Shown piece by piece: positions 1-57,869 of a DNA stretch of 57,869 bases (within the stretch, counting starts at the first letter, position 1; every line of letters starts with the position of its first letter). The translations under genes and the position numbers were made by a program. Source of the DNA: Bacteroidota bacterium (lineage in GTDB: Bacteria; Bacteroidota; Bacteroidia; Flavobacteriales; JADGDT01); the NCBI GenBank assembly GCA_039714315.1, contig JBDLJM010000006.1:1-57869 (forward strand), written 5' to 3'. The notes below the pieces were generated by a model that saw nothing but the letters and a program-made list of their open reading frames with translations, searched no databases and was not told where the DNA came from.

Positions 1-258
1 AAATAAATATACTTTTTGGCAAGATTCATTGCATCAACATATCCACGTCTCAAATGGCAAATCTATGACATAGATAAACTTTAGTTATTTAATAAAACTA
101 ACTTTTAATCAATATTACCAGACAAACACTGAAGTGTGCATTATCATAACTTTAAGAGCTTAGGCAATAACTGTATTAAGAAAAATCTTTCTCATCAGTC
201 AGTACTCAGACTTAATTTTATAAAAGTTCTTCTGTTTTCACCATATAATATTGTCAAA
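1..258. other. Noncoding edge of window
   Basis: AT-rich sequence downstream of the gldA stop codon. I see no reading frame, strong hairpin or RNA gene in it. Any gene further left lies outside the window. Confidence 0.6.
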
Positions 259-1143
259 TCATCTGGTCAGTTCCCTAAATGTATCCTCCAGACTTTTATC
301 TGATATTTTAAACTCTTTAATAGAACAATTTTGACTTCTCGCAAATTCAAGTAAGTAATGTAAAATGTCTTCACTTTCGAATTGAAGATAAAAAGTTTTC
401 ATATTATCATTATCTAAAACCTTGATAATATTATTGTCAAATAATTCTGTGTCAACTTCTTTATCAAATACTACCTTACAGCTATTATTATCTTTTACCC
501 CAAAATCAGACAGATATTCATCTTTTACCAATTCACCACGGTTTATAATAATAACCCTGTCACACATAGCCTCTACCTCCTGCATAATATGAGTTGAAAG
601 CAATACTGTTTTCTCTTTTCCAAATTCTTTAATCAGGTTTCTTATCTCAAGAATCTGATTGGGATCAAGTCCGGTTGTAGGCTCGTCCAGAATCAAATAA
701 TCAGGATTGTGAATTATTGCAGCAGCAAGTCCAACCCGTTGTTTATAACCCTTCGATAATTGAGAAATCTTCTTATTAGACTCTCTTTTCAATGCCGTCT
801 TTTCAATAACTTTTTCTATTTCTTTATAAGGTATTCTATAAATATCTGCAATATATTCAAGATATTCCCTAACGTACATCTCATAATAAAGAGGATTATT
901 TTCGGGCAAATATCCTATCAGTTTTTTTGCTTCTACATCATTCTCATATACATCAATGCCACCTACCTCTACTCTACCAAAATCAGCAGAAATATGAGAA
1001 TTAATAATCTTCATCATTGTAGATTTACCTGCTCCGTTTGGCCCCAGAAAGCCAACAATCTCACCCTTTTTAATAGAGAATGAAACATTGTTTAATGCAA
1101 GTTGATTATCGTATTTTTTTGTGATATTTTTTACTGTGATCAT
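259..1143 (-). CDS. gldA: ABC transporter ATP-binding protein, GldA-like
   Basis: This is a 294-residue cytoplasmic ABC ATPase. Walker A (GPNGAGKS) is at residues 34-41, the signature LSKGYKQ at 129-135, Walker B YLILDEP at 149-155 and the switch histidine in LSTH near 185. Length, the N-terminus MITVKNITKKYDNQLALNNV and the C-terminal SLEDTFRELT match GldA, the ATPase of the gliding-motility and secretion-associated transporter of Bacteroidota. Its known membrane partners GldF and GldG are not in the window, so the assignment rests on the sequence alone. It could be another ABC-2 type exporter ATPase. The gene stands alone, followed by 258 bases without a gene. Confidence 0.75.
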   Translation of the reverse strand: MITVKNITKKYDNQLALNNVSFSIKKGEIVGFLGPNGAGKSTMMKIINSHISADFGRVEVGGIDVYENDVEAKKLIGYLPENNPLYYEMYVREYLEYIADIYRIPYKEIEKVIEKTALKRESNKKISQLSKGYKQRVGLAAAIIHNPDYLILDEPTTGLDPNQILEIRNLIKEFGKEKTVLLSTHIMQEVEAMCDRVIIINRGELVKDEYLSDFGVKDNNSCKVVFDKEVDTELFDNNIIKVLDNDNMKTFYLQFESEDILHYLLEFARSQNCSIKEFKISDKSLEDTFRELTR

Positions 1144-1303
1144 ACAACTGATATAAGTATTGAAAAGCTAGCATGTTTGTACTCCATCAGTCTATACAAC
1201 ACCTGCTAACTCCGATTTTTGTATTTTTTGTAAATGTAAAACTATTCGCGGAAAAACTACAATTTTGTTAATTAATAGCAAATATCTATTAACCGGGGGA
1301 TAA

Positions 1304-1334
1304 AAAAACAGGGCTTCACACCGTAGTGAAACCC
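1304..1334 (-). terminator. Intrinsic terminator after the Usp gene
   Basis: Read on the minus strand, a hairpin with arms GGGTTTCAC and GTGAAGCCC (1311-1334) is followed by TG and seven T. It lies 42 bases after the stop codon of the universal stress protein gene and separates it from gldA. Confidence 0.7.
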
Positions 1335-1375
1335 ATTTAATTGCTTATTCAGCATAAGTACTATACATCCGTATA

Positions 1376-2518
1376 CTAAAACTTGTAAAATTTCCGTATT
1401 TCTGCTTCTATCTTCCTGTCCCAAAGTCTCTCCAATACTTCCTTAGCCCTACTTCTATATTTAACTGCACTATTCTCTTTTTTTAGTTTTTCGTAAATTT
1501 TTGCAATGGCATTAAGTGAAGGGATATGCATCTCATTAATATGAAGACAAATTTTATACTCATTAATTGCGTCCTCGAAGAATCCATCTTTAACAAGTTG
1601 CTTGGCATTTTTATAATGAGTTTCAATGTCACGAATCTTAGTTTCTAACTGTAGATCAATAATATCCTCCGATTTCAGCGTGATAAATGAACAAGGCACA
1701 TTCCTTATCACTTTTGCAGTAACACTACCCATTACTAATCTGTTTAAACCGGTTTTACCTGTTGTACCAATAATTAACAAATCAATTTTATGTCGTGATA
1801 TTGCGCTGAGTATCTCCTTTGAAGGATCTCCGGTCTTTGTCTCCTTAGACCACTTCAAATCAGTGAAATTGAATTTTTCAAGAAATTTATCGAATAACCT
1901 GTTATTTTCTGCAGTCAGGTAATCTTTTAGATCCTTCCAGTCGTATGACAAACTTAAAGAACCTGTATATTCCAGCTCGCTAACACTTAAAACTACTAAC
2001 TCGGCATCGAGTCTGTGTGCCATAATGATGGCATTATTTAATGCCCTTTCAGACTCTGCAGAAAAATCAACAGGACACAGTAATTTCTTTATGTTCAACG
2101 GACTATCATGCTTAACCACCCAAACCGGTTTATCACACTTTCTGATAACCTTATCGGCTGTTGTACCCAACTTATACAAGTCTTCATCCGATTTGGCTCC
2201 TGAACCGATTATCAACCCGTTTACATCGTACTTCTCTGCTGTTTTAACTATCTTATCGCAATGACTGCCATATTCTAAAACAGGATTAAAGGTTTCAATA
2301 CCTTCTCCTTTAATCCTATCATTTATCCTTTCTAATTCCGACATAGCAGCTTTATCAAGCAGTAGTTGAGCTTTTTCGTTCTGAATATCTTCCGGCATTA
2401 CATGAACGAGAATAATCTTTGATTTAAATATTTTAGCTAAACTTATCGCATTATTCAAAACATTTTCCGATGATTTGCTAAAATCTGTAGCTAATAAAAT
2501 TTTTTCTAATAATTTCAT
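1376..2518 (-). CDS. Tandem universal stress protein with C-terminal helical repeat
   Basis: This 380-residue protein has two UspA domains (about 1-138 and 144-278). The second carries the full nucleotide-binding pattern G-2x-G-9x-G(S/T) as GTTGKTGLNRLVMGS. The first has a related but altered version, GSGAKSDEDLYKLGTTA. Residues 290-380 are helical and look like a TPR-type pair of helices (AKQLVKDGFFEDAINEYKICL), which is not part of a standard Usp. Family knowledge: Usp proteins bind ATP or AMP and act under stress or growth arrest in the cytoplasm. The precise role here is unknown. The membrane-protein gene upstream may be co-transcribed (66-base gap). Confidence 0.85.
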   Translation of the reverse strand: MKLLEKILLATDFSKSSENVLNNAISLAKIFKSKIILVHVMPEDIQNEKAQLLLDKAAMSELERINDRIKGEGIETFNPVLEYGSHCDKIVKTAEKYDVNGLIIGSGAKSDEDLYKLGTTADKVIRKCDKPVWVVKHDSPLNIKKLLCPVDFSAESERALNNAIIMAHRLDAELVVLSVSELEYTGSLSLSYDWKDLKDYLTAENNRLFDKFLEKFNFTDLKWSKETKTGDPSKEILSAISRHKIDLLIIGTTGKTGLNRLVMGSVTAKVIRNVPCSFITLKSEDIIDLQLETKIRDIETHYKNAKQLVKDGFFEDAINEYKICLHINEMHIPSLNAIAKIYEKLKKENSAVKYRSRAKEVLERLWDRKIEAEIRKFYKF

Positions 2519-2584
2519 GGTCTGTCATTTTTAAAATACACTATCAAAAACCACTAATACACCCGGAATCAAATCTAATTTACA

Positions 2585-2992
2585 TCATGCACTACTTACA
2601 TTTAGTTCTTCTGTTTTCCCAACTCTGCGTATCAATACCCAATGTGACACAAACAGAATAACCGCTATCGTAATTATAAGACTGTTTACAATTATCGAAC
2701 GCTTTACATGGTGCTCAACAGACATAATTTTATCTTCCCTGGCACTTTCATACATTTTGTGCAACGTAGCATCATCAGGAATATAAGCTTGATCTTTCAA
2801 GGTTGATTTAAGAGCATCCATTTTAAAATTCTCAAATGAAGCCAGTTTTTGATCATTTCGCCATGCATGTATCGGATCATTACGATCGATCAATGCTGAT
2901 ACTAAACCTGCCGTACTGATAAGCATAGTGATGACTGCTGCAACACAAATAACAACTGCATAAATCTGGATAATCTTTTGTTTCTTATCCAT
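2585..2992 (-). CDS. Small membrane protein with two helices, unknown function
   Basis: I do not recognise this 135-residue protein. It has two membrane segments, about residues 9-33 and 102-122, flanking a roughly 70-residue polar and mostly helical region. That topology resembles the extracytoplasmic helical sensor part of chemoreceptors, but no signalling domain follows. The short tail after the second segment is basic (RRVGK), as expected for a cytoplasmic end. The gene lies upstream of the Usp gene on the same strand and could be its operon partner. The ATG at 2992 is the only good start. Confidence 0.65.
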   Translation of the reverse strand: MDKKQKIIQIYAVVICVAAVITMLISTAGLVSALIDRNDPIHAWRNDQKLASFENFKMDALKSTLKDQAYIPDDATLHKMYESAREDKIMSVEHHVKRSIIVNSLIITIAVILFVSHWVLIRRVGKTEELNVSSA

Positions 2993-3361
2993 AACAATGA
3001 GTTTACATCTAACAGTAAAAAAAATTGGATAGCATCAAAGACTACAGAATTGTCGTCTTATTATTTGAATATGTTAATGTTTTGGCCAGATTTTACATTC
3101 ATAACCATTGTGTTTACACTTTCCTATAACACACATGAATGTAGTATATCAAATATACGAATAAATCATCATTATTCCTTGTCTTTCAACTATTTAACCT
3201 ACTGTGTTATAGTAATTCTCAAATATTACTTCAACTGTGAAACATTAAAGAATAATTCTATAGAAATTTTATCACTCATCGAAAAACTAGACCTATTTTT
3301 TTCGTTATTAACTTTCTAATATTCAATAAATTACATAACTTTAATAGAGAAACTTTTCACC
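2993..3361. other. Divergent intergenic region
   Basis: About 370 AT-rich bases between divergent genes. Both promoters should be here. I found no convincing TTG-N20-TAnnTTTG pair; TAACTTTA at 3336-3343 is the closest -7-like element for the plus-strand gene. An open frame on the plus strand (2978-3319) has no family signature. Confidence 0.4.
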
Positions 3362-3362
3362 A

Positions 3363-3370
3363 AAGGAGAT
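3363..3370 (+). promoter_or_regulatory. Shine-Dalgarno sequence that decides a TTG start
   Basis: AAGGAGAT lies about seven bases before a TTG codon at 3376. Most genes in this window lack such a site, as is usual in Bacteroidota. Its presence supports the TTG start, which is also needed to include the signal peptide. Confidence 0.6.
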
Positions 3371-3375
3371 AAAAC

Positions 3376-4494
3376 TTGAATCAATCAATCAAAATACTAA
3401 TAATTAAAGCCCTTTTATTGTTGACTTTCGTATTTTCAGGTCAGGAATTATACGCCCAAAACGTAAAATTGATTAATAAATTCGAAACCAAGTCTAACAT
3501 ATATTCCTCTCCGGCAGTAACTTCTGACGATATTGTTGTGTTTGGAGGACACGATAAGTATATCTATTTTTTTGATAAGAATGCACAACTGCTTAATAAA
3601 TATAAAACAAAAGGTTGGGTACATGCGTCCCCTAAAGTTTTATCAAATGGAAATATAGCAGTAGGATCCTATGACAGGCACATGTACATATTCAATCCAA
3701 ATGGAAAAATAATAAAGCGCTTTAAACCCGGTGGTAAAATTTTTTCTAAAGTTTTGGAATTAGATGACGGGAGACTAGTTTTTGGATCAAATAAAAAAGG
3801 ATTGGTTTTTTATAATATGAAAGAAAACACAAGCATTTCTTTTAACACACATGGTTTAGCCCACACGGATTTATCGGTATTATCAAACGGCAATATTGCC
3901 ACCGGATCCTTAGGTAAATACGTTTATTTAGTAGATCAAAATGCTAAAGAAGTAGCCAGATATAAAACTAATGGGTGGTTACTGCATTCTAAGCCAACTG
4001 AACTGACAAACGGGACAATCTTAGTTGGGTCCTACGATAAATCACTCTATTTTCTCAATTCCAAATTAGAAGTGCAAACAAAATTCGAAACAAAGGGCAA
4101 AATTCACGGCAATCCATTAATTTTAAATGACAGCACCATAGTAATTGGTTCTTTTGATGAGTCTATTTACTTCCTAAACTACCGGGGTATTTTAATTTCC
4201 AGATTCAAAACAGATGGAAAAATAATATCCAGTCCGGTGAAATTGAGTAACGGAACTGTGGTAGTAGGCTCTTACGACAATTTCGTCTATTTTTTAAGTC
4301 CAAAAGGGAACCTAATCGGCAAATTTGAAACCGGAGGAAATATATTTTCAACTCCCGTAGTTATGTCGGACGACACAGTTGTAGTAGGTTCTAACGATAA
4401 TCATATATATTTTTTGAGGCTTGAAAATAAAGAGAATAATGACAGACAATTACTCACTGCTCCGGAAACATTAGTAAGCCAGTCAGGACAATAA
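3376..4494 (+). CDS. Secreted PQQ-like eight-repeat beta-propeller
   Basis: The 372-residue protein starts at TTG with a signal peptide (hydrophobic stretch about 5-24, cleavage likely after YAQ near residue 28). The rest is eight repeats of about 40 residues of the form GSYDxxxYFLxxxGxxxxxFxTxGxIxSSPVxLSNGTVVV, the pattern of PQQ-like (outer-membrane-protein-assembly type) beta-propellers. No catalytic residues or cofactor ligands stand out, so it is probably a periplasmic or surface binding scaffold rather than a dehydrogenase. No lipobox cysteine and no type IX sorting domain are visible. It is monocistronic, facing the pyrophosphatase gene tail to tail. Confidence 0.75.
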   Translation: MNQSIKILIIKALLLLTFVFSGQELYAQNVKLINKFETKSNIYSSPAVTSDDIVVFGGHDKYIYFFDKNAQLLNKYKTKGWVHASPKVLSNGNIAVGSYDRHMYIFNPNGKIIKRFKPGGKIFSKVLELDDGRLVFGSNKKGLVFYNMKENTSISFNTHGLAHTDLSVLSNGNIATGSLGKYVYLVDQNAKEVARYKTNGWLLHSKPTELTNGTILVGSYDKSLYFLNSKLEVQTKFETKGKIHGNPLILNDSTIVIGSFDESIYFLNYRGILISRFKTDGKIISSPVKLSNGTVVVGSYDNFVYFLSPKGNLIGKFETGGNIFSTPVVMSDDTVVVGSNDNHIYFLRLENKENNDRQLLTAPETLVSQSGQ

Positions 4495-4623
4495 TATTAA
4501 CCCGCATTATTCACCGCAAAAACATATTTAAGGCTGAATATTCAGTAATAGTAAGGAGCGACAATTAAATACTAAGCATTTGTCATTTCAAAATCTAATA
4601 GATTTCAAACAGTTGAAATTTTG

Positions 4624-4661
4624 TTATAAAAAAACACCCTTGAAGAAACTTCAAGGGTGTT
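4624..4661 (-). terminator. Intrinsic terminator of the pyrophosphatase gene
   Basis: A perfect 13-bp stem (AACACCCTTGAAG / CTTCAAGGGTGTT, 4633-4661) with a three-base loop is followed on the minus strand by a run of T. It lies just after the hppA stop and also sits between convergent genes. Confidence 0.85.
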
Positions 4662-4693
4662 AAATATTAAAGCAATAAGTTTATATCATACAT

Positions 4694-7081
4694 CTACTCT
4701 TCGTGAGATGCTTCATCATGATTTTCCTCGTGTTTTTCTTCTATATTTTTTTTCGTCAGGCTAATATTGCGAACCTCAACTTTACGATCTTTTAGCTTTG
4801 CTAAAACCTCTTCTTTTGGTCCTTCGATTACCTCAACTTTTTCTACTTCTTTTCCATCAACTGTTTCAACAGTAACCAATTCAGCAGTCATATAGTCAAC
4901 ACCTTCAGATGCGATAACCTTAACCTCTTTTCTGATTACATGCTCTTCTAAATTTGCAGTTGAATGTGTATCATTCACAGCAATGTGAGGAGCGATAATC
5001 AACGAAACAATAGACATTAACTTAATAAGAATGTTCATTGACGGACCTGATGTATCTTTAAAAGGATCACCAACAGTATCACCGGTAACAGAAGCATGGT
5101 GAGCTTCAGAACCTTTGTACTCCATTTTTCCGTTAATTTCAACACCTGCCTCGAAAGATTTCTTAGCGTTATCCCAAGCACCACCGGCATTGTTTTGGAA
5201 AATACCCATCATAACACCCGATACAGTAACTCCGGCTAAAACACCTCCAAGAACTTCAGGACCAAAAGTAAATCCAACGATTACCGGAGTAATTAATGCA
5301 ATAGCACCGGGCAATATCATTTCTCTAATAGAAGCTTCAGTCGAAATCTCAACACATTTGTCATATTCAGGCTTAGCTTTGTATTCCATAATTCCGGGAA
5401 TCTCTTTAAACTGACGGCGCACTTCTGTAACCATCGCCATAGCAGCTCTACCTACGGCAGCAATTGCCAATGAAGAGAATATAAATGGAATCATACCTCC
5501 AATAAATAATCCGGCTAAAACATCAGCTTTAGAAATATCTATCGAAGAAATTCCGGCAACTCCCATAAAGGCAGCAAACAAAGCAAGAGCTGTAAGTGCA
5601 GCAGATGCAATTGCAAATCCTTTTCCTGTAGCAGCAGTTGTGTTACCAACAGCATCAAGAATATCTGTACGTTCACGTACTTCTTTTGGTAATTGACTCA
5701 TTTCGGCAATACCTCCTGCATTATCCGCGATTGGCCCAAATGCATCAATAGCCAACTGCATAGCAGTAGTAGCCATCATACCTGCAGCTGCAATAGCCAC
5801 ACCATAAAGACCTGCGAAATGGTAAGAACCATATATACCTGCAGCAAGAATTAATGTAGAAATTAAAGTAGATTCCATCCCAACAGAAAGACCACCAATG
5901 ATGTTTGTTGCAGCACCAGTATCAGACTGTTGAATAATAGAATTAACTGGTTTACGCCCCATTGCAGTGTAGTACTCAGTAATAATACTCATACCAGCAC
6001 CTACAGCCGAACCAACTAAAATAGCATAGAAAATATCCATGTTAGTAAACTCGTATCCGCGTATAACCATTGTCTCAGGCATCATCCAAGACACTATAAA
6101 ATAAGAAGCAATTACTACAAAAACAACTGAAGACCAGTTACCTATGTTCAATGCTTTTTGTACATCTCCTTTTTCGTCAGAAATCTTAACGAACATTGTT
6201 CCTAAAATCGAGAAAACAACTCCAACACCGGCAATTACCATTGGTAAAAGAATTGGTGAAAGACCGCCAAAAGCATCACCTGATGCATCAATCTCACGAC
6301 CTAAAACCATAGTTGCCAAAATTGTTGCTACATATGAACCAAATAAATCGGCTCCCATACCGGCAACATCACCTACATTATCACCAACGTTATCGGCGAT
6401 AGTAGCAGGGTTACGAACATCATCCTCAGGAATACCAGCCTCAACTTTACCTACAAGGTCAGCACCTACATCGGCAGCTTTAGTATAAATACCTCCGCCT
6501 ACACGGGCAAATAATGCAATAGATTCAGCTCCTAAAGAGAAACCTGTTAACACTTCTATAGCTACTTCTAGTCCGTGAGGATCTACAGTACCTCCAGTAG
6601 TAACAGCATACATGTGATAAAATACAATGAATAAACCACCAAGTCCAAATACTGCTAATCCTGCAACACCTAATCCCATTACTGTACCACCGGTAAAAGA
6701 AACTTTAAGCGCGCTAACTAAACTGGTACGAGCCGCTTGAGTTGTACGAACATTTGCTTTTGTAGCAATGTTCATTCCAAAATATCCCGCTGTAGCAGAG
6801 AATACTGCTCCAATAAGGAAAGAAATTGCAATTACCCAGTCAGAAGTCTCTACTAAAGTCCCTGACCATCCAAGTAACAATGCTGTAATAACGGCAAAGT
6901 ATCCTAAAACTTTCCATTCTGCTTTCAAAAATGACATAGCACCCTCAGCAATATAAGTTGCCAGTTCCACCATGTTTTCTTCCCCTTTTTCTTGCTTTGT
7001 TACCCATGCCGACTTTATTGCCATTACAAGTAATCCTATCAGTCCAAATGCCGGGATAAGATAAAGTACATACGATTCCAT
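4694..7081 (-). CDS. hppA: Membrane-bound ion-pumping pyrophosphatase
   Basis: This 795-residue integral membrane enzyme couples PPi hydrolysis to H+ or Na+ export. Family motifs are present: [27 protein letters not shown] and [10 protein letters not shown]. The Ala in GNTTAA marks the K+-dependent class. In ADLFGSY the residue usually Glu in Na+-PPases (FES) is Gly, codon 6338-6340, which fits the flavobacterial proton-pumping type as I recall it; transport specificity is inference. After the last membrane helix ([18 protein letters not shown]) there is a charged tail of about 90 residues, absent from typical members and predicted to face the periplasm. I start at ATG 7081 rather than the upstream GTG at 7090. 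A TAnnTTTG element precedes it. Confidence 0.95.
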
Positions 7082-7126
7082 ATAAATCACTTACTATTTA
7101 TTGTTTACAAACTTTGATTCAAGGCG

Positions 7127-7134
7127 CAAAAATA
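7127..7134 (-). promoter_or_regulatory. -7 promoter element for hppA
   Basis: On the minus strand TATTTTTG matches the Bacteroidota TAnnTTTG box, about 45 bases before the hppA ATG. No TTG lies at the ideal distance, so support is partial. Confidence 0.45.
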
Positions 7135-7467
7135 GAAAAAAACACAAGTTTGACACTCTTTTTAACATAAATATTGTAGTTCATATATTAGAAATATCTT
7201 TTTTCATAAAACTATTCGACAAATGTGGCTTTATATATTTTTCATCAACCTCCAGTCAGTCAATATCAAAATGATCTCGGACCAAAATAAAGCAGTAGTG
7301 TAATTATTCAGAGTGCAACAATAAATTTACCGGGGAAAAGTACGTTTCATCATTCTTAAAAAGTGCTCAGCCAATAATCTATCCATTTAACCGAAAATAA
7401 AAATCACAAGCAAAAAAAGGAAAATAATTTTCTTTTCTTTGCGATCACAAACAATAATTACATAATT
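7135..7467. other. Divergent intergenic region between hppA and the S46 peptidase
   Basis: AT-rich, with no reading frame or strong hairpin. The peptidase promoter must lie near its 3' end, but no clear TAnnTTTG is visible; the sequence around 7435-7445 (TTTTCTTTG) is the nearest. Confidence 0.4.
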
Positions 7468-9621
7468 ATGAAGAGAATATTTGTTCTGATAATATCAGTA
7501 ATAACCCTTTTGCCAACAGGAGCAAAAGCGGATGAGGGAATGTGGCTTCCGATGTTTATCGAGCGTCTTAACTACGTTGACATGCAAAATGAAGGATTGA
7601 AACTAACTCCGAAAGAGATATACGACGTAAACAATTCAAGTATTAAAGACGCCATTGTAAACTTTGGAGGTTATTGTACAGGAGAGGTGATTTCCGATCA
7701 GGGTCTGATTCTTACAAACCACCATTGCGGATACAGTACCATTGCTGAATTATCTACCGAGGAACACGATTACTTAACTGATGGTTTCTGGGCTCATGAC
7801 AAGTCTGAAGAACTTAAACCAGAAAAACTTTTTGTTTCATTTCTTGTAAGAATGGAGGATGTGACTAATGATATCCAAAGTCAATTGGGAGATATTGACG
7901 AAAAGTCACGGGAAGAAAAAATAAAACAACTGAAGCAAGATATAATTAAACAAAAAACTGAAGGAACTAATTTTCGTGCAGAAATAAAAGACTTCTATAA
8001 AGGTAATGAGTTTTATCTTTTCATATATCAGGACTATCACGATGTACGTTTAGTAGGAACTCCACCTTCATCAATTGGTAAATTTGGAGGAGATACAGAC
8101 AACTGGATGTGGCCACGTCATACCGGTGACTTCTCAATATACAGAGTTTACGGTGACAAGGATGGTAATCCTGCGGAATATTCTAAGGACAATGTTCCTT
8201 TAAAACCAAAACACCATCTGCCAATAAACCTTAACGATAAAAAAGAAGGTGATTTTGCAATGGTATTGGGGTACCCCGGATCCACAAAGAGATATCTTCC
8301 TTCATGGGGTGTTGAACAGGCTATTGATGTAGAATATCCGGCTCACATAAAAATAACCGAGGCAAAACTGAAGATTATGAAAAGGTATATGGACGGATCT
8401 GACAAAATCCGAATCGATTATGCCAGCTCATATGCCGGAATCGCAAATTACTGGAAAAACCGTATAGGAATGATCAAAGCCCTGACAAAACTAAATACGG
8501 TTAGTAAAAAACAGGATATTGAAAAACAGTTTACAAATTGGGTAAATTCAGATTCTTCAAGGAAAGAAAAATACGGAGATGCTCTGCAGTTATTCCAAAA
8601 GTATTATACAGAAACAAATGATTATATAAAATCATATACCCTATTACGAAACGGAGCCCTTAGAAAAAGAAGGGACCTAGCTAAATTTGTAATAGAGATG
8701 GATGAAAGCCTGGCAAACTACACCGAGGGTGATAATGCAAAACGAGCTGAAATGCGTACTGAGTTGGAAGAAAAAATAAATACTTTCTTCGACAAGCACA
8801 ACATGGATCTGGAGAAAGAGGTTTTAGCTGTTCAGTTGAACATATACTCTTCTGACGCTTCAAAAGAATACCAACCAAGTTCATTCGTACAGCTTACTGA
8901 AAAACAAGATGGAGATTTCACAAAATATACTGAAAAAATGTTCGCTAAATCCATCTATGTTAACAAGGGGAAATTGGAAGATTTTCTGGATAAACCTAAT
9001 TTGAAATACATCGAAAATGATAAACTAGGTAATCTATTTACAACTCTTTCTGATCACATGGATGAAATGAAAGCGGGGGTTGAGCCTTTAGAATACAAAA
9101 AGAAAGAAGCTTACCGTCTGTTTTTGGCAGGATTAAGGGAAATGAATCCCGACAAAGCCTATGCACCGGATGCAAACTTTACAATGCGATTAACTTACGG
9201 ACAAGTACTTCCCTATGATGTTCGTGATGCTGTAAAGTACAATTTCACTACTACTATTGAAGGTATAATGCAAAAAATGGATAATTCCGACCCTGAATTT
9301 GTTGTTCCCGAAAAACTTGTAGAGCTATACAATGCAAAAGATTACGGTCAATACGCAAATTCGAAAGGAGAACTTATAGTAGGGTTCTTATCAGACAACG
9401 ATATCACGGGTGGCAACTCAGGTTCTCCTGTAATTGACGGGAACGGAAATCTTATAGGTACCGCTTTCGACGGAAACTGGGAAGCCATGAGTGGAGATAT
9501 AGAATTTGAAGAAAACTTACAACGTACTATTTCTGTTGATATCCGTTATACTCTTTTCATCATAGATAAATTTGCAGGGGCAAAGAATCTTATTGATGAG
9601 ATGACGATTATTAAGAACTAA
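7468..9621 (+). CDS. S46 family dipeptidyl peptidase, DPP7-like
   Basis: The 717-residue periplasmic serine peptidase has a signal peptide (about 1-21, cleavage near AKA). The chymotrypsin-fold active-site motifs are TNHHCGY (His about 85-86) and GGNSGSP (Ser651, codon 9418-9420). Family knowledge: S46 enzymes release dipeptides from the N-terminus of peptides, feeding amino-acid catabolism. In the known enzymes the residue 18 after the catalytic Ser decides specificity, Gly in DPP7 (hydrophobic P1) and Arg in DPP11 (acidic P1). Here it is Gly669 (codon 9472-9474), so DPP7-like specificity is inferred. The gene is monocistronic and ends in a strong terminator. Confidence 0.93.
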   Translation: MKRIFVLIISVITLLPTGAKADEGMWLPMFIERLNYVDMQNEGLKLTPKEIYDVNNSSIKDAIVNFGGYCTGEVISDQGLILTNHHCGYSTIAELSTEEHDYLTDGFWAHDKSEELKPEKLFVSFLVRMEDVTNDIQSQLGDIDEKSREEKIKQLKQDIIKQKTEGTNFRAEIKDFYKGNEFYLFIYQDYHDVRLVGTPPSSIGKFGGDTDNWMWPRHTGDFSIYRVYGDKDGNPAEYSKDNVPLKPKHHLPINLNDKKEGDFAMVLGYPGSTKRYLPSWGVEQAIDVEYPAHIKITEAKLKIMKRYMDGSDKIRIDYASSYAGIANYWKNRIGMIKALTKLNTVSKKQDIEKQFTNWVNSDSSRKEKYGDALQLFQKYYTETNDYIKSYTLLRNGALRKRRDLAKFVIEMDESLANYTEGDNAKRAEMRTELEEKINTFFDKHNMDLEKEVLAVQLNIYSSDASKEYQPSSFVQLTEKQDGDFTKYTEKMFAKSIYVNKGKLEDFLDKPNLKYIENDKLGNLFTTLSDHMDEMKAGVEPLEYKKKEAYRLFLAGLREMNPDKAYAPDANFTMRLTYGQVLPYDVRDAVKYNFTTTIEGIMQKMDNSDPEFVVPEKLVELYNAKDYGQYANSKGELIVGFLSDNDITGGNSGSPVIDGNGNLIGTAFDGNWEAMSGDIEFEENLQRTISVDIRYTLFIIDKFAGAKNLIDEMTIIKN

Positions 9622-9633
9622 TAATATTAATTG

Positions 9634-9675
9634 AAAACGAGGCCATCATTTTGAGCGAAGGCCTCGTTTTTTTTT
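9634..9675. terminator. Bidirectional terminator
   Basis: Arms AAAACGAGGCC (9634-9644) and GGCCTCGTTTT (9660-9670) with a 15-base loop, followed by T on the plus strand and by AT-rich sequence on the other. It serves the S46 peptidase (plus) and probably ruvB (minus). Confidence 0.8.
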
Positions 9676-9692
9676 ATTACTTAATCCATAAA

Positions 9693-10718
9693 TTAAAACA
9701 ACTCACCGGTACTTGTACTGTTTCTTAGCTTACCTAAATGCTTATAAGCTAAATCGGTTACCTCTCTGCCCCTTGGAGTCCTTACCAAATATCCTTCCTG
9801 TATCAGGAAAGGCTCATATACTTCTTCGATAGTACCCCCATTTTCAGACACGGCAGTTGCCAAAGTATTTATACCTACAGGTCCGCCTTTAAACTTGTCA
9901 ATAATAGTTGTAAGGATCCTGTTATCCATCTCATCCAATCCGTTTTTATCAACATTTAAAGCTTTTAAGCCAAAGCGAGATATTTCAATATCGATATTTC
10001 CATCACCTTTTATCTGGGCGAAGTCTCTGATTCTTCTCAATAATGAATTTGCAATACGTGGAGTTCCCCTGCTTCTTCCTGCTATTTCAAGTGCTGCCCT
10101 CTGATCTATCGGAACTTTCAAAATTCCTGCACTTCGTTCCACTATATGGCTTAATAATTCAGAATTGTAATACTGTAAACGCGAATTTATTCCAAAACGG
10201 GCACGCATTGGAGCAGTTAACAAACCTGATCTGGTAGTTGCTCCAATAAGAGTGAAAGGATTTAAATTAATCTGAACACTTCTTGCATTAGGACCGGATT
10301 CGATCATAATATCAATCTTATAATCCTCCATTGCCGAATACAAATACTCCTCAACAACAGGGCTTAAACGGTGTATTTCATCTATAAACAACACATCCCG
10401 TTCTTCAAGGTTAGTAAGTAACCCAGCAAGATCACCCGGTTTATCCAAAACAGGACCGGAAGTAACCTTTATTCCTACTCCCAATTCATTTGCTAAAATA
10501 TAAGCAAGAGTAGTTTTTCCAAGTCCTGGAGGACCGTGGAGCAAAACATGATCAAGAGCATCATCGCGCAAATTAGATGCCTTAACAAAAATTTCAAGAT
10601 TATCTAATATAGCTTCCTGTCCGGCAAAATCACCAAAACTCAAGGGCCTTAAAGCTCTTTCGTAATCATGCTCCTCCTGCTCAAAACTTTCTCCTGATGC
10701 GTCTAAATTCTCGTTCAT
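9693..10718 (-). CDS. ruvB: Holliday junction branch migration helicase RuvB
   Basis: The 341-residue AAA+ ATPase drives Holliday junction migration with RuvA and RuvC in recombinational repair. Walker [13 protein letters not shown] is at about 64-75, Walker [11 protein letters not shown] at about 109-118, sensor I GATTR at about 159-163, and the C-terminal winged helix ends in [13 protein letters not shown]. Length is normal for the family. It lies 27 bases downstream of the RDD-protein gene on the same strand, and the two are probably co-transcribed from the promoter at 11290. Confidence 0.97.
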
Positions 10719-10745
10719 TAATTTTATTTTTTTGGGTTTTTGATA

Positions 10746-11249
10746 TTACCTGTCGCTATAATCTTTATCCGATACAACTAAAGTATTTGCTATAACATCG
10801 TACAAGCCCCTGTTCTTTTTGTCAAAAACAACCCACAAAGCCAAAAACGGGAAAGCTGAAAGGATAATTATTTTCAAAACATTTCTTTTAAAAGCTGTTT
10901 CACCGTCCAAAGGTTCTCCTATTACATTTCCTACTTTTATTTTCATCAAATGTTTACCAAATGTACCACGCCATGGTGTAGTTTCTGAATATGCACTATA
11001 TAGTCCCCAAATTACAATAACGATTAAATTAATATAATTTGTATACTTTATAAAGGCAGGATTTAACGACTCTATGCTCAGACTCCCCGACCTTCCTAGT
11101 TCCAGATACTCATCAAACAGCACAGAGTATCTTGTAAAACCAATAAATAAAGAATACACTAAAAATGATATAGGAATAATATCAATTAAATATGCTACTA
11201 ACCTCTTCAACTTTGGTGCAACATAAATCGTCTTTACTTTAACTTCCAT
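10746..11249 (-). CDS. RDD family membrane protein
   Basis: The 167-residue protein has three membrane segments (about 17-40, 69-86 and 125-145). It shows the RDD-family pattern, with the basic-acidic motif RLVAYLIDIIPI in the first segment and TFGKHLMKIKV before the last. The family has been linked to ion or small-molecule transport in some members, but the substrate here is unknown. It is first in an apparent operon with ruvB. Confidence 0.85.
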   Translation of the reverse strand: MEVKVKTIYVAPKLKRLVAYLIDIIPISFLVYSLFIGFTRYSVLFDEYLELGRSGSLSIESLNPAFIKYTNYINLIVIVIWGLYSAYSETTPWRGTFGKHLMKIKVGNVIGEPLDGETAFKRNVLKIIILSAFPFLALWVVFDKKNRGLYDVIANTLVVSDKDYSDR

Positions 11250-11289
11250 ATTTAATTTTAAAATTCATGCCTGCCTTTCGGCTGAATGG

Positions 11290-11297
11290 CAAAAGTA
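11290..11297 (-). promoter_or_regulatory. -7 promoter element for the RDD-ruvB operon
   Basis: TACTTTTG on the minus strand matches TAnnTTTG exactly, about 40 bases before the RDD start codon. No TTG is at the usual -33 distance. Confidence 0.5.
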
Positions 11298-11304
11298 AGA
11301 TAAA

Positions 11305-12777
11305 TTATTTTTCTATTGGAAAATCTTTACTTACTGCTCTAAAGCATAACCCACCGGAACTTATAGCAGGAGAAAAACCACCGCCAATCACCCAAGCTCC
11401 TGTAAAATACAAGTTATTGATCAAGTCTGATTTTACTTTTGGCTTTTTTAAAAACTGTTTTGGTGTCGGGGCAAAACCATAAGCTGTACCTTCATCTGTT
11501 TGCAAATACCTTTTCATTGTCTTTGCAGTTCCAACCTCATAGAATTCTATATGATCCCTGATATTCGGATAATCTACTTCCAGTACATCCAAATATCTCT
11601 CTGCCAACAACTTTTTCTTTTCCGAATATTCCTCTTCAGACAGATTTTGCCAATCTTTCAAATAATCAATAGAACAAAATACGCCAAATGATTTATCATC
11701 TGATGTTAGTTGGGAATCTATCTGAGAATAGTCTACAAAAATAAAAGCCCGATCTGTGATATCTTCCTTCAAATTTTTATGATAAGAATCTATATCGATA
11801 GCCTGCCCAAAATAAAAATTAGAATAAGGACGTTTGCCGTAAATACTTTTTACATTATTCTTAAAGCCAATATATACCGTTAATAGAGAGTTTCCGATTA
11901 TTTTATTGTTTTCATAATCAACCCCTGCCATTCTATAGGTTTGCATCGGTGAGGCATTTGAAATAATAACATCACTTACTATTTCTTCATCAACCTTTTT
12001 TCGGGTAAAGCTCACAATCTTTTTTTCAGCTCTTTCAGAAATTCTAAAAACATTAGCTTTTGTTATAACCTCTCCGCCATTATCTGAAATCACCTTTGCC
12101 AAGTAGTTGGAAAGTTTCTGGCTTCCTCCTTTAATAAACCATCCGCCGCCCGTAAAATAAGAATTTTGTCCCAGTGAATGATAAAGAAAACTAAAGGTAT
12201 CTACATAATCGTGATAATAACCAATATTACTATTCAGCAGAAGTTTCAGCTGTTCATTCTCAATTATCGAATCCATTACTTCCCGGGTTGACTTATCACG
12301 ATACTTAGAAACATTAGGAAATAAAAAAGGAAACAATGGATATTGCCACCACTTTATTCTAATTAAACTCCTAAACTCCTTGGCTATATCAGATATAAGT
12401 TTAAAATACTTTCTTATTCCCGTTTCCTGATCCGGAAATTTTTCTATCAATGCCTTTATTGCATCTTCTGCTTTTCCAGGCATAACAAAATCTAAAGTGT
12501 CAGTTTTAGTGCGAAAAAATTCCGGCACTTCTTCAAATTCAAGCTCATCATAAACACCAAGCGATTCAAATATTTTCTTTTTGCCCGAATCTGTATAAAG
12601 TCCATCCAACTCATGTAAGCCCACTTCACACGTATATCCCTTCCTCTTAAAAGCAGATGCGGCACCGCCAACTACATTGTGCTGTTCGAGTACAGTAACT
12701 TTATATCCAGCCTTTGCCAGCAATGCTCCGGATGTTAAACCTCCAAGCCCTGAACCTATAATACATACATCAGCCAT
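11305..12777 (-). CDS. Phytoene desaturase/CrtISO-like FAD oxidoreductase
   Basis: The 490-residue protein starts with a dinucleotide-binding fold, GSGLGGLTSGALLAKAGYKV at about 8-27, followed by EQHNVVGGAAS. It ends with a second FAD-contact region, NNLYFTGAWVIGGGFSPAIS. This architecture is that of the carotenoid desaturase and isomerase (CrtI/CrtISO) and related all-trans-retinol saturase flavoproteins. No carotenoid synthesis gene (crtB, crtY, crtZ) is nearby, so the substrate is not established. The start codon is four bases after the stop of the TlpA-like gene, which suggests one transcript. Confidence 0.8.
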   Translation of the reverse strand: MADVCIIGSGLGGLTSGALLAKAGYKVTVLEQHNVVGGAASAFKRKGYTCEVGLHELDGLYTDSGKKKIFESLGVYDELEFEEVPEFFRTKTDTLDFVMPGKAEDAIKALIEKFPDQETGIRKYFKLISDIAKEFRSLIRIKWWQYPLFPFLFPNVSKYRDKSTREVMDSIIENEQLKLLLNSNIGYYHDYVDTFSFLYHSLGQNSYFTGGGWFIKGGSQKLSNYLAKVISDNGGEVITKANVFRISERAEKKIVSFTRKKVDEEIVSDVIISNASPMQTYRMAGVDYENNKIIGNSLLTVYIGFKNNVKSIYGKRPYSNFYFGQAIDIDSYHKNLKEDITDRAFIFVDYSQIDSQLTSDDKSFGVFCSIDYLKDWQNLSEEEYSEKKKLLAERYLDVLEVDYPNIRDHIEFYEVGTAKTMKRYLQTDEGTAYGFAPTPKQFLKKPKVKSDLINNLYFTGAWVIGGGFSPAISSGGLCFRAVSKDFPIEK

Positions 12778-12780
12778 AAC

Positions 12781-13881
12781 TTATTTTTTTAGGAATATTT
12801 CTTTTAGCTTTAATTCTAACCTTTCATCATGCAAATCCTTAGCTATAATCCTACCATCTTTATCCAACAGAATATTATAGGGAGTATTCGGCACCTTGAA
12901 AATATCTGCTGTTCCAATGGTATCGAGTAGTTGAGTAAATAAAAGTTTATCCTCTTTCACAACCAGTTCCCAAATTTCCTGATCAAATTCATCTTCCATG
13001 TTTATCCCCAATATTTCAAACTCAAATTCCCTATAACTATTATACAGCTCTGCAACTTTTGGATTTTCCCGGCGGCAATAAGAACACATTGGTGACCAGA
13101 AATTTAACAACACAAATTTCCCTTTAAAATCTTCAAGAGTAACATTTTCTCCATTAATATCAGGCAAAATAAATCCGGGTGCCTGAGCTCCAATTGCTGT
13201 TTTAGCCATCTCGTTTAATACTAATTCCAGATTTTTTGAAAACAATGAAAGCTTTACTTTTTCTGACAACTTATCATAAGAAGATTTTAAAGTATTATAG
13301 TCATCATAAGCTGTTATCTGATATAATGCCCAGGCTGACAAATCAGAATCCGGGTGTTTGTTTGCAAAATCTAAAAACAAACTGCTTTTTCTTGATTCGT
13401 TTGCAAATAAATCTTCTTCCAGTTTTATATAACCTACACTATCATTATCTAATACAGCCAATTGATACTCCAGATTGATTACCTGGCTTTCCTTTTCTAT
13501 CAAAGCATAATCACTCATCAACCTAGCAAAAAGATCATGAGATTCTGATCCGATGATTTTAACATCTTTGAGACTGTCGATATTACCATTCAGGTAAATA
13601 TCAGAATTATCCAGGAATATTTTAATAAACTTTTTCTGATCATAAATTGGAACTAAAAACCGGAAATCTTCCTGTTTTAATTCTGAGGCTTTATAAACAA
13701 ATTGATTGGAACTAACATTTATAGTATCAAGATAAACAGGTTTGCCGTTTTTAATTTTGGCATATATCAGATCTCGTGAATTCAGTCCGTCAATACTTCC
13801 TTCGATAAGAAAAGTATCTGGAGCATCCCCCTGACAGCTCCAAAAAATAACAAAAATAAGGTATCGTAATTTTTTCATCAT
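12781..13881 (-). CDS. TlpA-like thioredoxin-fold lipoprotein (DUF4369 type)
   Basis: I place the start at ATG 13881 (the adjacent ATG 13878 is equally possible). The longer frame reaches 13947 but only this start puts the signal LRYLIFVIFWSC at the N-terminus, giving a lipoprotein of about 366 residues. Residues roughly 20-110 resemble DUF4369 (IEGSIDGLNSRDLIYAKI). The C-terminal half is a TlpA/ResA domain with active site CSYC (in SPMCSYCRREN) and the cis-proline loop VPNTPYNILLD. Such proteins are envelope thiol-disulfide oxidoreductases. Position next to a flavoprotein gene does not reveal the partner. Confidence 0.85.
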   Translation of the reverse strand: MMKKLRYLIFVIFWSCQGDAPDTFLIEGSIDGLNSRDLIYAKIKNGKPVYLDTINVSSNQFVYKASELKQEDFRFLVPIYDQKKFIKIFLDNSDIYLNGNIDSLKDVKIIGSESHDLFARLMSDYALIEKESQVINLEYQLAVLDNDSVGYIKLEEDLFANESRKSSLFLDFANKHPDSDLSAWALYQITAYDDYNTLKSSYDKLSEKVKLSLFSKNLELVLNEMAKTAIGAQAPGFILPDINGENVTLEDFKGKFVLLNFWSPMCSYCRRENPKVAELYNSYREFEFEILGINMEDEFDQEIWELVVKEDKLLFTQLLDTIGTADIFKVPNTPYNILLDKDGRIIAKDLHDERLELKLKEIFLKK

Positions 13882-14072
13882 AGTCAGCTCTAATTGGATT
13901 CTCGTATGCTTCATATCCAAAACTACAAAAAAGGTAATAAACCACATTACTTTGTAATTATATAATAAAGACTACTACAATAATATTCGACTGAGAGATT
14001 CTACCCAACATGATTATTTTGGTTGGGAATAATTCAATCTAAAAAGATTACACACACAATGGTTTAACTATG

Positions 14073-14098
14073 AAAAAGGGGCCTAAAAAAGGCCCCTT
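14073..14098 (-). terminator. Terminator of the ACIII operon
   Basis: A perfect 8-bp stem AAGGGGCC/GGCCCCTT (14076-14098) with an A- or T-rich loop, followed on the minus strand by TTTTT. It ends the act operon 40 bases after actF. Confidence 0.85.
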
Positions 14099-14137
14099 CG
14101 ATATATTAACAATAATCTATTAAACAGATAAAACTGT

Positions 14138-15466
14138 TTACCTATGTTCAATATTGTAATAATGATAATGCTCCGATTCCTTTAGCATCGGATGTCCTTT
14201 TGCAAGCAATCCGCGCTTGGCCAGGTTTCTTTGTGTACAAAAAATAAACAAACCGAAGAAGCCAAGGAAAGACCCAATCTCTACTACACCAAAACTCCAC
14301 TGACTACCAACTGATCCCGGCATAATCATTACGAATAAATCTATGTAGTGACCAACTATCAATACCAGTCCCGTCACAACCATATACGGGAAATAACTTT
14401 TTTTGGCCGAATCCATTATTATCAATAATGGGAAAGCAAAATTCATCGCTACCATTGTGAAAAAAGGAATTTTATAGTCTTCGAATCTCGCTATATAATA
14501 AGTTACCTCTTCCGGTATGTTCGAGTACCAGTAAAGAAGGAATTGGGAAATCCAAAGGTATGCCCAGAATATAGACAGTCCGAACATAAACTTCCCTAAA
14601 TCGTGAATATGGGAAGAATTTACAAACTCCAAATATCCCTGAGACTTTAAATATATTGTTACCAACGCTATCATTGAAACTGCCGATACAAACATTCCTG
14701 AGAACACATACCAACCAAACAATGTAGAGAACCAGTGAGGATCAACACTCATCACCCAATCCCATGCTCCAGTTGACGATGTTACACCGAAGAATACTGT
14801 AAATATTGCAGCAACTTTAAAGGCTTTATTATAAGGTTTATAATCACCCGCAGTTTCTTGTTCTAATGAATATTTCTTGATTAAGAAAAGAGCTAAAATC
14901 CATCCTCCAAGATAAACAACTGCTCTGATCAGGAAGAATGCTACATTTAGGAAACCTGATTTACCATCGATGATTGAATCGTAGTTCTCAGAATCAGGGT
15001 CAACTAAACTGGCATCCATCCAATGGAAAATATGATGCAGGTGCAATCCCCCAGCCACCAGTATTAGAAAAACTATCAATCCTCCCAATATCATATACGA
15101 TGACATAGCTTCCATTACCCTCAGTAAAACAACCGACCAACCCGCTTGTCCAATATATTGAACTGCCATAAAGAACATTGTTCCTACAGCAATAAACAGA
15201 AAAAATAACGCCGCAACATACATTGCTGACCAGGGTCTGTTTTTTTGCTGATGATATATGTGCTCGGCATGAGCCTCATCGTGATGATCGTTTACTTTTG
15301 TCACCGCTTCACTGCCATCATCATGTTCAGTATCTACCTGCTCCATTTGGTGCTTTACATCTTCTACAGACGAAGGTGTAGTCATAAACCCAAATGCCAG
15401 CGACAATATTCCTACTGCCATTAAAACAAATGACAGAGTTTTAAGATTTTTTGAAATTTTATACAT
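14138..15466 (-). CDS. actF: Alternative Complex III subunit ActF
   Basis: The 442-residue NrfD/PsrC-like integral membrane protein has about ten transmembrane helices. It is homologous to ActC and forms with it the membrane core of ACIII, the quinol:cytochrome c oxidoreductase that replaces complex III. A His- and acid-rich stretch between the first two helices (HHDEAHAEHIYHQQ) is solvent-exposed and unusual-looking. It is the last gene of the operon, seven bases after actDE. No cytochrome oxidase gene follows; a terminator does. Confidence 0.93.
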   Translation of the reverse strand: MYKISKNLKTLSFVLMAVGILSLAFGFMTTPSSVEDVKHQMEQVDTEHDDGSEAVTKVNDHHDEAHAEHIYHQQKNRPWSAMYVAALFFLFIAVGTMFFMAVQYIGQAGWSVVLLRVMEAMSSYMILGGLIVFLILVAGGLHLHHIFHWMDASLVDPDSENYDSIIDGKSGFLNVAFFLIRAVVYLGGWILALFLIKKYSLEQETAGDYKPYNKAFKVAAIFTVFFGVTSSTGAWDWVMSVDPHWFSTLFGWYVFSGMFVSAVSMIALVTIYLKSQGYLEFVNSSHIHDLGKFMFGLSIFWAYLWISQFLLYWYSNIPEEVTYYIARFEDYKIPFFTMVAMNFAFPLLIIMDSAKKSYFPYMVVTGLVLIVGHYIDLFVMIMPGSVGSQWSFGVVEIGSFLGFFGLFIFCTQRNLAKRGLLAKGHPMLKESEHYHYYNIEHR

Positions 15467-15473
15467 CTGATAT

Positions 15474-16580
15474 TTATTTTAATTGACTTCTAAGTTTCAA
15501 AACATGCCCTGTTACTTTCCATCTTTCCTCCGATGTTAACTGAGAAGCATGCGACCCCATCATATTTTTACCATAAGTCATTACGTGGAAAATGCTTCCT
15601 TCGGTAATATTTGGCAATCTGGAAGGGGCATAAGACGGTACTCCAAGAAATTTCTCGTTTTGTACAAGTTTACCCTGTCCGTCACCACTAATACCATGAC
15701 ACGAAATACAATAAATATTATACAAATCTTCGCCTTGTTTATCTGTTTTCTCAGTTGCAGTAATTGGCGATTTTAAATTCTCTAATGCATATTGATAACC
15801 TTCGTTAGTATCAGGTATTCCATAAGGAACATATCCTCTTTTTACAGTCCCTTCAACCGGTATTCGTGCTTCCATATTATTCACTCCGTTAGGATCTTCA
15901 GAATATGGTTCATAAGCTATTGAATAATACATATTAGGCATAAATATGGTTTCCGGTTCTCGCTGAACTTCATCAGAAGAGCTACATGAAGTAAATCCCA
16001 GCAAAAGAATTAAAGATGCCGCAGGAACCTTAAACCAAAGTTTCTTCCCTTTATCTTTCTTAATCTCTTTCACATTAACCTCTATAGCTCCCGCTTCTTT
16101 TAGAGTTGTTTCCAGCTCTGTAGAATCACCTTCAACCATAAATTCCATTAGAAATTTATCATCAGTTGTTCTTGGGTCGGGACTTCCACCTTTCCTTCCA
16201 GGGAATAGTTTGTTTTTAAAAAAGTACGTAATCACCATTAAGTGAGCTGCAAAAAACACTGTAAGCTCGAACATAATCGGAACAAATGAAGGCATATTTT
16301 CACCCCATGTAAAACTTGGCTTACCTCCAATATTTTGAGGCCAGTCGAAAATCATCATATACCAGGTCATCCAAATGGCAAAACTTAACCCTATGGCTCC
16401 ATAAATAAATGACGCGTATGCAATTCTGGTAGGCTTAAGCCCCATAGCTTTATCAAGTCCGTGAATAGGAAACGGAGTATAGATCTCATCTATCTCAAAT
16501 CCTTTCTGACGAATGGTTTTTACTCCATTCATCAATATATCGTCGTCGTCAAACAATCCGTGTATTAATTTCTTACTCAT
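15474..16580 (-). CDS. actDE: Fused ACIII subunits ActD and ActE
   Basis: One uninterrupted 368-residue frame joins two subunits that are separate genes in the complexes I know. Residues 1-173 are ActD (DUF3341), starting HGLFDDDDILMNGVKTI, with two membrane helices at about 54-78 and 100-122. Residues 174-368 are ActE, a monoheme cytochrome c with CISCH at 291-295 and a candidate axial Met in NMMG (340-341). At the junction, KKDKGKKLWFKVPAASLILL followed by LGFTSC is a complete lipoprotein signal, with lipobox Cys199 at codon 15984-15986. No Met or stop separates the halves. Signal peptidase II could cut the chain into ActD and lipidated ActE; this is inference. The start overlaps actC by eight bases. 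Confidence 0.9.
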   Translation of the reverse strand: MSKKLIHGLFDDDDILMNGVKTIRQKGFEIDEIYTPFPIHGLDKAMGLKPTRIAYASFIYGAIGLSFAIWMTWYMMIFDWPQNIGGKPSFTWGENMPSFVPIMFELTVFFAAHLMVITYFFKNKLFPGRKGGSPDPRTTDDKFLMEFMVEGDSTELETTLKEAGAIEVNVKEIKKDKGKKLWFKVPAASLILLLGFTSCSSSDEVQREPETIFMPNMYYSIAYEPYSEDPNGVNNMEARIPVEGTVKRGYVPYGIPDTNEGYQYALENLKSPITATEKTDKQGEDLYNIYCISCHGISGDGQGKLVQNEKFLGVPSYAPSRLPNITEGSIFHVMTYGKNMMGSHASQLTSEERWKVTGHVLKLRSQLK

Positions 16581-17952
16581 GTTTGTGTAACTTTTTTTGG
16601 CTTTCGCCTGATGATTTCAAAATCGTTTTCAACTCAGCCTGAGCAATTACAGGGAAAGTACGAGCATAAAGCAGGAACAACACAAAGAAGAATCCGATTG
16701 TTCCAATAAAAATCGCTATGTCAACGAAGGTTGGAGAGAACATCGACCATGATGACGGTAAGTAATCTCTGTGAAGCGATGTTACAATAATAACAAAACG
16801 TTCGAACCACATACCTGTATTTACAATAATCGATAAGAAAAATGTAAACATAACACTTGTTCTGAGTTTCTTAAACCACATCAGCTGCGGAGACACAACA
16901 TTAAATGTCATCATTGACAAGTATGCCCACCAATAAGGACCTGTTGCCCTGTTCAGAAATGCATATTGCTCATATTCTACTCCTGAGTACCAGGCCATAA
17001 ATAACTCTGTAATATATGCTACCCCAACAATAGATCCCGTTAGCATGATGATAATATTCATCATCTCGATATGCTGTATGGTAATATAACTCTCGAGGCT
17101 AACAACCTTTCTCATTATTATAAGCAATGTTTGAACCATTGCAAATCCGGAAAAAATTGCTCCGGCAACAAAATAAGGAGGGAATATGGTTGTATGCCAC
17201 CCCGGAATAACCGATGTAGCAAAATCCATCGATACTATGGTGTGTACCGAAAGTACAAGAGGAGTAGCTAAACCGGCCAACACCAAAGAAACCTCTTCGA
17301 AACGTTGCCAGTGTTTAGTTTTTCCACTCCAACCAAAACTCATTACCGTATAAATATGTTTTGTAAATGGTTTAATTGCTCTGTCTCTTATCATTGCAAA
17401 ATCAGGGATTAAACCTACATACCAAAATACTGTAGACACCGAGAAATAAGTTGAAATTGCAAATACATCCCAAAGAAGTGGTGAATTAAAATTCACCCAT
17501 AACGATCCAAAATTATTAGGGAAAGGGAAAACCCAATAAGCCAACCAGGGACGTCCCATGTGAAGTAATGGGAATATTGCAGCCTGAATAACCGCAAAAA
17601 TTGTCATTGCCTCGGCAGATCGGTTTATAGACATACGCCACTTCTGGCGGAACAATAAAAGTACTGCTGATATCAAAGTACCGGCGTGACCGATACCTAC
17701 CCACCAAACGAAGTTAGTAATATCCCATGCCCAACCTACTGTTTTATTAAGCCCCCAGGCCCCAATACCTTCACCTATTGTATAGGCCATGGCACCAAGT
17801 CCCCAAAGAAAGGCCAGTGTAGCAATACTGAAAGCAAACCACCACATCTTATTGGCTTTGCCTTCTACCGGAGCAGCCACATCTTTGGTAACATCGCTAT
17901 ACGATTTATTACCTAATACTAATGGCTCTCTTATATCTGATTCATAATGCAT
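16573..17952 (-). CDS. actC: Alternative Complex III subunit ActC
   Basis: The 459-residue NrfD-like protein has about ten membrane helices. The segments WDITNFVWWVGIGHAGTLIS and AIFPLLHMGRPWLAYWVFP are typical of the quinol-binding ActC/NrfD family. ActC holds the quinol oxidation site of ACIII and passes electrons to the iron-sulfur part of ActB. It lies between actB (11-base gap) and actDE (8-base overlap), in the conserved operon order. Confidence 0.95.
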   Translation of the reverse strand: MHYESDIREPLVLGNKSYSDVTKDVAAPVEGKANKMWWFAFSIATLAFLWGLGAMAYTIGEGIGAWGLNKTVGWAWDITNFVWWVGIGHAGTLISAVLLLFRQKWRMSINRSAEAMTIFAVIQAAIFPLLHMGRPWLAYWVFPFPNNFGSLWVNFNSPLLWDVFAISTYFSVSTVFWYVGLIPDFAMIRDRAIKPFTKHIYTVMSFGWSGKTKHWQRFEEVSLVLAGLATPLVLSVHTIVSMDFATSVIPGWHTTIFPPYFVAGAIFSGFAMVQTLLIIMRKVVSLESYITIQHIEMMNIIIMLTGSIVGVAYITELFMAWYSGVEYEQYAFLNRATGPYWWAYLSMMTFNVVSPQLMWFKKLRTSVMFTFFLSIIVNTGMWFERFVIIVTSLHRDYLPSSWSMFSPTFVDIAIFIGTIGFFFVLFLLYARTFPVIAQAELKTILKSSGESQKKLHKHE

Positions 17953-17963
17953 ATCCAGTATAA

Positions 17964-20900
17964 TTATGAGTTTTTATTTCTAATTTTTGTTTGATACATA
18001 ACATTTGGCTTCGTACCAACCGACTCTAACAAATAGTACTTTCTGTCGTCGTGTAATGGTTCCTGAATACCTGATTTTTCATCATTTATATCACCAAATA
18101 CCATTGCATCCGACGGACAGGCCGATGAACATGCAGTCTGTATATCAATATCCTCCAACTTACGACCTTCTTTCTTGGCGTTAAGAATTCCTGCCTGTGT
18201 AATTTGAATACACATAGAACATTTTTCCATAACACCTCTGGAACGAATAGCCACATCAGGATTCAATACCATTCTACCTACTTCATCATTCATATAATAG
18301 TTGAACTCTTCGTTTTCTGCATATTGGAACCAGTTGAAACGACGCACTTTGTATGGACAGTTATTTGCACAATACCTAGTACCCACACAACGGTTGTATG
18401 CCATTTGGTTTTGTCCCTGACTACCATGAGAAGTTGCAGCAACCGGACAAACAGTCTCACATGGAGCGTGATTACAGTGCTGACACATCACAGGCTGAAA
18501 AACCACTTCAGGATTCTCTGAAGCAATTTCCATTTTATTGTACATCTCAACAGATCCGCTAACACCTGTCAGACCTTCTTCTTTGGCCTTTTCCTTGCTC
18601 ATGTCGGAGGAATAGTAACGGTCAATACGCAACCAATGCATATCTCTTGAACGTCTGACTTCTTCTTTACCTACAACAGGAACATTATTTTCTGCGTGAC
18701 AGGCAACAACACATGCAGCACAACCCGTACATGCATTCAGATCGATAGAAAGATTAAAATGATGTCCGATACTACTATCGTATTCGTCCCAAAGATCTAT
18801 TTTAGAAACCGGTTGTTTTCCTTTGTGAGTTTCCAAAGCCACAACAGGGTTCCACTCTTCTCTATCTTTATTTTTGTAAATATCGAAAGTAGTTTCCTGC
18901 ACAACATCTCTATCCATCATAGTATGATGAAGCTGCACACAGGCGAATTCATGCTCTCCCTCTACTTTTTCTACACTTACATTATTAACATATTTATTAA
19001 AAGTTCTGTAAAGCGTATAAGCATTTACACCGGTTTTCATTTCTTCCTTTACTCCTTCTATTCGCCCGTAACCCAATGCCAATCCCAATGTTCCGAAGGC
19101 TTGTCCGGGTTGAATAAATACCGGAAGAGTGATTGAAACATTACCGGAAGTAAGTTTAACAATATCACCGTTCAATGCACCGTTTGATTCATTCCAATTC
19201 GTTAACTCTAATTCTTCCGCCTGCTTTGGAGAAACTGTTAAATAGTTATCCCATGAAGTTCTGGTAATTGGATCAGGAAGTTCCTGCAACCAGGGATTGT
19301 TAGCCATTTCTCCGTTACCCATACCTGCTTTAACATATAGCTCTAACTCCAGTCCTTTGGAATCCTTAAACTGTTTTTGGGCAGACTTTGCTACAGAATT
19401 CATATCAGGCTCATTAACTTGAGGCATTTCACTTGTGCTATCAACACTAAACACCCCGTCATGAACTGTTTGATTCCAACTTGCTCCTAACTTCTGACTT
19501 AATATATTAGCTGTCCAGTTCTTTTGCATGAAAGAATAAAAATCTTCCGAAGCCCCTATCCATTTCAACAAATTATCCTGAAACTGACGTGTATCGTACA
19601 AGGGCCGAATAGTCGGCTGCATCAATGAATATTCTCCTTCTACCGGCATTGCATCTCCCCAGTTCTCTAACGAATGCTGTGATGGAAGATTAAAATCCAT
19701 AAGCTTAGCGGTCTCATCTATAAATTGTGACATTGAAAGCTTAAGCTGAACTTTCTCCGATCCTTTTACAAATTCAGCTGAATTAGCTAGCGAGTAAACG
19801 GGATTTACATTATATGCCAATAAAGCTCCAATTTTCCCTGAATTCATATCCTGAATCAACTGTTGAACAGCTTTATCATTTCCTTCCTTTACATACACAG
19901 GCTTGTCAACACCCATAGCTTTACTTTGCAATGCAAGATTTATCTTCATTGCTAATATCTGCATATTTTTATCGTTACTGCCTGTAACAACCAGAGCCTT
20001 ATCCCCGGCCTTCTTTAACTCTTTTGCAATAGTTTTTAATTGTGCATCAATAGGTGTTTCTTTGGAGCTAAGCTTTTCTCCGGTAATCAATCCATAAAGA
20101 GTAATTAAAGCATATGTTTGCTCTGATGGCTTGATAGCATATCTGTCATCGGCGTTTGCTCCTGCAAGCGACATGTTTGACTCTATCTGAATATGACGTG
20201 ACATTTGCTCCTGATTGGGCTTTCTACCGACCGCATATCCTTTTTCATATCCTCCGCCAAGCCAATCTCCCAGAAAATCAGCACCAAAAGAAACTATAAC
20301 TCTTGCCTCTGAAAACTTGTACAACGGTAATGCCCGTTTTTCATACAGTGTTTCGTAGGCATCTAAAGCACCCGAACTGGAAACAGCATCATAAGAAATA
20401 TGCTTTGCAGAAGGGTATTTTTCCGTGAATTTGGCGATAACCTCATCAGTTGACGGACTAAACATCGATGGTGTTAATATCGCTATTTGTTTATCCCCAA
20501 CAGCATTTAACCCCATTATCACATCCGAATCAACAGAACTCCACGAAATTTCCTCTCCCTTTTTTTGAGGAGACTTTAACCTGTTACTATCATATAACGA
20601 AAGTACGTTTGCCTGGATTCTTGTATTTGTCGTTCCGTAAAACTTAGCCATAGAGTTTGGCTCTATTCTTATAGGCCTTCCTTCTCTGGCTCTTACCAAT
20701 ACACTTGCAAAATCATGACCATCTGATATTGTGGTTGCATAATAATCGGCCGTTCCTGGAGTAATACTGTCTGGTTTTACAACGTAAGGTATAGATTTTA
20801 CAACAGGCCCCTCACAAGCAACCAAAGAAGCTGCAGCAGTACTAAACCCAATATATTTCAAAAAGTCTCTTCGAGTTGTTGATCCCGATTCTAATGTTTC

Positions 20901-21023
20901 TTTATCTCCTAAAAAATCATCCGTCGGTATTTCTTCAACAAATTCTCTGTCCCGAAGGTCTTTCATGATCTGACTTTCATCGTTCAGATCTTCAATTCCT
21001 TTCCAATATTTTTTTTGTGACAT
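17964..21023 (-). CDS. actB: Alternative Complex III subunit ActB
   Basis: This large periplasmic subunit of about 1019 residues fuses a molybdopterin-oxidoreductase-like domain (about 60-720, without a visible cofactor site) to a four-cluster ferredoxin domain. The clusters are in CTGCAACVVACHAENN, CQHCNHAPCETVCP, CVGTRYCANNCPYKVRR and the CSMC plus CSSACP pair. Near the N-terminus is a Tat-like signal with twin Arg, TTRRDFLKYIGFSTAAASL, followed by VAC, as in flavobacterial ActB. I use ATG 21023 (MSQKKYWKGIEDL), which matches the family N-terminus as I remember it and leaves an 11-base gap to actA. The longer frame to 21047 would overlap actA. Confidence 0.95.
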   Translation of the reverse strand: MSQKKYWKGIEDLNDESQIMKDLRDREFVEEIPTDDFLGDKETLESGSTTRRDFLKYIGFSTAAASLVACEGPVVKSIPYVVKPDSITPGTADYYATTISDGHDFASVLVRAREGRPIRIEPNSMAKFYGTTNTRIQANVLSLYDSNRLKSPQKKGEEISWSSVDSDVIMGLNAVGDKQIAILTPSMFSPSTDEVIAKFTEKYPSAKHISYDAVSSSGALDAYETLYEKRALPLYKFSEARVIVSFGADFLGDWLGGGYEKGYAVGRKPNQEQMSRHIQIESNMSLAGANADDRYAIKPSEQTYALITLYGLITGEKLSSKETPIDAQLKTIAKELKKAGDKALVVTGSNDKNMQILAMKINLALQSKAMGVDKPVYVKEGNDKAVQQLIQDMNSGKIGALLAYNVNPVYSLANSAEFVKGSEKVQLKLSMSQFIDETAKLMDFNLPSQHSLENWGDAMPVEGEYSLMQPTIRPLYDTRQFQDNLLKWIGASEDFYSFMQKNWTANILSQKLGASWNQTVHDGVFSVDSTSEMPQVNEPDMNSVAKSAQKQFKDSKGLELELYVKAGMGNGEMANNPWLQELPDPITRTSWDNYLTVSPKQAEELELTNWNESNGALNGDIVKLTSGNVSITLPVFIQPGQAFGTLGLALGYGRIEGVKEEMKTGVNAYTLYRTFNKYVNNVSVEKVEGEHEFACVQLHHTMMDRDVVQETTFDIYKNKDREEWNPVVALETHKGKQPVSKIDLWDEYDSSIGHHFNLSIDLNACTGCAACVVACHAENNVPVVGKEEVRRSRDMHWLRIDRYYSSDMSKEKAKEEGLTGVSGSVEMYNKMEIASENPEVVFQPVMCQHCNHAPCETVCPVAATSHGSQGQNQMAYNRCVGTRYCANNCPYKVRRFNWFQYAENEEFNYYMNDEVGRMVLNPDVAIRSRGVMEKCSMCIQITQAGILNAKKEGRKLEDIDIQTACSSACPSDAMVFGDINDEKSGIQEPLHDDRKYYLLESVGTKPNVMYQTKIRNKNS

Positions 21024-21034
21024 TCTTTTCAATT

Positions 21035-22288
21035 TTAGTAGTGACACTTACCACATTCTAATCCACCCATCATACTTACTGTTAGCTTCTGAGTACCGTA
21101 CTTAGCCGCCAACTGTTTATGTATTTCCTGGTAATAGTCGTTTCCTGCCATCTTTATCTCTTCAGTTTTATGACAGTCAACACACCATTCCATTGTTAGA
21201 GGACTATATTGATATAGTTCCTCCATCTCCTCAACCGGACCATGGCAATCCTGACATTCAAGGCCTCCAACGGTTACGTGTTGTGAGTGATTGTAGTAAA
21301 CGAAATCCGGAAGGTTATGAATTCTAACCCATTTAATCGGTTTTTGTTCGTAACCTTCGATATATGAATTTGTTGCCGGATCGAAACCTATTGCATCATA
21401 AATTTTTGCAATTTCTTCTTTCCCAGTATTTTCTCCTTCCTGAATAAGTTTGTGACAATTCATACAGACATTTGCAGACGGAATTCCGGAAGTTTTACTT
21501 GTTCGTGCACTCGAATGACAATACTCACAATCAATTTCCTGATCGCCCGAATGTACCTTATGCGAAAAAGCAATTGGTTGAATAGGCTGATAACCCTTAT
21601 CAACACCTACTCCTAAGCCCCATTCCCAAAAGGCATATGTAGCTCCAATCGATACAAGAAGAACAACTACTATTGCTATAGAATTGTTTTTTGCCAAATA
21701 AGTTAAATAAGCAAATACCTCGCTTACATAGTTCCCCTGTTCTGTTCGATTGATTTGAAGTAGCGTAGACTTCAGACGGAATAATATTACCGTCAACAGA
21801 ATGACAATAAAAATAATTCCAATAAGTACCTCGGCATAATAGTCTTTCACTTTTTCTACCGTCTCGGTCTCAGCAACAGCTTCTTCAGCCTTCTTCTCCT
21901 CAAAAATTGCAGGATCTGCATCAGCATAAGCCATTATATCGGCTATATCCTGATCCGAAAGGTTTGGAAACGGAGTCATTGGTACCTTATTGTACTCTTC
22001 AAAAATAGCTACTGCATCTGCATCACCACTCTCTATTAGTGCGGCACTGTTTCGTATCCAGTCCTGTAACCATTTTTGATCTCTATTAGCAGCAACACCT
22101 TTCAAAGGCGGACCTATTAGTCTCTGCTCTAATTTGTGACAGGCTGCGCAATTCGCATTAAAAAGCGTTTTCCCATTTTTAGCATCACCTTCCTGTGCAT
22201 AGGTCGACAATGCAAACAAAAAAGAAAAAACCACACTTAATACCATACGGCCTGATAGTGAATTGTAAAGGTTCTTCACTTCTTTCAT
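21035..22288 (-). CDS. actA: Alternative Complex III subunit ActA with six heme-binding motifs
   Basis: The 417-residue multiheme cytochrome c has a signal peptide (about 13-31) and a monoheme domain with CAACH at 47-51. Two membrane segments follow, at about 153-171 and 203-221, then a pentaheme domain with CEYCH (254), CMNCH (275), CQDCH (345), CVDCH (369) and CGKCH (412), which ends one residue before the C-terminus. The pentaheme part is the classical ActA, taking electrons from ActB. The N-terminal cytochrome domain adds a sixth motif and could serve as an electron exit. It is the first gene of the operon. Confidence 0.94.
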   Translation of the reverse strand: MKEVKNLYNSLSGRMVLSVVFSFLFALSTYAQEGDAKNGKTLFNANCAACHKLEQRLIGPPLKGVAANRDQKWLQDWIRNSAALIESGDADAVAIFEEYNKVPMTPFPNLSDQDIADIMAYADADPAIFEEKKAEEAVAETETVEKVKDYYAEVLIGIIFIVILLTVILFRLKSTLLQINRTEQGNYVSEVFAYLTYLAKNNSIAIVVVLLVSIGATYAFWEWGLGVGVDKGYQPIQPIAFSHKVHSGDQEIDCEYCHSSARTSKTSGIPSANVCMNCHKLIQEGENTGKEEIAKIYDAIGFDPATNSYIEGYEQKPIKWVRIHNLPDFVYYNHSQHVTVGGLECQDCHGPVEEMEELYQYSPLTMEWCVDCHKTEEIKMAGNDYYQEIHKQLAAKYGTQKLTVSMMGGLECGKCHY

Positions 22289-22380
22289 TAGTAGTTAAAA
22301 TTAAATTTTAGGTTGTTTTGGTTAAACTCTTTTAATATTATGATATTTTTCAGGTCTATTCCTGATAAACAACATGCTTA

Positions 22381-22388
22381 CAAAAATA
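22381..22388 (-). promoter_or_regulatory. Possible -7 element for the ACIII operon
   Basis: TATTTTTG on the minus strand matches TAnnTTTG, giving a leader of about 85 bases before actA. I see no TTG at the expected distance. Confidence 0.35.
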
Positions 22389-22601
22389 TAATTTTCGTTT
22401 AATTAATAGCTGATGATGAATCTGTTTATGTAATTTATAATCGTTCTAAACTAGAATGACATCACTTTAAGACAGTTACACTATTTTTAGGCTAAACTAA
22501 GCAATAATAAATGAAAATATAGCATTCCAAAATAATAAAAGACAAACTAGTCCTAATAGCAATATAATCAGTTCATTTCATTCAAAATTGAATAATATAT
22601 T

Positions 22602-22609
22602 TAACTTTG
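22602..22609 (+). promoter_or_regulatory. -7 element for the SPOR-protein gene
   Basis: TAACTTTG matches TAnnTTTG and lies about 27 bases before the chosen ATG. A TTG at 22588 is too close (11 bases). The element supports the downstream ATG as start, since the longer frame begins upstream of it. Confidence 0.45.
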
Positions 22610-22635
22610 ACCAAATGATAATTATTAAAAATAAT

Positions 22636-23055
22636 ATGATGGTGAACAGAACTTTTTTCTTTATTGTAGCAATGTTAGGGTTAAGCTTATCGATGAGAGC
22701 TCAAGATTCAAACTTCTTCGAATCTAAAAATGACACAACAGCTTTTGTACAAATAATACAAGATCCTGATATAAATACTATCAATAAACTTTACAAGGAA
22801 GCAAGTTCCTCAGATACTATAGTGGATGGATTTAAAATTCAGGTATATTACGGAAACAGAAAAAAAGCCTCTGAAAAAATAATTGAATTTAAAGAGTTAT
22901 ATCCGGATATTGAAGCGAACCTGATTTATGAAGAACCAAACTTCAAGGCTGTAGTAGGTAAATATTACAGGAAGCTGGATGCTGACAGGGATCTGCAAAG
23001 GATAAAGAAAAAGTTTAACGATGCTTTTATAATCAGAAATAAGATTAGTAAGTAA
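22636..23055 (+). CDS. Secreted SPOR-domain protein
   Basis: I start at ATG 22636 (22639 is equally good) rather than 22588, because only then is the signal peptide (TFFFIVAMLGLSLSMRAQ) N-terminal and downstream of the promoter box. That gives about 139 residues. The C-terminal 70 residues (DGFKIQVYYGNRKKASEKII to the end) form a SPOR domain, which in other bacteria binds denuded peptidoglycan at division sites. It lies between the act and infB operons, an arrangement I believe is common in flavobacteria. A terminator follows. Confidence 0.8.
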   Translation: MMVNRTFFFIVAMLGLSLSMRAQDSNFFESKNDTTAFVQIIQDPDINTINKLYKEASSSDTIVDGFKIQVYYGNRKKASEKIIEFKELYPDIEANLIYEEPNFKAVVGKYYRKLDADRDLQRIKKKFNDAFIIRNKISK

Positions 23056-23111
23056 AAAGAAACACCACTAATCCATTCTATTTTACTTATTTAATTAAAG
23101 ATTAAGAAATA

Positions 23112-23183
23112 GAGCCTGCCCTCCTGACTGCCTGTCTAACCGATTTAGCCAGATAGAAGTCATGAGGGCAGGCTTCATTTTTT
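23112..23183 (+). terminator. Long-stem terminator after the SPOR gene
   Basis: Arms at 23112-23123 and 23164-23175 (core GCCTGCCCTC/GAGGGCAGGC), with partial further pairing inside a 40-base loop, followed by CATTTTTT. Confidence 0.7.
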
Positions 23184-23329
23184 AACACTTCTGAGCAAGC
23201 CTGATTATAATAAAGATATTGTCAAAAAAAAAACACGAACACGGTTGTTGAGTAACATTCCTTAGTAACAGTCTGAAAATAGACATGGATATAAAATGTA
23301 CTATATCCCACTAAAAACATCTGATAATA

Positions 23330-23362
23330 CATCATAAAAAAGGCCGCTGAAACAGCGGCCTT
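23330..23362 (-). terminator. Terminator of the rimP-nusA-infB operon
   Basis: A perfect 10-bp stem AAGGCCGCTG/CAGCGGCCTT (23340-23362) with a three-base loop, followed by five T on the minus strand, 22 bases after infB. Confidence 0.88.
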
Positions 23363-23384
23363 AATATAATTTTATGTTTAAGAA

Positions 23385-26243
23385 TTAAAGTTTCTTACGA
23401 ACCTCAACTTCCTGATAGGCTTCGATAATATCTCCGACCTTGATATCGTTATACTTTTCGATGTTCAATCCACACTCATAGCCTTTAGCTACTTCTTTAA
23501 CATCATCCTTAAATCGTTTCAACGATCCAAGAGATCCTGTGTGAACAACTACTCCATCACGAATAATTCTAATATTACTGTTGCGGAATACTTTACCACT
23601 TAGAACCATACAACCGGCAATTGTACCAACTTTAGAGATTTTGAATGTCTCTCTAACTTCCACATTACCTGTAACTTCTTCTTTTACTTCTGGAGAAAGC
23701 ATTCCTTCCATCGCATCTTTCAACTCTTCAATAGCATCGTATATAATAGAGTATGTTCTAATATCAATACTTTCACGATCTGCAATCTGACGAGCATTAC
23801 CTGAAGGACGAACCTGGAATCCAATAATAATTGCATCGGAGGCTGTTGCCAACAATACATCTGATTCTGTAATCTGACCTACTGCCTTATGAATAATATT
23901 AACGTGAATCTCTTCAGTAGACAACTTCTGTAATGATGCAGAAAGTGCTTCAACAGATCCATCCACATCACCTTTAAGAATAACGTTAAGTTCTTTAAAG
24001 TCACCTATTGCGATACGACGACCAATCTCGTCAAGCGTAATGTGTTTCTGAGTTCTTACACTCTGCTCACGTTGCAATTGAGTACGACGAGCGGCAATTT
24101 GTTTAGCTTCTCTTTCGTCTTTAAAGATATTGAATTTGTCACCGGCCTGAGGTGCTCCATCCAATCCTAAAATTGACACGGGTGTTGATGGTCCGGCTTC
24201 TTTTATAGTTTTTCCGCGTTCGTTGAACATCGCTTTTACTTTACCGCTATTTTTACCGGCAAGCATATAATCTCCAATCTTCAATGTACCTCCATTTACC
24301 AACAAAGTAGTTACATATCCGCGTCCTTTATCAAGAGATGCTTCAACAACTGTTCCCACAGCTCCTTTATTTGGATTAGCTTTCAGATCAAGCATTTCAG
24401 CTTCTAAAAGAACCTTCTCCATCAATTCATCAACACCTGTTCCCACTTTCGCAGAGATTTCGTGTGATTGAATTTTACCTCCCCAATCTTCTACCAATAA
24501 GTTCATTTGAGACAATTGCTCCTTAATCTTATCAGGATTAGCATGAGGCTTATCAATTTTATTTATTGCAAATACAATTGGTACTTCTGCAGCCTGGGCA
24601 TGTGCAATAGCTTCTTTTGTTTGAGGCATTACATCATCATCGGCAGCAACAACAATAATTGCAATATCTGTTACCTGCGCACCACGAGCACGCATTGCCG
24701 TAAAGGCTTCGTGACCCGGAGTATCTAGGAATGTAATTTTCTGCCCGCTATCTAATTGTACTCCATATGCACCAATATGCTGAGTAATTCCTCCGGATTC
24801 CCCGGCTATAACATTTGCATGACGCACATAATCAAGAAGTGATGTTTTACCGTGATCAACGTGTCCCATCACTGTTACGATCGGTGCTCTAGGTAATAAA
24901 TCTTCTTCTTTATCATCTTCCTCGTGTACAGCTTCTTCAAGTTCAGCACTTACGAATTCTGTTTCAAATCCGAACTCTTCAGCAACAATAGATAATGTTT
25001 CAGCATCAAGTCTCTGGTTCATGGTAACCATGATACCAAGAGTCATACATGATGATATAACTTCGTTAATAGAAACATCCATCATAGTAGCAAGTTCCAT
25101 CACTGTTACAAATTCAGTAACTTTTAATGTACTTTTTTCTGCTTCCTGTTTTGCTAATTGTGCATCTGTCTGCTCACGTCTGTCATCACGTTTCTGACGA
25201 CGATATTTAGCTCCTTTAGATTTTGAACCCTTTCCGGTTAACTTATCTAAAGTTTCTTTTATTTGTTTAGAAATTTCTGCTTCTGTAGGCTCAGCCTTAA
25301 CAACTCTTGCCCCTCTGCCTTTTTGTGGTCTCTTTTTATTCGCATTTGGTCCTCTTTGACCTGGACCTTTTTGTCCACCTTGTGCACCAGGACCTTTTTG
25401 TCCGGGTTTCTGACCACCTTTTCCCTGACCTTTATCTCCGCCGGGCTGGTTCTGAGCTTTTGTAGCATCAACAGCTCCCTTCTTTATTCTACGACGACGC
25501 TTTTTATTTGCATCACCGCCTTTCTTAGGGTCAGCTTTTTTCGGATCCTTCTTCTTAGGTTTATTGAACTGTGAAAGATCAATCTTTTCACCTGTAAGTT
25601 TAGGTCCGCTTAATTTTGCGTAATTAGTCTCAAGTTTTTCAGAAGTTTCCGGTGTAGCAGCTGGTTTTTCTTCAACTTGTTCTTTTTTACTATTTTGCTC
25701 TTTAGATTGAGTGTCAGACTTAGCTGTAGCCTGATGGCTTGCTTTTTCGATATCGGTATTAGATTTTTTCTTCTTCTTAGAATCAAGATCTATTTTACCA
25801 ACTTGTTTAGGCTTGGATATAGGTTTAGCCTGTCCTTTTACAACCTCTTTCTCACGTTCCTTCTCCAGAGCTACCATTACCTTACGGCGCTCTTCTTCCT
25901 CTTGCTTGCGTTTACGCTCATCAGCTTCTTCTTTTTCAAGAGATTCAATGAGTTTTTCTTTTTCTTTACGCTCGCGTTTTTCTTCAAGCTCTTTATCGCG
26001 CTCAGCTCTAATTGCCTCTTTTTCACGACGCTTCTCTTCGCTCACTTCATTAGAAGCTTCTTTCTTTGTTTTATCAGCCTGAAAACCTGATAACAGAACA
26101 TTATAAACACCCTCGTCGATCTTGACATTAGGATTGGAATCAAGCTCGACTCCTTTTTTCTTTAGGTACTCAAGTGCTCTATCTTTTGAAATATTAAGTT
26201 CTCTTAATACTTTTGAGAGCCTCATTTGTTTGCTACCTGCCAT
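23385..26243 (-). CDS. infB: Translation initiation factor IF-2
   Basis: The 952-residue GTPase places initiator tRNA on the 30S subunit. An N-terminal IF2N domain (about 1-55, [21 protein letters not shown]) is followed by a long Lys/Glu- and Gly/Pro-rich linker (60-350). A second IF2N segment follows, then the G domain with [23 protein letters not shown] and NKIDK, and the C-terminal fMet-tRNA-binding domains. The low-complexity linker explains the long open frames seen on the opposite strand here, which I do not count as genes. It is the third gene of the rimP-nusA-infB operon. Confidence 0.98.
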
Positions 26244-26305
26244 ATAATAATATTCAATCTATTTTTTTTCTTATACTCTAATTACATCCTCTTCGCCATC
26301 GAGGA

Positions 26306-27541
26306 TTAGTCGTCAAATTCCGCATTTAGAATTCCTTTTACCTTCTGAATAGTCTCTTCTTCAAGATCCGTTCTTCTCGCCAATTCTTCAACACTAAGGT
26401 TGATTACACTTTTTGCAGTGTCTACGCCAATTTTATAAAATTCATCGATTATCCACTCGTCAATTTCGTCAGAGAAATCTCTTAACTCTACGTCCTCATC
26501 CTGTGGTACATCTCTATAAACATCTATCTCATACCCAACCAACTGACCGGCTAATCTGATATTATTTCCTCCTCTACCAATAGCCTTTGAAACTTCTTCC
26601 GGTTTTACCCAAACATCAGCTTTCTTTGTTTCCTCGTTGATATCGATTTTAACGACCTTCGCAGGACTCATTGCTCTGGTTATAAATAAGTTTAAGTTAC
26701 TTGTGTAATTAATTACATCAATATTCTCATTACCTAATTCTCTAACAATTCCATGTATTCTGGCACCTTTCATACCAACACAAGCACCTACAGGATCAAT
26801 ACGGTCATCATAGGACTCGACAGCTACTTTTGCTTTCTCTCCAGGAATACGTACAACTCCCTTAACTGTAATCAAGCCATCGAATACCTCAGGTATTTCC
26901 TGTTCAAACAGTTTTTCAAGGAAAACCGTTGATGTTCTCGAAAGTATAATTTGAGGCTTTGTCCCTTTTAACTCTACTTCTTTAATAATAGCTCTGATAC
27001 TTTCACCTTTTCTGTAATAGTCCGAAGGGATTTGTTGATCTTTTGGCATCACCATCTCATTACCTTCATCATCTATTACAATAACGACATTTGGTCTGAT
27101 GTGATGAATCTCACCGGTAACAAGATTACCTACAAGTTCTTTAAATTTCTTGTAGAGAATAGTATTGTCGTGATCCATAATTCTTGAACGCAAATTCTGT
27201 CCTAACGATAAAATAGCTCTACGTCCTAAATCTATTATTTTCACTTCTTCAGAAACATCTTCCCCAATTTCGAAATCAGGCTCTATCTTCTGCGCATCAG
27301 ATAAAGACACCTCAGCATTTTCATCTTCCACCTCTCCGTCAGCAACAACGATACGGTTTCTCCATATTTCCAAATCACCTTTATCAGGGTTCACAATTAT
27401 GTCGAAATTATCATCCGATCCGTATTTTCTTCTTAAAGCAGTTCTGAAAACTTCTTCCAAAATTGCCATTAAGGTAACTCGGTCAATGTTTTTATCTGAT
27501 TTAAATTCAGAAAACGATTCAATTAATTCACGATTATCCAT
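26306..27541 (-). CDS. nusA: Transcription termination/antitermination factor NusA
   Basis: The 411-residue protein has an N-terminal RNA-polymerase-binding domain (1-125), an S1 domain (about 130-200) and two KH domains (about 230-345, with GACVGMKGARI and GRGGNNIRLAGQLVG). The C-terminal helical region ends in the pattern LARRTDLEEETIQKVKGIL. It modulates pausing, termination and rRNA antitermination. It lies nine bases after rimP and is probably autoregulated through the hairpin in the operon leader (see the 28030-28057 entry). Confidence 0.97.
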   Translation of the reverse strand: MDNRELIESFSEFKSDKNIDRVTLMAILEEVFRTALRRKYGSDDNFDIIVNPDKGDLEIWRNRIVVADGEVEDENAEVSLSDAQKIEPDFEIGEDVSEEVKIIDLGRRAILSLGQNLRSRIMDHDNTILYKKFKELVGNLVTGEIHHIRPNVVIVIDDEGNEMVMPKDQQIPSDYYRKGESIRAIIKEVELKGTKPQIILSRTSTVFLEKLFEQEIPEVFDGLITVKGVVRIPGEKAKVAVESYDDRIDPVGACVGMKGARIHGIVRELGNENIDVINYTSNLNLFITRAMSPAKVVKIDINEETKKADVWVKPEEVSKAIGRGGNNIRLAGQLVGYEIDVYRDVPQDEDVELRDFSDEIDEWIIDEFYKIGVDTAKSVINLSVEELARRTDLEEETIQKVKGILNAEFDD

Positions 27542-27550
27542 TGTCTTCTA

Positions 27551-28018
27551 TTAAAATATAATAACCACTTTTGCTACTGCTATGTCGTCAAAGTTAATTT
27601 CTTGTTCTTTCTCTACTGTCATTTTACCTTTACCGATGGTCTTAGGCACTCTTTCCTTCCATTTCAAAACAAGTTTGTGTTCGTCAGAAAAGCTTTCCAA
27701 AGTACCTTCATACTTATTACCATCAACAGTTTTCACTTTTAGTTTACGTCCGATATTCTTTGAGAACTGACGTGGCAATGTAAGAGAATGTGTAATATCG
27801 AACGAAGCAACTTCGAGGGAAAAATCTTCTTCTTCTCTATCCAAATTGTGCTCAATATTTCTACTTACTCTCATACATTCACTAACAGCAACCCCATTAT
27901 CGCCATCCAAAACAACAGAAATATGGTTACTATCGCTTATATCAAAATCGACAAGGAATAGTTCCTTGTTCAATTCTAAAGCCTCTATTAACAGGCTCTC
28001 AACTACCTTTTTATCCAT
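27551..28018 (-). CDS. rimP: Ribosome maturation factor RimP
   Basis: The 155-residue protein (MDKKVVESLL...) is needed for 30S subunit assembly. The N-terminal alpha-beta domain contains SVVLDGDNGVAVSECMRVSR and the C-terminal Sm-like domain contains GRKLKVKTVDGNKYEGTLES, both typical. I use ATG 28018, which matches the family. An in-frame ATG at 28057 would add 13 residues encoded by the leader hairpin itself. It is the first gene of the operon with nusA and infB. Confidence 0.93.
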   Translation of the reverse strand: MDKKVVESLLIEALELNKELFLVDFDISDSNHISVVLDGDNGVAVSECMRVSRNIEHNLDREEEDFSLEVASFDITHSLTLPRQFSKNIGRKLKVKTVDGNKYEGTLESFSDEHKLVLKWKERVPKTIGKGKMTVEKEQEINFDDIAVAKVVIIF

Positions 28019-28029
28019 AAACAGGGTAT

Positions 28030-28057
28030 AAAAAGAGGGGACTTTTCGTCCCCTCAT
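28030..28057 (-). promoter_or_regulatory. Terminator-like hairpin in the rimP-nusA-infB leader
   Basis: On the minus strand GAGGGGAC (loop GAAAA) GTCCCCTC is followed by TTTTTATA, a textbook intrinsic terminator. It ends about 12 bases before the rimP ATG and lies downstream of the operon promoter, so it can act as an attenuator. Alternatively it ends topB transcripts that read through the 150-base gap. Confidence 0.7.
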
Positions 28058-28076
28058 CCACCTTTTAAATTCGCTG

Positions 28077-28106
28077 CAAATATACGAACATATTCCTATA
28101 GAGCAA
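28077..28106 (-). promoter_or_regulatory. Promoter of the rimP-nusA-infB operon
   Basis: On the minus strand TTG (28106-28104), a 19-base spacer and TATATTTG (28084-28077) match the Bacteroidota -33/-7 consensus exactly. The predicted transcript starts near 28070, giving a leader of about 50 bases that contains the hairpin. Confidence 0.75.
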
Positions 28107-28208
28107 ATACTTAGCCTCTAATATTATTCAAATATGATAATCTATTAATAATTATTGCTGAATTAGTGTTGTTTACACTAAAATTTAAACTGAATTACCT
28201 ACAATGTA

Positions 28209-30482
28209 TCATTTCAGCTTCGCCAACAATTTCCTGTCGATTTTTAATTTTGTCAGGTCATCAGTTCCGGCAATATCAAATGGAATAATAAATTTACATC
28301 CATTTTTATAATTAGCACATCCAAAAGCAGTCTTTCCTTTGATAAACTCCTCACTGCCACATTCAGGACACTTATTTTTTTCTTCTACCTTTTCTTCAAA
28401 TTCAATATTATAAGAATCCGTCAGAACCAAATATCCATTCTTTTTTACTCCATTAAACTTAAATCCCTTTATAAGAGTTGATTTTCCCTTAGAAACAAGA
28501 GTTTTTATCTGATTTTTCGATAACTTTTTGTCTAAAAACAGGTAAGGAATCTTAAAATCACAACCCGATTTATATTCATTGCATCCGTACGCACTTTTTC
28601 CCTTTATCAAATGTCCTTTTTTACATTTCGGACAGGAAATATCTTCCTCCGCTTTTTTCTTCTTCGGCAAAGGTTTTACATTATCGAAAGACTCTATACG
28701 CGGAGAGTAATCAGTTTTTACTTCCTGTACAAGCTGAACAATTAGCTCTTTCATCTCCTTTTTAAATTCCTCAATCGAAAACTCACCCTTCTCTATCAAT
28801 TTCAGTTTTCTTTCCCACTGTCCGGTAAGTTCAACAGATTTCAGAAGTTCGTTCTTTATGGTTCCGATTAACTGAACTCCCGTTGGAGTAGCTTCAAGTC
28901 TTTTTTTGTTTTTTGAAATGTACTGTCTCTTAAACAATGTTTCTATAATTGCAGCACGGGTAGACGGGCGCCCTATTCCATTCTCCTTCATTAATTCCCT
29001 TAACTCCTCATCGTCAACCTGCTTTCCGGCAGTCTCCATTGCCCTTAACAGGGTTGCCTCTGAATAATATTTGGGCGGAGAAGTTTTTTTCTCCTGAACT
29101 TTTGGAATATGCTCCCCGCTTTCGCCTTCCACAAATTTTGGCATCACCTGTTTGTCTGCAGCATCCGGGGTTGCTGAGCCTGACGAAGCATCTCCCTTAT
29201 ACAGAATTTTCCAGTTCTCCTCCAGAATTTGCTTCCCGGTAGCTTTAAACTTAATATCTTCTACCTCTCCTTTTACCTCTGTATTAGATATAACAGCATC
29301 AGGATAAAAAGCCGCAATAAATCTGCGAGCTACAGTATCATAAACATTCCAATCGTCGGCATTAAGATTGTTGGCAACAACACCTGTAGGGACTATTGCG
29401 TGGTGATCAGTTATTTTTTTATTGTCGAATATTCTTTTAGGTTTTATTATTTTTTTCTGCAGCAAAGGAGCTGTGAAAGCTTTATAATTCAACAACCCAT
29501 TCATTATCTGAGGAATTTTTGGATACATATCTTCAGGTAAATACTGAGTATCTACACGCGGATAAGTAACCAGTTTTTTTTCATACAGAGTTTGAATAGT
29601 CTTCAATGTATGATCGGCCGAAAAACCAAACTTTTTATTACATTCTACCTGAAGCGAAGTAAGGTCGAATAACTTGGGAGGTGTTTCTTTCCCTTTTTTA
29701 ATTTTAAACGATGTAACTGTAAATAAACCGGACTTAATTTTCTCTGCAAACTCATCTGCTTTTTCCTTTATCTTAATCTTTCCCTTATCGGAACTAAATA
29801 ACACATCTCTATACAATGTTTTTAACTCCCAATAAGTTTCCGGTGTGAAATTTTCAATCTCCAGCTGCCTGTTTACTATCAATGCAAGAGAAGGAGTTTG
29901 TACTCTCCCAATTGACAAAACATGTTTGGGAGGAGCAAATTTTAAGGTAAAAAGTCTGGTCGCATTAATCCCCAATAACCAATCTCCAATTGCCCTGGAT
30001 GTTCCCGCTGCATATAAATTATCATATTCTGATTCCTCCTTCAGGCTATCAAACCCTCCTTTTATCGCCTCTTCTGTCAACGAAGATATCCACAGTCTCT
30101 TAACAGGGTTAGTGTTTTTTGCCTTAAGTAAAACCCATCGCTGTATTAACTCTCCCTCTATTCCGGCATCCCCGCAGTTTATTACTTCCGTACAGACATC
30201 TGCATTAATCAAGTTTTTAATAACGTGAAACTGTTGCCTGACACCATTATTATCAATAACAGAAATCCCAAAATTGGCCGGAATAATTGGCAATGTTTCC
30301 AGGCGCCATTGCTTCAGATAACTTTCATATTCATGGGGTTGCTTTAATGTACAGAAGTGACCGAAAGTCCAGGTTACCTGATAACCATTCCCCTCCAAAT
30401 ATCCCTGACGTTGAGTATTAGCACCCAGCACCTTTGCTATATCTCTTGCTACACTTGGTTTCTCGGCAATACAGACTTTCAT
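28209..30482 (-). CDS. topB: DNA topoisomerase III
   Basis: The 757-residue type IA topoisomerase begins with a Toprim domain (KVCIAEKPSVARDIAKVLGA). The active-site tyrosine is in LVTYPRVDTQYL (about 310). Two C-terminal zinc-ribbon-like repeats follow, CPKCKKGHLIKGKSAYGC and CPECGSEEFIKGKTAFGC, each followed by NYKxGCxFxIP. It relaxes or decatenates DNA through single-strand passage. It is monocistronic; the next gene downstream, rimP, has its own promoter. Confidence 0.94.
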   Translation of the reverse strand: MKVCIAEKPSVARDIAKVLGANTQRQGYLEGNGYQVTWTFGHFCTLKQPHEYESYLKQWRLETLPIIPANFGISVIDNNGVRQQFHVIKNLINADVCTEVINCGDAGIEGELIQRWVLLKAKNTNPVKRLWISSLTEEAIKGGFDSLKEESEYDNLYAAGTSRAIGDWLLGINATRLFTLKFAPPKHVLSIGRVQTPSLALIVNRQLEIENFTPETYWELKTLYRDVLFSSDKGKIKIKEKADEFAEKIKSGLFTVTSFKIKKGKETPPKLFDLTSLQVECNKKFGFSADHTLKTIQTLYEKKLVTYPRVDTQYLPEDMYPKIPQIMNGLLNYKAFTAPLLQKKIIKPKRIFDNKKITDHHAIVPTGVVANNLNADDWNVYDTVARRFIAAFYPDAVISNTEVKGEVEDIKFKATGKQILEENWKILYKGDASSGSATPDAADKQVMPKFVEGESGEHIPKVQEKKTSPPKYYSEATLLRAMETAGKQVDDEELRELMKENGIGRPSTRAAIIETLFKRQYISKNKKRLEATPTGVQLIGTIKNELLKSVELTGQWERKLKLIEKGEFSIEEFKKEMKELIVQLVQEVKTDYSPRIESFDNVKPLPKKKKAEEDISCPKCKKGHLIKGKSAYGCNEYKSGCDFKIPYLFLDKKLSKNQIKTLVSKGKSTLIKGFKFNGVKKNGYLVLTDSYNIEFEEKVEEKNKCPECGSEEFIKGKTAFGCANYKNGCKFIIPFDIAGTDDLTKLKIDRKLLAKLK

Positions 30483-30963
30483 TTCTTTAGGTCTTTTACT
30501 TTTGACCTTTAGCTTTTTGCTACAGGCTTTTTAATTATTATTCTTAAATGCAATAATAAAATAAAAGATTTAGAAAAATAATGATAGATATAACTTTTAA
30601 CCATTTTTATCAATGATATTATTATTACGGTTTTACCATTATTTGTGTGGAAAATAAAAAACGGTTTACTTAAAAATATTTGATTATTAAGATCATAAGA
30701 TAAGTAGATTAGTTCCGGTTGCCATTGATTCAATAATCTTTTACTCTAATAATCTTTTTAATAACTTCTTAAAATTCGTGGCAGTACCATTATTATAATT
30801 GAATCATTGTAACAATTGACCAAAAACACATAGGCAAACTCTATACTTTTTTATAAAAATCTTTATTGTATTTTATAAGACAATAATATCCTCCACCTCA
30901 ACACAGATAGACCTATCTCATTGATTCACAAGTATATACCCTGATATTTTTAACGAATACTCC
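30483..30963. other. Intergenic region upstream of the lipoprotein cluster
   Basis: About 480 very AT-rich bases between divergent genes. A 74-codon frame on the minus strand (30509-30733) has no signature and runs into the topB upstream region, so I do not accept it. Apart from the promoter at its right end I see nothing. Confidence 0.4.
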
Positions 30964-30994
30964 TTGATTATACGAAAGAGTTTTCCTACTTTTG
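30964..30994 (+). promoter_or_regulatory. Promoter of lipoprotein 1
   Basis: TTG (30964-30966), a 20-base spacer and TACTTTTG (30987-30994), an exact TAnnTTTG match, lie 38 bases before the ATG. The bases after it, AAGTA, recur after the -7 box at 55885. Confidence 0.7.
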
Positions 30995-31031
30995 AAGTAG
31001 TAATAAATTTAAATCACAAAAATTACAAATT

Positions 31032-32093
31032 ATGAGAAATTTAAAAAGGCTTGCAACTTCCCTTGTTGCAATAGCTCTTGTAGTAGCATTCTCTTCTTGC
31101 GAGAAGCAACCTGTGGCTAAAGACGGTGCTCAAGAAGTAACAATCGCTATTAACAACCTTACAAACAGTTTAAAAAAAGCCACTGTTGAAGGTGAAAACA
31201 CAGGAGACTTACCAGAATGTTCAGATGCTGAGGCAGATTATGCAGTAGTTGGATTAATAGATCCTAATGGGAAACCTGTAGCATCAATGCACCTTCCTAT
31301 ATTAACTAACTTGGATGACGGAACACAAACAGTAGTTGTAAAAACTAAGACGCTTGGTGAATACACAATTGATCTGTTTGAAGTGTATGATGCAGAAGAT
31401 AATCTTATTTGGGCTGCACCAAAACCTGATTCAGAATATTATGACTGGGTTACTAATAAAATAGGCGACACATTCACTGTAGAAGCATTTAAAAAGATAA
31501 AAGTTGACATAGATGTACTATGCTGGCAACCATACAGCTATAAAGAATTTGGATATTACTGGTTCGACTTTGACAGAACTGAGATAAAAACATTGTGTTT
31601 CTTTGGAGATATTTGTGTTTTAGACCCTGAACCATGGGCAGATTTTTTCTTAGATGGAGGAGATCCACTTTATGATATGCCTGCTGTATACAATATTAGA
31701 ATAATGCAAGGTGAAAATTTGATTGCCAGTGCTTCTAATATTACTGAAGAAAAACCTATTAGTGGACCACTTTGCATTGAGTATCCTTATCACGTAGATG
31801 GAGAGCCCGCTTTATATATGGTTTACTTCGAAATTTATCATCCATATTCTGCTCAGCCATTGACAGTTGCAGCATTACCTTTAAATCCAGCTGATGACCC
31901 TCAGGTTTTCCTTGACCATTGGATGAATACATTCTCTGATGATGATGAAGACGGGGTTGATGACGATGGAATATTTGACTTTGTTATTCAACAAGAAGGA
32001 GCTGAATGTAATTGGGAATACAACCAGGATGTTAATGCTGTTATGACCTTTGATGATGAAGATATTGATTATATAACTTCACTCGACTATTAA
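31032..32093 (+). CDS. Modular surface lipoprotein 1 of a paralogous trio
   Basis: The 353-residue protein begins with a lipoprotein signal ending in AFSSC (Cys23). Domain A (about 34-185) contains VGLIDPNGKPVASMHLPIL and IDLFEVYDAEDNLIWAAPKP. One domain B (about 186-335) runs from IKTLCFFGDIC through PLCIEYP to FDFVIQQEGAEC. The conserved cysteines of domain B suggest disulfides in the periplasm or on the surface. I do not recognise a named family. Domain A is nearly identical at DNA level to that of the third paralog. It has its own promoter and terminator. Function is unknown. Confidence 0.8.
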   Translation: MRNLKRLATSLVAIALVVAFSSCEKQPVAKDGAQEVTIAINNLTNSLKKATVEGENTGDLPECSDAEADYAVVGLIDPNGKPVASMHLPILTNLDDGTQTVVVKTKTLGEYTIDLFEVYDAEDNLIWAAPKPDSEYYDWVTNKIGDTFTVEAFKKIKVDIDVLCWQPYSYKEFGYYWFDFDRTEIKTLCFFGDICVLDPEPWADFFLDGGDPLYDMPAVYNIRIMQGENLIASASNITEEKPISGPLCIEYPYHVDGEPALYMVYFEIYHPYSAQPLTVAALPLNPADDPQVFLDHWMNTFSDDDEDGVDDDGIFDFVIQQEGAECNWEYNQDVNAVMTFDDEDIDYITSLDY

Positions 32094-32122
32094 AGACAAT
32101 TAACAAATAACTCTTATTTTAC

Positions 32123-32154
32123 AAAGCAGGCCACCTGGTGTGGTGGCCTGCTTT
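32123..32154 (+). terminator. Terminator after lipoprotein 1
   Basis: A perfect 13-bp stem AAAGCAGGCCACC/GGTGGCCTGCTTT with a six-base loop. The T run after it is short. Confidence 0.75.
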
Positions 32155-32430
32155 ATAAGCTTCTATGTTATATTTCGGATAAAATATCTAAACCTCATTT
32201 ATATTCAAATAATATACAATTCTACACTCTCGCTTAACAATAAACAGTTAGCACCCTGTTTACAAGCAATACAGAATGTTTACTATTATAATGAATCACT
32301 TGAAGAAAATAGCTGTAGAGCGAAATCAACTTTATTACAATATTCTAAATATTAATTATTTGGTTTGAAATATAAATTATTATAAAACAGACTTTAACTC
32401 TTCAATTTCGTAGATAACAAAATTACCGCT
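32155..32430. other. Intergenic region between lipoproteins 1 and 2
   Basis: AT-rich with no gene or strong hairpin. It must hold the promoter of lipoprotein 2, but I find no clear TAnnTTTG box. Confidence 0.4.
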
Positions 32431-33861
32431 ATGAAAAATTTAATGCATCGCACTATATTATTGGGCACTTTAACGCTAGTCCTTTTATCGTGTGAAAAAC
32501 AATCAGAAGATACCTTGCAAGAAGTTTCATTCAGCATCAACAATGAAACAAACAATCTGAATAAAAAAAATGACATAGTATACCCAGAATGTTCTAATGA
32601 AGCTCCTGCATATGTTATAGCCACGATTGATGATGAAGATTATCGGTTGGAGGTCCTACAAAATTTGGATGAGGGAACACAAACTCAAACTGTTAAATTC
32701 AAAACCGGAAAATACACGCTCCAATCATTTAAAGTTTTTGATGCCGATCATGTACTTATTTGGGCAGCACCTGAGAAAGAATCTGATTATGCAAAACTTT
32801 GGGATATAGAAGGTTTAGAAAAAACTTTTGAAGTTTCTGAATTCAAGAAAATAAAGATTCCTGTAGATGTACTTTGTTTTACCCCGTCGTACTGGAAAGA
32901 ATTTGGATTCGCCTGGTTTGATTTCAATATGATCAAAGTAAAAACTATTTGCTTTTCCGGAGATTTCTTTACCAAATTCTGTAGAAATTTTACTCCTTAT
33001 TTATACTCATATCCGGGATCGCCTTATGAAGGACAATCTCATGAAGGAGATAGTTTTAAAGCCATATTTAAAGTATTGATAAAAAATGAAAATGGAGTTG
33101 TTCTTAATAACCAAAAAAACAACTCAAACCTGAAAAGGGCAGGAATTGATAGACCTTTATGTATAGAATTCCCTGACTATTTAAACAAAGAGGACAGATA
33201 TACTTTCGAAATATATTTAGCACTACACGATAACACGTGGCCACTTGTGCATACTTCCGAGGTGTTTCTGGCCGAAGACGATATATCGAATATTACAGGA
33301 GAAAATGGAATATTTAACTTCGGTTTTGGTAATTGCCCCCAAGGAATAGAATTAAAAATGGATTTACCATTCTGTCCTGAAATAGAGATAGGCACTCCTG
33401 AAACAATTATAAAGACTTTATGTTTCTTCGGTGATATTTGTACTCCAAACTATAGCGATTGGGGAGAATCGCAATCTGATTTTGTTGCCGATATGCGAGT
33501 GACTATTTTAGACCACAGTGCTGATGCACATAAAGAAAAAGAGATCAGTATTGCTTATTCGTCTGATTTTGCAAACAATCAACCTTTGTGCATTGAATAC
33601 CCTGATTATACAGATAAAAAAGATGAAAAGTACTGGGTTAATATCCACATCAAAGATCTAAACGGCGATTGGATTTTAGTTGAAGGAAGGAAACTCAACC
33701 CTAATTTATCTCCATCTGCATTCTATGGCAAAGACACTAATGGAGAAATTGACACTGACGGAATTTTTGACTTCGTTGTTTACGAAGGTGAAAACTGTAA
33801 CTATATCAATAATGAAGGTGTTAACCTAATTAAAGAGATAGAATTCGATTCTCCGGATTAA
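32431..33861 (+). CDS. Modular surface lipoprotein 2 of the trio
   Basis: The 476-residue paralog has a signal ending in LVLLSC. It has a diverged domain A (about 30-165, with FKVFDADHVLIWAAPEKES) and two copies of domain B. The first runs from VKTICFSGDFFTKFC to FNFGFGNC, the second from IKTLCFFGDICTPN to FDFVVYEGENC. It differs from its neighbours throughout, so it has not shared in the recent sequence exchange seen between genes 1 and 3. It lies on the same strand with long gaps on both sides and is probably transcribed alone. Function is unknown. Confidence 0.8.
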   Translation: MKNLMHRTILLGTLTLVLLSCEKQSEDTLQEVSFSINNETNNLNKKNDIVYPECSNEAPAYVIATIDDEDYRLEVLQNLDEGTQTQTVKFKTGKYTLQSFKVFDADHVLIWAAPEKESDYAKLWDIEGLEKTFEVSEFKKIKIPVDVLCFTPSYWKEFGFAWFDFNMIKVKTICFSGDFFTKFCRNFTPYLYSYPGSPYEGQSHEGDSFKAIFKVLIKNENGVVLNNQKNNSNLKRAGIDRPLCIEFPDYLNKEDRYTFEIYLALHDNTWPLVHTSEVFLAEDDISNITGENGIFNFGFGNCPQGIELKMDLPFCPEIEIGTPETIIKTLCFFGDICTPNYSDWGESQSDFVADMRVTILDHSADAHKEKEISIAYSSDFANNQPLCIEYPDYTDKKDEKYWVNIHIKDLNGDWILVEGRKLNPNLSPSAFYGKDTNGEIDTDGIFDFVVYEGENCNYINNEGVNLIKEIEFDSPD

Positions 33862-34007
33862 CAGACAACTATACATGATATAATTTAAAAAATTACTACA
33901 GCAAGTATTTTCTTAATTTGAGATGTAATCATGTAACACAACACACGCACAGTAATCGTATTTAATTGTATTTCAACTGGTTACGATGTAAAAATACTTA
34001 AAAAACA

Positions 34008-34038
34008 TTGCTAATACGAGAGAATATTCTTACTTTTA
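34008..34038 (+). promoter_or_regulatory. Promoter of lipoprotein 3
   Basis: TTG (34008-34010), a 20-base spacer and TACTTTTA (34031-34038) have the same layout as the promoter of lipoprotein 1, with one mismatch in the last base. It lies upstream of ATG 34075 but too close to the longer-frame ATG at 34039, which argues for the downstream start. Confidence 0.6.
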
Positions 34039-34074
34039 ATGTCTAATATTTTTTTATCACAAAAATTACAAACT

Positions 34075-35637
34075 ATGAGGAATTTTAAACGACTCGCAAC
34101 ATCCCTAGTTGCAATAGCTTTAATAGTTGCCTTCTCCTCGTGTGAGAAGCAACCCGTAGCTAAAGATGGTAATTATGAGGTTTCAATTGCCATAAACAAC
34201 CTGACTCCAAGCCTAAAAAAAGGTACTGTTGATGGAGAAAACACGGGTAACTTACCTGAATGTTCAGATGCTGAGGCAGATTATGCAATAGTTGGGTTAA
34301 TAGATCCTAATGGGAAACCTGTAGCATCAATGCACCTTCCTATATTAGGTGTAGATGACGGAACACAAACAGTAGTTGTAAAAACTAAGACGCTTGGTGA
34401 ATACACAATTGATCTGTTTGAAGTGTATGATGCAGAAGACAACCTTATTTGGGCTGCGCCAAAACCTGGTTCAGAATATTATGACTGGGTTACTAATAAA
34501 ATAGGTGACACATTCACTGTAGAAGCATTTAAAAAGTTAAAAGTTGACATAGATGTGCTATGCTGGCAACCATACAGTTACAAGGAATTCGGATACTTTT
34601 GGTTCGACATTGATAAAACCAGAGTAAAAACCTTGTGTTTTTTCGGTGATGTTTGTACAAAATTTTACGAAGACTTTCATAATTTTGACGGATCTCCGTA
34701 TGTAGGTCAAGAGTATATGGGTTATGATTTCCCGGCAATATTTTATGTATTGATTAAAGATTCTGAGGGAGAAGTAATCAATAATATGGAAGTCAACTCA
34801 AATGAAGAATGGTATGGTAACGAACCATTATGTATAGAATTTCCGGATATTGAAGGACAGGATGACGAATATACTTTTGAAATTTATTTAGCTTATCCTG
34901 ACGGTACATGGCCATTAGTATATACTTCTGATCCATTTATGGCTGAAGATGACCTAGAAGATATCACAGGTGATGACGGAATATTTGATTTCGTAGTAGG
35001 TAATTGTTCTTGGGAAGGAAATGATGCAAATATAGAACTAGATCCATATCTATTGTTACCTGATCACGGTACAATAGAAATTCTTTACGGTAACTTCAAA
35101 AGTCCAAACTTCTTTGACTATTTCGAAATTGGATTACTTGAAGGCTTTGACAATCCTTTATATCCTGAAGAATTAAAAGGAGAATCAACATATGGATATT
35201 GTGGTGATATTTGGAATTTTATTACTACAGATATATATGATGTAGATATTTATCCTACTCATACCGAAGAAGCTCTTGCCAATATACCTGCTGAGTATGC
35301 CGCATATCCATGGGGTTCATTAAACTGGATGGCAAACTTTGCTCCAGTTGAAGAAACTACTTCAGAGATAGCCAGACACTATCAGGCTGCAATTTGGATG
35401 GTTATCCATGGTATGGGTAATGATGTAATGAATAGAATAGAAGGATTAGCCGGTATACAAATTAAGCAAGCAGACATTGATTTCGCCAATGAGGCTCTTA
35501 ACAATCACAGTGATTACAAAGTAAGAACAGGCGACTATGTTGTTTTATTATTTGATCCTGTAGAAACAGAAGAAAACGTTATTGATGGATCAAGAGACAA
35601 TATGATTCAATTAGTATTAACCAGAGTTGATCCTTAA
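34075..35637 (+). CDS. Modular lipoprotein 3 with C-terminal thioester-like domain
   Basis: I start at ATG 34075, by alignment with lipoprotein 1 (MRNxKRLATSLVAIAL) and by the promoter. This gives 520 residues. The lipobox is AFSSC (Cys23), followed by domain A (about 34-183) and one domain B (about 184-312, ending FDFVVGNC). A third region (about 325-505) is absent from the paralogs. There STYGYCGDIWNFI (Cys376, codon 35200-35202), SLNWMANF and HYQAAIWMVIHG (Gln437, codon 35383-35385) follow the Cys...W..Gln-Ala-x-IW pattern of surface thioester (TED) domains, which form a Cys-Gln bond that reacts with host or matrix targets. The match was made by eye. Confidence 0.75.
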   Translation: MRNFKRLATSLVAIALIVAFSSCEKQPVAKDGNYEVSIAINNLTPSLKKGTVDGENTGNLPECSDAEADYAIVGLIDPNGKPVASMHLPILGVDDGTQTVVVKTKTLGEYTIDLFEVYDAEDNLIWAAPKPGSEYYDWVTNKIGDTFTVEAFKKLKVDIDVLCWQPYSYKEFGYFWFDIDKTRVKTLCFFGDVCTKFYEDFHNFDGSPYVGQEYMGYDFPAIFYVLIKDSEGEVINNMEVNSNEEWYGNEPLCIEFPDIEGQDDEYTFEIYLAYPDGTWPLVYTSDPFMAEDDLEDITGDDGIFDFVVGNCSWEGNDANIELDPYLLLPDHGTIEILYGNFKSPNFFDYFEIGLLEGFDNPLYPEELKGESTYGYCGDIWNFITTDIYDVDIYPTHTEEALANIPAEYAAYPWGSLNWMANFAPVEETTSEIARHYQAAIWMVIHGMGNDVMNRIEGLAGIQIKQADIDFANEALNNHSDYKVRTGDYVVLLFDPVETEENVIDGSRDNMIQLVLTRVDP

Positions 35638-35656
35638 AATATATCACACTATAATT

Positions 35657-35687
35657 AAAAAGGCTACCGTAAAGGTGGCCTTTTTTT
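35657..35687. terminator. Terminator after lipoprotein 3
   Basis: A 12-bp stem AAAAAGGCTACC/GGTGGCCTTTTT (one G-T pair) with loop GTAAA, ending in seven T on the plus strand and five A at the other end. It could also serve the small minus-strand gene. Confidence 0.75.
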
Positions 35688-35716
35688 GTTCTAACTTCAA
35701 GTAGATTGTAGGTACA

Positions 35717-35926
35717 CTATGAGATTGCAATTATCTTTTGCAGATACTTGCTCTCAAGTTCTATATACTGTTCTGTACTTAAATCCTGTCTTTCTTTTTG
35801 ATTATAAATAAAATATAATCCAAACCTCAATGTTTCACTTAAAGAATACCCTAATTCTAATAAATCAGTTGTAAAATCTATTACATGATTGTGTAACTTT
35901 ACCAGTAAATTATCATCTGTTTTCAT
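35717..35926 (-). CDS. Possible small protein of 69 residues
   Basis: An open frame MKTDDNLLVKLHNHVIDFTT... with an even, helix-prone composition (ELGYSLSETLRFGLYFIYNQ) and a sensible ATG. It ends 30 bases from a terminator that could serve it. I recognise no family and see no promoter box. It might be a real small regulator-like protein or chance. Confidence 0.4.
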   Translation of the reverse strand: MKTDDNLLVKLHNHVIDFTTDLLELGYSLSETLRFGLYFIYNQKERQDLSTEQYIELESKYLQKIIAIS

Positions 35927-36197
35927 ATTATATTATATTTTTATGTGCTTAGTAGGTACTATTTTAGAACGAATCCTAAACACTTTTATTTTGTATCGTT
36001 TTGATACATCAAATATGATAACATTTTTAAAAATCCAATCATTTTCATGATAAATAAAATTCACAATGTGATGAAAACCACATTTTAGATGATAAACTGA
36101 TTTATCTTATCTAAGAGTCAACAATTATTTTAATAACCTATTTTCAATACATCAAAAAATGACTAACCTTTACAACAGTAAAACAATTTAATAGCAA
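35927..36197. other. Intergenic region before the tRNA cluster
   Basis: AT-rich, with one short inverted repeat TGTATC-N5-GATACA (35992-36008) that could be an operator. Nothing else is visible. Confidence 0.35.
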
Positions 36198-36232
36198 AAA
36201 AAAGCCCAACCTATTTAAAGATTGAGCTTTTG

Positions 36233-36318
36233 TACCTAGGATGGGACTTGAACCCATACGGGCATTACTGCCCACCGGATTTTAAGTCCGGCGTGTCTAC
36301 CAATTCCACCACCTAGGC
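36233..36318 (-). tRNA. tRNA-Leu(UAA), copy 2
   Basis: An 86-base class II tRNA. Acceptor arms are GCCTAGG/CCTAGGT, the anticodon loop CTTAAAA gives anticodon TAA, and the variable arm is GGGC...GCCC. The T loop is TTCAAGT. The CCA end is not encoded. Confidence 0.95.
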
Positions 36319-36372
36319 GTGATGTATTGTAATATGATAAAAAAGCTCAATCTAATAAAGATTGAGCCTTTG

Positions 36373-36458
36373 TACCTAGGATGGGACTTGAACCCATACG
36401 GACATTACTGTCCACCGGATTTTAAGTCCGGCGTGTCTACCAATTCCACCACCTAGGC
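36373..36458 (-). tRNA. tRNA-Leu(UAA), copy 1
   Basis: 86 bases, identical to the neighbouring copy except for two compensating changes in the variable-arm stem (GGAC...GTCC instead of GGGC...GCCC). It lies six bases downstream of tRNA-Gly on the same strand. Confidence 0.95.
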
Positions 36459-36464
36459 GCGCTG

Positions 36465-36536
<72 letters not shown>

Positions 36537-36722
36537 ATTATTCAAAGAACTTACCTGTTTTTTGCGAGTGCAAATATAGATGCTTTTTCTATTTCTGCAA
36601 AACATTTTTACAGCTTTTTTTGGCTGTAATTACATTTCAAAATTTCAAGCTGACCCATTGAGTCATAACGACTTAAAACAAAGTGAATTACCCGTTGATT
36701 TCACCACACTAGATGCATAAAT

Positions 36723-39317
36723 CTAGCCCCCAATCATTTTTTTAATCTCATTTAACTTCATCAAAGCTTCAACAGGAGTAAGGGTATTTATATCTATATC
36801 CATTATTTCTGATTTGATATTTTCTAAAGTCGGATCATCCAATTTAAAAAAGCTCAACTGCATTGACTCTTCAGGTTCTACTTTAGGACTCAATTCTCCC
36901 GTATGGTTCTTTTCCATCTTCTTCAGTATATCATTAGCTCTGGCAATCACCTTATGAGGCATTCCTGCCATCTTAGCAACATGAATCCCAAAACTGTGAT
37001 GACTTCCTCCGGATACTAATTTCCTCATAAAAATAACCCCATCACCAACTTCTTTTACCGAAACATTATAATTCTTAATCCTTTTGAAAGTATCAGTCAT
37101 ATCATTCAGCTCATGATAATGCGTAGCAAACAAAGTTTTTGGTTTTGCCTTGCTCTCATGAAGATACTCAGAAATTGACCAGGCTATTGAAATACCATCA
37201 TAAGTACTTGTACCTCTACCAATTTCGTCCAAAAGGATTAAACTTCTTTCCGAAATATTATTTAAAATACTCGCAGTTTCATTCATCTCCACCATAAAAG
37301 TTGACTCCCCAGAAGAAATATTATCTGACGCTCCAACCCTCGTAAATACCTTATCTAAAACTCCCAATCTGGCATGTTTAGCAGGAACATAAGACCCCAT
37401 TTGGGCCATAATTGATATTAGCGCAGTTTGACGTAGTAATGCCGATTTACCAGACATGTTTGGTCCCGTAATCATTATCATTTGTTGCTGGTCTCTATTA
37501 AGCGAAACACTGTTAGAAATATACTCTTCTCCTTCAGGTAACTGCTTTTCTATAACCGGATGACGACCTTCCTGAATTTCCAAATCGGTAGAATCATCTA
37601 CAATCGGTTTAGTATAATTATTCTGAATAGCTAATTCTGCAAAAGAGCTGAGAACATCAATTTGACCTATCAACTGTGCATTACGTTGTACAGGAACAAT
37701 TTCCTCCTTCATAAGTTCAATTAACTCACCAAAAAGCTGTTGTTCCAGTTTTCCTATTTTTTCTTCGGCACCAAGTATTTTGTTTTCGTATTCTTTAAGT
37801 TCCTCTGTAATATAACGTTCTGCATTTACTAAAGTTTGTTTACGTATCCACTCATGAGGTACTTTATCTTTATGAGTATTACGCACTTCTATATAGTATC
37901 CAAAAACATTATTAAAAGCAATTTTCAATGACGATATACCGGTATGTTCAATCTCACGTCGGCAAAGCTTATCGAGATAATCTTTACCGGAAAAAGCAAT
38001 TTTTCGCAGATCATCTAACTCCTCCGATATCCCACTGGCTATAGCATTACCTTTTGCAATATTCACCGGGGCATCATCGTTTAACATTTCCCCTATATTT
38101 TTTCTGATATTATCACAAAAGTCCAAACTTCTGCCTAACTTCAATAACGATTCATTACTCGACGCTAATGCTAATTCTTTAACAGGTACAATTGCATCTA
38201 ATGATCTCTTTAATTGAATCGCCTCCCGGGGTGAAATCTTATGAGTTGCAACCTTTGATATTAACCTCTCAATATCCCCTATGTTTTTAAGTGACTTTTC
38301 AAAATTTTCCCGTAAATCATCATTCTCTATTAAAGTACTTACAACATTAAGGCGTTCATTTATTTTTGATACATGTTTTAATGGGAGCGCAAGCCACATT
38401 TTTAACGTACGTGCACCCATTGGAGAAATCGTTTTGTCAATTACATCCAATAGAGTAGTCGCATCAGGGTGTGGTGAATTGTATAACTCAAGATTACGAA
38501 TAGTGAACTTATCCATCCATACATAATTATCTTCTTCAATTCTATGAATAGATGTAATATGCCCTATTTTATCATGTCGGGTTTCTGAAAGATAATACAA
38601 TGCAGCACCCCCTGCTATAATTCCTTCATCAAGTCCCTCAATACCAAAACCCTTTAATGATGTTGTATTAAACTGATTTAATAAACTTTCGTTTGCATAA
38701 TCACTTTGAAAGACCCAATCTTCCAGGTGAAATGTGTAATAATTATCCCCAAATGAATCTTTAAATAACTTCTTTCTCTGTCTTTGATACAGTACTTCAC
38801 TTGGGTTGAAATTCTGCAGCAACTTATCTATATATTCAATATTACCCTGCGATACATAAAACTCCCCGGTTGATACATCCAAAAATGCAATTCCGTGTTC
38901 TTTTTTACCAAAATGCACTGCTGCCAAAAAGTTATTACTTTTCGACTGTAAAACCTGATCATTGAGCGCTACACCAGGTGTAACAAGTTCAGTAACTCCA
39001 CGCTTTACTATCTTTTTGGTCATCTTTGGATCTTCAAGCTGATCACAAATAGCTACACGCTGTCCTGCACGAACCAACTTTGGCAAATATGTATCTAAAG
39101 AATGATGGGGGAAGCCTGCCAGCTCGGTTCTGGATGACCCATTGGCCCTATTAGTAAGTACTATTCCAAGAATCTTTGATGCCTCAACTGCATCAGAACC
39201 AAAAGTTTCGTAAAAGTCACCAACTCTAAAGAGAAGCATCGCATCAGGATATTTTGCTTTAATAGAGTTATATTGTTTCATCAATGGAGTTTCCTTACTC
39301 GCCTTCTTTGCTGCCAA
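36723..39317 (-). CDS. mutS: DNA mismatch repair protein MutS
   Basis: The 864-residue mismatch-recognition ATPase has the N-terminal mismatch-binding motif [16 protein letters not shown], with the Phe-x-Glu pair. Walker [16 protein letters not shown] is near 615, Walker [17 protein letters not shown] near 690, and FATHYHEL follows. Length is full for MutS1. It works with MutL in repair; mutL is not in the window. The gene is monocistronic and the tRNA cluster lies downstream on the same strand. Confidence 0.97.
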
Positions 39318-39458
39318 AATATTCAGGTTTATATTAGTAATTGCGAAAGTAAATGATTTTGTAAAAACGGGTAAATTATTGACCAGAAATTATCAACACA
39401 TTTTTGCTATTTATAAAAAAAATGAAAATCATATATTTATCATGTTAAACCATTATTT

Positions 39459-40877
39459 ATGAAATATTACATTATACTGACTTTTGCATTTTTTATTTCG
39501 TGTATTAACAACCCAACAAATGATGAAATAAAATTAAATTTTGAAAAGGGCAATTTTAAAATAGCCAAAAAAATGATAGATGAATATAGTTTCAATCCTG
39601 ATATTGACTCAACCCTTTTTAAAGAATATATCTATTTGTCCGAAATTATGTCTAGGGTTAAAATAGATTTCTCTAAAGACAAAAAAGATGTAATAAAACA
39701 TATAAGTCAATATTATAATATTGTTAGCGATTCGATGATTAATGATTGGGAAGAAAGAGGAAAATTAGAATACAAGATAATAGATGGCGATAAGAAATAC
39801 TTCAACAGAGCTGCAACTAACTTGTTTTTAATTGATGATGAAGCAAAAAAGCAGAAAGAAAAAATCATAGGTAAATCAACAGGAGGAGTAACAAAATTTA
39901 AACAACATTATGTTTCCAAATTATTGTCAGAAGATATAGACAAGAAAACTTCTATAGACAAGCGTACAATAAAAATAAATTATTCTATTTCTCTTGATGC
40001 AAATGCTATCCCTGAAGGTGAAATAGTGAAATGCTGGATACCCTATCCAAGGATAAACGACATGAGGCTTAGCAATATAGAACTTATATCTGCAAGTGAA
40101 GACAATTACATAATTGCGCCGAAAGAACAAATTCAAAGGAGCATCTATATAGAAAAGCGTGCTGTTAGAGATTCAGCAACTATTTTTAATATTGTTTATT
40201 CGGCTGATTTTGCTGGAGTTTGGTTTGACATCAAGCCTGAAGACATTTTGGAATACAATAAAACTTCTGCTCTGTATAAAAATTACACTTCCGAAATTGC
40301 CCCACATATAAAATTTAGTGACAGAATAAAATCTCTTGCAAGAGAGATAGTTGGAAATGAGGAAAACCCTGTAAAACAAGTGGAACTTATTTACTATTGG
40401 ATGAACGATAACATTACCTGGAGCGGGGCTTTAGAGTATTCAATTATGCCAAATATCCCAAAATATGTCCTGGATAATATGAGAGGTGATTGTGGTATGC
40501 AAACTTTACTTTTTATGAGTTTAGCCAGAAGTTTAGGAATACCAACAAAATGGCAAAGTGGATGGTATTTGTTGCCGGAAGAGATTAATCTACACGATTG
40601 GGCAGAGGTGTATTACGAAGGTGTGGGCTGGGTTCCGGTTGACCCTTCATTTAAATTGACCGATTCGAAAGATAAAAAGGTAAAGGATTTTTATATTAAC
40701 GGAATGGATAGCTACAGGTTGATTATTAATGATGGTTATTCACAGGAATTTCATCCTAAAAAAGAGTTTTTCAGAAGTGAACCTATAGATTTTCAACGCG
40801 GCGAACTAGAATGGAGAGGAGGAAATTTGTATTTTGACAAATGGAGTTATTACATGGACATAACATATATAGATTAA
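39459..40877 (+). CDS. Transglutaminase-like lipoprotein
   Basis: The 472-residue protein has a lipoprotein signal ending in FAFFISC. The C-terminal transglutaminase-core triad is visible as Cys in MRGDCGMQTLLFMSLARSLG, His in NLHDWAEVYYE and Asp in WVPVDPSFKL. Such proteins act as papain-fold peptidases or amidases in the envelope. The N-terminal 300 residues hold a helical part and a beta-rich part (KINYSISLDANAIPEGEIVK), as in other transglutaminase-like proteins. It precedes a TrmH gene by about 40 bases on the same strand and may share its transcript. The substrate is unknown. Confidence 0.85.
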   Translation: MKYYIILTFAFFISCINNPTNDEIKLNFEKGNFKIAKKMIDEYSFNPDIDSTLFKEYIYLSEIMSRVKIDFSKDKKDVIKHISQYYNIVSDSMINDWEERGKLEYKIIDGDKKYFNRAATNLFLIDDEAKKQKEKIIGKSTGGVTKFKQHYVSKLLSEDIDKKTSIDKRTIKINYSISLDANAIPEGEIVKCWIPYPRINDMRLSNIELISASEDNYIIAPKEQIQRSIYIEKRAVRDSATIFNIVYSADFAGVWFDIKPEDILEYNKTSALYKNYTSEIAPHIKFSDRIKSLAREIVGNEENPVKQVELIYYWMNDNITWSGALEYSIMPNIPKYVLDNMRGDCGMQTLLFMSLARSLGIPTKWQSGWYLLPEEINLHDWAEVYYEGVGWVPVDPSFKLTDSKDKKVKDFYINGMDSYRLIINDGYSQEFHPKKEFFRSEPIDFQRGELEWRGGNLYFDKWSYYMDITYID

Positions 40878-40917
40878 TAATAATTGTAGTATTTTCGCAG
40901 CGAATTAAAGATTTGTG

Positions 40918-41445
40918 ATGAGAAAATTAAAAAATAGCGAATTAAACCGAAAAAATATAAATCAATTTAAAGAAGCTAAAAAAACTCCTCTGATAATAAT
41001 TTTAGACAACATAAGAAGTTTAAACAATATCGGTTCGGTTTTCCGTACTTCGGATGCATTTTTGGTAGAGAAAATTTATTTATGCGGAATTACAGCAACT
41101 CCTCCCCATAAAGACATTCACAAAACTGCTTTAGGAGCTACAGATTCTGTTGATTGGGAATACTCAAAGAACACTATAGATGTAATTAAAAATTTAAAAA
41201 CAGAAGGAGTAGAAATAGTATCTATTGAGCAAGCAGAAAGCGCTATTATGCTTGATGATTTTGAAGCAGATAACTCAAAAAAATACGCTATTGTTTTCGG
41301 AAATGAAGTAAAAGGTGTAGAGCAGGAAATTGTTTCAGCTTCTGATTCAGTTATCGAAATCCCGCAACACGGAACAAAACATTCTTTAAATATTTCGGTG
41401 AGTGCAGGAGTTGTTGTTTGGGAAATGTTTAAACAGTTGAACTAA
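40918..41445 (+). CDS. TrmH-family (SpoU) RNA 2'-O-methyltransferase
   Basis: The 175-residue protein carries the three SpoU motifs: NNIGSVFRTSDAF, YAIVFGNEVKGVEQEI and IPQHGTKHSLNISVSAGV. These form the knotted AdoMet-binding site of tRNA or rRNA ribose methyltransferases. It is short and lacks an extra RNA-binding domain, like TrmL-type enzymes. The target nucleotide cannot be read from sequence. ATG 40918 is preferred to the GTG one codon earlier. Confidence 0.9.
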   Translation: MRKLKNSELNRKNINQFKEAKKTPLIIILDNIRSLNNIGSVFRTSDAFLVEKIYLCGITATPPHKDIHKTALGATDSVDWEYSKNTIDVIKNLKTEGVEIVSIEQAESAIMLDDFEADNSKKYAIVFGNEVKGVEQEIVSASDSVIEIPQHGTKHSLNISVSAGVVVWEMFKQLN

Positions 41446-41456
41446 TAAAAACAGAA

Positions 41457-41504
41457 AGCCAGGCCCCCGATATCTTCACGGTGAAGATTAGCAAGGGCTT
41501 GACT
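41457..41504. terminator. Nested hairpin between convergent genes
   Basis: An inner arm pair ATCTTC/GAAGAT (41472-41488) lies inside a weaker outer pair, AGCCAGGCCC/GGGCTTGACT (41457-41504). It sits between the convergent trmH-like and oxidoreductase genes, so termination is the likely job, though there is no T run. Confidence 0.4.
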
Positions 41505-41519
41505 ACAATTTAATAAATT

Positions 41520-43148
41520 TTACTTCCCAGCAGGAAGTAAATCTTCTGTATCAAGTTTCGAAGGCATATAAATACCGATCAAGCCTTTTACTCCTACCGT
41601 CATAATTACATTATACAGGAAAGCAAAGAACGATAAAATTAGTAACGATCCGCTTACTGCTGCCAAAATCATATATGGCTCATATTCTCCTTCGTAATAT
41701 ATTGTTCTTCTCAACATACCTTTCATACCTGCCATCCCCATAAACGCTCCCATTCCAATACCTCCAATAATATGAGCCCAGAAATGGAAGTTCGCTAATT
41801 TTTGACTGTACAACTCAGCTCCATTAGTTAATAATGGCAACAAATAATAAATAGCAGCATAAAGTGTCATTACCAAACCAACAAGAATTGCAACATGAAC
41901 ATGTGGCCCGATTATCCATTGTGTATTGTGAAGTATTCTGTTCAATCCCATGTCGGCCTGAATAATCCCTGCCGGTACCGCTAAAGCAAAACCTAACAAT
42001 CCTCCTAAAAGGAATTTTAAAGGATTTGTCATTTTTAGAGGTCGTGCACTCCAAAGAGTAATTAATGTAATGAAGAATGCCAAGCCTTGAGTAATTAACT
42101 CAAACGCTGTAACAAACTCACCGGATACGATTTTCAAAAATGCAGGTTGAGCCTGATCGGCCAACAAATGGTGAGACCATACTGTCCACGAAACTACCAT
42201 TTCTACCCAGAGAGCAAAACGTGCGACACGCATCATGTATAAATCCTTTCCCGTAATAAGCATAGCCAATAAATACCATGTACCTGCTACGAATATCAAT
42301 ACAAGTCCATCTGCAATCAGATCAAGTCCCCACCAAAACCAATTTTTGTATAGTAGAGCATCTACAGCAGTCTCTTTTAAACTATAGCCTAATAACTCGG
42401 CTACCATATAAACCAGAATTAAGACCCCTGTAAAAGTTATTATCCCGGCATTTAGGGCTGTATCAACAGTACCACGGGCGATAGCGGCTACCGGTAAAGA
42501 AACCAACGGTTCTTGCTGTTTGCTTTTCTTTCTGAAGAAACTTTCTTTCCATGAGAACCCGGTTGCAGAAGCCAACATAGCTCTTCCTTCAACTTTTTCT
42601 TCTCCTTCGGGAGTATAAGCTATTGTTGTAAATACATTAATTACAAAAAAGATAGTACCTACCATAACCAATGCTATACCAAGTATAAAAATTGCTCCTC
42701 CAAGTGCAGAGAATTGGCTAAAATCGGCAGGCAATGGCCAATACAATGTGTACAATGGCGAGTAGTGCGAAATAAATCCTGCAATCCAAAAAGTAAGTGT
42801 ACCAACTGAAATCAGGATAAATGACCAGTTTCCAAGTTTGATACTCCAAAGAGGTTTTTTCATCAAATAGGGAACAAGGAATAAAAAGGCTCCAAATACA
42901 ATCGAGTATGATGAACCAAAAATACCTACAAGTGGGTGAACAGTTAATATTGCAAAATAATGCTCAGCATTAATACCGGCAATTGGTTCAATTGCATACA
43001 TGCGCATTATCATACCTTCAATTGCAGATAGTCCGTAAAATAAAACACCTATTACTACAAAACGCAGTGTTAGTTTTTGCATTGGAGTAAGGCTATCGGG
43101 CTTAAATAGTCCCTTTTCACCTTTCATTAGTGTATCTATAAAAGTCAT
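41520..43148 (-). CDS. Heme-copper oxidoreductase catalytic subunit with altered active site
   Basis: The 542-residue protein has at least twelve membrane helices and aligns by motif with ba3-type (B-family) subunit I. Low-spin heme His is in LTVH71, two active-site His in SHH (326-327), a conserved His in HNT (407), and heme ligands are in PHVH (416, 418). In helix VI, where ba3 oxidase reads FWWTGHPIVYFW, this protein reads FWWGLDLIADGL. Asp276 (42321-42323) replaces the CuB His, and Asp280 (42309-42311) replaces the cross-linked Tyr. An oxygen-reducing role is therefore doubtful. NO reduction with a nonheme metal is the leading inference, since B-family-derived NO reductases have been reported. 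The partner subunit gene lies 26 bases upstream. Confidence 0.85.
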   Translation of the reverse strand: MTFIDTLMKGEKGLFKPDSLTPMQKLTLRFVVIGVLFYGLSAIEGMIMRMYAIEPIAGINAEHYFAILTVHPLVGIFGSSYSIVFGAFLFLVPYLMKKPLWSIKLGNWSFILISVGTLTFWIAGFISHYSPLYTLYWPLPADFSQFSALGGAIFILGIALVMVGTIFFVINVFTTIAYTPEGEEKVEGRAMLASATGFSWKESFFRKKSKQQEPLVSLPVAAIARGTVDTALNAGIITFTGVLILVYMVAELLGYSLKETAVDALLYKNWFWWGLDLIADGLVLIFVAGTWYLLAMLITGKDLYMMRVARFALWVEMVVSWTVWSHHLLADQAQPAFLKIVSGEFVTAFELITQGLAFFITLITLWSARPLKMTNPLKFLLGGLLGFALAVPAGIIQADMGLNRILHNTQWIIGPHVHVAILVGLVMTLYAAIYYLLPLLTNGAELYSQKLANFHFWAHIIGGIGMGAFMGMAGMKGMLRRTIYYEGEYEPYMILAAVSGSLLILSFFAFLYNVIMTVGVKGLIGIYMPSKLDTEDLLPAGK

Positions 43149-43174
43149 ATTATTTTCTAAAAAGTTAGTTTTTA

Positions 43175-43723
43175 TTATTCGTAGATCTCGATAGCATTTT
43201 CAACTATCATACCATTACCCTTTGGTCCTGAATACTCTGTAGAACGTATGTAGTAAATACCGGGTTTAGCAAATTGCCACATCAAATCGTTTCTGTGACC
43301 CGGTACTACCTGCATCTGACAAACCATAGTATTGTCCTGACGGAAAATACCAAAACCATAGGTTAAGTCTCCGGAAGTAACGTCGAACATAACGTAATCA
43401 CCAACTTTGGCCTTCATTTTTTCTTGTGGAAGAGTGAATTTATGATCTGCTACGGAGATGTTGAAAACATTATGAGCAGTAATTTCATTACGGTTCAAAT
43501 CGGTGCTTACCCATGGAATGGTTAAACCAGTAGCTATGTGAAGCGATACACCTAAAACCACTAATAGTACAACGAGAATAGAAAAGTACTTGTCTTTAAT
43601 CATTCCTACATTTCCTTCGGAAGTGATTTTAATCCCAAACCAAAGTACGAGGATAATAATTGCAATAGCATAAAAAGTATATGCCATTGTTTGCCCGTTT
43701 AGGACTTCGATAGAATCTACCAT
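43175..43723 (-). CDS. Subunit II of the altered heme-copper enzyme, no CuA site
   Basis: The 182-residue protein has two N-terminal membrane helices (about 13-32 and 47-66) and a periplasmic cupredoxin domain. The family CuA loop is CxExCGxxHxxM. Here it reads STEYSGPKGNGM (161-172), with Ser for both Cys (codons 43241-43243 and 43229-43231) and Gly for His. The first His ligand, in IHGF of ba3 oxidases, is Tyr122 (LTYGF). Only the Glu and Met survive. The domain therefore cannot hold CuA and may be structural or bind a quinol or another donor. It is the first gene of a two-gene operon. Confidence 0.85.
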   Translation of the reverse strand: MVDSIEVLNGQTMAYTFYAIAIIILVLWFGIKITSEGNVGMIKDKYFSILVVLLVVLGVSLHIATGLTIPWVSTDLNRNEITAHNVFNISVADHKFTLPQEKMKAKVGDYVMFDVTSGDLTYGFGIFRQDNTMVCQMQVVPGHRNDLMWQFAKPGIYYIRSTEYSGPKGNGMIVENAIEIYE

Positions 43724-43753
43724 AAAAATATATTGAGTTAGTATTTATTTTCC

Positions 43754-43772
43754 GTTGATCAAGATTCTCAAC
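43754..43772. promoter_or_regulatory. Inverted repeat, possible operator
   Basis: GTTGA-N9-TCAAC, about 30 bases before subunit II. The arms resemble half-sites of Crp/Fnr-type regulators but the spacer is longer than the usual FNR spacing. Weak evidence. Confidence 0.3.
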
Positions 43773-43858
43773 ATCCGGTATAACTTCACCCTCCATACTT
43801 TTAAAATCCTCCTAAATCTTCAACTACCCGTAATGTGCCATGCTAATATAAGACAAAA

Positions 43859-43883
43859 ACATCTTATTTTAACGAAGAGATGT
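43859..43883. promoter_or_regulatory. Second inverted repeat upstream of the operon
   Basis: ACATCT-N13-AGATGT, about 140 bases before subunit II. It could be an operator or chance in AT-rich DNA. Confidence 0.25.
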
Positions 43884-44093
43884 AAAAGTTTGATTTTGAA
43901 TCTAAAAAAAACTTTACTTACCTAAATAAACTTTAGTTTTGGACAGGAAACTGCTTTTATTATGATAATTATTTAATATCTCATTGACATCCATACTTCG
44001 ATAACCTACATAACACGGATAAATTAAAACCCTATTGATTTGACATATCCCTCTTACTAAAATGTAATTATCTTTTCGAATTAAAATCTATCA

Positions 44094-44124
44094 AAAAAGA
44101 CTGCCTCATTATATAACTGAGACA
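44094..44124 (-). terminator. Terminator of the alpha/beta hydrolase gene
   Basis: On the minus strand TGTCTCA/TGAGGCA (one G-T pair, 44102-44124) is followed by GTC and six T. Confidence 0.65.
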
Positions 44125-44143
44125 ACCTTTTTAAAATTTCAAA

Positions 44144-44932
44144 CTACACCTTTCTCAAAAATTGCTTCAAAGACTTCAAAGTTGCCTCCCTTGCCTCAAT
44201 ATGCCCCATATGACCAATAGGAAATTCGGCAATTTCCATATTGGCTGCATTTTTTGTCTGATTAATTAGTTTATCATAGCCTAGAGCAGAATCGTATCTT
44301 CCAACAATCATAAGCTTAGGGAATGGAGTAAAATGGAGTAAAACCTCGCGGTCCTCTCTAATCTTCATACCTTCCAATGCAGCAATTACACCTTGTTTAG
44401 AAGTTGCCAGCCCCTGTTCCTTTGTAATTTTCAACTCTTCTGAGAAGATTTTCCGGTTTTTTGGTCTAAAAAGCATCGGTATAGCAGTCCTAATGAAGGA
44501 TTTATGATTTTCCTTAACTAAACTTATTGCCCGATCCCTATTGAGCTTTTTTTCTTCAGAATCTGACAGGCTTGACGAGTGAAACAAACACAAACCTTTA
44601 ATATTGTCAACGTAATTCTCTGCTAAAGCCAGGGCTACATATCCTCCCATAGAGTGGCCTACAATCACATATTTCTTCAACCGCAAATGGTCCAGAACTG
44701 CTTTAACATACTCAGCCATGTTTTCCATTGTATGCACATATCCTACTGATTCAGTTTGTCCATGACCTAACAAATCAATTGAAACAATTCTATTGGCTAA
44801 ACTTAGCTTAGATGAGAAATAATCCCACATCTCCAGATTCTCCAAAAAACCGTGCAAAAGAACAATAACACCCCCTTTACCGGTGTCCCTATATCTGATC
44901 TTTGTATTTTTATGTACAAGGAAATTATCCAT
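44144..44932 (-). CDS. Alpha/beta hydrolase
   Basis: The 262-residue protein has oxyanion-loop HGFLEN at about 28-33, the nucleophile elbow GHSMGGYVA (Ser about 95), an acid in VGRYDSALG (about 215), and the catalytic His in IGHMGHIEA near 243. It has no signal peptide, so it is cytoplasmic. The sequence resembles the small-ester and thioester hydrolase group. The substrate is not predictable. The gene has its own -7 box and terminator. Confidence 0.88.
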   Translation of the reverse strand: MDNFLVHKNTKIRYRDTGKGGVIVLLHGFLENLEMWDYFSSKLSLANRIVSIDLLGHGQTESVGYVHTMENMAEYVKAVLDHLRLKKYVIVGHSMGGYVALALAENYVDNIKGLCLFHSSSLSDSEEKKLNRDRAISLVKENHKSFIRTAIPMLFRPKNRKIFSEELKITKEQGLATSKQGVIAALEGMKIREDREVLLHFTPFPKLMIVGRYDSALGYDKLINQTKNAANMEIAEFPIGHMGHIEAREATLKSLKQFLRKV

Positions 44933-44951
44933 AGCAGTATATTTATTGTAG

Positions 44952-44959
44952 CAAAGATA
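44952..44959 (-). promoter_or_regulatory. -7 promoter element for the hydrolase gene
   Basis: TATCTTTG on the minus strand matches TAnnTTTG, 19 bases before the ATG. No TTG lies at the standard distance. Confidence 0.45.
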
Positions 44960-45011
44960 AAGTGAGATATATAAAAATATAAATATCGTTTTTAGATTTT
45001 ATCAACAGTCG

Positions 45012-45782
45012 CTAAAATTCAACTTCTACAATATATCCTTCATGGCTTCTTACATTAAACACCATTCCACCTTCAAATATTAAATACTGCCCTTTTATAC
45101 CTTTCAATATCCCTTCAAAAAAATCTTGCTTTGTAAGGTTCACACTTTTTACTTTTTCGGGATATACATCTATAGGGAATTTAATCTCATGTACTTCATT
45201 TCTATCCGAAAGAAAATACTGCTTTGTTTCTTCCGGCATAAACTCATACAACCTGTTTTTCCATTCTAGCAGATCTATTTCAGGAGACGCATTTTTAAGC
45301 ATTTTTTGCCAGCTGGTTTTATCAGACACGTATTGCTTAAGTGCTACCTCTATAACCCCTGACAAATATCTATTGGGTACTTCTGCAAATTCTATAGCAT
45401 ATTCTGCTCCCTGATCAATCCAACGCGTCGGAATCTGCGTTTTTCTTGTAATACCGACCTTTAATCCACTGGAAACAGCTAAATACACTACATGAGGTTT
45501 AAGTTCAAACTCCTTCTCCCATTCCAGATCCCTAACTTCTATTCCCAGATGGGCCTTACAAAGCTCTGGCTTCATAATACTTTCACTTGCCTGAGGAAGT
45601 TTATAATAACAATCGTAACAAAAATTTTGGCGATAAACTTTATTGACCAACTTACCACAAAAACATTTAATTTTATTCGAATATTTTATCGATATTTTTT
45701 TTCCTATCAACCTATTCATCTCAAAAAAATCACCCTCTAAATCGAGTAAATACCTCACAGGGGTAGTGTTTTCGGTACTCAT
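45012..45782 (-). CDS. DUF2797 protein with zinc-ribbon-like cysteines
   Basis: With the start at ATG 45782 (MSTENTTPVRYLLDLEGDFF) it has 256 residues. A cysteine cluster, CFC...CYDC...C (about 40-80), suggests a bound zinc. The segment VVYLAVSSGLKVGITRKTQI recalls the core of GIY-YIG nucleases, as is typical of DUF2797, but the catalytic residues are incomplete. The biochemical role is unknown. The longer frame (to 45809) would add nine residues with no family support. The gene is divergent from the GH3 gene with about 75 bases between. Confidence 0.75.
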   Translation of the reverse strand: MSTENTTPVRYLLDLEGDFFEMNRLIGKKISIKYSNKIKCFCGKLVNKVYRQNFCYDCYYKLPQASESIMKPELCKAHLGIEVRDLEWEKEFELKPHVVYLAVSSGLKVGITRKTQIPTRWIDQGAEYAIEFAEVPNRYLSGVIEVALKQYVSDKTSWQKMLKNASPEIDLLEWKNRLYEFMPEETKQYFLSDRNEVHEIKFPIDVYPEKVKSVNLTKQDFFEGILKGIKGQYLIFEGGMVFNVRSHEGYIVEVEF

Positions 45783-45856
45783 TTTTTTTAAATCTCCGTA
45801 AAAATGCATTTGCGTGTTTTTTTTATTATTTTTAAGAACCTAAAATTAGCAATAAT

Positions 45857-47368
45857 ATGCCGATACAGATATATAATACAATACTTTCTTGGTACTTTAA
45901 GAAGAGGTATCATCAAATAGAACTCTTCAAAAAATACCCGAACGATGTACAGCAAGAGTTATGGAATGGTCTTGTTAAAACTGCTGCTAATACAGAATAC
46001 GGAAAACAATACGATTTCAAATCTCTTAAAAACTATAACGACTTTAAGAACAGAGTACCTCTTAATAAATATGAGGATATTTCTCCAACAATAGAACGAA
46101 TCAGAAGAGGTGAAAAGAATATTTTTTGGCCTTCTTCCATAAAATGGTTTGCAAAATCTTCGGGAACTACAAATGCCAAAAGCAAATTTATTCCGGTTAG
46201 TAATGAATCACTTGAAGATTGTCACTATAAAGCGGGGAAAGATTCTTTTGCCATTTACGTAAACAATAACCCTGACACTGAAGTTTTTTCAGGTAAAATG
46301 CTACGCTTAGGGGGCAGTCACTCCATCTACGAGAATAACGACACATACTTTGGAGACTTATCGGCAATATTAATCGATAACCTACCCTTTTGGGCGGAAT
46401 TTGGAACAACTCCAAGCTCAAAAATTTCTTTAATGGATGGCTGGGAAGAAAAATTAACTGCTATTGTCAATGAATCTATTAATGAGAATGTCCGTAGTCT
46501 GGCAGGAGTTCCTTCATGGATGTTGGTGCTTTTAAATGAAATCATTAAAAAGTCAAATAAAAACAATCTCTTAGAAATATGGCCCAACCTGGAACTATAC
46601 CTGCATGGAGGAGTGAGTTTTTCACCCTTTAAAGAGTTGTTTAGAAATTTGATCCCTAAATCAAGTTTTAAATATTACGAAACATATAATGCTTCAGAAG
46701 GTTTTTTTGCAATTCAGGATCAAAACTACAGTGATGAGCTACTTCTAATGCTTGATTATGGAATATACTACGAATTTATTCCGATGGAAGAATACGGCAA
46801 TGACAACCCCACGACAATAAACATCGACGATGTAGAGCTGTATAAAAATTATGCTATGGTAATATCTACAAATTCCGGATTGTGGCGCTATGTAATTGGA
46901 GATACGGTAAAGTTTACGTCTATATCTCCTTATAGAATCAAAATAAGTGGTCGTACCAAACATTACATAAATACATTTGGAGAAGAATTAATAATAGAAA
47001 ATGCTGATTCAGCACTAAATTTTGCCTGTTTAAAAACAGGAGCAACAATCACAGAATATACTGCAGGCCCTGTCTATATGAAAGATAAAAAGTCAGGTAG
47101 TCATGAATGGATTGTAGAATTTGAAAAGGAGCCTGCTGACTTGAATCTATTTACTCACTATCTGGACGAATCTCTTAAAGGACTTAACTCAGACTATGAA
47201 GCTAAAAGATATAATAACATGACATTATCTCCACCTATCTTACACAAAGCCCGAAAAAGATTATTTTACGACTGGCTAAAAAAACAAGGTAAATTGGGTG
47301 GTCAAAACAAGATACCCCGTCTGGCAAATAACCGGGAATATCTTGACATATTGTTGGAAATAAATTAA
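45857..47368 (+). CDS. GH3-family acyl-adenylate/amide synthetase
   Basis: The 503-residue protein resembles plant GH3 (JAR1-like) enzymes, which adenylate a carboxylic acid and conjugate it to an amino acid. The ATP motif SSGTTNAKSKFIPVS is near 98. YETYNASEGFFAIQD (about 275) matches the second ATP motif of the family, and WRYVIGDTVKF (about 340) the third. Bacterial homologues are frequent in Bacteroidota, with an unknown substrate. It is cytoplasmic with no signal peptide. The phosphoribosyltransferase gene follows on the same strand after 85 bases. Confidence 0.85.
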   Translation: MPIQIYNTILSWYFKKRYHQIELFKKYPNDVQQELWNGLVKTAANTEYGKQYDFKSLKNYNDFKNRVPLNKYEDISPTIERIRRGEKNIFWPSSIKWFAKSSGTTNAKSKFIPVSNESLEDCHYKAGKDSFAIYVNNNPDTEVFSGKMLRLGGSHSIYENNDTYFGDLSAILIDNLPFWAEFGTTPSSKISLMDGWEEKLTAIVNESINENVRSLAGVPSWMLVLLNEIIKKSNKNNLLEIWPNLELYLHGGVSFSPFKELFRNLIPKSSFKYYETYNASEGFFAIQDQNYSDELLLMLDYGIYYEFIPMEEYGNDNPTTINIDDVELYKNYAMVISTNSGLWRYVIGDTVKFTSISPYRIKISGRTKHYINTFGEELIIENADSALNFACLKTGATITEYTAGPVYMKDKKSGSHEWIVEFEKEPADLNLFTHYLDESLKGLNSDYEAKRYNNMTLSPPILHKARKRLFYDWLKKQGKLGGQNKIPRLANNREYLDILLEIN

Positions 47369-47453
47369 AAAATATATATCATTATTACATTAATTATTTG
47401 GTAGTTTTTTCTTAAAATTGCTAAACATTATTTACCATCAAAACCTATACAAA

Positions 47454-48089
47454 ATGTTTGCCGACAGAAGCAACGCCGGATTTAAACTAGTTGAAAAACT
47501 TAGAGAATTTGAAATTATCAACCCTCTGGTTCTGGCAATTCCCAATGGAGGTGTAGAAACTTCGCTTCCCATTGTTGACAGCCTCAATTCTTCGTTTGAC
47601 TTATTAATTGTTGAAAAATTACGACTGCCTATGAATCCGAAATCTAATTTCGGTTCTATAACAGAAGATGGCAGTGTTAATTTTAATGATTTTGAGAAAT
47701 TCATCAACCATGAAGAAAAAATGGAAATTATTTCCAAAACTAAAATAGAAATGCGAAAAAAGGTCGGAGTTTATAGATCTTTTAAAAACACGACTGACCT
47801 AAAAGGTCGAAATGTAATAATAGTTGATGATGGAGTTAATCACGGTTCTACTCTTCAAGCTTGTATCACATCTTGCAAAAAAAGAAAAGCTGCAAGTATC
47901 ACAATCGCAGTTCCTGTTTTGAGCAATAAAGCTTATAAAGAACTTATACCCAGAGTTGAAAGAATTGTACACCTCATAAAACCAGGAATATTCAAAGGCC
48001 TCAGCTCTTATTATAATAACTATAAAGATATTAGCGATGAAATGTGCAAGAAACGCTTAGACATGATTTTATCTCATGAACCCGCATAA
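47454..48089 (+). CDS. Phosphoribosyltransferase-like protein
   Basis: With ATG 47454 (MFADRSNAGFKLVEKLREFE) it has 211 residues. The PRPP-binding motif VIIVDDGVNHGSTLQA is near 125 and the flexible-loop region FGSITEDGSVNFN near 64. This is the FxDRxxAG... type of stand-alone PRTase-fold proteins, often near stress genes, for which a nucleobase substrate is not established. I reject the upstream ATG at 47418 because its 12 extra residues do not fit the family. Confidence 0.85.
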   Translation: MFADRSNAGFKLVEKLREFEIINPLVLAIPNGGVETSLPIVDSLNSSFDLLIVEKLRLPMNPKSNFGSITEDGSVNFNDFEKFINHEEKMEIISKTKIEMRKKVGVYRSFKNTTDLKGRNVIIVDDGVNHGSTLQACITSCKKRKAASITIAVPVLSNKAYKELIPRVERIVHLIKPGIFKGLSSYYNNYKDISDEMCKKRLDMILSHEPA

Positions 48090-48172
48090 TTTTTTGCTTT
48101 CCGGTTTATCAAACTAAAAAAATATCAAAAAAAAACTTTTTAATTTACAAAATCTATTGTAAGATTGCAATG
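48090..48172. other. Region upstream of the riboswitch
   Basis: AT-rich; it should contain the btuB promoter, but no unambiguous TAnnTTTG is visible. Confidence 0.35.
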
Positions 48173-48317
48173 AATTTTGGTTAAGGGAATTCGGTGTAAA
48201 TCCGATACTGTCCCCGCAGCTGTAATCTCGTAAAAAAGTATTTCTCACCTATGCCACTGTTAATCATTAATGGGAAGGCAAGAAACACTTGAGTAAGTCA
48301 GAAGACCTGCCGAAATT
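48173..48317 (+). ncRNA. Cobalamin riboswitch aptamer
   Basis: The sequence contains the conserved parts of the AdoCbl/B12 aptamer in order: GGGAATTCGGTGTAAATCC, CCCCGCAGCTGTAA, ATGCCACTG, TGGGAAGGC and GAGTAAGTCAGAAGACCTGCC. P1 arms AATTTTGG (48173) and CCGAAATT (48310-48317) pair with one G-T. It lies 117 bases before btuB and should lower btuB expression when cobalamin is plentiful. The downstream platform is not obvious. Confidence 0.93.
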
Positions 48318-48434
48318 ATTTCGCATTTGTAGCTTTCGGGTAGAAGGGCACAGAATGGTTTTCTGAAAAAATATATCACAAAACTTTTCTTCGACACTTG
48401 AGCTATAAATGGTTTACTAAATCATTATTTTACA

Positions 48435-50348
48435 ATGGACTCAAGAAAACTATTTTTATTGTTTTTTGTGTTCTTTATGATTCAACTTCCGGGGCAAGAA
48501 GTAGAACAGGACACAATTTACGAACTTCATAATATCGAGGTAATTGATACCCGTGCAAAAGAATATAGCATCGGATACAAAATTGATGAACTCGACAAAA
48601 AACTCATTCAAAACTATGAAGGGAATTCTGTTGCAGATGTACTAAGTGCTGCAAGCGGGGTAAACATTAAAACCGACGGCCCGGGCGGGTTATCCGGCAT
48701 TTCTGTAAGAGGCGGAAGTTCGGCGCATACCGCAGTTATGTGGAACGGTATAAATTTGCAGAGTCCCATGAACGGAGGAGTGAACCTCAGTCTCCTGCCA
48801 ATTGATCTGTTCAGTGATGTAAGCTTACAGTACGGTGGCTCAGGTTCTTTAGCAGGTAGTGGTGCTGCATTTGGAGTATTGAGAATTTCATCTTCCTCAA
48901 ATCTCAGCAAAGAAAATTCTGCATTTATAAGTACAGGTATTGGCAGTTACTCCAATTACAGAGTTGCTGCCGGAACTAACTTTCACATATCAAATTCTCT
49001 GTTTTCGTTTAAAAGTTTTTATCAGGAATCAGAAAACGATTTTGAGTTTGTAAATACCTCAAAATTTGGTTTTCCTACCGAAAAACAAACAAATAGCGCA
49101 TTTAGGCAGTATGGATTTGTTTTGGATAACAAAACTAAATTTACAGATAACCTGGTTCTCATTGCCTCACTACTTTATCAGGAATACGATAAGGATGTTC
49201 CTACTCTAATGTCGAATTACATCCCTAACGAAGCAAATACAAATGATAAAAACACTATGCTCTCTACTACACTGAAATATAATTTCAACAATGTGAAAAT
49301 AAATTTTAAGAATGTATATTTAGATTTCAAAAATGATTTTAGCGACCCAAATGGAGTATTTGTAAAAAGAGCTATAAATTCATCTAAATCCTTCGTTTCT
49401 GAAACAGATTTAAATATAGAAACCTACGAAAACCGATATGTATATGTGGCTGCGAACTACACATACGAAGAAGCTGTTTCGGACGAATACGACGAAAAAT
49501 CAAAACGCAATAAAGCTACTTTAATAGGTGCTTATAGATTATTGAATATATGGAATAAAGTAAATGCTGCAATTAGTCTGAGAGAAGAAATTGTCAACGC
49601 AAAATTTACTCCTATCCAAGCTTCTGTTGGTGTAGATGGCAACTTAAGCAACTCTTTAGACTTTAATTTTAATCTAAGTAGAGTGTATCGTATTCCAACT
49701 TTCAACGATTTGTATTGGACAGATACAGGATTCACGGTTGGTAATCCAAATCTAAAAGACGAATCGGGATATTCAACAGATTTCGGGTTAATACAAAAAA
49801 TTAAATTAAACGTTTTTGACATCAAATTATCGCAAACAGTTTTCTTAAACTATATAAACAACCTTATTGTTTGGAATCAGCAGGAAGATGGTAAATGGAA
49901 ACCATTAAACGAGAATATAGGAAAAGCTAAAGGTGTTGAGCTTGGAGCAAAAGTTAGTTTTCCGGTTTCAGCATCAATTATAAGCGTTAATGAGAACTAC
50001 TCATACACAATTGCCGAAACTTTAAATAATACATCCAATAACTGGCAATTTCAGGTTTACACACCAAAACACAATCTGAATTCTTTATTCAGGTGGGATT
50101 ACAAGAAACTATACAGCACACTTTTTATCAATTATTACAGTAAAAGGTATATAGATAAAGCTGGGAAATCTCTCGATGCATATGCAATCGGTGACTTTAA
50201 TATAGGCTACAGTTTCGATTTTAACGGATTAAAAATAGATCTATCGGGAAAAATAAACAATATCTGGAATACGCAATATCAGGTTTCTTCAGGCTATGCT
50301 ATGCCCCTTAGAAACTTTATGCTTTCAGCTAAATTTATAATTAATTAA
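48435..50348 (+). CDS. btuB: TonB-dependent cobalamin receptor BtuB
   Basis: The 637-residue outer-membrane receptor has a signal peptide (about 1-20). The plug domain contains SVADVLSAASGVNIKTDGPG, ISVRGGSSAHTAVMWNGINL and GVLRISSSS. A beta-barrel follows (about 170-637) and ends in LRNFMLSAKFIIN with a hydrophobic last strand. The cobalamin riboswitch immediately upstream identifies the ligand. The gene after it encodes a probable surface B12-capture lipoprotein, 18 bases downstream, so the two form an operon. Confidence 0.93.
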   Translation: MDSRKLFLLFFVFFMIQLPGQEVEQDTIYELHNIEVIDTRAKEYSIGYKIDELDKKLIQNYEGNSVADVLSAASGVNIKTDGPGGLSGISVRGGSSAHTAVMWNGINLQSPMNGGVNLSLLPIDLFSDVSLQYGGSGSLAGSGAAFGVLRISSSSNLSKENSAFISTGIGSYSNYRVAAGTNFHISNSLFSFKSFYQESENDFEFVNTSKFGFPTEKQTNSAFRQYGFVLDNKTKFTDNLVLIASLLYQEYDKDVPTLMSNYIPNEANTNDKNTMLSTTLKYNFNNVKINFKNVYLDFKNDFSDPNGVFVKRAINSSKSFVSETDLNIETYENRYVYVAANYTYEEAVSDEYDEKSKRNKATLIGAYRLLNIWNKVNAAISLREEIVNAKFTPIQASVGVDGNLSNSLDFNFNLSRVYRIPTFNDLYWTDTGFTVGNPNLKDESGYSTDFGLIQKIKLNVFDIKLSQTVFLNYINNLIVWNQQEDGKWKPLNENIGKAKGVELGAKVSFPVSASIISVNENYSYTIAETLNNTSNNWQFQVYTPKHNLNSLFRWDYKKLYSTLFINYYSKRYIDKAGKSLDAYAIGDFNIGYSFDFNGLKIDLSGKINNIWNTQYQVSSGYAMPLRNFMLSAKFIIN

Positions 50349-50366
50349 TCATAGTAAAAACAGAAA

Positions 50367-51437
50367 ATGAAAACAATTTACAAGTCGGTACTAAGTGCAT
50401 TATTTATTGGAGCCACGCTAATCTCATGCGAAAAAGAAAATATCGAAACGTTTGAAAACGGAATTTTTATTGTAAACGAAGGTGCCTGGGGAAACAGCAA
50501 CGCATCAATTAGTTTTATCAATGAAGATAATGAAGTAAAAGAAAATATTTTTGAAGAAAAAAACGGATACTCGATTGGCGATGTACTGCAGTCAATGACC
50601 ATTTACGACGATAAAGCATATTTAGTAGTAAATGCATCAAATAAAATTGAGGTTGTAAATTCTTCTTCATTCGAAACACAGGGTGTTATTGCGGATTTAG
50701 AATCCCCCCGATACCTTGTTGAGAAAAATGATCAGTTATACATCTCACAATGGGGTAAAAACGGATCTGTTGAAGTTGTTGATGCAAATACATTGAAATC
50801 AATAAAAACAATTGAAACAGGGATTGGTTCTGAAGGATTAATAGTAGTTGACAATGAAATATGGGTTGCAAACAGTGGTGGTTATGGAAGTAATAACAAT
50901 ATTTCAATTATTAATGCTGGCAGCAACGAAGTTACTGAGACTATCACTCTAGATGCTGATAACCCAAGACACTTTGTTAAAGACAGCGAAGGCGATATTT
51001 GGGTGTTGGCCAGTGGAAAAATAATATTCGAATACGATAGTGAAGGTAAATATGTTGGAATAAAAGAACAAACACCTTCTAAACTAATAGAGATAGATGC
51101 ATCGAATAAGGAAATTAAGAATACAATTACTTTATCGGAATATGCACATTACGGACATCTTAAAACAAACAGTACAAAAGATAAACTGTATTACGGTGGA
51201 GGCTATGGAATTGATGGAATCTTTGAAATGAGTATTTCGGCTACAGAAGCACCTTCTGCGCCAATAATTTCGGGTTACTTCTATGGATTCAATGTAAATA
51301 AAGATAATAATGTATTCGGAACATTAGCTCCTGATTTCTCATCAAACGGAACTGTGAAAGAATTTGACTCTGATGGAAATGAAATTGAAAATTACACTGT
51401 AGGAGTTGGTCCTAATAGTGTAGTATTCAACAACTAA
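50367..51437 (+). CDS. btuG: YncE/DUF5074 beta-propeller lipoprotein, BtuG-like
   Basis: The 356-residue protein has a lipoprotein signal ending in GATLISC. A propeller of about seven repeats follows; it begins FIVNEGAWGNSNASISFI and includes blade motifs such as LWVANSGG-like EIWVANSGGYGSNNN. In Bacteroides, BtuG is a surface propeller lipoprotein that binds B12 very tightly and passes it to BtuB. Size, domain type and position directly after btuB support the same role here. The gene symbol is by analogy. Confidence 0.8.
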   Translation: MKTIYKSVLSALFIGATLISCEKENIETFENGIFIVNEGAWGNSNASISFINEDNEVKENIFEEKNGYSIGDVLQSMTIYDDKAYLVVNASNKIEVVNSSSFETQGVIADLESPRYLVEKNDQLYISQWGKNGSVEVVDANTLKSIKTIETGIGSEGLIVVDNEIWVANSGGYGSNNNISIINAGSNEVTETITLDADNPRHFVKDSEGDIWVLASGKIIFEYDSEGKYVGIKEQTPSKLIEIDASNKEIKNTITLSEYAHYGHLKTNSTKDKLYYGGGYGIDGIFEMSISATEAPSAPIISGYFYGFNVNKDNNVFGTLAPDFSSNGTVKEFDSDGNEIENYTVGVGPNSVVFNN

Positions 51438-51482
51438 AAACATATCCTACAAATCAAAATTAACTACAACTAAATTTTAACT

Positions 51483-51520
51483 ATAGCCCCTATAGACATT
51501 TGTCGAATGGGGCTATTTTA
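51483..51520. terminator. Terminator between btuG and the phosphoesterase gene
   Basis: Arms ATAGCCCC (51483-51490) and GGGGCTAT (51509-51516) around an 18-base loop, followed by TTTATTTT. It overlaps the stop codon of the opposite-strand gene at 51513 and probably acts for btuG. Confidence 0.75.
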
Positions 51521-52757
51521 TTTTCCTCAGCTTTAGCACAGTAATCTCAGGCCAGATACCAACCCTACCAGGAAAAGCATGGAATCCAAATCCCCGGTTT
51601 ACATACAAATATCTTCCGGCTTTTTCGAATAATCCGGCCCAGTGCTTGTACATATATTGTACCGGACTCCAGCTAAATCCGGGTATTTCTATACCAAACT
51701 GCATACCGTGTGTATGTCCTGACAATGTAAGGTGAATTTTAGAATTATAGTTCTTAACTTCTTCTGTCCAATGTGAAGGGTCGTGAGACAGCAAAACTTT
51801 AAAATCATTGAATCCTACTCCATCCATTGCCTTTTTCAAGTCTCCTTTTTGTTTGAACCTTACTCCCCAGTTCTCTACCCCTACCAATGAAATATATTCT
51901 TCATTCCGCTTTAGCTTTCGACTAGAATTCAAAAGCAAGTCAAACCCGGTTTCTTTGTGTATATCTTTTAATTTATTGAGATTTTCGACCTTTTCTTCCT
52001 TGTTTCGCCATGTGATATAATCTCCATAATCGTGATTTCCTAAAATACTAAACTTACCCTCTTTTGCATTTATTCTTTTAAAACAATCTATCCACGGAAG
52101 CATTTCCTCAGCCTTATTATTTATTAAATCCCCTGTAAAAACAACAATATCAGACTCCTGCTCATTTATCAAATCAATTGCATATGAAATTTTGGCCCTA
52201 TCATTAAAACTACCACTGTGAACATCAGAAATTTGCGTAATTTGAAATCCATCAAATTCTTCAGGAAGATCATCAAACCAAATATCGTGTTTAATAACTT
52301 TAAAATTATATTTCCCTTTTGCAATTCCATAAACAATTGAGGCAAAAGGAATAGCAGCTAACCCAAAAGCTAATTGACTGATTAACTTTCTTCGCTCTGG
52401 AATAAAATCCACATTCGTGTTTGCTCCAAAGAATTTCTCATAAATAAAATTCCATATTACAATCAACACCCTCATCAGGTCCTCTCCCAGTAAGACGAAT
52501 ACTATCATCAGCTTTGGAATATATAACAACAATAACCATCCCGAAGCATTTAAAGTAGCAATAGTCGGCCCTTCATACCTCGAAAAATTTATCATTACAT
52601 AATTTGCATTCAGTAAAACTGCTATCGAAGATGCCCAGTAGATTAGCCAAAACAACTTATTAACTGTAATTCGCTTTAAAGCCTGAAAAGCATAAATATC
52701 AATCAATAAAAATATTGTAGAAATAATGAGAAGTCGGACAAATAAATTCATACTCAA
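51513..52757 (-). CDS. Membrane-anchored metallophosphoesterase
   Basis: The 414-residue protein has about three to four N-terminal membrane helices (1-110). A calcineurin-like phosphoesterase domain follows with all metal-binding motifs: QISDVHSG, VVFTGDLINN, ILGNHDYG, LSHDPSHW and LSGHTHGMQF. The architecture matches the YkuE/YaeI group of membrane phosphoesterases, some of which act on lipid phosphates. The substrate here is undetermined. The start ATG is 52757; a terminator of the upstream transcript lies between it and the DUF4296 gene. Confidence 0.88.
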   Translation of the reverse strand: MSMNLFVRLLIISTIFLLIDIYAFQALKRITVNKLFWLIYWASSIAVLLNANYVMINFSRYEGPTIATLNASGWLLLLYIPKLMIVFVLLGEDLMRVLIVIWNFIYEKFFGANTNVDFIPERRKLISQLAFGLAAIPFASIVYGIAKGKYNFKVIKHDIWFDDLPEEFDGFQITQISDVHSGSFNDRAKISYAIDLINEQESDIVVFTGDLINNKAEEMLPWIDCFKRINAKEGKFSILGNHDYGDYITWRNKEEKVENLNKLKDIHKETGFDLLLNSSRKLKRNEEYISLVGVENWGVRFKQKGDLKKAMDGVGFNDFKVLLSHDPSHWTEEVKNYNSKIHLTLSGHTHGMQFGIEIPGFSWSPVQYMYKHWAGLFEKAGRYLYVNRGFGFHAFPGRVGIWPEITVLKLRKIK

Positions 52758-52810
52758 ATGGATTTTATCAAAAATAGCAATAATACCAAATGAACATCAA
52801 AATTATAAAC

Positions 52811-52844
52811 AAAAAAGCCGTATTAATTAAAATACGGCTTTTTT
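52811..52844 (-). terminator. Terminator after the DUF4296 gene
   Basis: A perfect 14-bp stem AAAAAAGCCGTATT/AATACGGCTTTTTT with a six-base loop. It is symmetrical and ends the minus-strand transcript that includes the GT2, dihydroorotase and DUF4296 genes. Confidence 0.85.
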
Positions 52845-52863
52845 GTTTATATATAAATTCAAA

Positions 52864-53439
52864 TTATTCTATTTTCTTAATTATAGAATCTAATTTCACA
52901 TCAGACTTTTTTATAACTGAATCTCTAAATTCCGGTTTTCCTGATTCTATAGGTTTTTTTTCAGCAACAGAATCTTTGAGTATCGACATCTTACTTATTG
53001 AATCTATGGCAAGCTGACTGGTTATAGAATCTTTAATCCTTTGCTTTTCCTTTTTCTCTTCTTCCAGCAATTTTGCTTCTCTTAACACTCTCGCTTTTTC
53101 CTCTGCCTGCATTTTATTAAGACTATCTAAAACTTCTTTAAATATAGCCTGATAATCCTCAGGATAATCAATATACCATGCATTAATAGAATCCAACTGA
53201 ACCTGTGTAATACCATGTTTAGTCAAAACCATGGCATAATAATCTTCTATTTTTAATTCTTCACCTTTTCTGTTTTTATGACTTGGTCTCGCGTACATTC
53301 TCGCTCCTTCAGCAAGGCTAAGGTCAGTCATCAAATTCACCATTTCATCATGTTCTAAAAAGGGATCAGGTTTTTCCTTATCAGATGAACAGGAAATAAA
53401 AATTAATCCAGACAATATAATGAGAGCTATTTTTTTCAT
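52864..53439 (-). CDS. DUF4296 lipoprotein
   Basis: The 191-residue protein has a signal ending in LIFISC. The DUF4296 core (about 27-105) contains MVNLMTDLSLAEGARMYARP and YYAMVLTKHGITQVQLDSIN. A Lys/Glu-rich coiled-coil region (about 105-160) and a Ser/Ile-rich tail follow. DUF4296 genes usually follow pyrC in Bacteroidota, as here (12-base gap). The function is unknown; envelope location is inferred from the lipobox. Confidence 0.85.
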   Translation of the reverse strand: MKKIALIILSGLIFISCSSDKEKPDPFLEHDEMVNLMTDLSLAEGARMYARPSHKNRKGEELKIEDYYAMVLTKHGITQVQLDSINAWYIDYPEDYQAIFKEVLDSLNKMQAEEKARVLREAKLLEEEKKEKQRIKDSITSQLAIDSISKMSILKDSVAEKKPIESGKPEFRDSVIKKSDVKLDSIIKKIE

Positions 53440-53451
53440 CTGTTAATAATT

Positions 53452-54798
53452 TTATCTGTCAAATTTAAGTCGCATTCCACGATAATCCTCATCAAACTTA
53501 CCCGTATTGAATACCAGATTCCCGTTAACAAATGTATGAGTAACTTTCGATCGGAAAGTATTTCCTTCAAACGGAGACCATCCACATTTATATAGTAGGT
53601 TCTCCTTATTAACTGTCCAAGGTGAACTTAAATCTACAAGCACCAAATCTGCCCAATAACCTTCACGAATAAATCCTCGTTTCTCTATTTCAAATAATAT
53701 TGATGGGTTGTGACACATCTTTTCCACTACTTTCTCAACAGATATTTTATTCTGATGAGAAAACTCCAACATTGCCGTTAGCGAATGCTGAACCATAGGC
53801 CCTCCTGATGGAGCTTTAAGATAAGTATTATTCTTCTCTTCAAGAGTATGAGGTGCATGATCTGTAGCTATAACATCAATCCTGTCATCCAAAAGAGCTT
53901 TCCAAAGAGCATCTCTATCCTCCTCCGATTTAACAGCTGGATTCCATTTTATCAATGCCCCTTTTGTTTCATACTGACTTTTTTCGAACCAAAGGTGATG
54001 AATACAAACTTCCCCGGTAATTTTCTTTTTCGAAAGAGGTAATTTATTTGACAACAACTCTGTTTCAATAGCGGTAGAAAGATGAAAAACATGAAGTCGG
54101 GCTCCTGTTTTCTTAGCTAATTCTATCGCCTTGGAAGATGACAAATAACAAGCCACATCACTCCTGATTTCGGGATGAGCACTCATTGGGATGTTATTCT
54201 CCCCATATTTTTCAATGTAATGTTTAGTATTCTCCTGAATTGTTGTCTCATCTTCACAATGTGCAGATATCAAAAGATCAGTTTTAGAAAATATATTCTC
54301 AAGTACTTTTTCATCATCAACAAGCATATTCCCTGTCGATGATCCTAAAAAAAGTTTTAATCCGGCAACATTCTTCTTATCCGTTTTTAAGATCTCCTCG
54401 ATATTATCATTTGTACCACCAAGCATAAAGGAATAATTCACTAATGACTTTTTCGAAGCATTATCAAACTTCAATTCCAAAGCTTCCTGAGTTGTGGTTT
54501 GAGGGTTTGTATTAGGCATCTCTATGTAAGAGGTAATACCCCCGGCAACTGCAGCTCTGGATTCGGTATATGTATCTCCTTTGTGCGTAAGTCCGGGATC
54601 TCTAAAGTGTACCTGATCATCTATAACACCGGGTAACAGGTGAAGGCCATCGGCATCAATAACCTTTGTATCAGCTGACTTTGGCGATATCATTTCACCT
54701 ATACTTTCAATCTTCCCTTTTTCGATAAGTACATCAGAAATATAAGACTTCCCCTCATTTACTATCGTAGCATTCTTAATTAATACAGGATTTTGCAT
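53452..54798 (-). CDS. pyrC: Dihydroorotase-family amidohydrolase with QxH in the metal motif
   Basis: The 448-residue protein belongs to the type I dihydroorotase/allantoinase branch. Family parts are present: GVIDDQVHFRDPGLTHKGD, EMPNTNPQTTTQEA, AGLKLFLGSSTG (candidate carbamylated Lys), ARLHVFHLSTA and ATDHAPHT. The HxH that normally binds the metal pair reads QVH, with Gln62 (codon 54613-54615) and His64. I believe this variant is common in Bacteroidota dihydroorotases, so activity may persist, but it is unproven. The reaction assigned is carbamoyl-aspartate to dihydroorotate in pyrimidine synthesis. It lies between the GT2 and DUF4296 genes. Confidence 0.85.
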   Translation of the reverse strand: MQNPVLIKNATIVNEGKSYISDVLIEKGKIESIGEMISPKSADTKVIDADGLHLLPGVIDDQVHFRDPGLTHKGDTYTESRAAVAGGITSYIEMPNTNPQTTTQEALELKFDNASKKSLVNYSFMLGGTNDNIEEILKTDKKNVAGLKLFLGSSTGNMLVDDEKVLENIFSKTDLLISAHCEDETTIQENTKHYIEKYGENNIPMSAHPEIRSDVACYLSSSKAIELAKKTGARLHVFHLSTAIETELLSNKLPLSKKKITGEVCIHHLWFEKSQYETKGALIKWNPAVKSEEDRDALWKALLDDRIDVIATDHAPHTLEEKNNTYLKAPSGGPMVQHSLTAMLEFSHQNKISVEKVVEKMCHNPSILFEIEKRGFIREGYWADLVLVDLSSPWTVNKENLLYKCGWSPFEGNTFRSKVTHTFVNGNLVFNTGKFDEDYRGMRLKFDR

Positions 54799-54849
54799 TC
54801 TAATTTTTTTTAATATTAAACCTAACTACCCCAAAACCAACATCTACTT

Positions 54850-55581
54850 CTAACGATCATAATTATTAAAAAAACTTCTGATCTTCATATTAATTATCCC
54901 AAAAATAGCCTCTGTGAGAATACTTTTACTCATCTTTGATTCTCCTAGAGTTCTATCTGTAAAAATAACAGGCACTTCCTTTATCTTAAACTTGTATTTC
55001 CAGCTTTTGAACTTCATTTCAATCTGAAAAGCATAACCCACAAAGCGAATTTTATCCAGATTTATAGTTTCTAAAACCGTTCTATTATAACATACAAATC
55101 CTGCAGTAGAATCGTTTATTGGAAGTGACGTTATTAACTTTACATATTTTGATGCAAAATATGAAAGAAGAACTCGTTTCATTGGCCAGTTTACAACATT
55201 AACTCCCTGAACATATCTGGATCCAATTGAAACATCAGCTCCTTCAACTTTACAGGCATTATATAGCCTCTCTAAATCATTAGGGTCGTGCGAAAAATCA
55301 GCATCCATCTCTATCAGATAATCATAATTCCGCTTTAAAGCCCACTTGAACCCGTGTATATATGCAGTCCCTAGGCCATTTTTCCCTTTTCGTTTTTCTA
55401 AATGTAGTTCTCCCGGATATTCATCCATCAACTCTTCTACAATGAAGGATGTACCATCTGGAGAATTATCGTCAACTACAAGAATTTCGAAATCCTTTCG
55501 CAACGAAAACACTTTATGAATAATAGCTCCTATATTCTCCTTTTCGTTGTAAGTAGGAATAATTACTAATGTATCTGACAT
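54850..55581 (-). CDS. Polyprenol-phosphate mannose synthase-like GT2
   Basis: The 243-residue family 2 glycosyltransferase has the N-terminus VIIPTYNEKENIGAIIHKV and the metal motif region DYLIEMDADFSHDP (about 88-101). The SIGSRYVQG segment and the C-terminal IKEVPVIFTDRTLGESKMS are typical of dolichyl/polyprenyl phosphomannose synthases (DPM1 type). It has no membrane domain, unlike ArnC-type enzymes. It probably makes a lipid-linked sugar for protein or envelope glycosylation. It is first in the transcript with pyrC. Confidence 0.9.
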   Translation of the reverse strand: MSDTLVIIPTYNEKENIGAIIHKVFSLRKDFEILVVDDNSPDGTSFIVEELMDEYPGELHLEKRKGKNGLGTAYIHGFKWALKRNYDYLIEMDADFSHDPNDLERLYNACKVEGADVSIGSRYVQGVNVVNWPMKRVLLSYFASKYVKLITSLPINDSTAGFVCYNRTVLETINLDKIRFVGYAFQIEMKFKSWKYKFKIKEVPVIFTDRTLGESKMSKSILTEAIFGIINMKIRSFFNNYDR

Positions 55582-55884
55582 TTTTTGCTGTTTTCAATAA
55601 CGAACAAAATTAATCAAAAGATATACAAGAAGAAATAAAATTTATTAAACATTCATAAATTAGAAAATTTATATCAAAATGCATATACAGATTATATAAT
55701 TTAATTAATCTTTCAGAGTAATTCTTACTCTCCGTGAGAAGATTAGCTATAACTATTCACTTTTACAATACAAAAGAAAACCGCAATTAACTATACTGCA
55801 ACAACTTAACTACTACCATAGGCGTTGTTAGTAAAATATATTTTAAGTTTTATCAACTTTCCTACTTTTTTTGAGATATTTTCT
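55582..55884. other. Divergent intergenic region
   Basis: AT-rich, separating the GT2 gene (minus) and a small membrane-protein gene (plus). It holds the two candidate -7 boxes listed separately and no gene. Confidence 0.4.
55605..55612 (-). promoter_or_regulatory. -7 element for the GT2-pyrC operon
   Basis: TAATTTTG on the minus strand matches TAnnTTTG, 23 bases before the GT2 ATG. A TTG at 55628-55626 is too close (13 bases). Confidence 0.4.
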
Positions 55885-55892
55885 TACATTTG
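55885..55892 (+). promoter_or_regulatory. -7 promoter element for the 68-residue protein
   Basis: TACATTTG matches TAnnTTTG, 28 bases before the ATG. The following AAGTA is shared with the promoter of lipoprotein 1. A TTG at 55871 is closer than usual (11 bases). Confidence 0.5.
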
Positions 55893-55920
55893 AAGTAATC
55901 ACACAAACCAATTCAAACAT

Positions 55921-56127
55921 ATGAATGCTGCAAATCATCTCGTTGTTGTTGGCGCACTAATTATTATGGGATTAACTACTTTTTTTAGTTTCTCCTATGT
56001 AAACGCCACAACAGAAGCAAAAGAGGAGGTGCTTTACAAGAAATTGAACAGCATTGAATCTAAAATCAATGAATTAGAACATGAATTGGCGTTTTCTACT
56101 TTACCGAGTGAAAACATTGCCAAGTAA
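55921..56127 (+). CDS. Small single-pass membrane or exported protein
   Basis: The 68-residue protein has a hydrophobic segment (about 8-27, LVVVGALIIMGLTTFFSFSY) followed by a short coiled-coil-like stretch (KEEVLYKKLNSIESKINELE). I recognise no family. A promoter box 28 bases upstream and a terminator hairpin 7 bases downstream support a real gene. The segment could be a membrane anchor or a signal peptide cut after NAT or a nearby site. Confidence 0.65.
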   Translation: MNAANHLVVVGALIIMGLTTFFSFSYVNATTEAKEEVLYKKLNSIESKINELEHELAFSTLPSENIAK

Positions 56128-56133
56128 ACCTAG

Positions 56134-56171
56134 AAAACGGCAAATTACTACCATCAGATTTGTCGTTTTTT
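56134..56171 (+). terminator. Terminator after the 68-residue gene
   Basis: Arms AAAACGGCAAA and TTTGTCGTTTT (one G-T pair) around a 14-base loop, ending in six T. Confidence 0.7.
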
Positions 56172-56203
56172 CGTTGAGTCCATCAACATGATACAACTAA
56201 TGA

Positions 56204-56767
56204 TCAACGATTGTATTTAAAAAAATCATCTATGTGAGCTATAGCATTTTTTAATCTCTCCTCTCCATGTCCACTTAAAATAGAATACGACTTATCGAAG
56301 TCTCTCAAAATAGATTCAAAAACCTTAAACATCCTTGCCCTATCGTTTGGTCGATCTCTCAACACATCCGACTCCCAAGGAATATCCGGCTCTAATAATA
56401 AATACAACTCCTGATCATTATCCTTTACAAATTCTTCAAGCTCATTTTGTACTTTACCATAATATTCATGCGAGTAAACAATAGTTTGGAGTATATCTGT
56501 ATCACAAATTATATATTTATTGGCCCCCTCCAGAGACATCTTTTCGGTCTGATATTGACCCTTGGCTATTACCATATTATCCTCATACACTAACTCCTGA
56601 CCATTATTATATTTTGTCCGCGCAAATTCACGTAAATATTCCGGTACCCAGATTGTGTTATAATATCGGGCAAGATCTTTTGCTAAAGTTGTTTTTCCGG
56701 TAGATTCAGGACCGAAAAGTACTATCCTAGCAATGTTTCTCTGGGTTTGTTTAAATGTTTTTTCCAT
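56204..56767 (-). CDS. NadR-type nucleoside kinase (AAA_28 ATPase)
   Basis: The 187-residue P-loop protein has Walker A GPESTGKTTLA at about 19-29. It contains WVPEYLREFARTKYNN and CDTDILQTIVYSHEYYG, which match the kinase half of NadR. That domain phosphorylates nicotinamide riboside to NMN. The DNA-binding and adenylyltransferase halves of NadR are absent. The 46-base overlap with pnuC implies translational coupling. Because its neighbour encodes a thiamine-binding protein, a thiamine-related kinase role cannot be excluded. Confidence 0.82.
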   Translation of the reverse strand: MEKTFKQTQRNIARIVLFGPESTGKTTLAKDLARYYNTIWVPEYLREFARTKYNNGQELVYEDNMVIAKGQYQTEKMSLEGANKYIICDTDILQTIVYSHEYYGKVQNELEEFVKDNDQELYLLLEPDIPWESDVLRDRPNDRARMFKVFESILRDFDKSYSILSGHGEERLKNAIAHIDDFFKYNR

Positions 56768-57354
56768 GCTATATATCCTGCTATTGCCAGTACAGTGAAA
56801 ATTAAATATTGAGTAGCTGTTATCGTTAGTCCCTTATAAATGTAAAGCGGTATAGTTATCATATCTCCTATTATCCAGTAAATCCAATTATCTATTACTT
56901 TCTTTGCCATAAGCCACATTCCAACAAAAAATATTGATGTTGTAAATGCATCTATATAAGGAACCGTACTAGATGTATAATTTTTCAAAATAAAAGAAAG
57001 AACAACATACGAAACTACCATCAAAGCAAGAGAGTATAACTTTTCTTTTTTTGTAGAATGACGAATTGGAATATAATGAGACTCATCAGTTTTCCTGGTC
57101 CATTTATACCATCCATATATACTCATTCCAAAGTAATAGGCATTAATAGACATATCACCAAACAGTCCTACATTATACAGTATATAAACATAAATGGCAG
57201 TACTGATAATACCAGTAGGATACACCAGAATATTTTCACGCATGGAAAACCAAACACTAAACAATCCAAAAACAGTAGCAAAGCTTTCTAAAGCAATATC
57301 TAAATTAGAATAATTTTCATACTGACTAAAAAGAATGTCCCAAAACTCTCCCAT
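56722..57354 (-). CDS. pnuC: PnuC-family vitamin transporter
   Basis: The 210-residue membrane protein has about seven helices. NAYYFGMSIYGWYKWTR and NWIYWIIGDMITIPLYIYKG are the PnuC-family substrate-binding region with its Trp/Asn residues. PnuC imports nicotinamide riboside, and the related PnuT imports thiamine. A NadR-type kinase gene overlapping it suggests nicotinamide riboside. A thiamine-binding-protein gene directly upstream (no gap) leaves the substrate open. No TPP riboswitch motif was seen upstream. Confidence 0.88.
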   Translation of the reverse strand: MGEFWDILFSQYENYSNLDIALESFATVFGLFSVWFSMRENILVYPTGIISTAIYVYILYNVGLFGDMSINAYYFGMSIYGWYKWTRKTDESHYIPIRHSTKKEKLYSLALMVVSYVVLSFILKNYTSSTVPYIDAFTTSIFFVGMWLMAKKVIDNWIYWIIGDMITIPLYIYKGLTITATQYLIFTVLAIAGYIAWKKHLNKPRETLLG

Positions 57355-57606
57355 CTAATCTCTATAATAATTTCCACCAACCACTTTAAGCACGAAAACA
57401 GCATTTTCATCATCCAACAACACATCTTCCATATTATCAGTAATCCAATTCATTACTTCTTTATAATCGCCAAAAACAGATGTACTCATATTGTTACGCT
57501 TTACCTTAAACCGGTGCTGACTGTTAACCTTCTCAATAAAAGCTTTTATAGGCTTTTTAAATTCCTCTTTCAAAGGATATAAACTAATATCTACAGAAAC
57601 TTGCAT
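57355..57606 (-). CDS. YkoF/MTH1187-like thiamine-binding protein
   Basis: The 83-residue protein (MQVSVDISLYPLKEEFKKPI...) has the short alpha-beta fold pattern of the thiamine-binding DUF77 family, including NNMSTSVFGDYKEVM and NAVFVLKVVGG. I start at ATG 57606 rather than 57630, because the -7 box at 57628-57635 puts the upstream ATG before the transcript start. It is first in the operon with pnuC and the kinase. Family members bind thiamine or pyrimidine moieties; the role in this operon is inferred. Confidence 0.8.
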   Translation of the reverse strand: MQVSVDISLYPLKEEFKKPIKAFIEKVNSQHRFKVKRNNMSTSVFGDYKEVMNWITDNMEDVLLDDENAVFVLKVVGGNYYRD

Positions 57607-57627
57607 ATAAATTATTTTTAACAAAAC

Positions 57628-57635
57628 CAAAGATA
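57628..57635 (-). promoter_or_regulatory. -7 element for the vitamin-salvage operon
   Basis: TATCTTTG on the minus strand matches TAnnTTTG, about 20 bases before ATG 57606. Confidence 0.45.
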
Positions 57636-57781
57636 TAAAATTACTATGTGAAGCACATAATAATTATGAGTGTTGAATTGTAAATGTTTTAGAGCTCAAC
57701 ATTCATTACTGTATCATTAAATCATTTCTTTACAGCATCACTTTTAGAAAATTAAACCAGATGCCAAGGCAAGTTCAGGGC

Positions 57782-57820
57782 AAAAAAAATCCCCAATCAA
57801 ATAAATGATTGAGGATTTTA
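57782..57820 (-). terminator. Terminator of the rRNA operon
   Basis: Arms ATCCTCAATCA and TGATTGGGGAT (one mismatch) on the minus strand, followed by about eight T, just after the 5S rRNA 3' end. Confidence 0.75.
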
Positions 57821-57827
57821 TGAAGAT

Positions 57828-57869
57828 TGGCAGCGACCTACTTTCCCGCCCTTTCGGGGAGTATCATCG
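57828..57869 (-). rRNA. rrf: 5S rRNA, 3' part only
   Basis: On the minus strand the last 42 bases of a 5S rRNA are visible: CGATGATACTCCCC, GGGCGGGAAAGTAGG and TCGCTGCCA. The 5' part and presumably the 23S and 16S genes lie beyond the window edge. Confidence 0.92.

Follow-up and report, generated by a model that had tools for sequence, protein, structure and literature searches.

The window (the whole 57,869-nt stretch of DNA that we analysed) carries a lipoprotein gene, P0001, whose features and neighbours are collected in Table 1. An ATG at 34039 opens a longer alternative reading frame; the numbering of the 520 residues used here is taken from the ATG at 34075. The N-terminus reads as a lipobox, AFSSC, with Cys23 as the predicted lipid anchor, and it is followed by two domains and, at the C-terminus, by a domain resembling surface thioester domains (TEDs), with the protein ending in LTRVDP. 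The layout of Gram-positive TIE proteins, with an N-terminal TED and a C-terminal LPXTG, is not found in P0001. The original prediction, made from this DNA alone, had placed a TED-like module at 35049–35634 and fused it to two other unknown domains. A C-terminal domain is indeed present, but its start had to be moved: 35049 falls on the third position of codon 325 and codon 326 begins at 35050, and we set the limits at 35029–35634 because the match to paralogue P0003 ends at 35028 and the relatives align from residue 319. The second domain has no family name, as had been claimed, whereas the first is probably DUF4458-like, judging from its relatives, whose PF14660 scores are 22.7 (cut-off 22.4) and 21.4 bits.

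Table 1. Features of the TED-like lipoprotein gene P0001 and its surroundings (window coordinates)
Feature	Coordinates	Strand	Basis or remark
Paralogous lipoprotein without TED, 353 aa	31032..32093	+	Shares first domains
Paralogous lipoprotein without TED, 476 aa	32431..33861	+	Shares first domains
Lipoprotein gene P0001, 520 aa, with TED-like module	34075..35637	+	Open reading frame; full-length relatives in three other genomes
Predicted lipoprotein signal peptide and lipobox AFSS-C-EKQPV, lipidated Cys23	34075..34143	+	Read from sequence
First domain, approximately residues 33–180, DUF4458-like (approximate limits)	34171..34614	+	PF14660 scores of relatives; common to paralogues
Second domain, approximately residues 181–318, no family name (approximate limits)	34615..35028	+	Common to paralogues
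TED-like domain, residues 319–520	35029..35634	+	Relatives, profiles, conserved motifs
Cys376, predicted thioester cysteine, YCGD ([YFL]CΦζ-like motif)	35200..35202	+	Invariant in 11/11 and 19/19
Gln437, helical QxxxW motif, predicted structural, not bond partner	35383..35385	+	Invariant in 11/11 and 19/19; PMC4450167
Gln512 (MIQLVLTRVDP), predicted thioester glutamine in last strand	35608..35610	+	Alignment; tail context in relatives
Intrinsic-terminator-like hairpin directly 3′ of the gene	35657..35685	+	12 pairs, then a T run

Both paralogous lipoproteins lie directly upstream of P0001. The same gene order, topoisomerase III followed by three lipoproteins of which the last bears the TED, is kept at L011, from an Ichthyobacteriaceae bacterium that bears what reads as the same protein as the one in G001; this suggests that the genus of the window is part of that family. 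At L009, a similar first part (weak N-terminal match, E 0.0036) is joined to a C-terminal Laminin_G_3 module. Other relatives of this two-domain arm (L006, L024, L034, L039 and L040) end in differing C-terminal modules, mostly without a Pfam name; L006, for instance, has a poly-Asp tail and L024 a DxSxS-like stretch.

Within the TED-like domain, the three sequence landmarks of the original prediction are all present, and its residue numbers are correct: GYCGDIW with Cys376, SLNWMANF at residues 415–422, and HYQAAIWMVIHG with Gln437. Cys376 is the sole cysteine of the domain, the others in P0001 being residues 23, 63, 163, 188, 194, 253 and 311. Compared with the known cysteine motif, [YFL]C followed by a hydrophobic and a hydrophilic residue, the Tyr, Cys and Asp of Y-C-G-D fit and the Gly departs; among 11 core sequences of the family the residue after the Cys is Gly in three and V, A or L in eight. 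The TQxxΦW motif is recognisable as Y-Q-A-A-I-W, with Tyr in place of Thr. None of the 11 core sequences departs from Cys376, Gln437 or Trp441, even at identities as low as 15–20%, and judged by this invariance the Cys/Gln/Trp pattern is more than chance. P0001 and its three full-length relatives all keep C376, D378, W413, N417, W418, N421, Q437, W441, P495 and Q512. An alignment of 19 sequences, a chosen set of the 11 core sequences and 8 of 15 proteins from the phylum search described below, has the Cys and both the Gln and Trp of QxxxW in 19/19 and a Gln in the last strand in 18/19, the exception being the G002 protein, whose Gln exists but slips from the column. The other seven were left out of this set: the secreted proteins L093–L098, and also L100, whose matched stretch begins after the Cys.

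The relatives came from searches of increasing scope. Among 99 related genomes, tblastn found matches in three: the window's own, G001 (41% identity), and one in which the match was spurious. The whole lipoprotein has a relative in each of the three genomes of the genus that we examined. A Lutibacter MAG (L012) came from profile searches, a lipoprotein of another family of the order (L027) from the order-wide search, and two secreted proteins, L041 and L042, from the class-wide search; in this last search 17 genomes matched, one of them the window's own, and we read loci from three of the other 16 genomes (L041, L042 and L043). Searching plasmids by tblastn yielded four Rhodobacterales proteins, L063–L066; a further plasmid tblastn with the G002 protein and the G002 domain gave no credible match. 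A search across the phylum with an 11-sequence profile gave matches at E 0.01 or better in 26 of 296 genomes, and of 16 loci examined all except L099 had matching open reading frames, giving 15 distinct proteins. Among the secreted TED-like proteins L093–L098, a PEP-CTERM motif is present in both that were scanned (L093 and L095). The window's genome also holds a second TED-like lipoprotein (G000:C151, L103:1447-2823, minus strand) with the motifs GWCLAPNI, DMQEAFW and LQQPIMSF. Scanning genome contigs and viral contigs with the window's domain as a single sequence gave no match, and neither did scans of the viral contigs with other queries. The match at L003 (E 0.008, internal stop) was dropped as unrelated, as were those at L010, L031, L043 and L060 after examination.

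On three of the Rhodobacterales plasmid loci (L064, L065 and L066) the TED-like gene lies one small open reading frame from an exosortase E gene (xrtE); at the fourth, L063, there is no xrtE in the fetched stretch.

The original prediction of a TED on a lipoprotein proposed a profile search against PF08341, and here the window's own domain gave no support: neither the protein nor the domain had a TED match in Pfam or NCBIfam scans (PF08341 cut-off 22 bits), and a PF08341 scan of the window's genome found none. The best Pfam match of the domain, to TFIIA_gamma_C, is a short fragment (E = 0.011) that we take as chance. Scanning 395 Bacteroidia genomes with PF08341 also gave no match, which is no proof of absence because the control genomes gave none either. 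The prediction is instead supported through the relatives. The same-genus protein of G002 scores 21.0 bits against PF08341 as a whole protein (E 4.6e-4, cut-off 22) and 24.5 bits in a genome scan. Six of the 11 collected TED-like domains match PF08341 (best 7.7e-5), and every other family is matched by at most one. Combined in a profile with two of its close relatives, the window's domain matches the seven most distant relatives with a probability of 97.6 and a score of 82.1, compared with at most 18.2 in 50 column shuffles. Furthermore, the 11-sequence profile retrieves L101, a protein from another genome of the phylum that carries a PF08341 TED (38.6 bits, cut-off 22) together with DUF11 and pAdhesive_15; the hhalign score between profile and L101 is 58.5, compared with a maximum of 17.1 over 50 shuffles. 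With a profile restricted to the window's domain and the two close relatives, the score against L101 is 32.3 (probability 47). When 10 of the phylum-search proteins were scanned with Pfam, TED appeared in three, with only L101 over the cut-off. Finally, against 177,635 PDB sequences the 11-sequence profile ranks the TED of SfbI (5a0l) first at E = 0.07, with the Cys and QxxxW aligned. Homology to PF08341 is therefore seen through profiles, in the six matching domains, the retrieval of L101 and the rank of 5a0l, and both this homology and the conserved key positions are supported by sequence.

The AlphaFold2 models, built from three sequences, were poor: the window's domain reached a pLDDT of 38.9, the Lutibacter domain one of 42.7. 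Both low-pLDDT models run strand, helices, strand, with the Gln of QxxxW in a helix and the tail Gln in the last strand. With the low-confidence Lutibacter model, eight of the ten best Foldseek matches were TED chains (E 0.44–2.1, TM about 0.3); with the window's own low-confidence model there was no TED among the 50 matches listed. The models and the Foldseek result support the TED reading only weakly, and hhalign against class II TEDs from Bacillota found no match (probability 0.11 and 0.31). We infer the fold and the bond, because both structure predictions were poor and the class II comparison gave no match. An unrelated fold, in which the arrangement of Cys, QxxxW and Gln had arisen by convergence or chance, would explain why the window's domain has neither a direct Pfam match, a confident model nor a class II match. 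We regard it as improbable, since the profile retrieves a bona fide PF08341 domain, TED is the only family matched by more than one of the collected domains, and 5a0l ranks first in the PDB.

If the domain is a TED, the identity of the bond-forming glutamine matters. The original prediction paired Cys376 with Gln437. In characterised TEDs, the helical Gln of TQxxΦW is not the thioester partner and its mutation leaves the bond intact (PMC4450167); the partner sits in a weak ΦQζΦΦ motif of a β-strand (PMC4450167 and PMC6194298). Gln437 is the helix glutamine by this comparison, and the predicted thioester is therefore probably Cys376–Gln512 and not Cys376–Gln437. Around Gln512 the sequence I-Q-L-V-L follows the strand motif, though Leu replaces the hydrophilic residue after the Gln. 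A Gln in this tail context is present in all 11 core sequences, a result equalled by one of 20,000 shuffles, a figure that is not a strict probability because we settled on the pattern once we had seen the sequences, which are moreover related to one another. The tail Gln of all 11 falls in one column under E-INS-i, though not under L-INS-i. A C-terminal Gln, a short stretch and then Asp-Pro were found in 7/7 Bacillota TEDs that we fetched and 4/4 proteins of the window's group, the Bacillota assignments other than that of pLS20 being by pattern only. For the pLS20 TIE, the published model pairs Gln256 with Cys68 (PMC8092201), and its sequence has a Gln at the position of the published partner with Asp-Pro ten residues further on. 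The Cys376–Gln437 pairing can draw on the slightly cleaner alignment of Gln437 (19/19, compared with 18/19 for Gln512). Nevertheless, the equivalent Gln of known TEDs is central, helical and dispensable for the bond (PMC4450167 and PMC6194298), while Gln512 fits the known partner by position and context, and we consider the earlier pairing very improbable. Mutational work aimed at Gln437 would probably be misleading.

Whether the bond is used for attachment is a separate question. The TED fold could be kept with no thioester, or with one that only stiffens the fold; the Gly after Cys376, which departs from the motif, would suit this, as would the secreted relatives L093, L096 and L098, in which the strand Gln is not clearly visible in the stretches examined, so that the bond may not be universal in the wider set. 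The 11 core sequences, however, retain the Cys, both residues of QxxxW and the strand Gln at identities down to 15–20%, which argues against a dead bond because such a bond would be expected to lose them. A domain with no role in attachment therefore seems unlikely to us.

The residues after Cys23 are E-K-Q-P-V-A, with Lys at +3 and no acidic residue at +4 to +7. The surface export signal of Capnocytophaga lipoproteins is K-(D/E)2 or Q-A-(D/E)2, and it varies, some surface lipoproteins departing from the consensus (PMC5080379). Of 15 distinct SusD proteins in G000 and G001, 10 by our reading carry Lys at +3, most with an acidic residue soon after. P0001 thus carries the Lys of the signal only, and because of this its surface exposure is no more than plausible. 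The TED could instead form its thioester facing the periplasm, where its targets would be periplasmic amines, for instance those on peptidoglycan peptides or on neighbouring lipoproteins; the lack of an acid at +4 to +7 beside a Lys shared with many SusD proteins of the genus, and the two paralogous lipoproteins immediately upstream, are compatible with this. We hold a periplasmic location to be unlikely, given the acidic starts of related TED lipoproteins (C-SEDDG in Lutibacter, C-EKDVED in G002), the variability of the export signal with its known departures (PMC5080379), and the surface display of the TEDs described in PMC4450167.

Our main reading, with a probability of about 0.7, is that the C-terminal 202 residues form a divergent class I-like TED with a Cys376–Gln512 bond, serving as the head of an irreversible adhesin or tether lipoprotein. 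In the proposed mechanism, Cys376 and Gln512 would form the internal thioester with loss of ammonia, while Gln437 and Trp441 of the central helix would hold the cysteine backbone. The TED-like head would end a two-domain lipoprotein arm anchored by Cys23, and the reactive bond would therefore point away from the membrane. The thioester would then be opened by a nucleophile, in the likeliest case a lysine on a bound partner protein or some other primary amine, leaving Gln512 covalently linked to the target; known TEDs react in this manner with a lysine of fibrinogen (PMC4450167). Covalent capture, like surface exposure and the kind of target, is inferred here.

If this is true, a chemistry of covalent attachment that has until now been described for adhesins of Gram-positive bacteria would also be available to Gram-negative cells, placed on lipoproteins in a mirror-image layout with the reactive end farthest from the membrane. 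The analysis gives a testable residue pair, Cys376–Gln512, and a short list of proteins. A literature search found no paper on Gram-negative or Bacteroidota TEDs, though this does not prove that nothing has been published, and the claim to novelty is limited because Pfam's own model already recognises a TED in the phylum (L101).

Among known systems, the window's domain resembles the class I TEDs (PF08341; 5A0L of SfbI and 5A0G of CpTIE), with which it shares the YC cysteine, the central QxxIW and the C-terminal Gln followed by hydrophobic residues. The spacing from Cys to strand Gln, 136, and the lack of an obvious β-sandwich insert are also alike, as is the apparent order of strand, helices and strand in the low-confidence models. 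It differs in belonging to a Gram-negative protein with an N-terminal lipid anchor, a C-terminal TED and no LPXTG, in the Gly after the Cys, and in going undetected by Pfam when scanned alone. Class II TEDs, such as that of the TIE of plasmid pLS20 (PF20610 TED_2 with PF08341), are alike in the Cys motif, the C-terminal Gln and the Asp-Pro 8–11 residues after it. In contrast, the Cys-to-Gln spacing of pLS20 is 188, compared with 136 here, and its TIE is a sortase-type Gram-positive protein, unlike the window's lipoprotein; with the shorter spacing and no class II profile match, the domain does not group with class II. Complement C3 and α2-macroglobulin also use a reactive Cys–Gln thioester for covalent attachment, which sits in a compact GCGEQ motif, whereas this motif is absent from the window's domain. 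A further comparison is with the Gram-negative TED-like set found here, comprising lipoproteins and PEP-CTERM proteins of the Bacteroidota phylum, Rhodobacterales plasmid proteins and L101, which has the same Cys and QxxxW and mostly the strand Gln. Several members are lipoproteins, as is the window's; most are unlike it in having an N-terminal TED, SdrD repeats or a PEP-CTERM anchor. It is an even call whether these proteins represent a broad and mostly unrecognised Gram-negative set of TEDs on lipid- or sorting-signal-anchored proteins of Bacteroidota and Rhodobacterales, which in Flavobacteriales would act as one among several interchangeable heads on a common two-domain lipoprotein arm.
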